DNA of 27,078 bases from NCBI GenBank assembly GCA_003647375.1, contig QMMS01000020.1:1-27078 (forward strand). Direction: 5' to 3'. The position numbers and the translations under genes are program-made. Under the pieces are notes generated by a model that was given only the letters and a program-made list of their open reading frames with translations, had not been told where the DNA came from and searched no databases. Position 1 is the first letter of the stretch. The number at the start of each line of letters is the position of its first letter. This stretch comes from Deltaproteobacteria bacterium. GTDB lineage: Bacteria > Desulfobacterota > Desulfobacteria > Desulfobacterales > B30-G6. This document shows, piece by piece, positions 1 to 27,078 of this stretch.

Positions 1-63
1 ATTTAACCCGGAGTAATAGCGTGCTATTTTGAGGAGTTAAATCATGCCGTCCAACGCCGATAT
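1..63 (+). repeat. Structured dispersed repeat, copy A
   Basis: Seen: an outer stem ATTTAA (1-6) pairs with TTAAAT (37-42). An inner stem AATAG (15-19) pairs with CTATT (24-28) around the tetraloop CGTG. Between the stems lies a symmetric internal loop, CCCGGAGT (7-14) facing TTGAGGAG (29-36). Nine bases after the outer stem comes a box CAACG-N2-GATAT (52-63). Copy B at 2172-2232 has the same architecture, loop sequences and spacing but different stem bases. Bases upstream of position 1 are missing, so the element may be longer. It could be a structured RNA or a mobile DNA hairpin; function unknown. Confidence 0.6.
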
Positions 64-156
64 CGCGGAAAAAGACCATTTGTGGATGGGCACTAGTTAC
101 AAATTATGACCGTTTGGCCAGCTATTAGTATAAAAAGTAACAATAAGCAAACCAGA

Positions 157-198
157 ATAAATTCGTTTCACGAATTTATAAAACACGACGTTGTCGCT
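157..198 (+). repeat. Hairpin repeat, copy C (10-bp stem, TTC loop)
   Basis: ATAAATTCGT (157-166) pairs perfectly with ACGAATTTAT (170-179) around the loop TTC. Six bases later comes CGACGTTGTCGCT (186-198), itself a small CGAC/GTCG hairpin. The same layout and spacing recur at 2033-2074. Here no gene end is visible next to it, although the window starts only 156 bases upstream. The rest of 1-297 shows no open gene; it holds this hairpin, copy A of the structured repeat, and the leader of the U32 gene. Confidence 0.6.
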
Positions 199-297
199 CC
201 TATGCAAAGTGATTTGATTTTGTCCCCGCACTGTAAGCAGCGAAGCAGAATTGAATTTTAACTTGTATATTTACCATCTGCCCCTTAAAGTAATTGA

Positions 298-1524
298 ATG
301 AAACATAAGACACACCCAAAACCGGAACTGCTGGCTCCCGCCGGAAATTTCGAAAAACTCGAGATCGCCATTCACTTTGGTGCGGATGCTGTCTATCTGG
401 CCGGAAAAGATTTCAGTTTGCGAAATTTTTCCGGAAATTTTACGATGGACGAGATGCAGCAAGCGATTATTTTTGCCCATGAAAACAAGGTCAAGGTGTA
501 TGTAGCCTGCAACACCTTCCCCCGCAACCACGAGCAGGAAGCCATCGCTGAATTTCTGTCATCTATAGGGAAGATTAATCCGGATGCCATCATTATTTCA
601 GACCCCGGCATCCTTGCCATGGCCAGGGAGCGGGTACCACAGACACCCATACACCTCAGCACCCAGGCCAACACCACCAATTACAATGCCGCCCGGTTCT
701 GGGAATCACAGGGTGTCAAAAGAGTGAATGTGGCCAGAGAATTAACCCTGCCGGAAATTGAAACCATCACCGAACGCACCAGTCTTGAGGTCGAAGCCTT
801 TGTGCACGGCGCCATGTGCATGGCCTATTCCGGGCGCTGTCTCCTGAGCAGTTTCATGGCGCTACGTGACAGCAATCGTGGAATGTGCTGCCATCCCTGC
901 CGGTTCCAATACGCCGTTGTGGAAGCGAAAAGGCCGGGGCAGTATTATGAACTATCCGAAGATACCAGTGGAACCTATATCTTCAATTCCAGGGACCTCT
1001 GCATGATCGAACATATCCCTGAAATGATTGCCACCGGCATTTCATCTTTGAAAATAGAGGGCCGCATGAAGGGCATCAACTATCTCTCCTCCGTGGTCAA
1101 GATCTACCGCGAAGCCATCGATGCCTATGCCCTCGATGCGGAAGCTTATCATGTACAACCGGAATGGATCGTAGAGCTCGCCAAGGTCAGTCACCGGGAA
1201 TACTGCACAGGGTTCTATCTGGGTGACCCGGAGCAGGTGTCCTCCAATATCGATGGCCGCATCAGCGCCGGGCTGCTATTTCTGGCCAAAGTTTTAAAAG
1301 CGAACGGGAACGGACAGATGGTGATTGATGTGCGCAACCAGCTGCGCAGGAATGACAAAATCGAAATAATCTCCGCCAGGGGCCCTGTCCGAACAGATAA
1401 CATCCTGAAAATTGTGAATGACGACAACCAGGAAGTGGATGTCGTCAACCCCGGCAGCCGGGCCGAGATCACTCTTGGAAGCGATGCTTCCCCCAACGAC
1501 ATTATCAGAAAGGTACCACTATGA
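298..1524 (+). CDS. Peptidase U32 family protein (TrhP/YegQ-like)
   Basis: The 408-residue product opens with PELLAPAGNFEKLEIAI and GADAVYLAG, the usual start of U32 proteins. It carries the family signature from E166 to S184 (EAFVHGAMC followed by SGRC and LLS). Cysteines C174, C181, C197, C198 and C201 form the cluster typical of the group. U32 members were first described as collagenase-like peptidases, but several (TrhP/YegQ, RlhA, UbiU/V) act in RNA or quinone hydroxylation, and the cysteines are thought to bind iron-sulfur. The length fits TrhP-like members that hydroxylate tRNA U34, which I infer but cannot prove. The ATG at 298 has only a weak ribosome site (AAAG about 8 bases upstream). 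Its TGA stop overlaps the next gene's ATG by 4 bases, so the two are probably co-translated. Confidence 0.9.
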   Translation: MKHKTHPKPELLAPAGNFEKLEIAIHFGADAVYLAGKDFSLRNFSGNFTMDEMQQAIIFAHENKVKVYVACNTFPRNHEQEAIAEFLSSIGKINPDAIIISDPGILAMARERVPQTPIHLSTQANTTNYNAARFWESQGVKRVNVARELTLPEIETITERTSLEVEAFVHGAMCMAYSGRCLLSSFMALRDSNRGMCCHPCRFQYAVVEAKRPGQYYELSEDTSGTYIFNSRDLCMIEHIPEMIATGISSLKIEGRMKGINYLSSVVKIYREAIDAYALDAEAYHVQPEWIVELAKVSHREYCTGFYLGDPEQVSSNIDGRISAGLLFLAKVLKANGNGQMVIDVRNQLRRNDKIEIISARGPVRTDNILKIVNDDNQEVDVVNPGSRAEITLGSDASPNDIIRKVPL

Positions 1525-2036
1525 AAGGATACCTCCAAGTCTACACCGGTAATGGGAAAGGCAAAACAACGGCCGCACTGGGACTTTCCCTGCGTGCAGC
1601 AGGGGCTGGTATGAAAGTTTACATTGCCCAGTTCCTCAAGCAGGGAGACTATAGCGAAATCAAAGCCCTGGAACGATTTTCAGATGCCATTGTTCTGGAG
1701 CAGTTCGGTCTTGGGCACTTCGTCAAAGGCCAACCCACCCAGGCGGAAATCGATGCCGCACGAGACGGTCTTGATAAAGCACGGCAACAACTCTCTTCAG
1801 GAGACTACGATATGGTTATCCTGGAAGAAGCCAATATTGCAGCGGCGGTCGGCCTTTTTTCCGTCAAAGACCTCATGGATGTTATCCAGAAAAGACCCGA
1901 TCACGTGGAACTGGTGATCACAGGAAGAAGTGCCGCGCCCGAGGTGATGGAAAAAGCAGACCTCGTGACGGAAATGAAGGCCGTCAAGCATTATTACGAC
2001 CAGGGTGTTCAGGCAAGAATAGGTATCGAAAAATAA
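1521..2036 (+). CDS. cobA: Cob(I)yrinic acid a,c-diamide adenosyltransferase (CobA/BtuR type)
   Basis: The 171-residue product has the family P-loop G10-NGKGKTT-17 right after the N-terminal strand, then FLKQGD and, further on, DMVILEEANIAAAVGLF and ELVITGRSAAPEVMEKADLVTEM. These match CobA/BtuR/CobO enzymes, which transfer the adenosyl group of ATP to the cobalt of reduced corrinoids in the cytoplasm. Length is normal (170-200 residues). The ATG lies inside the U32 gene's last codons (ATGA overlap), with AAAGG 8 bases upstream, so translation is coupled. No other cobalamin genes are in the window, so it may serve corrinoid salvage or be part of a scattered pathway. Its TAA stop (2034-2036) lies inside the stem of hairpin repeat D. 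Confidence 0.93.
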   Translation: MKGYLQVYTGNGKGKTTAALGLSLRAAGAGMKVYIAQFLKQGDYSEIKALERFSDAIVLEQFGLGHFVKGQPTQAEIDAARDGLDKARQQLSSGDYDMVILEEANIAAAVGLFSVKDLMDVIQKRPDHVELVITGRSAAPEVMEKADLVTEMKAVKHYYDQGVQARIGIEK

Positions 2037-2074
2037 ATTCGTAAAACGAATTTATGAGACGCGACGTTGTCGCT
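2033..2074 (+). repeat. Hairpin repeat, copy D, overlapping the cobA stop codon
   Basis: ATAAATTCGT (2033-2042) pairs perfectly with ACGAATTTAT (2046-2055) around AAA. After six bases comes CGACGTTGTCGCT (2062-2074). This is nearly identical to copy C at 157-198 (same arms, same 6-nt gap, same second box). The cobA stop codon is inside the 5' arm. There is no long T-run after the stem, so a simple intrinsic terminator is not obvious. Confidence 0.65.
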
Positions 2075-2133
2075 TTTAAGAGCAGATGATTGACATACCT
2101 TCCAGTATATATCCGCGATAGAAGTGGTTTCAG

Positions 2134-2238
2134 GCCGTTCAATTGAGTTCAAGATCAAGACGGGGCGAGATGTTCACCCGGAGAAATACTGTTGTATTTT
2201 GAGGATTGAACGGCTCACCACAACGAAGATATTGAGCC
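2134..2238 (+). repeat. Structured dispersed repeat, copy B
   Basis: The core repeats copy A: outer stem GTTCA (2172-2176) with TGAAC (2207-2211), internal loop CCCGGAGA (2177-2184) facing TTGAGGAT (2199-2206), inner stem AATAC (2185-2189) with GTATT (2194-2198), tetraloop TGTT, then CAACG-N2-GATAT (2221-2232) after the same 9-nt gap. A further stem GGCTCA (2212-2217) with TGAGCC (2233-2238) encloses that box. A competing 10-bp pairing is possible between GCCGTTCAAT (2134-2143) and ATTGAACGGC (2205-2214). It lies between the convergent cobA and outer-membrane protein genes. Confidence 0.6.
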
Positions 2239-2262
2239 CAAGGGGATGGCATGAAATCATTT

Positions 2263-3015
2263 CTAGAAGCTGATGGTAAGTGCTCCGTAGGGCCCGGCCG
2301 TGGTAAAATTAGATTCCAGGTCATCCACATCCACATCAACGGCAAAGCTCCGGTATCCGGCATGGATACCTACAAATGGAAACGGAGTGTAGGAGATGTC
2401 CCCCAGGAATTCCACCACACTATTACCGCTGTAACCGATACCGGTCACCTGGAATCGTGCTTCGATGATGTCTGCCAGGATGCCGATGTGTAGGTTGGCG
2501 CCAACCATGGGGATCGGGCCGGAAATATCAACCTCTTCACTCTCACCGCTCCCCTCCACCTTGGCCGAGGTGATATCGAGGTACTTCACCTTTCCCACGA
2601 GTCCCAGAGAAGTGCCGGCCAGAATATTTTCAAGATCGATGGCATCCCACTGGTAGGCGAAGTCCATGACCCTGTATTCGAGTTTGCTTTTCACGTTGGT
2701 ACCGGCATCAAATTTACTACCACCAAATTTAATCTCCTGGTTTATCCTTTCACTGCCACTGTAGTCAGCCTTGTAATAGGTAAATATCAGGTGGTGGGCG
2801 CCAAAGCCGGCGAATATTTCAACCATGGGGTATGATTCCGAATCCATCCCGAGATCGTCGTCCAGATCGAGAGTGTCCTCGGATTCGTAATTGATATCCC
2901 CATCCAGGTCCGGCATCCAGTAGTATCCCCGGACACCCAACTCAAACGCAGCCGAGGGCGCTGCTGCAAACACAAAACATACCGTCACACCCAGTAATAT
3001 CCATTTTCTGGACAT
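2263..3015 (-). CDS. Outer-membrane beta-barrel protein, function unknown
   Basis: The 250-residue product has a clear signal peptide: SRK, a hydrophobic run WILLGVTVCFVFAAAP, and a likely cut after SAAF or SAA near residue 23. The mature part alternates polar and hydrophobic residues in strand-like stretches (FELGVRGYYWMP, HHLIFTYYKADYSG, SKLEYRVMDFAYQW, EARFQVTGIGYSG) and ends in ALTISF with a C-terminal phenylalanine, the usual signal for the BAM complex. It is probably an 8- to 10-strand barrel. An acidic patch (DDDLGMDSES) could bind cations. The start has an excellent site, AAAGGAGG 7 bases before ATG. It lies downstream of feoB on the same strand, but hairpin E and 119 bases separate them, so a shared role in iron uptake is only a guess. 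Confidence 0.8.
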   Translation of the reverse strand: MSRKWILLGVTVCFVFAAAPSAAFELGVRGYYWMPDLDGDINYESEDTLDLDDDLGMDSESYPMVEIFAGFGAHHLIFTYYKADYSGSERINQEIKFGGSKFDAGTNVKSKLEYRVMDFAYQWDAIDLENILAGTSLGLVGKVKYLDITSAKVEGSGESEEVDISGPIPMVGANLHIGILADIIEARFQVTGIGYSGNSVVEFLGDISYTPFPFVGIHAGYRSFAVDVDVDDLESNFTTAGPYGALTISF

Positions 3016-3111
3016 ATCAATTCCTCCTTTATCGCACTGCTATCAAGTTTAACAAAGGTGGTTTTATGTTCCAAGATAGAGAATATTAACAAAGGGGCCG
3101 TTGGATGTCAA

Positions 3112-3136
3112 AATAAATTTATTTCATAAATTTATT
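3112..3136. repeat. Hairpin repeat, copy E, overlapping the feoB stop codon
   Basis: An 11-bp perfect stem, AATAAATTTAT (3112-3122) with ATAAATTTATT (3126-3136), has the loop TTC on the plus strand, the same loop as copy C. On the minus strand it covers the feoB stop codon (3135-3137) and is followed by TTTTGACA, so it may act as a weak terminator for feoAB. Confidence 0.6.
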
Positions 3137-5318
3137 AAGCAAGGCCGAACAGTTTTCCACCCTGGTAAACCAGAAAAGACATGATCCAGGCCACCGATGT
3201 CGTGTAGACGATGCTGAAGAACATCCAACCCATGGAACGGGTCTCTCGCCGAATTGCAGCAACCGTGGCAAGGCAAGGGAGATAAAGAAGCACGAAGACC
3301 ATCATCGCAAAGGCCGACAGGGGTGTAAAATTGGATGCCAAAAGAGCATTTTTAAGGGCATCGGGATCCGAGGCATCGTCTGCGGCATACAAAACCCCGA
3401 GGGTACTGACCACGATCTCTTTGGCGACAAAACCGGTCAGAAGAGCCACCCCACCTTTCCAGTCGATACCGAGGGGCTGAAAAAAAGGTGCGATGGTCGT
3501 ACCGATACGGCCCATATAAGATTTTTTCGCCCTTTCAGCAGCCTGGGCCATTTTCAACTGCTGAATCTCCTGATTTTTTTTCCCTTGAATTTTTGCCGCC
3601 AACTCCGTGCCCGGGGTCGGCTGAAAAGATTGATAAGCCTGCTCAATTCTTTCGATCTCTGCATCATAGTCCATGGTAAAAGAGATCTGCCGCGGGAATG
3701 CTGTCAGACACCAGACCACCACCGACCCCACAAGAATAATCCCTCCCATTTTTCTCAAAAACATCTTGCTGCGATCCCACATGTGAATCATGAGGCTCTT
3801 GAGCATCGGCACCCGATAGGGCGGGAGTTCCATAACAAACGGCGCATCAGCACCCTTTAGCAGCACAGAGCGGAACAGCCTTCCGGTAACTATGGAGAGG
3901 ACAATTCCCAAAAGGTATATGAGAAAAATGACGCTCCCGGCACGCGGACCGAAAAATGCGCCCGCCAGGACGATATAGATGGGCAGTTTTGCAGAACACG
4001 ACATAAAGGGTGTAATCAGGATGGTCAGGATTCGGTCCTTTTCACTTTCCAGTGTTCGGGCAGCCATAATCGCCGGAACGTTACAGCCGAATCCCATCAG
4101 CATGGGAATAAAGGACTTGCCGTGCAGGCCGATGAGATGCATGATCTTGTCCATCAGAAAAGCAGCCCTGGACATGTATCCGGTATCTTCGAAAAGAGCG
4201 ATACAGAAGAAAAGAATCAGGATGTTAGGCAAAAATATGATGACACTGCCCACACCGGCGATCACCCCATCCAAGAGCAGGTCCTTTATCAGGGAATCAG
4301 GAATGACGCTGCCCACAATCATGGAAAAACCGCCGATACCGGCCTTTATCCACTCCATGGGGTATCCGCCAAAGGTGAAGGTCGACTGGAACATGATCCA
4401 GATAAACAGAATGAAGATGGGGAATCCCACAAACCTGTTGGTCAGTACCAGGTCGATGTTTCGGGAAATGTCCACACGATGCTGAACCGCTGTGGTATGC
4501 ACTTCCTTGACAATCCCGGCAATAAAACCATAACGTTCGTCCGTGGTCAGAATTTCCGGCTCTTCATCAAACAGGCCCATGAGGGTTTCCCGCTGTAATT
4601 GAACCGCTTCAAATACCCGTCTGCCCTCGCTGCCCGCGAACTGCTGGATCCTTTCTTTGACGATGGTGTCATCTTCGATTAATTTGATGGACGTCCACCT
4701 GGTATTATAAGGGAGTGTCGAACCAAGGTCAGCCGTCAGGACCGATTCTACCTCCTTGATCGCTTTTTCAATGTCTGACCGATACCGGACCCTTCTTTTC
4801 TGGGCGGTCACACAGTCGGATTCAGACAATTCGATGGCAGCCTTGAGCAGTTCATCGATGCCATCGTTCTTATTGCCCACCGTAAAAAGAACCGGCACAT
4901 CCAGAAGTTCCGATAATTTTGCTGCATTGATTTTGATGCCCCGTGATCTTGAAACGTCCGCCATGTTGAGGCAAAAAACCACCTTGCAATCCAACTCTCG
5001 AATCTGGGTTGCAAGGTAAAGACTCCTTTCAAGATTTGAAGAATCGATAATGACCACAACAACATCCGGAGATTCTTCGAGAATAAAGTCCCTGGCGATG
5101 ATTTCTTCAATGGAAAACGGTGTGAGGCTGTATGTACCCGGAAGATCGACAATTCTGAGTTCATATCCATGCTTCCGGATGGTTCCCTCTTTTTTTTCTA
5201 CCGTTACACCCGGCCAGTTTCCAACTTTCTGACGGGTTCCCGTAATATGGTTGAAAATGGAGGTTTTGCCGGCATTGGGGTTTCCGGAAAGGGCGATGGT
5301 AATTGATTTCTGAGGCAT
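3135..5318 (-). CDS. feoB: Ferrous iron transport protein B (FeoB)
   Basis: FeoB is the inner-membrane channel for Fe(II) with a cytoplasmic GTPase domain. The 727-residue product shows G1 GNPNAGKTS at residues 12-20, VGNWPGVTVEKKEG, G3 DLPGTYSL and G4 NMAD. A long polytopic membrane part follows with the gate motifs MGFGCNVPAIMAARTLE, PFMSCSAKLPIY and GFVAKEIVVSTLGVLY. Between the two membrane halves is a charged insert of about 70 residues (DAEIERIEQAYQ onward). I chose the ATG at 5318 because AAGGTG stands 6 bases upstream and the family begins right there; the frame is open further upstream to 5438, but that extension is basic, overlaps feoA and does not look like FeoB. feoA lies 70 bases upstream on the same strand. 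Confidence 0.97.
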   Translation of the reverse strand: MPQKSITIALSGNPNAGKTSIFNHITGTRQKVGNWPGVTVEKKEGTIRKHGYELRIVDLPGTYSLTPFSIEEIIARDFILEESPDVVVVIIDSSNLERSLYLATQIRELDCKVVFCLNMADVSRSRGIKINAAKLSELLDVPVLFTVGNKNDGIDELLKAAIELSESDCVTAQKRRVRYRSDIEKAIKEVESVLTADLGSTLPYNTRWTSIKLIEDDTIVKERIQQFAGSEGRRVFEAVQLQRETLMGLFDEEPEILTTDERYGFIAGIVKEVHTTAVQHRVDISRNIDLVLTNRFVGFPIFILFIWIMFQSTFTFGGYPMEWIKAGIGGFSMIVGSVIPDSLIKDLLLDGVIAGVGSVIIFLPNILILFFCIALFEDTGYMSRAAFLMDKIMHLIGLHGKSFIPMLMGFGCNVPAIMAARTLESEKDRILTILITPFMSCSAKLPIYIVLAGAFFGPRAGSVIFLIYLLGIVLSIVTGRLFRSVLLKGADAPFVMELPPYRVPMLKSLMIHMWDRSKMFLRKMGGIILVGSVVVWCLTAFPRQISFTMDYDAEIERIEQAYQSFQPTPGTELAAKIQGKKNQEIQQLKMAQAAERAKKSYMGRIGTTIAPFFQPLGIDWKGGVALLTGFVAKEIVVSTLGVLYAADDASDPDALKNALLASNFTPLSAFAMMVFVLLYLPCLATVAAIRRETRSMGWMFFSIVYTTSVAWIMSFLVYQGGKLFGLA

Positions 5319-5388
5319 GGTTGGCACCTTATTTAAAGTCTCGGAAACTCTACAGTCCATTATTCCAATAGGAGCGAACTCCTTGAGT

Positions 5389-5628
5389 TCATTCAACAGA
5401 CGATTCCATTTTCTCCACCGTAATCTGAGAAGCCTCATTGACCCTCAGGGATAAATGGTATCCTTTCACGATCAATTCTATGGGGTCTTTCAAGGGGGCG
5501 TATTTTTCCACATATATCTCTGAATTCTGGAGGAGGCCCATTTCAAGAATTCTTCGGCGAAGAGCACCGTTTCCCCCGATCCGTTTGATTTTCGCCGTTT
5601 CTCCTTCTTTCATGTCACTAAGCAGCAT
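5389..5628 (-). CDS. feoA: Ferrous iron transport protein A (FeoA)
   Basis: The 79-residue product is a single SH3-like FeoA domain: LSDMKEGETAKIKRI, then GGNGALRRRILEMGLLQNSEI, YVEKYAPLKDPIELIVKGYHLSLR and a short tail. The G-x-L-R-R-R-x-x-x-M-G-L core is the family hallmark. FeoA is a small cytoplasmic protein that assists FeoB. It is the first gene of a feoAB pair. The ATG at 5628 has AAAGAGA 8 bases upstream; an internal ATG at 5613 is also possible and would remove five residues. Confidence 0.95.
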   Translation of the reverse strand: MLLSDMKEGETAKIKRIGGNGALRRRILEMGLLQNSEIYVEKYAPLKDPIELIVKGYHLSLRVNEASQITVEKMESSVE

Positions 5629-5719
5629 TTATAAGTCTCTTTCACCTTGTATGATGTTTTATTTAAACCTACTATTTCCATTTCGCAGATATGTAACAAC
5701 AAGACTAATGCCCCAGTGG

Positions 5720-5784
5720 ATTGATGTCAATAATCAGAGGACACAACCTGTGAAATAAAAATTGAACCCGACATCAATTTGATG
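5720..5784. promoter_or_regulatory. Paired palindromes in the feoA / phosphatase divergent region
   Basis: Two palindromes lie between feoA and the phosphatase-like gene: ATTGA-TG-TCAAT (5720-5731) and CATCAA-T-TTGATG (5772-5784). Their halves also form a 9-bp inverted repeat, ATTGATGTC (5720-5728) with GACATCAAT (5770-5778). This is a plausible binding site for a dimeric repressor controlling feoAB, but it does not match the Fur consensus well enough for me to name the regulator. The rest of 5629-5874 holds no gene I can support. Confidence 0.3.
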
Positions 5785-5806
5785 GTATGTGCAATGAATT
5801 CGTTTC

Positions 5807-5839
5807 TTGAATCCTGGAATCCTGGATCCCTTGGACCCT
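5807..5839 (+). repeat. Short dispersed repeat (TTGAATCCTGGAATCC)
   Basis: TTGAATCCTGGAATCC at 5807-5822, continuing as TGGATCCCTTGGACCC, is the exact reverse complement of 14081-14096 at the 3' end of the RND pump gene. It is made of degenerate TTGAACCC/TGGAATCC words and sits just before the phosphatase-like gene. Confidence 0.45.
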
Positions 5840-5874
5840 TTCTCCCAACTAATTGGGTTACCCTGGAGGCGCTT

Positions 5875-7104
5875 GTGTTGAACTTAAAACGGATGATTCT
5901 CCTCATTCTGATCCTGTTTCTGATCTTCCAGGCCACTGGAAAGGCTGGTGGAACATTTGCAGCCGGTCTTGAGACGCCAAAAATCGTTATTATAGAATTC
6001 CACTGACTGAATAAAGACATTATTCAGAACAATCTGGCATCCTTGCCTCACTTCAAGGAGCTCATCCAGGGCGCCGGGGGCAAACAGAACTATATCCATC
6101 TCTCCAACGTCTTTACCACCATACCCGCCGCATCCGTGCCCGCTTGTACGTCCATGTATACAGGCCTGCACCCTCAGAATACCGGTGTGGTGTCCACCAT
6201 ATGGTTCGACCGCAGATCCACGAAGGTACGCACCATGATCTCCTATGGCCAGCAGCGCATCAATCACATTCTGACCCAAAATAACGTGAAGACCCTTTTC
6301 GAGTACGTGGGCGCTGCCGGGAAAACATCCCTGAGCGCCATGCTGATGATCGACAAAGGGACGGACTGGTCCATCAAGATTGAAAAACATATCGCGGATA
6401 CCGTCGTTGCAGCGTGTTTGAAACCAGGATTTAATCTGCCGGGACTCTCCATTAGCCATCATCGTTCAGAGGCAGTTGTCATGCCGGGCGCCTGCACCAA
6501 GGAGATTTACCTCAAGAACCGCCACACCGAAAACTGGCTTCACCCGCCTGGACTGCTCACGGATGTCAAGCCGGCCATCGATCTTTTGATGGATGATGAC
6601 ACCATTCAAGATTGTGTCAACGCAATGGTCATCCGACAATATCCCGGAGAAAGAAATGAAGGGATTGTCGAAAACGACGCCTGGTGGGGATTTGACCGGC
6701 AATCCTACCAAAACGGGCCCAGGTCGGACAGCTCGTTTTTAAAAGCACTCCTGCCACTAAAAGCCGGGTTACATCAGTTTGAACTCAAAGACTATATCTC
6801 GGAAGGTCTCACCCGTCAGTACACACGGGAAACAACGCCTGATATCAAACTCATCAACAAAAAAGGGTATTATTTTGAGGTGGATTTTACAAAGTACGGC
6901 CATCATGGAAGCTATTATCCGGAAGACACGGTTTTATCGTTTTGGATTGCGGGACCTGGTTTGAAAACAATTATTCCCGAACGCCATACCATTGCATCCG
7001 CCACATCTACCCTGGACTTGATCCCCATGGTTGCCTATCTTCTGGGTATGCAGCAGCCTGTGGGCATCGATGGCAGGAACCCACTGGCCGGGTTGAAACC
7101 CTAG
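5875..7104 (+). pseudogene. Alkaline-phosphatase-superfamily protein, frame interrupted by in-frame TGA
   Basis: From GTG 5875 (or TTG 5878), with GGAGG 5-8 bases upstream, the frame encodes a signal peptide (KRMILLILILFLIFQATGKA) and the first strand PKIVIIEFH. It then hits TGA at 6004-6006 and continues in the same frame as LNKDIIQNNLASLPHFKELI. Family members have a metal-binding Asp-Gly at this point; here it reads His-stop. Downstream, open from 6043, are the nucleophile region TTIPAASVPACTSMYTG (Ser about residue 87 of the full frame), GHHGSYYPEDTVLSFWIAGPG and IDGRNPL. I could not find the usual D-x-x-x-H and D-H-G metal motifs, so activity is doubtful. Most likely this is a decaying gene; a UGA-recoding event is the alternative because a perfect hairpin follows the TGA. 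It converges on and overlaps the His-rich gene by 4 bases. Confidence 0.6.
6007..6027 (+). other. Perfect 8-bp hairpin immediately after the in-frame TGA
   Basis: CTGAATAA (6007-6014) pairs with TTATTCAG (6020-6027) around the loop AGACA. It begins at the base directly after the TGA at 6004-6006. Bacterial selenocysteine-insertion hairpins usually lie further downstream, with the loop about 16-37 bases from the UGA; here the loop starts after 8 bases. It has no T-run, so it is not a good terminator either. Confidence 0.4.
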
Positions 7105-7370
7105 TGAATAATGCTGAGAGCCTCTTTGATTTTTTCGTCGATGCCCCGGGTAATGTCGCCGATTTCATCAATCAGGACACCCACTTGGGACAGATCGTTC
7201 GTCCTGGCCCGTTCCGCCCATTCCCGGTAAGTATGAGCGTGGTCCTGGTTATGTTTCAGCCAATGCTCGAGCAACTTGATCAATTTCTCCTCAAATGTTA
7301 AATCACTCTTCACATCGTGAGGATGGTCATGATGGTCATGGTGCTCATGGTGCTCATGGTGGTGTGTCAT
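7101..7370 (-). CDS. Small protein with histidine-rich N-terminus, probable metal binder
   Basis: The 89-residue product starts with a tail of 11 histidines in the first 18 residues, mixed with Asp and Glu. A predicted all-helical part follows: LTFEEKLIKLLEHWLKHNQDHAHTYREWAERA and a second helix VGVLIDEIGDITRGIDEKIKEAL. His-rich tails of this kind occur on nickel, zinc or iron handling proteins. No signal peptide is visible, so it is probably cytoplasmic. The ATG has AAGGA 8 bases upstream. It is near feoAB but in a separate, convergent unit, so a link to iron is inference. I do not recognise a named family with certainty. Confidence 0.8.
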   Translation of the reverse strand: MTHHHEHHEHHDHHDHPHDVKSDLTFEEKLIKLLEHWLKHNQDHAHTYREWAERARTNDLSQVGVLIDEIGDITRGIDEKIKEALSIIH

Positions 7371-7457
7371 GGGTATGTCCTTTTTTTTCAGGTCTGTTTA
7401 TAGTAACCTGACACTTTGTATTTAATAACAAGGGAATCATAAGTCAAGCGACCTTCA

Positions 7458-9392
7458 ATGAAATCCAATAAGAAATATATTACGCTGTTGCTGCTGATGG
7501 TTTTTGGTATTAGCTGCGGTGTACTGGCCGGTGCCTTTTTTGGGTTGACCCACGACCTTCCCCAGATCCAGGAATTGAAATCTTATGTTCCCTCAGCTGT
7601 TACGCGCATACATTCCGCTGACGGTTTAATCCTGTCCGAACTATTCATGGAAAAAAGAAGACCGGTTTCGTTGGCTGATATTCCCCATTTTCTGAAAGCA
7701 GGTCTTGTTGCCACGGAAGATAGAAACTTTTATCGGCACAGCGGGATCGATCTCAAAGGCATCTTACGGGCGGTTATCAGGGATATTCAAGCACGTGAAT
7801 TTGTCGAAGGTGCCAGCACCATTACACAGCAACTTGCCAAGACCCTATTTTTGACCTCCAGCAAAACACTCCCCAGAAAAATAAAGGAAGCCATACTGGC
7901 ATTCCAGATTGAACGCAGATACACAAAAGACGAAATACTGGCGCTTTATCTCAATCAGATTTATCTTGGCAGCGGCGCTTATGGTGTTGAGTCGGCAGCC
8001 GGAATTTTCTTCGGCAAATCGGTAAAACACCTTAACCTGCCGGAATGTGCACTGATCGCGGCCATGCCGAAAGCACCATCCCGTTTTTCTCCCCTGGTGA
8101 ATCGGGAGTTGGCGGAGCGAAGGAGAAATATTGTATTAAAACAGATGTTCGCCACCGGCATTATCCAGGAAAACGACTATCAGACTGCCCTGAAAACGCC
8201 CGTGGCATCAGCCGGTAACAAGAATACAATCTCGAAGTCGCCCTACTTCGTCGAATATGCCAAAAGAGAACTCGAAAAAACACTGGGGCCCTCCCAACTC
8301 TACAAAGGCGGACTAAACGTTTACGTGACGCTCTCGCATGAAATGCAATCAGCAGCTGAAAATGCCGTCCAGAAAGGCCTGTCTGACCTGGAATCCCGCA
8401 TGAAACGCCACAATGTACCCGTAACCTCACTTCAAGCCGCCCTGATTGCCCTTCAGGTAGATTCTGGTGCCATTCTCGCCATGGTCGGGGGCAAAGACTA
8501 TTATGAGAGTTCATACAACCGGGCCACCATGGCAAAAAGACAGCCGGGATCCGCTTTCAAACCGATCATCTATGCCCTCGCTGTGGAAAATGGATTTTCC
8601 CAGAACCAGATGATACTCGATGCGCCGGTCTCTTTTAAAAACAGCCCCTCTCAGGAAGCCTGGCAGCCCCAAAATTTTTCCAAGACCTATTCCGGTGAGA
8701 TAACTTTTCGGAAAGCTCTTGCCAAGTCAAAGAACATTCCGGCGATACGGCTGATCCAGATGCTTGGCCCGTCAGCGGTTGCTCAGTTTGCACACACCAT
8801 GGGGATTTCCTCTGTGTTGTCACCGGAGTTGTCTCTGGCCCTGGGCACATCGGAAGTATCCCTTCTGGAGCTCACCAGCAGCTACTCGGTATTTCCGAAC
8901 AAGGGAAGTGCTGTAAAACCTTTCAGTATCATGGCGGTGGATGATTCAAGGGGGCGAACAATCTGGCATCCCAAACCTGAGAAACGGGTTGTCATGTCTG
9001 AGGGCGGTGCAGCCGTTCTAACAGACATGCTAGTTGCGGTTGTCCGGGAAGGAACCGGCCGGAAAGCACAAACGCTTCAGAGACCCGTTGCCGGGAAAAC
9101 CGGTACCACAGACGATTTCAGGGATGCGCTTTTTATCGGATTTTCACCGGATATTACGGTAGGTGTATGGGTCGGCCAGGATGCATCCGAGTCTTTGGGA
9201 AAAGGCGAAACCGGTGCAAGAGCAGCCCTCCCCATTTGGACAGCATTCATGTCGGCGGTTCTGAAAGACCGACCCTATCGTTACTTCGGCATTCCGGACA
9301 GTGTTTCCCAGGTCCGCATGGATCCCCTTACCGGGGATTTGACCACCGATGACACACCCGGTACTGTTACAATTCTGATGAAGAAGCAATAA
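7458..9392 (+). CDS. Class A penicillin-binding protein (PBP1A-like, bifunctional)
   Basis: This enzyme polymerises and cross-links peptidoglycan in the periplasm. The 644-residue product has an N-terminal membrane anchor (residues about 7-30). The glycosyltransferase domain shows ATEDRNFYRHSG (catalytic Glu87), GASTITQQLAKTLFL, and YLNQIYLGSGAYGVESAA. The transpeptidase domain has the serine motif S365-AFK, the SKN triad member in AKSKNIPAIRL and K547-TGT followed by DALFIGFSPDITVGVWVGQD. All catalytic motifs are present. It is shorter than Escherichia coli PBP1A (850 residues) because the inserted OB-like domain is absent, as is common in many bacteria. It stands alone, with 284 bases to the next gene. 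Confidence 0.95.
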   Translation: MKSNKKYITLLLLMVFGISCGVLAGAFFGLTHDLPQIQELKSYVPSAVTRIHSADGLILSELFMEKRRPVSLADIPHFLKAGLVATEDRNFYRHSGIDLKGILRAVIRDIQAREFVEGASTITQQLAKTLFLTSSKTLPRKIKEAILAFQIERRYTKDEILALYLNQIYLGSGAYGVESAAGIFFGKSVKHLNLPECALIAAMPKAPSRFSPLVNRELAERRRNIVLKQMFATGIIQENDYQTALKTPVASAGNKNTISKSPYFVEYAKRELEKTLGPSQLYKGGLNVYVTLSHEMQSAAENAVQKGLSDLESRMKRHNVPVTSLQAALIALQVDSGAILAMVGGKDYYESSYNRATMAKRQPGSAFKPIIYALAVENGFSQNQMILDAPVSFKNSPSQEAWQPQNFSKTYSGEITFRKALAKSKNIPAIRLIQMLGPSAVAQFAHTMGISSVLSPELSLALGTSEVSLLELTSSYSVFPNKGSAVKPFSIMAVDDSRGRTIWHPKPEKRVVMSEGGAAVLTDMLVAVVREGTGRKAQTLQRPVAGKTGTTDDFRDALFIGFSPDITVGVWVGQDASESLGKGETGARAALPIWTAFMSAVLKDRPYRYFGIPDSVSQVRMDPLTGDLTTDDTPGTVTILMKKQ

Positions 9393-9676
9393 GATGTAAG
9401 CCGTTTCAGAACTCAATTTGTCCCCCCAATTTTGATCTAATTTAGTGCCTTTTTTCAGTTCAGATAACCATGCAGCGCATACTTTTTTGCCAGTATTACT
9501 CAAAACCTGATTCTTATGCCTTATTGATCAACCTCCATCGCATTCATTAAGAATACCTGCCGATAATGCAAACCCATTGTAAAATAGCGTATTGTATGGT
9601 TAACTTTATGAATTATGTTACCATGCCAATCGGAAATATTTTCTGCCAAACACCATAACGAAACAGAGAAACGGCC
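9393..9676. other. Intergenic region before the RND operon, possible operator
   Basis: No gene is supported here. The best structure is an imperfect palindrome about 55 bases before the adaptor gene: ATGGTTAAC (9596-9604) against GTTACCAT (9617-9624), one bulged base. It could be a repressor site for the efflux operon; no regulator gene is adjacent. I see no convincing -35/-10 pair. Confidence 0.25.
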
Positions 9677-10819
9677 ATGAAAGTTTCATTGATAAAAGCC
9701 CTGTGTGTATTGTGCCTGTTTTTTCTCGCCTGCGATAAAATCGCGGAAGAGAAAAAGACAGCGTCTCCGCCGCCAAAGGTCACCATAATCGAGACGGAAG
9801 CAGAGGATGTTCCCATTTACCAGGATTTTGTTGGTCAGGTTTATGGTTTCAAAGATATTGCCATCCGGGCCAGAGTGGAGGGCTTTCTGGAGGGGATTCA
9901 CTTCAAAGAGGGTTCCGCACTCAAGAAGGGCAAGCTGCTCTACACCCTGGAAAGCCAGCCGTTTGATGCCAACGTGGCGGCCAAGACAAGCAAGGTCGCG
10001 GAAGCCAAGACAGGCCTTGCCTATGCCGACAGCGAGCTCAGGCGGATAAAGCCGTTGGCCGAGGAAAATGCGGTGAGTAAAAGCGACCTGGATGCGGCCG
10101 TTGCACGCTACGATGCCTCGATTGCCTCGGTGAAAGCCGCAGAGGCCAATCTCAGGGCCGCCAACATCCAGCTCAGCTACACCAAGATCTATTCCCCAAT
10201 CAATGGCATCATCGGCAGAACACAGGCCAAGGTCGGAGATTTTGTGGGTAAAAACCCCAATCCCGTCATACTGAACACGGTCTCCAATATCGATTCCGTT
10301 CTGGTGCAGTTTTTCATTACGGAAAGTCAGTACCTGAAATGGTCCCGTTTTCTGCAGGAAAAGGAGAAGAAGGGCACGGACAAAAGAAAAAAAGCGAATC
10401 TCGAACTGATACTGGCGGACGGCACGGTTTACGAACACAAGGGAAACCTCGACTTTGTCGACCGTCAGGTGGATCCCACCACCGGCGCCATGCTGATCCA
10501 GGCTTCGTTTCCCAATCCCGAGGGACTGCTGCGTCCGGGACTGTTTGCCAAGGTCAAAGCCAAACTCTATGTCGTCGAAAACGGTATCTTGATTCCGCAA
10601 CGTTGCATAACCGAGCTCCAGGGCCTGTTCAACGTCATGGTCGTGGGTGACGACAACAAGATCGACAGCCGTGAGATTACCGTCGGACCGACGATCGATG
10701 AGTACCGGCTGATTGTCGACGGGCTGAAGCCTGGTGAAAAAGTTGTATACGAAGGCCTTCAACTGGCAAGAGATGGGGTGGTGGTCAACCCCCAGACACA
10801 CAAGATCGACCAACAATAA
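9677..10819 (+). CDS. RND efflux periplasmic adaptor lipoprotein (AcrA/MexA family)
   Basis: The 380-residue product begins with a lipoprotein signal ending FFLAC (Cys19), so it is probably lipid-anchored and periplasmic. It has the order of the membrane-fusion family: beta-barrel start VTIIETEAEDVPIYQDFVGQV, lipoyl half IRARVEGFLEGIHFKEGSALKKGKLLYTLE, a coiled-coil hairpin (about residues 95-160, rich in Ala, Lys and Glu), second lipoyl half YTKIYSPINGIIGRTQAKVGDFVG, and the barrel FVDRQVDPTTGAMLIQASFPNPEGLLRPGLFAKV. This last motif marks adaptors of HAE1 drug efflux pumps. It is the first gene of an adaptor-pump-channel operon. The ATG has a modest AGAGAA upstream. Confidence 0.95.
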   Translation: MKVSLIKALCVLCLFFLACDKIAEEKKTASPPPKVTIIETEAEDVPIYQDFVGQVYGFKDIAIRARVEGFLEGIHFKEGSALKKGKLLYTLESQPFDANVAAKTSKVAEAKTGLAYADSELRRIKPLAEENAVSKSDLDAAVARYDASIASVKAAEANLRAANIQLSYTKIYSPINGIIGRTQAKVGDFVGKNPNPVILNTVSNIDSVLVQFFITESQYLKWSRFLQEKEKKGTDKRKKANLELILADGTVYEHKGNLDFVDRQVDPTTGAMLIQASFPNPEGLLRPGLFAKVKAKLYVVENGILIPQRCITELQGLFNVMVVGDDNKIDSREITVGPTIDEYRLIVDGLKPGEKVVYEGLQLARDGVVVNPQTHKIDQQ

Positions 10820-10841
10820 TTAAACCAAAATTCTTGATTTC

Positions 10842-10958
10842 TAACTCCAACCATAAGTCATCGGTGATAATTTTGAAAACATATTTTGATCAGCATAGGG
10901 ATAAAAACGGCATCTATTCAAGCCATCTGATGTGCCCGATGGCCTATGGTTGGAGTTA
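10842..10958 (+). promoter_or_regulatory. 23-nt inverted repeat sequestering the RND pump ribosome-binding site
   Basis: The left arm 10842-10864 (begins TAACTCCAACCATA) pairs with the right arm 10936-10958 (ends TATGGTTGGAGTTA). In RNA this gives 21 Watson-Crick pairs, one G-U and one A-C mismatch over 23 positions, with a 71-nt loop. The right arm contains TGGAG (10951-10955), the Shine-Dalgarno of the pump's ATG at 10961. A second, mutually exclusive hairpin is possible: GCCATC (10922-10927) with GATGGC (10938-10943). This looks like a translational switch or attenuator, though it may also be an inserted palindromic repeat. Confidence 0.55.
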
Positions 10959-10960
10959 AT

Positions 10961-13900
10961 ATGGGTAAGTTTTTTGTCAACCGTCCGATTGTGGCCATGG
11001 TCATCGCCATTTTCATGGTGATCGTGGGGGTCGTCTCCCTCAAGACGCTTCCCATCGAGCAATACCCGGACATCACTCCTCCGGTCGTGGAAGTGCGCGC
11101 CACCTACACGGGTGCCGACGCCATCAGTGTGGAGCAGTCGGTGGCCACCCCCCTGGAGCAGGAGATCAACGGCGTCGAAAACATGATCTATATGAAATCG
11201 ACCAATGCCAACGACGGCACCATGCTGATCCAGGTGTCATTTGAAGTCGGTACCGATCCGGACATGAACACGGTGTTTACTCAGAACAGGGTGACGGCGG
11301 CCTCGGCCAAGTTGCCGGAAGAGGTCAAGCGGCTGGGCGTCAAAACAGAAAAATCCCAGCCCAACATTCTCATGATCATCGCCCTGACAGCGGAAAAAGG
11401 CCGCTATGACCAGAACTTTCTGGGCAACTACGCCCTGATCAATATCAAGGACACCCTCGCCAGGATAAGGGGTGTCGGCAGGGTAAACGTAATGGGCGCC
11501 AGCGACTATTCCATGCGTGTGTGGATCAAACCGGACCGTTTGGCACAGCTGGGGATTACAGTGCCGGAAATCATGAACGCCATCCGTGAACAGAGTGTCA
11601 TCGTACCGGGCGGCAAACTGGGTGCCGAACCTGCGCCCCCGGGCACCGAATTTACCTATACCGTCAGGCTGCCGGAGCGTCTGCGGTCTGAAGAGGAGTT
11701 CGGCGAGGTCGTCATCAGGACGACCGAAGAAGGTTCCCAGGTCAAGATCAAGCATGTGGCCAGGGTCGAACTGGGTGTGGAATCCTACAACATGTTTACA
11801 CGCATGAACGACAAGCCCTGCGCCATGATCGCCCTGTACCAGGCCCCCGGCGCCAACGCCGTGGCACTGGCCGAAAATATCAAGACCACCATGGACGACC
11901 TGTCCGGGCGGTTTCCAGACGGCATCCGGCATGACATTTCCATGGACACGACTCTGGCGATAACGGCCGGTATTGATGAAATCATCGAAACCCTTTTTAT
12001 CGCTCTGGCCCTGGTTATTTTCGTTGTGTTCATATTTATCCAGGACTGGCGCGCGGCGTTAATACCGACCATTGCCATACCGGTTTCACTGGTGGGCGCC
12101 TTTATCGCTTTTCCCCTGATCGGATTCACCATCAACGTGCTTTCTCTTTTGGGGCTGGTGTTGGCCATCGGCATTGTCGTGGACGACGCCATCGTGGTGG
12201 TGGAGGCGGTGCAGGTTAAAATCGAGGAGGGTTTGAGTCCCAAGGAAGCCACGGTCAAGGCCATGGAGGAGGTTACCGCACCGGTCATCGCCACCACACT
12301 GGTACTGATCGCCGTCTTTATCCCGGTGGCGGTCATGGGGGGCATTACCGGCAAGCTGTATCAGCAGTTTGCCATCACCGTGGCCGTGTCGGTGGCATTC
12401 TCGTCAATCAATGCGCTGACACTCAGCCCCGCACTGTGCGGCCTTTTGCTGCGAAAACAGAAACCCTACCGTGGACCCCTGGGGCTGTTTTTCCGTCTGT
12501 TCAATAAAACGTTTGATGTTTCCACCAACGTGTACATGGTTTTCACACGCATGCTGGCGCGCAAGATCATCATCGGTTTGATTATCGTCATCGGTATAAG
12601 CGTGGCCATGGGATTCGTAGGTAAACGCATACCCGGCGGGTTCATGCCCGAAGAGGATATGGGGTACCTGTACGTCAACATCCAGCTGCCGGACGCCGCC
12701 TCCCTGCAGCGTTCCGACGCCGTGACCAAAAAACTGGAAAAGATGATTGCCAAGCACGACGAGGTCGCGTTTGTGACGGCGGCAGTGGGTTACAGCCTGT
12801 TGTCAAATGCCATGATCCCCAATTCCGGTTTTCTGTTCATATCGCTGAAAGACTGGAATGAGAGAGAACTGACTGCCCTGCAGGTGGCAGCCAAGCTGAA
12901 CCGTGAGTTCAGAGGCAGCGTCAACGAAGCCCAGGTGTTTGCCTTCGGACCACCGGCCATACCGGGCCTGGGGAGCGGCTCGGGCTTCACCATGATGCTT
13001 CAGGACAGGGGCGGCAATTCACCCGACTACATATCCAAGCAGGCCGCCAGCTTTATCGCGGAAGCCATTCAGCAGCCTGAAATCGGATCCATCTTTACGA
13101 CTTTCAGGGCCAATACACCCCAGCGTTACATGGAGATCAACCGCGACAAGGTGCTAAAGGCAGGAATTTCCCTGAATGACATCTACCAGACAGTGGGGGC
13201 CTTTCTGGGCGGATCCTACGTGAACGATTTCAATCGTTTTGGAAGATTGTACAAGGCCTATGTACAGGCCGAGCCGGAGTACCGCCTGAAAGAGGACCAG
13301 ATCGATCTTTTTTACATAAAAAACAATCAGGGTAAGAGTGTCCCCCTGTCGGCTTTTGTCAATATCCAGGAAATATCCGGCCCCGACTACACCAATCGTT
13401 TCAACCTGAATCGATCTGTCCAACTGGCCGGCGGGCCGGCTCCGGGCTATTCGTCAAACCAGGCAATCACAGCCTTGGAGCGGGTGGCCGGCGCGACATT
13501 GCCCAGTGACATGGGATACGAATGGAGCAACATGTCCTACCAGGAAAAACAGGCTGCCGGCACCGGTGCCGTTGTGTTTATCTTTTCCCTGGTTTTCGTT
13601 TTTCTCATTCTGGCGGCACAGTACGAAAGCTGGTCCCTGCCGTTCAGCATTCTGCTGGGAACCCCGTTTGCCATACTGGGCGCCTTTTTGGCGCTTTTGA
13701 TAGCACGAAAGTACAGCCCGAGCTACGAATTGAACGTATTTGCCCAGATTGCGCTGGTCATGCTGATCGCCATGGCAGCCAAAAACGCGATCCTTATCAT
13801 CGAGTTTGCCAAGCTGGAGTTTGATAAAGGGCTATCCCTTTTCGATGCAGCCGTCAAGTCGGCCAGGCTGCGGTTCAGACCCATCTTGATGACCGCGTTT

Positions 13901-14116
13901 TCATTCATTCTGGGGATCACACCCCTGGTGATAGCCTCGGGTGCCGGTGCAGAAGCAAGGGTGGTGATGGGTATGGCGCTTCTGGGCGGTATGACCCTGG
14001 CCACGCTGTTGGGACTTTTTTTCTACCCCATGCTGTACGTCTTCGTCGGCAAACTCGGACGATATGAAAAGAAAAGGGAAGGATTCCAGGATTCAAGTGG
14101 CCAAGGGGCCAAGTGA
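10961..14116 (+). CDS. RND multidrug efflux pump, inner-membrane subunit (AcrB/MexB, HAE1 family)
   Basis: The 1051-residue product is full length for AcrB-type proton-driven exporters. It opens FFVNRPIVAMVIAIFMVIVG and LPIEQYPDITPP, typical of HAE1. The proton relay is intact: D408-D409 in GIVVDDAIVVVEAV and K941 in AAKNAILIIEFAK. Two large periplasmic loops and 12 membrane segments are readable, including TALIPTIAIPVSLVGAF-like and SILLGTPFAILGAFLAL stretches. I chose the ATG at 10961 (MGKFFVNRP) because TGGAG lies 5 bases upstream and the family starts there; an upstream in-frame ATG at 10946 lacks a site. The C-terminal tail EGFQDSSGQGAK is encoded by a dispersed repeat. It pairs with the adaptor upstream and the channel downstream. 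Confidence 0.96.
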   Translation: MGKFFVNRPIVAMVIAIFMVIVGVVSLKTLPIEQYPDITPPVVEVRATYTGADAISVEQSVATPLEQEINGVENMIYMKSTNANDGTMLIQVSFEVGTDPDMNTVFTQNRVTAASAKLPEEVKRLGVKTEKSQPNILMIIALTAEKGRYDQNFLGNYALINIKDTLARIRGVGRVNVMGASDYSMRVWIKPDRLAQLGITVPEIMNAIREQSVIVPGGKLGAEPAPPGTEFTYTVRLPERLRSEEEFGEVVIRTTEEGSQVKIKHVARVELGVESYNMFTRMNDKPCAMIALYQAPGANAVALAENIKTTMDDLSGRFPDGIRHDISMDTTLAITAGIDEIIETLFIALALVIFVVFIFIQDWRAALIPTIAIPVSLVGAFIAFPLIGFTINVLSLLGLVLAIGIVVDDAIVVVEAVQVKIEEGLSPKEATVKAMEEVTAPVIATTLVLIAVFIPVAVMGGITGKLYQQFAITVAVSVAFSSINALTLSPALCGLLLRKQKPYRGPLGLFFRLFNKTFDVSTNVYMVFTRMLARKIIIGLIIVIGISVAMGFVGKRIPGGFMPEEDMGYLYVNIQLPDAASLQRSDAVTKKLEKMIAKHDEVAFVTAAVGYSLLSNAMIPNSGFLFISLKDWNERELTALQVAAKLNREFRGSVNEAQVFAFGPPAIPGLGSGSGFTMMLQDRGGNSPDYISKQAASFIAEAIQQPEIGSIFTTFRANTPQRYMEINRDKVLKAGISLNDIYQTVGAFLGGSYVNDFNRFGRLYKAYVQAEPEYRLKEDQIDLFYIKNNQGKSVPLSAFVNIQEISGPDYTNRFNLNRSVQLAGGPAPGYSSNQAITALERVAGATLPSDMGYEWSNMSYQEKQAAGTGAVVFIFSLVFVFLILAAQYESWSLPFSILLGTPFAILGAFLALLIARKYSPSYELNVFAQIALVMLIAMAAKNAILIIEFAKLEFDKGLSLFDAAVKSARLRFRPILMTAFSFILGITPLVIASGAGAEARVVMGMALLGGMTLATLLGLFFYPMLYVFVGKLGRYEKKREGFQDSSGQGAK

Positions 14117-14145
14117 AGGCACAGCAGTGTTTTTCACTTGATTCC
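14081..14145 (+). repeat. Dispersed repeat and hairpins across the pump stop codon
   Basis: GGATTCCAGGATTCAA (14081-14096) is the exact reverse complement of 5807-5822. Nearby, GGATTCAAGTG (14089-14099) pairs with CACTTGATTCC (14135-14145) with one mismatch, and CAAGTGAA (14110-14117, containing the TGA stop) pairs perfectly with TTCACTTG (14133-14140). The repeat therefore supplies the last codons of the pump and could form a stem between pump and channel genes. Confidence 0.5.
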
Positions 14146-14175
14146 TTGAACCCTTGTGAGTGTAGGATATTTATT

Positions 14176-15588
14176 ATGTTGAGAGTAGTACTATTAATAT
14201 TTACGACTGTGCTGTTGTCGGGTTGTATGATGGGTCCGGATTTTCAAAAACCGGATCTTACAGCACCGGAGACCTTTCGTTTTGCAGAGACCGTGGCCGA
14301 AGTTGAAGACGAGGTAAATCTGAAGTGGTGGGAGCTTTTCAGTGATCCCATTCTGGCTTCGCTGGTCCGAACGGCACTTCAGAACAATCTGGATGTCAAA
14401 ATCGCGGTGAGCCGCATTGAAGAGGCACGGGCGACACTGGGATTTACCAAAGCCGACCTCTACCCCATGCTGAATATCGAGGGGAGTGCCCAGAAAGGGA
14501 ATTTTAACGGTCGGGGCCGATCGGACACCACCGATAAATCCGCTTACATCGCTCCGGTGCTGAGTTGGGAGCTTGATTTCTGGGGTAAATACCGCCGTTC
14601 AAATGAGTCGGCTCGTGCAGTTCTGCTGGCTTCCGAGTCCTCCCTGCGGACAATCCAGATAAGCCTGATATCCGAAGTTGTCAGCACATATCACCTGCTG
14701 CTGGATTTTCGGCAGCGGCTGGAACTTTCCAGGCATACGTTCGTTTCGAGGCAGAATAGCCTGGACATCATTCAAAAACGTTTTGACCGGGGCATCATTC
14801 CGGAAATCGATGTCAACCAGGCACAGATACAGAAAGAAATCGCAGTCGCCGCTATTCCGTTGTACAAGCGGCTTATTGCCAAGGCTGAAAACCTCATGAG
14901 TATTCTTCTGGGGCAGTATCCGGAAGCCATAAAAACAGGCGAAGCCCTACGCCTGCAACCGGTTCCCCCCGCGATACCCATCGGTCTGTCTTCGACGATT
15001 CTGGAGCGACGCCCCGATGTGGCCGAGGCCCTTCTTCTCCTTGAGGCCCAGACGGCTAAAATCGGTGTTGCTGAGGCCATGCGCTTCCCCGCGATTTCAC
15101 TGACGGGCCTTTGGGGTGTGGCCAGTGCCGAATTGGGCAGTGTAATCGACACCGGGGAAATCTGGTCTATCGGCGCCGGGCTGACAGGTCCGATTTTTAA
15201 CTGGAATAAAAATATTCGCAGGGTCAACATCGAGGAAGAGCGAACACGGCAGGCGCTTCTCAATTATGAAAAGATCGTGCTGCAGGCCTACCGCGAAGTG
15301 GCGGATGCACTTACCGAAATTGAGACTTTGAAAATTCAGCTCGCTTCCGTGGGGAGAAAGAACGCGGCAGCCAAGAACGCCAACAGGTTGTCCAAGCTTC
15401 GCTATGACAAAGGTGCCACCAGCTATCTTGAGGTTCTGGACACCGAGCGAACCCTTTTCGCCGTAGGCCTGGAACTTTCCGAACTGGAGCAGCAGTACCA
15501 CAATGCCTTTGTCAAGCTCTACAAGGCGCTAGGCGGCGGCTGGCTTTCAAAAGACGAAATGGACAAAGCGCAGCAAGCCCCGGAATGA
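14176..15588 (+). CDS. RND efflux outer-membrane lipoprotein channel (OprM/NodT family)
   Basis: The 470-residue product is the outer-membrane, TolC-like exit duct of the tripartite pump. It starts with a lipoprotein signal MLRVVLLIFTTVLLSGC (Cys17), followed by MMGPDFQKPDL and later LKWWELFSDPILASLVRTALQNNLDVKIAVSRIEEARA, the standard opening of NodT-family channels. The second repeat shows ILERRPDVAEALLLLEAQTAKIGVAEAMRFPAISLTG and the C-terminal helices YDKGATSYLEVLDTERTLF. I chose ATG 14176 because the lipoprotein signal starts there and AGGA lies 8 bases upstream; the frame is open from 14113 but that stretch is repeat-derived. It ends 26 bases from the convergent small membrane protein gene. 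Confidence 0.95.
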   Translation: MLRVVLLIFTTVLLSGCMMGPDFQKPDLTAPETFRFAETVAEVEDEVNLKWWELFSDPILASLVRTALQNNLDVKIAVSRIEEARATLGFTKADLYPMLNIEGSAQKGNFNGRGRSDTTDKSAYIAPVLSWELDFWGKYRRSNESARAVLLASESSLRTIQISLISEVVSTYHLLLDFRQRLELSRHTFVSRQNSLDIIQKRFDRGIIPEIDVNQAQIQKEIAVAAIPLYKRLIAKAENLMSILLGQYPEAIKTGEALRLQPVPPAIPIGLSSTILERRPDVAEALLLLEAQTAKIGVAEAMRFPAISLTGLWGVASAELGSVIDTGEIWSIGAGLTGPIFNWNKNIRRVNIEEERTRQALLNYEKIVLQAYREVADALTEIETLKIQLASVGRKNAAAKNANRLSKLRYDKGATSYLEVLDTERTLFAVGLELSELEQQYHNAFVKLYKALGGGWLSKDEMDKAQQAPE

Positions 15589-15614
15589 GAACAGAACAAA
15601 TTACGGCTTATAAC

Positions 15615-15851
15615 TTAGTATCTCCAGCCAAGTAGCCCCATAGCCACTCCATTGGCAACAATCGCTATGCCATACAGTGAACCGATGGTAATCATCTTGC
15701 TCTTGTTGGTCTTCATGCCGACGACGAGCAGTGCCGCAACATAAAAATGAAAATAGCCAAACAAAAAAATAAGCCAGACGCCTTTGAAAGACCGGTCCCA
15801 CCAGAGATCTCGCAATCCAACAAGCGCCTGCTGTGATGCAGGTGTCGGCAT
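15615..15851 (-). CDS. Small two-helix membrane protein, function unknown
   Basis: The 78-residue product has a short polar N-terminus (PTPASQQALVGLRDLWWD) and two hydrophobic segments: GVWLIFLFGYFHFYVAALLVV (about 24-44) and MITIGSLYGIAIVANGVAMGLLG (about 53-75), separated by a basic loop GMKTNKSK. This suggests a helical hairpin in the inner membrane. The ATG has AAAGGAG about 10 bases upstream, which supports real translation. I do not recognise the family. It lies 92 bases downstream of the PilZ gene on the same strand and may share its transcript. Confidence 0.65.
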   Translation of the reverse strand: MPTPASQQALVGLRDLWWDRSFKGVWLIFLFGYFHFYVAALLVVGMKTNKSKMITIGSLYGIAIVANGVAMGLLGWRY

Positions 15852-15900
15852 GATAGGGTTTCTCCTTTGTTTTGGGGGTGTAGAACTTTGGTGTAAGCAT

Positions 15901-15946
15901 TAAGCTCTAAGCTGGCTAACCGCTTATAGCTTACTGTTTATAGCTA
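15901..15946. repeat. Short TAAGCT/TTATAGCT repeats
   Basis: TAAGCT (15901-15906) and CTAAGCT (15907-15913) are followed by two copies of TTATAGCT (15924-15931 and 15939-15946), the second reaching the PilZ stop codon. It appears to be a degenerate low-complexity repeat between the PilZ gene and the small membrane protein gene. Confidence 0.35.
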
Positions 15947-16285
15947 TTCTAAGATAAGCAGACCGATCTGACAATGTCCCTTGAAACGATTGTCCGCGTC
16001 CTTGGTGACATGCCGGATTTCCGTCTTGAAGGTTTCTGTTGTGCCCATGGATTCGGACAGGTAGTACTTCATCTCGATGACATCCCCCGACTTGAGATGT
16101 TTCAGAACCTCTGAATTCTCATCCACCAGGATACAAAGCCCCTGCGCCGAGGCATCTCGAATCTTGAACTGATAAATATAGGCCAGATCTTTGACGGAAA
16201 ACTGGACACTGTAATACCTGTCGGGTGTTACCCTCTGGTTAGAACGCCGGTCCTGATCATTGCGCTGATGATCCTGTTCATTCAT
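15944..16285 (-). CDS. PilZ domain protein, probable c-di-GMP receptor
   Basis: The 113-residue product is little more than one PilZ domain. The c-di-GMP-binding RxxxR motif is R14-SNQ-R18 and the second motif D44-A-S-A-Q-G49 fits [D/N]xSxxG. The barrel follows (LKSGDVIEMKYYL, TFKTEIRHVTKD, HCQIGLLI). PilZ proteins bind cyclic di-GMP and pass the signal to motility, polysaccharide or other targets. I chose the ATG at 16285. A longer frame starts with GTG at 16339, but its extra 18 residues are encoded by an 18-bp inverted repeat arm and the loop beside it, and look non-coding. The ribosome site for 16285 is weak, so the start is not certain. Confidence 0.85.
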   Translation of the reverse strand: MNEQDHQRNDQDRRSNQRVTPDRYYSVQFSVKDLAYIYQFKIRDASAQGLCILVDENSEVLKHLKSGDVIEMKYYLSESMGTTETFKTEIRHVTKDADNRFKGHCQIGLLILE

Positions 16286-16315
16286 GGAGATACTCTGTTT
16301 TTTCGGTAAGGTTAA

Positions 16316-16370
16316 ACCTGAACTGAGCGATTTCAGCACACCTCTTCGGGAAAAATCGCTCAGTTCAGGT
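16316..16370. repeat. 18-bp perfect inverted repeat upstream of the PilZ gene
   Basis: ACCTGAACTGAGCGATTT (16316-16333) is the exact reverse complement of 16353-16370; the spacer is 19 bases. It lies between the Na/Pi cotransporter stop and the PilZ start, both on the minus strand. It could be a terminator for the phosphate cluster (though only a short T-run follows on the minus strand), an operator, or a palindromic repeat. The rest of 16286-16448 holds no gene I can support. Confidence 0.65.
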
Positions 16371-16448
16371 AAAGGTATGATTGCTAATATCAGAAAAATG
16401 ACAGGAATGCAACTTGATCTAATAATTCGATTTTATTTGAACCTGATA

Positions 16449-18335
16449 TCATTGATTTTGCAGGATTGAGTGATCGCTGTGGGACGTATTGAGAAATGTT
16501 TTGGCTATATTGGCAGTATACACATTAACCTGTTTAAGTAGATCCAGCAGTTCCATGTGAACCTCATGTGTCTCAACAGTTTTTTTATGTTCCTGTTGAA
16601 GCCGTTTCAGATGCCGGAGTCGGTATTTTGTTTCAAGATCTAAATACTTTTCTTCTTTCTGCATTATTTTTCGAGCTGTTTCCAGGCTGTGCTCACCAAA
16701 TGCTTCTTTTAATCGGCTGATCTGTTTACACACTTTGATGTGGTAGATCATCAATTCTTCCTTTCCCTCTTCAGAAAAATCCGACGTCAGCTCTTCCATT
16801 TTGGTAATCAGCGGCATCATATTACGGTGGATAATATCTCCTATGCTTTCCATATCATTTGCAATGGAAATCATTCCAAACACTTCACCGGCTTGTTCGT
16901 TTGAGATCTCTTGCCTGGCAACTTTAATTAGATAGGCGACAATTTTCTCATCCAGAAAATCAATTTTCGCTTCTCGCATATCGATTCCAGCCAGAAGCGT
17001 CAGTTCCGGGAATATCTCATCCTGTGTAGGTATCTCTTTGATTAGGAGGTCGGCTTCATCTTTCTGTTTTACTTCGCGGTTTATTAATTTAGCATTGGAC
17101 ATAAAGGGAATAATGATGGCCCGCAGCATGCGCCCAAGGATTTTTGCCATACGCGTGATTTCCGTTCGCGCCAGACCGATGGCAAAATCCGGTGTTGAGA
17201 CCATGCTTTCGTCCAGATGCCAAGTGACGGGGATAATACCCTTTAGCTCTTCTTCCGGTGGTAGAATTTTCAATAGTAATCCAGCAAATACAGTTGTGAA
17301 CGGGAGAAAGACCAGCGCCAGGCTTACATTGAAAATCGTATGGGCGTTGGCAATCTGACGGGCTGTGTCCGACCCGAATTTAACGGCCATTGCATTGATA
17401 AAATCCGCAAAAGCCGGAATCCAGAAAACAAACAAGGTAACACCGCATATCTTGAACAACACATGTGCCAGGGCAACCCGTTTTGCCTCTCGCGATGTAC
17501 CGATACTGGCGAGGGCCGCTGTAATACAGGTGCCGATATTTGCGCCGAAAACCAGTGGGATACCGGCTTCCAGAGTGATCAATCCTTGCTGAGCCAAAAC
17601 AATGACGATTCCGGTAAATGCACTGCTGCTCTGAATCAGGGCAGTAAAAATAGTACCGATCAACAGACCCAAAAGCGGGTTTTCCAATCCTTTCATGAGG
17701 TCGATAAACTCAGGATAGGTTCGCAGCGGCTTCATGGCATCACTCATCAGCTTCATCCCGTAAAACAGGATGCCGAATCCTAGTAATACCTCGCCGATAT
17801 TTTTTATATTATCGTTCTTTCCCAACAACCGCATGCCGAAGCCGATTGCGATCATCAGTAATGCGTAATCGGTCAGTTTAAAGGCGATTAACTGCGCAGT
17901 GACGGTTGTGCCGATATCCGCTCCCAGGATCACTCCCAAGGACTGAGCAAAGCTCATCAATTCCGCTTGGACAAAGCTCACAAGCATCACGGTGGTTGCA
18001 CTGCTGGACTGAATCACCATGGTAACAAATGCGCCCATAATGAGTGCAATAATGCGGTTATTGGTAAGGGCGGATAGAATCGAGCGCATCTTGTTGCCGG
18101 CGGCCTTCTTCATACCCTCGCTCATCTGTTCCATTCCATACATGAATAAGGCCAACCCGCCAAAAAGGCCGATGATTAAAAATCCCCAGGAAATGGTCTG
18201 GGGGCCGTTGGCGCCGGATTCGCCGGCAAAGAGCGAATCGGCTAATAACACGAATAAACCGATGACAAGCGACACCATTATTATGATGGTTCGTTGATCA
18301 AGTAACGGTTGTCTTTTTTCAATAATCGGTTTCAT
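16449..18335 (-). CDS. Na/Pi cotransporter family protein with PhoU-like C-terminus
   Basis: The 628-residue product is a NaPi-II-like (YjbB-type) phosphate transporter. The duplicated core carries the twin QSSS motifs: VIQSSSATTVM (Q109-S112) and LIQSSSAFTGI (Q235-S238), each followed by a GA-x-IGT motif (GADIGTTVTA and GANIGTCITA). About eight membrane segments precede residue 370. The rest (about 385-625) is soluble and helical, with DEIFPELTLLAGIDMREAKI, VFGMISIANDMESIGDIIHRNM and a coiled-coil-like KYRLRHLKRLQQEHKKTVETHE, resembling PhoU domains. Members may import or export phosphate. It overlaps the PiT gene's stop by 17 bases, so the two are translated together. Confidence 0.93.
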   Translation of the reverse strand: MKPIIEKRQPLLDQRTIIIMVSLVIGLFVLLADSLFAGESGANGPQTISWGFLIIGLFGGLALFMYGMEQMSEGMKKAAGNKMRSILSALTNNRIIALIMGAFVTMVIQSSSATTVMLVSFVQAELMSFAQSLGVILGADIGTTVTAQLIAFKLTDYALLMIAIGFGMRLLGKNDNIKNIGEVLLGFGILFYGMKLMSDAMKPLRTYPEFIDLMKGLENPLLGLLIGTIFTALIQSSSAFTGIVIVLAQQGLITLEAGIPLVFGANIGTCITAALASIGTSREAKRVALAHVLFKICGVTLFVFWIPAFADFINAMAVKFGSDTARQIANAHTIFNVSLALVFLPFTTVFAGLLLKILPPEEELKGIIPVTWHLDESMVSTPDFAIGLARTEITRMAKILGRMLRAIIIPFMSNAKLINREVKQKDEADLLIKEIPTQDEIFPELTLLAGIDMREAKIDFLDEKIVAYLIKVARQEISNEQAGEVFGMISIANDMESIGDIIHRNMMPLITKMEELTSDFSEEGKEELMIYHIKVCKQISRLKEAFGEHSLETARKIMQKEEKYLDLETKYRLRHLKRLQQEHKKTVETHEVHMELLDLLKQVNVYTANIAKTFLNTSHSDHSILQNQ

Positions 18336-19791
18336 ACCTAAAAACCTTGTAAAGGTGGCTCAGTTTGTTCTGCAAATCCCTGTTAAAGTCGCGGTCATTC
18401 TCATGGGACCGCCACTGGGGCGATTGTTCGGCCAGAGCCTCACTCAGCTGCCATTTGTGGATAAATTCCCGCCCCTCCAGTTGTTTTAGCGCTTCTATTT
18501 GCTCACCGGTAAACCAGCCGGTGTTCAGCCTGGCAATGGCGGTCCCGGCTACTCCCAATTCATCAATTTCTGCAGCGCTCATGACAATGTCACGCGCTTC
18601 AGGCGTAAGGGCTACACGTTCGTACAAAGCTTTTTTGAACTTAACCGCCCTGGAAAAGTTTTCTCCAAAAAGATCATCCAGCTTCGCGGTAGGCACTCCG
18701 GCTTCTCGTATCCGCTCCATGCTCTCCAGGGTGAGAACATATCGAACCGGCCGATATGTCTTTTGCTGAAAAACGTTTTGTAGAAAAAAAAGACAGATAA
18801 AGCTCAACAAGGCGGCAATCACCGGTGTCGTGATCCAGCCGGTGGCGATACCGCCCACGGTCCGCCAACGAATACCTTTACCGCCCTTGAGAAGACCCAT
18901 CCCGATAACGGCACCGACAATGGCCTGTGAACTGGAGACAGGCACCAGCGGGATTGCCGGCAAACCGTGACTCGTTAAAAAACTTTCCAGACCCTGCGAG
19001 GAAAAAAGAAACAGCACAATAGAATGGGACCACACAGACACAAACGCCGCTACGGGTGAAAGCGCCATTATCCCCTCACCCACCGTCAACATCACCCGTT
19101 TGGAATAAGTGAAAACGCCCACGGCAATGGCTATACCCCCGATAAAAAACAGCTGTTGGGCTCCGGTTAGGTTGAACCAGCCTAAAAGGGATATATCGGA
19201 AAAAGGCGAAACCGGAATAAAAACACCCATTACGTTGGCAATGTTGTTGGCCCCCAGGGAATATGAGCCGAACACGCCGGCCAAAAGCAGTCCGTAACGC
19301 GTCATCCGGTCCAGTTTGAACATGTGAAACTTGAAGCGCTTAATGACAAAAACGACCAGTTTATACAGGATCATCGCAATGACGGCCGCCAGGACCGGGC
19401 AAAGTACCCAGGTGGAGACGATCTTGGTCAGAGAATGGACATCGGTAAGAGACCCTGTAAACAGGTTCCAGCCGAGGATAGCGCCCACAATAGCCTGGGA
19501 GGTGGACACCGGATAACGGGCCAAGGTCATCAAATAGACGCTCATGGCGGCCGCAAAGGCAACGATGAAGGCACCGGCAATGGCGTTTACGGCGCCGAGT
19601 TTCCCCAAAGTGTGGGACGCACCCTCCCCACTGATCACAGCCCCCATCACGATAAAAATACTGCACAAAACAGCGGCTGTGCTGAACCGGATCATGCGGG
19701 AACCCACCGCTGTGCCGAACACATTTGAGGCATCATTGGCACCCAACGACCAGCCTAAAAACAAGCCGCTTGACATAAAAAAGGCAAACAT
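18319..19791 (-). CDS. PiT family inorganic phosphate transporter with soluble C-terminal tail
   Basis: The 490-residue product shows both PiT signatures, GAND (17-20, in WSLGANDASNVFGTAVGS) and GANN (180-183, in SLGANNIANVMGV), plus the paired YPVSTSQAIVGAILGWN and VPVSSSQAIVGAVIGMG loops. PiT proteins carry metal-phosphate or sodium-phosphate across the inner membrane. After the last helix (about residue 340) comes a soluble tail of about 148 residues (RPVRYVLTLESMERIREAG to YKVFRYETDY) that I do not recognise and which is not part of the core family. The ATG at 19791 has AAGGG 6 bases upstream; a TTG six bases earlier is less likely. It is 9 bases downstream of the DUF47 gene, a standard pairing. 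Confidence 0.94.
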   Translation of the reverse strand: MFAFFMSSGLFLGWSLGANDASNVFGTAVGSRMIRFSTAAVLCSIFIVMGAVISGEGASHTLGKLGAVNAIAGAFIVAFAAAMSVYLMTLARYPVSTSQAIVGAILGWNLFTGSLTDVHSLTKIVSTWVLCPVLAAVIAMILYKLVVFVIKRFKFHMFKLDRMTRYGLLLAGVFGSYSLGANNIANVMGVFIPVSPFSDISLLGWFNLTGAQQLFFIGGIAIAVGVFTYSKRVMLTVGEGIMALSPVAAFVSVWSHSIVLFLFSSQGLESFLTSHGLPAIPLVPVSSSQAIVGAVIGMGLLKGGKGIRWRTVGGIATGWITTPVIAALLSFICLFFLQNVFQQKTYRPVRYVLTLESMERIREAGVPTAKLDDLFGENFSRAVKFKKALYERVALTPEARDIVMSAAEIDELGVAGTAIARLNTGWFTGEQIEALKQLEGREFIHKWQLSEALAEQSPQWRSHENDRDFNRDLQNKLSHLYKVFRYETDY

Positions 19792-19800
19792 AATCAACCC

Positions 19801-20448
19801 TTACAGAGAACGTTTGATTACAAAAATGCTCAAGCTGTCGGCCACGTCTTCGGCCCGGTCGGCAATCTTGTCCATGTGTCTGACAAAGTCCCGCAACTGC
19901 AAGCGGTGGCTCAGCCGCAGTTCCTTTTGTCTGAATATACTGCGTTGGAGCTGTGTGGAAATTTTATCGGATTCGGTCTCCCAGTAAGAGACCTTGTGCA
20001 TATGATCGGCTACGGCAGAGATATCTTTGAAAAATGCCCTTGCAGATCGGACAAGGGACTCCACGGATTCCGCAACACTGTTGGCCAATTCCTTGAAATC
20101 ATCGTGAAATTCGCTACCGATATCGGGCCGCTCTATGTCAAAACGCCACATGGCCCCTTTGAACCGGTCCAGCAGCGAATCCATGCTTTCCAGCAGCGCC
20201 AGCACATCTCCCCGGGATTCGGGTATCAGCGTGTGCAGATAAAGCTGCTCTTCCAGGGAACGGCGCAGGGCATCGCCTTTGTGTTCGGTTTCGGAAATAC
20301 TCCCCAGTTTTTTCTCGAAACCATCCAGGTTCCCCCGCAAATATGCCTCAAGCCCGGCCTTGAATAATAAGCCGGCTTCGCTTATCTGATCCAGGAAAAC
20401 GTCAACCTGTTTCTCAATGCCGATTTTTCGTTTTAATATACTGCCCAT
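19801..20448 (-). CDS. DUF47 / PhoU-like phosphate transport regulator
   Basis: The 215-residue all-helical product matches the DUF47 (TIGR00153) family: it has the first helix KQVDVFLDQISEAGLLFKAGLEAYLRG, then ETEHKGDALRRSLEEQLYLHTLIPESRGDVLALLESMDSLLDRFKG and the final DFVRHMDKIADRAEDVADSLSIFVIKRSL. The E-x-x-x-D motifs are those that bind metal in PhoU relatives. DUF47 proteins are usually encoded next to PiT transporters and are thought to regulate them; here it is 9 bases upstream of one. It follows the CYTH-like gene by 14 bases, with AGGA about 10 bases before its ATG. Confidence 0.93.
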   Translation of the reverse strand: MGSILKRKIGIEKQVDVFLDQISEAGLLFKAGLEAYLRGNLDGFEKKLGSISETEHKGDALRRSLEEQLYLHTLIPESRGDVLALLESMDSLLDRFKGAMWRFDIERPDIGSEFHDDFKELANSVAESVESLVRSARAFFKDISAVADHMHKVSYWETESDKISTQLQRSIFRQKELRLSHRLQLRDFVRHMDKIADRAEDVADSLSIFVIKRSL

Positions 20449-20462
20449 GTATAGTTAATCCT

Positions 20463-21095
20463 CTACATCCCGATAACTTTTTTTGCGGCTTTGAGATAGT
20501 TTACATTCTCAAATTCTGAAATCTCGAGGGATTCAATCGCCTTTTTCATCCCAATATAGTCTTCGCTTTCACAGCAGGTTGTTTCGAGCATGGCACCATT
20601 GAAACAGATTTGACCGTATTCACAGATAATGCCGTCAATGGAAAACCCGTAACGCTTCTTCTGGACATCCACTGCAGCAAGATCCGGATGCTCGTTGACA
20701 ATGGCAACGAATTCATCCAGGGTATAGGTTTCTTGTTCCAGGGAGACTTCAACCATCATGTTCTTGAGAATTTCAGCGACATCATCTTTTTTTACGGGAA
20801 ATTGAAACTTGCCGCTTGGCTGGAAGATTTCGTAACCATCCTCTGTCTCTCCCACTTTTTGTTTGATATCAAGGAGCCCCTCCCTGACTTTTACATTGGC
20901 TTCATTGGTGAGTTTTGAAAGAAAATAGGTTTCACCACTGGTACGAACCTTAAAGAGCTTTGCCTGGGCCTTCCACATGGCGGGCTTTACAATATCGAGG
21001 ATTCCCTGGCCAAAGACCCTGAATTCGGCTCTCGGTATAACTTTGGAAGCATCCTCTGCCGAAGTCGCTACATTCTTCGAAAAAACATCGTTCAT
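20463..21095 (-). CDS. Hypothetical protein, possibly a divergent CYTH/triphosphate-tunnel protein
   Basis: The 210-residue product has no family I can name with certainty. Its pattern of alternating strands rich in charged residues resembles the CYTH/TTM fold: AEFRVFG at the N-terminus, ETYFLSKL, NVKVREGLLDIKQKV, GYEIFQPSGKFQFPV, a helix, then VDVQKKRYGFSIDG, ICEYGQICFNG, LETTCCESED and a tail NVNYLKAAKKVIG. Such tunnel enzymes hydrolyse triphosphates or polyphosphate, which would suit its place as first gene of a DUF47-PiT-NaPi cluster. The exact E-x-E-x-K motif is not present (it reads E-F-R-V-F). The ATG at 21095 has an excellent AAAGGAG 7 bases upstream, so the gene itself is well supported. 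Confidence 0.85.
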   Translation of the reverse strand: MNDVFSKNVATSAEDASKVIPRAEFRVFGQGILDIVKPAMWKAQAKLFKVRTSGETYFLSKLTNEANVKVREGLLDIKQKVGETEDGYEIFQPSGKFQFPVKKDDVAEILKNMMVEVSLEQETYTLDEFVAIVNEHPDLAAVDVQKKRYGFSIDGIICEYGQICFNGAMLETTCCESEDYIGMKKAIESLEISEFENVNYLKAAKKVIGM

Positions 21096-21130
21096 AATTA
21101 CACTCCTTTTATTTTTTAATTTGAATTCCC

Positions 21131-21153
21131 ATAAAATTGTAAAACAATTTTAT
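21131..21153. repeat. Hairpin repeat, copy F, just after the tctA stop codon
   Basis: ATAAAATTGT (21131-21140) pairs perfectly with ACAATTTTAT (21144-21153) around AAA. On the minus strand it begins two bases after the tctA stop. It has the same 10-bp stem plus 3-nt loop plan as copies C, D and E, but different bases inside the stem. Confidence 0.6.
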
Positions 21154-21155
21154 TT

Positions 21156-22640
21156 CTATGAAGATTTCTTTCTCTCGCGCCACTGTTTGACCAGCGGGTA
21201 GATAAACGATCCCAACGCCAGCAGCAACACAACGAAAGCCAGCTTGTCTCTGAAAAATGCCCCATACCCGTCCATGATGACTGCGCGCCTGAAATTCTCT
21301 TCCACCATGTCTCCCAGCACGATACCCAATACCACGGGTGCCACCGGATAGCCGTAACGCTTGAAAACCCATCCGATGATGCCGAATCCTATGCAGGCGC
21401 CGACATCGAACATGGAACTGCTCACGGCAAAACTGCCGATAACGGCAATGGCGAGGATCATAGGGTATAAAATGGCTTCAGGTACTGAAACCACTTTGAT
21501 GAATACACGGTTTCCGTACAATCCAATAAAAAGCATGATGATGTTTGCCACGATCAGGGCGGCGAAAATACCGTAAACGATTTCCGGATTGTCCCTGAAC
21601 AGCAGCGGTCCCGGTACCAGGTCGTGCAGCATAAAAGCGCCCAGCAAAACCGCATCGGTAGCACTTCCGGGAATTCCCAGGGCAAGCAAAGGCACCAGGG
21701 CCCCGCCAACGGAACTGCTGTTGGCCCCTTCGGCGGCGGCAACGCCTTCAAGTGAACCTTTTCCGAACATCTCGGGTTCTTTACTGGCCCGCTTGGATAC
21801 GTCATAGCTGATAAAGGCTGCGATGGTGGCGCCGGCGCCGGGGAAAATACCGATAATAGTCCCGATCACCGACGACCGCAAAATGGTCATCTTGGTTTTC
21901 ATGAACTCTTTGAAAGAGGGCAGTTTGCTGTCGATCTTGTCCATGGTCCGGTCCAGTCCCGTCCATTTCTCCACCTTGACAAAGACGACACTGACGGCAA
22001 AAAGTCCGATAAGGGCCGGGATCAGGGTAAAACCGTCATAGAGGGTATCGCTGCCAAATGTAAATCTTGAAACACCCGAGATGGAATCGATGCCGACGGT
22101 TTTGATGAGCAAACCGAACAGGATGGCCACCAGGGCCTTGAGCACGTTGCCCCTTCCCATGGAAGCCACGGTTGCCAGGCCGAAAAGCGCCAGGGCAAAA
22201 TAATCGGCAGGACTGAATTTTAAGGCGATCCGGGCAAGCGGTACGGCAAACAGGATCAGAATTACGGTCCCCACGGCACCACCGATGGTGGAAGCAACCA
22301 AAGCCATACCCAATCCCTTCCCGGCCTTTCCCTGCTGGGTCAGCGGATAACCGTCCATAGCTGTCACCGCAGCGGATGGAGTTCCCGGCGTGTTGATGAG
22401 CACTGCTGTAATGGAACCCCCATAGTTGGCAGCTATGTAAATAGATGTGAGCAGGATTAGAGCCAGGGCCGGCGTCATGGTGTAACTGAACGGTACCAGC
22501 AGCGCCACGGCCGTGGAAGGTGATAAACCCGGCATGGCGCCTGCCATAATTCCAATAATAACGCCAATCGTAATAATCACTATCGGTTTCCAGCCGGCCA
22601 GGACGGTAAACCCCATAAAAATACTGTCAAACAGTTCCAT
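21156..22640 (-). CDS. tctA: Tripartite tricarboxylate transporter, large membrane subunit (TctA)
   Basis: The 494-residue product is a polytopic membrane protein with the TctA repeats: GVIIGIMAGAMPGLSPSTAV, YGGSITAVLINTPGTPSAA and, in the second half, GIFPGAGATIAAFISYDVSKR and SSSVGGALVPLLALGIPGSATDAV. It forms the channel of a secondary transporter fed by a periplasmic TctC protein. TctA systems take up carboxylates such as citrate, tartrate or aromatic acids; the substrate here is unknown. The ATG has GGAAAG 4 bases upstream. Unlike most such operons, 292 bases separate it from tctB. Confidence 0.95.
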   Translation of the reverse strand: MELFDSIFMGFTVLAGWKPIVIITIGVIIGIMAGAMPGLSPSTAVALLVPFSYTMTPALALILLTSIYIAANYGGSITAVLINTPGTPSAAVTAMDGYPLTQQGKAGKGLGMALVASTIGGAVGTVILILFAVPLARIALKFSPADYFALALFGLATVASMGRGNVLKALVAILFGLLIKTVGIDSISGVSRFTFGSDTLYDGFTLIPALIGLFAVSVVFVKVEKWTGLDRTMDKIDSKLPSFKEFMKTKMTILRSSVIGTIIGIFPGAGATIAAFISYDVSKRASKEPEMFGKGSLEGVAAAEGANSSSVGGALVPLLALGIPGSATDAVLLGAFMLHDLVPGPLLFRDNPEIVYGIFAALIVANIIMLFIGLYGNRVFIKVVSVPEAILYPMILAIAVIGSFAVSSSMFDVGACIGFGIIGWVFKRYGYPVAPVVLGIVLGDMVEENFRRAVIMDGYGAFFRDKLAFVVLLLALGSFIYPLVKQWRERKKSS

Positions 22641-22932
22641 AGTCTTTCCGTTTACGAGAGTGGTTAATATTTATTAGTAGATACTCGGGTCCAAAGGGCC
22701 CGGCACTGATCAAACCCTGAAAGGGTCTTCTGGATCATATTAGGTTGTAACAAATTCTAAATTCGAATATCGAAATCCCAAACGGTTCGACTAACTCACC
22801 GCCCTGAGCAAGGTCGAAGGGCAAATCCAAATATCAAATACTTGAATGATCCAAACATTGTCCATAGGTTTGAACGTTATACGGTTTGTTTTGATCATTC
22901 CAATTTGGGTCATTGGACTTCTTACGAAACGG
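22641..22932. repeat. Repeat-rich gap between tctB and tctA
   Basis: No gene is supported. Hairpins seen: ACCCT-GAA-AGGGT (22714-22726); TTCGAC (22786-22791) with GTCGAA (22813-22818) inside a CCCTGAGC-type palindrome; GAATGATCCAAACA (22844-22857) against TGTTTTGATCATTC (22887-22900), 13 of 14 paired. AT-rich words such as AATTCGAATATCGAAAT resemble degenerate dispersed repeats. It interrupts a normally tight operon. Confidence 0.5.
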
Positions 22933-23484
22933 CTAAAAATAATATTCAAAATATCCCAGTGGGAGCTGGATATAGAGCAGCCTGTAAAACACAACATAGG
23001 AAAAAAGAATCCATCCGGCTGACACTAGGAGAATGACCCACTTCTTTTTAAATCCCAGAACATGCATCAGCAGTGCCAGAAACACAAAGGAGCTGATAAA
23101 ATAGCCGGCGGTCAAGATGGCGAAATAGTAGCCGATGAGAAGGAGCGTTACCAGAAGCAGAAATCCCAGCCTACCAGGCTCCGGATCGGGTTTGGCCTTG
23201 CCCCGGAACACCTGCCACAAAATTGTGCCACACAGAACACACGTCCAGAAGGCCCACAAGCGCGGAACGGCCGAAGGTCCGGCCTCCTCTTCAGGAAAAC
23301 TGAATGTAATGGCAAAAAATAAAATTGACAAGGCTATCAAAGAGCTCGGCACAAGAATTTCACCGAAATATTCTCTTTTTTGGGTTCGCCAGGCTGCAAT
23401 CCCGACGGCAACCAATAGGGTCGGCAGCCCGGCGATGAGCATATTGAGCCCTGTACCATGGCTGAAAAACAGCAGAGCAGTCAT
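22933..23484 (-). CDS. tctB: Tripartite tricarboxylate transporter, small membrane subunit (TctB)
   Basis: The 183-residue product has four or five membrane segments: GLNMLIAGLPTLLVAVGIAAW, LVPSSLIALSILFFAITFSF, LGFLLLVTLLLIGYYFAIL, FISSFVFLALLMHVLGF and WVILLVSAGWILFSYVVFY. It ends with the family-typical RLLYIQLPLG. TctB is the poorly conserved small subunit that pairs with TctA in the inner membrane. Its ATG overlaps the TAA of tctC by one base (TAATG), which implies coupled translation. Confidence 0.9.
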   Translation of the reverse strand: MTALLFFSHGTGLNMLIAGLPTLLVAVGIAAWRTQKREYFGEILVPSSLIALSILFFAITFSFPEEEAGPSAVPRLWAFWTCVLCGTILWQVFRGKAKPDPEPGRLGFLLLVTLLLIGYYFAILTAGYFISSFVFLALLMHVLGFKKKWVILLVSAGWILFSYVVFYRLLYIQLPLGYFEYYF

Positions 23485-24440
23485 TATTTAATCGCTCCCA
23501 GGTCCTTCAGGGTCTCTGTAAACACCGCTTTGTCTTTTTTGACGATCTCAAAAAACTTGTCTTCTTTGTAAAGCACCGGGGTGGCACCACCCCTTTTGAT
23601 GTATGCCTGCCACTTGGCGTCCTTGTTCACTTTTTCGAACAAACCCATATAGAAATCATAGGCTTCTTGGGGGACACCTTTTTTAACCATAAATCCCCGC
23701 CACATAATCTCGTTATCCAGCCCTTTGTATCCCAGTTCTTTGAAGGTGGGCACGTCGGCAAAATCGCCTCCGATTCGGGTGGGGTTGGAAATTACGGCTA
23801 CCTTTAAATCAGGCCGGCCGATGACATCCTGGGGGTTGCCCACATAAGCGATACCATGCCCGCCCATCAGAGCCGCCATGGCCTTGCTGCCGCCCTTGTA
23901 GGGAACCCATTTGGCACCGATACCTGCAATTTTCCAGGTTTTCATGGCCATGATGTGGTCATTGCCGCCTGCCGCCGGACCTACCCATATCTGCTTTCCG
24001 TTTTTGGCCTTAGCATCTGCCACAACCTGCTCCCAGGTATTGACCGATGCGCTTTTCAATGTGATGATAGCCTCGGGGTCCGATACCATCATGGCCATCC
24101 AGGCCAGGTCATTAATATTGATGGTCCCGCCGGTGGAAACAATTTTTCCGATGTTGGAACGCGTCACAAAGGCTAGCTGATAACCGTCCGCCTTGCTTTT
24201 TAGAATATACTTGATGGCTTTAACGCCACCGGCCCCGGGCTTATTTACCACCACAAAGCTGGCGTCGGTATATTGCTTGGCGATAGCTGTAAATTTTCTG
24301 GCAAATACATCACCGGCACCACCGGGTTTGGTATATACGACAACCTTTATCGGTTTGACCGGAAACTCGGCAAATGCCACTCCCATGGAGCCGGCAAGAA
24401 ATGCCACTACAACAATAAAAGAAATTAATGTCTTTTTCAT
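23484..24440 (-). CDS. tctC: Tripartite tricarboxylate transporter, periplasmic binding protein (TctC)
   Basis: The 318-residue product has a signal peptide, MKKTLISFIVVVAFLAGSMGVAFA, cut before EFPVKPIKVVV. The mature part shows the Bug/TctC pattern: YTKPGGAGDVFARKF, FVVVNKPGAGGVKAIKYI, IWVGPAAGGNDHIMAM and WVPYKGGSKAMAALMGGHG. It captures the substrate in the periplasm and passes it to TctAB. The ligand cannot be read from sequence. I chose ATG 24440 because AAGGAGG is 6 bases upstream; an earlier in-frame start would add six charged residues to the signal peptide. The ribosome site overlaps the stop of the preceding CYTH gene. Confidence 0.95.
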   Translation of the reverse strand: MKKTLISFIVVVAFLAGSMGVAFAEFPVKPIKVVVYTKPGGAGDVFARKFTAIAKQYTDASFVVVNKPGAGGVKAIKYILKSKADGYQLAFVTRSNIGKIVSTGGTININDLAWMAMMVSDPEAIITLKSASVNTWEQVVADAKAKNGKQIWVGPAAGGNDHIMAMKTWKIAGIGAKWVPYKGGSKAMAALMGGHGIAYVGNPQDVIGRPDLKVAVISNPTRIGGDFADVPTFKELGYKGLDNEIMWRGFMVKKGVPQEAYDFYMGLFEKVNKDAKWQAYIKRGGATPVLYKEDKFFEIVKKDKAVFTETLKDLGAIK

Positions 24441-24451
24441 TTTCTGCCTCC

Positions 24452-24916
24452 TTACCATTTAGCAAACGGATTAAGAATAAGATTTGAGTTGAAATACTTG
24501 GGGTCTCCCGTCACTTCCTCACCAATCCATTCGGGTTTTTCAAAAGCCTGATCTTCACTTTCCAGTTCCACCTCGGCCACAATGAGTCCCTGGTTTTCAC
24601 CGAAGAACTCATCGACCTCCCAGACAAACCCGGCAAAATCGATTTTGTATCGATTCTTTTCGATGATGGGTTTTTCACACAGATCATCCAGCAAGGCCGT
24701 TGCCTCTGCGTGCGGGATCTCATATTCATACTCGGCACGGGTAGCACCTGTGGTTATACCCTTGATGGTCAAAAATCCTTTGTCATTAATAGTGCGCACA
24801 CGCACGGTCCGTTCCTTGGTGCTGTTCAGATATCCCTGACGGTAATGGGTCCCCTCGGCTAATGCGCGCCAAGCATCATCTTTAATCAAGAATTTTCTTT
24901 CTATTTCAATACCCAT
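24452..24916 (-). CDS. CYTH domain protein (triphosphate tunnel metalloenzyme)
   Basis: The 154-residue product begins IEIERKFLI, with the E4-I-E6-R-K8 signature of the CYTH superfamily (adenylate cyclase IV, thiamine triphosphatase, inorganic tripolyphosphatase). Other family features are YRQGYLN, RTVRVRTINDKGFLTIKG, RAEYEYEIP, KNRYKI, WEVDEFFGENQGLIVAEVELESED and the closing WIGEEVTGDPKYFNSNL. Short bacterial members of this type are mostly tripolyphosphatases, so that is the likelier activity. The start has AAAGGAG 6-7 bases before ATG. It is the first gene of the tct transporter operon, 11 bases before tctC, an unusual partner. Confidence 0.93.
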   Translation of the reverse strand: MGIEIERKFLIKDDAWRALAEGTHYRQGYLNSTKERTVRVRTINDKGFLTIKGITTGATRAEYEYEIPHAEATALLDDLCEKPIIEKNRYKIDFAGFVWEVDEFFGENQGLIVAEVELESEDQAFEKPEWIGEEVTGDPKYFNSNLILNPFAKW

Positions 24917-24989
24917 TGTTTTCTCCTTTCGTTTCGTAGTTGAAGACTTTCCATGTCCTTATTAGAAAGACGAGTTGATTTTTCTTTTT

Positions 24990-25018
24990 TTATTACCCGT
25001 CTTTTGATATAATGTCTA
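24990..25018 (-). promoter_or_regulatory. Possible promoter of the CYTH-tctCBA operon
   Basis: On the minus strand, TAGACA (25013-25018) is followed after 17 bases by TAATAA (24990-24995). The -35 is a 5 of 6 match to consensus; the -10 is weak. Nearby, AAAGACG (24966-24972) and CGTCTTT (24998-25004) form a 7-bp inverted repeat that could bind the LysR regulator. Confidence 0.25.
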
Positions 25019-25037
25019 ATTATAATAAATTATAATT
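25008..25037 (+). promoter_or_regulatory. lysR -10 box and AT-rich palindromic operator
   Basis: TATAAT at 25008-25013 is a consensus -10; no clear -35 is seen. Just after it, AATTATAAT (25018-25026) and ATTATAATT (25029-25037) form a perfect 9-bp palindrome with a 2-base centre. Placed between -10 and start codon it fits autorepression by the LysR protein. Confidence 0.35.
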
Positions 25038-25053
25038 CCCATAAGGATATCTT

Positions 25054-25986
25054 ATGAAACTTGATCATTTAAAATCGTTCCACAGAATCGCTGTTACCCG
25101 GAGTTTTACACAGGCTGCACAGGAACTTTTCCTGACACAGCCGGCAGTCAGTCAACAAATCCAGCTTCTGGAATATCGATTGGGGATTAAACTGTTTGAC
25201 AGACTGGGAAAAATGGTCGGTCTGACTAGCGAGGGTGAACTCCTTTTTTCTTACACCGAGCGTCTCTTCCAGATTTATGATGAGATAGAGATGCAATTTG
25301 GAAAGCTTCGTGATCTTGAAACGGGAAAAATAACCGTTGGATCTACAGCTGTGATGGGAACATATTTTATTCCTAGAATTATTGGGGATTACAATAAAAA
25401 ATATCCCGAAATCGATATCAACATACAAATGGGAAATTCATATTCGGTACTTAATATGCTCATTTCGAATCAGGTTGATATAGGTTTTTCAGGTCGGCTT
25501 AAAACCGATACCCGGTTAAGAAGCATCCTCATTCACAGGGAAAAACTGCTTTTGGTTTCTTCGCCTGACAATCCACTGACCGATCAGCCGGTTGTCAGCG
25601 TTAGTAACCTGGGTAAGATGCCATTTATTTGGCGCGAGAAAGGCACTCAAACACGGGCTTTGGTAAAGAAATGGTTTCAACAAAAGGTGGGAAAAAATTA
25701 TCCAAAAAGATCAATCGAACTTCAAAATATAGAAGCGGCCAAACGAACCGTCATTGAGGGTTATGGGATTACGATTATTCCTGAAATATCCATTAGAAGA
25801 GAACTTCACGTTGGTTTGCTCAAACGCATCAATCTTGATGAATTTGATCTTTCATTTGACTATTATCTGTTCTATAAAAAAGGAAAAGTTTTCAGCAAGG
25901 CGATTAAAGCCTTTTTGGAAATATTGATCAAATTTCGACTACTGTCTCATTCGGACAATTTAAAGGATCTTGAGGTAAAAGTTTGA
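25054..25986 (+). CDS. LysR family transcriptional regulator
   Basis: The 310-residue product has an N-terminal winged helix-turn-helix: LDHLKSFHRIAVTRSFTQAAQELFLTQPAVSQQIQLLEYRLGIKLFDRLG, the standard LTTR pattern, followed by a linker helix and a CysB/CysL-like effector domain (KITVGSTAVMGTYFIPRIIGDYNKKYPEIDI). It is divergently transcribed from CYTH-tctCBA, the usual position of the regulator of the neighbouring operon, so it probably senses the transported carboxylate or a derived metabolite. AAGGA is 6 bases before ATG. Many LTTRs repress their own gene, and a palindrome lies in its leader. Confidence 0.94.
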   Translation: MKLDHLKSFHRIAVTRSFTQAAQELFLTQPAVSQQIQLLEYRLGIKLFDRLGKMVGLTSEGELLFSYTERLFQIYDEIEMQFGKLRDLETGKITVGSTAVMGTYFIPRIIGDYNKKYPEIDINIQMGNSYSVLNMLISNQVDIGFSGRLKTDTRLRSILIHREKLLLVSSPDNPLTDQPVVSVSNLGKMPFIWREKGTQTRALVKKWFQQKVGKNYPKRSIELQNIEAAKRTVIEGYGITIIPEISIRRELHVGLLKRINLDEFDLSFDYYLFYKKGKVFSKAIKAFLEILIKFRLLSHSDNLKDLEVKV

Positions 25987-26029
25987 AATAACCGCGCCGC
26001 CGTACGTTGAAAGCGCCCGACAACCTCTC

Positions 26030-26947
26030 ATGAGCCCAACATCTTCAGACGAAACCACCCACAGATCGATTTCCGGCGCTATTTTCGGTGCTTCGGCTTT
26101 TCTCATATGGGGCATCAGTCCACTTTACTGGAAAACATTGACGGCAGTGCCGGCACTTGAAATCGTTTCTCACAGAGTGGTCTGGTCATTTCTAATCCTC
26201 ATGCCGTTGATTCTATTCAGGGGTCGTTGGAAAGATTTTCTATCGGTTTTGACAAACTGGCGCTCCATGGCCATCCTAATCGTAACGTCCCTATTTGTCT
26301 CCTGCAATTGGCTAATCTATATCTGGGCGATCAACAATGGATTTCTGCTGCAGGCCAGCCTCGGATACTATATCAACCCACTCGTAAACGTACTGCTGGG
26401 CACTCTCTTTCTTAAGGAACGCCTCCGATCTTTCCAGGTACTTGCGGTGCTGCTTGCCGGGACAGGTGTACTTTACCTCACCTTAGTCTATGGCCAGTTT
26501 CCCTGGATCGCATGCATTCTTGGGTTTACATTCGGTTTTTATGGATTGATCCGCAAAGTTATCGCTGTGGGTTCTCTGGTGGGGTTGACCATGGAAACCT
26601 TCCTGTTGACAGCACCTGCCCTGGGATACTTGATCTATCTGGATATGAACGGTTCCGCCGCGTTTTTTAAGGTGTCGCTTCAGATTGACCTGCTTCTATG
26701 CGGAACGTCGGTTGTCACCGCCCTACCCCTGCTTCTGTTTGCCATGAGTGCCAGGAGAGTCCGGTTGACAACACTGGGATTTCTCCAATACATCGCACCC
26801 AGCTGTATGCTAGTAATGGCTGTCTTTGTTTTTCTGGAGCCCTTTAGGACGGAGCAGCTTATCAGCTTTGTCCTGATCTGGGCAGCCCTTGCCGTTTACT
26901 CCACCGACTCTGTTGTCCATTTTCGCAAGTCCGGATTAGCCGGATAG
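26030..26947 (+). CDS. rarD: RarD-type EamA family transporter
   Basis: The 305-residue product has about ten membrane segments and the RarD opening GAIFGASAFLIWGISPLYWKTL with the HRVVWSF motif, then SCNWLIYIWAINNGFLLQASLGYYINPLVNVLLGTLFLKERL. These are hallmarks of RarD (named for chloramphenicol sensitivity), a member of the drug/metabolite transporter superfamily. Its substrate is not established. Length is normal (about 296 residues). I see no good ribosome site before the ATG at 26030; the gene lies 43 bases after lysR and may be read through from it. Confidence 0.93.
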   Translation: MSPTSSDETTHRSISGAIFGASAFLIWGISPLYWKTLTAVPALEIVSHRVVWSFLILMPLILFRGRWKDFLSVLTNWRSMAILIVTSLFVSCNWLIYIWAINNGFLLQASLGYYINPLVNVLLGTLFLKERLRSFQVLAVLLAGTGVLYLTLVYGQFPWIACILGFTFGFYGLIRKVIAVGSLVGLTMETFLLTAPALGYLIYLDMNGSAAFFKVSLQIDLLLCGTSVVTALPLLLFAMSARRVRLTTLGFLQYIAPSCMLVMAVFVFLEPFRTEQLISFVLIWAALAVYSTDSVVHFRKSGLAG

Positions 26948-26953
26948 CAACTC

Positions 26954-27051
26954 CAGGAGACAGAAGTCAGAAGCCAGAAGTCAGAAGTCAGAAGTCAGAA
27001 GCCAGAAGGCAGGAGGCAGGAGGCAGGAGGCAGGAGGCAGGAGGCAGAAGA
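26954..27051. repeat. Heptanucleotide tandem repeat, 14 units
   Basis: Fourteen consecutive 7-base units run from CAGGAGA at 26954, through six CAGAAGT/CAGAAGC units (26961-27002), CAGAAGG, then five CAGGAGG units (27010-27044), to CAGAAGA at 27045-27051. The unit drifts from CAGAAGT to CAGGAGG in order, as expected for slippage-driven growth. The strand is purine-rich. It begins 6 bases after the rarD stop and no gene covers it. Confidence 0.9.
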
Positions 27052-27078
27052 ATTCGGATGTCGCTTCGCTAAAGTTAA

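What the first reader, a model, noticed from the sequence alone, without database searches (positions are those of the whole stretch)
1..2238. Two copies of a structured repeat with compensatory base changes
Copies at 1-63 and 2172-2238 share outer stem, symmetric internal loop (CCCGGAG[A/T] facing TTGAGGA[G/T]), inner stem with tetraloop, and a CAACG-N2-GATAT box at the same 9-nt distance. Loop bases are conserved but stem bases differ in matched pairs: at least three positions (A-T to C-G, T-A to G-C in the outer stem; G-C to C-G in the inner stem) keep pairing while changing both bases. Covariation between only two copies is already evidence that the folded form is selected, either as RNA or as a DNA hairpin substrate. 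A second stem around the box exists in copy B but not clearly in A.
Basis: seen in the sequence. Interest (0 to 1): 0.75.

Follow-up and report, generated by a model that had tools for sequence, protein, structure and literature searches.

The report
Mobile element with conserved folded core
The two repeats are copies of a very widespread family of tiny gene-free mobile DNA elements whose middle keeps one strand-specific fold even when its letters change, which suggests that the folded form itself does a job that is still unknown.

Summary
Observation confirmed. Both copies are real; conserved loops and paired stem changes hold. Copy A is cut by the window's left edge; B spans about 2119-2265. 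They belong to a large MITE-like family, mostly about 145-195 bp, with terminal inverted repeats (TIRs). A model built only from 12 Nitrospira copies finds B (E 3.7e-6), A only weakly (0.21). A combined model finds copies in 58 of 96, 61 of 148, 20 of 148 and 11 of 200 genomes sampled around deltaproteobacterial, Nitrospira, Bacteroidetes and gammaproteobacterial records. Loop letters stay while stems covary (score 0.814 against 0.204 shuffled). G.T exceeds A.C on this strand (84:48 states), mainly in inner stems: the plus-strand fold seems selected, as RNA or single-stranded DNA. TIRs differ between and within genomes; one class leaves 6-bp duplications, another only TA, so different transposases probably carry one core. 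A and B look like these two classes. No orientation bias to neighbouring genes, nor to replication in one genome. Y1/RAYT genes were not found in two high-copy genomes. No Rfam match, autonomous partner or paper on it was found. The core's job is unknown.

The parts
1..93 (+). Element copy A, left part beyond the window edge missing; GTGTCC-type TIR class
   Evidence: 2 differences in 93 positions to L053, whose full element has left TIR GTGTCCGTCCAGAAAT
7..13 (+). Copy A loop 1, left side CCCGGAG
   Evidence: CCGSAG in the 52-row alignment A8
15..28 (+). Copy A inner hairpin AATAG-CGTG-CTATT
29..35 (+). Copy A loop 1, right side TTGAGGA
36..42 (+). Copy A outer stem, 3' arm (can pair with 1-7)
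   Evidence: read
52..61 (+). Copy A loop 2, right side CAACGCCGAT
78..93 (+). Copy A right TIR, ATTTGTGGATGGGCAC
   Evidence: same end in Ww484 copies with 6-bp duplications
94..99 (+). Putative target duplication TAGTTA next to copy A (left partner outside the window)
   Evidence: inferred; TAGTTA flanks both sides of Ww484 copies L041 and L081; 6-bp duplication shown for this TIR class in another genome
2119..2265 (+). Element copy B, complete, 147 bp, ends TAGAAGTGG / TTTCTA; resembles the GAAGC-TA TIR class
   Evidence: folds end to end, -60.3 kcal/mol
2119..2136 (+). Copy B left TIR
2156..2162 (+). Copy B loop 2, left side CAAGACG
2172..2176 (+). Copy B outer stem, 5' arm GTTCA (pairs with 2207-2211)
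2177..2183 (+). Copy B loop 1, left side CCCGGAG
2185..2198 (+). Copy B inner hairpin AATAC-TGTT-GTATT
2199..2205 (+). Copy B loop 1, right side TTGAGGA
2207..2211 (+). Copy B outer stem, 3' arm TGAAC
2221..2230 (+). Copy B loop 2, right side CAACGAAGAT
2248..2265 (+). Copy B right TIR

Best explanation
Both copies are short non-autonomous mobile elements of the MITE kind. DDE transposases encoded elsewhere move them by their TIRs (TIRs and, for one class, target duplications are shown; the enzymes are inferred). What sets the family apart is its centre: a conserved core that folds on one strand into a rod with an apical hairpin, loop 1 (CCGSAG facing TYGAGGA) and loop 2 (CAAGGC facing AACGCAG). 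Selection keeps the fold on that strand (supported by covariation and by G.T/A.C asymmetry). I think most likely the element is transcribed and this hairpin RNA acts in the element's own cycle, through its purine-rich loops and a widely conserved host factor, to help the element persist or spread (inferred). Different TIR sets, with different target duplications, carry the same core, so the core behaves as a module that uses several transposases (shown as an association; the exchange itself is inferred).
For: A model built from 12 Nitrospira copies finds window copy B (E 3.7e-6) and nine of 21 Ww484 loci given at E <= 0.01 (two of the nine are one place). Combined model R2, whose seed includes copy B: 58 of 96 relatives of G001, 61 of 148 in the phylum of G002, 20 of 148 in that of G003, 11 of 200 in that of G285. 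Covariation over 52 copies from 47 genomes and the window: 91.3% of cells paired against 55.4% shuffled; score 0.814 against 0.204, 0 of 500 shuffles as high; slid controls at most 0.172. G.T over A.C: 84:48 distinct states, p 0.002; singletons 59:33, p 0.009; interior stems 62:31, outermost 20 bp 22:17 (123 elements of 5 genomes). Identical 6-bp flanks at 12 of 45 G085 elements, chance 1.3%, against 0 of 20 in the TA class of G053. Core type I occurs with four named TIR classes, and the GTGTCC class carries both core types. High copy number: 390 and 984 TIR hits in G053 and G085, controls 5 and 1. No orientation bias to genes in 89 contexts.
Against: No transcript data: RNA against single-stranded DNA is not settled. 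In G085 and G001 the G.T excess is weak by distinct states (30:27 and 13:10), and a strand-biased mutation process could mimic it. Two of the five measures do not clearly exceed the shuffles (pairs with double changes 392 of 500, further pair types 27 of 500). The Nitrospira-only model finds copy A only weakly (E 0.21; 0.021 with filters off). Elements with the same TIR but without the apical hairpin exist (36, 55, 81 and two of 105 bp in G085), so the core is not needed in cis for mobility. No autonomous partner: 88 of 93 TIR pairs are 130-200 bp and none is transposase-sized (two TIR classes only, overlapping loci counted twice). Nothing shows directly that the loops bind a factor.
Confidence: 0.55

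Rival explanations
1. Single-stranded DNA hairpin element: a HUH enzyme (RAYT/IS200-like) or an integron-type recombinase recognises the folded plus strand and moves it.
For: One strand is selected to fold, with conserved unpaired bases and free stems, as in REP substrates (passages of PMC8266576). PF01797 is present in 90 of 96 genomes around G001.
Against: TIRs and 6-bp duplications point to a DDE enzyme. G053 and G095 have 45 and 40 core matches (45 candidates scored each) and no PF01797 match; completeness of these assemblies is not told. In G249, 13 copies lie with the plus strand leading and 12 lagging (one genome, small number, origin estimated from 20 GC-skew samples). No conserved GTAG or CGTC tag in the consensus, although both tetramers occur inside or at the edge of the inner stem of some copies.
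Confidence: 0.15
2. Ordinary palindromic MITE: the fold is a by-product of long inverted repeats, and the loops look conserved only through common descent and horizontal spread.
For: Whole elements fold end to end, as described for other MITEs (passages of PMC10969869). Core-less relatives with the same TIR exist.
Against: Loop letters stay across the sampled groups while stem letters are largely replaced in pairs. G.T exceeds A.C inside but hardly in the TIRs. The core is shared between TIR classes.
Confidence: 0.17
3. Cis-acting RNA (terminator, mRNA stabiliser or processing signal such as RNase III sites) kept for its effect on neighbouring genes.
For: Position between genes in the contexts examined, stable hairpins; RNase III cuts Correia elements in mRNA (passage of PMC10969869).
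Against: No orientation preference: in same-direction gene pairs the plus strand is sense in 20 and antisense in 31 (genes called by simple ORF rules).
Confidence: 0.08
4. Self-cleaving ribozyme carried by a mobile element.
For: Two conserved internal loops with about 20 near-invariant letters.
Against: No match to any Rfam family at gathering score; none at E up to 10 for window 1-2600 and only weak miscellaneous hits for two short stretches. No activity test.
Confidence: 0.05

Closest known systems
MITEs (e.g. Chunjie in Geobacter, QMITE2 in Coxiella, Correia elements)
   Same: Short, no ORF, TIRs, target duplication in one class, high copy number, transcript predicted to fold as a long hairpin
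   Different: Core with loop letters conserved over the sampled groups and covarying stems, shared by different TIR sets; the review passages I saw (PMC10969869) describe no such core. The Chunjie paper was not held, so no sequence comparison was made.
REP/REPIN with RAYT (TnpA-REP)
   Same: Palindromic, intergenic, many copies, strand-specific fold with conserved unpaired bases
   Different: Typically 142-194 bp instead of 20-50; no conserved GTAG tag; TIRs and, in one class, 6-bp duplication; high copy number in two genomes where PF01797 was not found
CGTC-tagged REPs (PMC3733652, passages)
   Same: Palindromic repeats also reported from Chlorobi and Bacteroidetes, with no dedicated transposase
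   Different: Those are short, tagged CGTC at one end, with tails fitting CCA; no conserved tag of this kind in the 52-row alignment. No direct sequence comparison was made.
Bridge RNA of IS110 (PMC11208158, start of abstract only)
   Same: Folded non-coding RNA with two loops linked to a transposable element
   Different: IS110 lacks TIRs (recalled); here loop letters are fixed rather than guide-like; no recombinase gene in the element

Membership tests
MITE | Terminal inverted repeats | tested here: met
   Left and right ends align as inverted repeats in the listed copies, a few with low scores; window B ends TAGAAGTGG / TTTCTA
MITE | Target site duplication | tested here: met
   6 bp in the GTGTCC class, 12 of 45 exact against 1.3% by chance. 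The GAAGC class, which copy B resembles, shows only TA at both ends, 0 of 20 with more than 3 further bp
MITE | Short, non-coding, many copies | tested here: met
   33 of 45 G085 elements are 142-149 bp, G053 sample 142-194 bp; 390 TIR hits in G053, 984 in G085. Lack of coding judged by reading; the short frame after copy A's hairpin stops early in L041
MITE | Autonomous element with the same TIR | tested here: inconclusive
   None among 93 TIR pairs in the loci scanned; whole genomes were not scanned pair by pair; the 1.18-kb pair L220 encloses an ORF that reads as MutM/Fpg by eye
REP/RAYT system | Conserved GTAG (or CGTC) tag at the hairpin foot | tested here: not met
   52-row alignment shows CCGSAG and TGAGGA beside the inner stem
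REP/RAYT system | Y1 transposase gene in host | tested here: not met
   G053 and G095 carry 45 and 40 core matches and no PF01797 match, assembly completeness unknown; 90 of 96 genomes do have PF01797
Integron attC | R/L boxes and a nearby integron integrase | not tested
   TIRs and duplications make it unlikely
Rfam RNA families | Match at gathering score | tested here: not met
   Window and six loci, no match
RNase III-processed repeats (Correia/NEMIS type) | Cleavage of the transcribed hairpin | not testable with these tools
   No RNA data here

The most novel reading that the evidence does not exclude
The core is an independent selfish RNA (or folded single-stranded DNA) module that has acquired the ends of several unrelated transposases, an 'end-swapping' satellite of transposons spread over at least four bacterial phyla, whose fold recruits a universal host factor.
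Probability: 0.3. Interest if true: 0.85.

Novelty: new variant of a known kind. Interest (0 to 1): 0.62.

Why it matters
Bacterial MITEs are usually taken as derivatives of one insertion sequence (passage of PMC10969869). Here the same folded core recurs in distant groups inside different ends, with hundreds of TIR hits in some genomes and signs of selection for the fold. That makes a testable case for a functional nucleic acid carried by gene-free elements. It also gives a covariance model for annotating many unexplained intergenic repeats, and it may explain contig breaks in metagenome assemblies (several copies lie at contig ends).

Tried and rejected
REP/RAYT: disfavoured because PF01797 was not found in two high-copy genomes and because of TIRs with duplications. 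Cis-regulatory role: no orientation bias. Replication-strand bias: none in G249 (13:12, or 14:11 with shifted origin and terminus); G040 was sampled too but its GC skew was irregular, so it was not used. Autonomous partner: none found; the 1.18-kb TIR pair in G113 encloses a MutM-like ORF (named by eye). Plasmid collection: no match for the L053 element. Pattern hits L001 (Bacteroidetes record) and L006 (gammaproteobacterial record) are taken as chance: R2 finds nothing in those two genomes. Viral pattern hits L008-L039 (32) looked like chance matches in coding DNA by eye; they were not tested with the model. Dropped rows: one search kept 108 of 135 pattern copies (20 of the 27 rejected come from G002 or its relatives, where the outer stem is offset by a base); its mismatch counts are not used, because G.T counted as paired in that selection. 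One search used 89 contexts of those 108 copies. L071 was left out of seed A2 because of an extra base; L040, L047, L056 and L059 were excluded as chance matches.

Literature: searches; passages of PMC10969869, PMC3733652, PMC12306157, PMC8266576, PMC10907252 and PMC12542641 were seen; PMC2267715 gave no hit for the terms. None of what I saw describes this core. ISfinder could not be searched.

Full report
What was claimed and what is there. Copy A is truncated by the window edge. A copy in the deltaproteobacterial record Ww484 (L053) differs from it at 2 of its 93 positions and shows the missing left arm. Copy B is complete from about 2119 to 2265 and folds end to end. A lies upstream of a peptidase U32 gene; B lies between a cobalamin adenosyltransferase gene and a convergent ORF without a Pfam match.

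A family. One pattern scan of the species genomes gave 7 hits; five are members (two in Ww484, three in a Nitrospira record) and two are taken as chance. Model R1, built only from 12 copies of the Nitrospira genome, found copy B at E 3.7e-6 and nine of 21 Ww484 loci given at E <= 0.01 (two of the nine are one place), but copy A, truncated, only at E 0.21, 0.021 with filters off. In a first survey R1 found 7 of 40 relatives of G002. Model R2 (46 copies, seed including copy B) was then run over 592 genome slots: 58 of 96 relatives of G001, 20 of 148 in the phylum of G003, 11 of 200 in that of G285, 61 of 148 in that of G002. The number of candidates scored per genome was capped at 21-45, so copy counts are lower bounds. 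The tools name only the seed records (Deltaproteobacteria, Nitrospira, Bacteroidetes, Gammaproteobacteria); that several positive G003-phylum genomes are green sulfur bacteria is my guess. Of ten loci from the G285 phylum, some (e.g. L279, L280, L282, L285) show the architecture clearly by eye and some (L278, L283, L284) do not.

Structure. In 52 copies from 47 genomes and the window, conserved letters are CAAGGC, CCGSAG, TGAGGA and AACGCAG plus a TA step in the inner stem. All 11 outer-stem pairs and 4 of 6 inner pairs change on both sides; 91.3% of cells are paired against 55.4% shuffled, covariation score 0.814 against 0.204, slid controls at most 0.172. Two measures do not clearly exceed the shuffles there: pairs with double changes (392 of 500 shuffles as high) and further pair types (27 of 500). 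The alignment is fitted to the model and hits are chosen partly for pairing, so these figures lean upward. The earlier alignments gave the same picture.

Which strand and which molecule. In 123 elements of five genomes (14, 9, 66, 14 and 20, found by BLAST with one representative each in fetched loci) I counted one-sided changes at consensus Watson-Crick pairs. G.T exceeds A.C on the plus strand: 174:88 cells, 84:48 distinct states (p 0.002), 59:33 singletons (p 0.009). The direction is the same in all five genomes (13:10, 16:2, 30:27, 17:8, 8:1 distinct states). Interior stems give 62:31, the outermost 20 bp of stem 22:17. Of the 132 distinct states, 83 lie in stems that the model does not score as pairs. 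I read this as selection for folding of the plus strand, RNA or single-stranded DNA; the ends hardly show it. Copies are related, and a strand-biased mutation process is not excluded.

Ends. In G085, 33 of 45 TIR-paired elements are 142-149 bp; in a G053 sample 10 of 20 are 145-147 bp and others reach 194 bp, some with an extra hairpin inserted; the Nitrospira copies are longer. TIRs differ between genomes and within one. The GTGTCC class leaves 6-bp duplications: 12 of 45 exact in G085, chance 1.3%, and single cases such as TAACTG, TATCTC and GATTTA. The GAAGC class of G053 has only TA: 0 of 20 with more than 3 further identical bp. Copy A ends like the first class and copy B resembles the second. 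Of 104 distinct cores sorted by loose patterns, type I occurs with four named TIR classes, and the GTGTCC class holds 8 type I and 33 type II; 38 have other ends. So ends and core are not strictly linked. In G085, 13 of 45 elements fail a loose core pattern; five of them (36, 55, 81 and two of 105 bp) lack the apical hairpin, so the core is not needed in cis for mobility.

Tests of function. Flanking genes show no orientation preference (89 contexts: 31, 21, 20, 17). In G249, 25 copies split 13:12 relative to replication. PF01797 (Y1) is present in 90 of 96 genomes but was not found in G053 and G095, which hold 45 and 40 core matches. No autonomous partner was seen in 93 TIR pairs of two classes.

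Interpretation. Shown: mobile-looking, TIR-ended, gene-free family; conserved fold with strand asymmetry; several end classes. Inferred: DDE enzymes in trans; RNA as the selected molecule; a host factor bound by the purine-rich loops; exchange of ends. Because the direction of neighbouring genes (and, in one genome, of replication) does not matter, I place the function in the element's own cycle rather than in host gene control.

Known or new. No Rfam 15 family matches at gathering score; permissive scans give nothing for window 1-2600 and only weak, unrelated hits for two short stretches. Eight paper searches found MITE, REP and stem-loop surveys but nothing on this core in what I saw. ISfinder and most subscription papers were out of reach, so 'unreported' is provisional.

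Noticed in passing
154-179, 2030-2055, 3110-3135, 21128-21153: A second dispersed palindrome, AATAAATTCG...CGAATTTAT (73-100% to the reference copy); at the first two sites it is followed by CGACGTTGTCGCT (60-nt repeat 139-198 and 2015-2074, 77% identity). It flanks the same U32/cobalamin gene pair.
   Followed up: no
26954-27051: Array of imperfect 7/14-nt repeats CAGAAGT/CAGGAGG at the window's right end.
   Followed up: no
L162, L175, L171, L133: Neighbouring copies of the element on the same strand at spacings of roughly 90-270 bp (often 143-148), some with sequence between units.
   Followed up: partly
L094 (G001): Element with a TIR like that of copy A but a different apical part, weakly matched by R1 on the other strand.
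   Followed up: partly
L046, L052, L061, L068 (G002); L346, L347, L351, L352 (G053): Elements in which, by eye, an extra hairpin is inserted in or beside a loop while much of the core stays.
   Followed up: partly
G085 contig starts, e.g. C4, C17, C31: Several contigs of this assembly end inside an element, with a TIR about 81-103 bases from the edge, as if the hairpin stops assembly.
   Followed up: no
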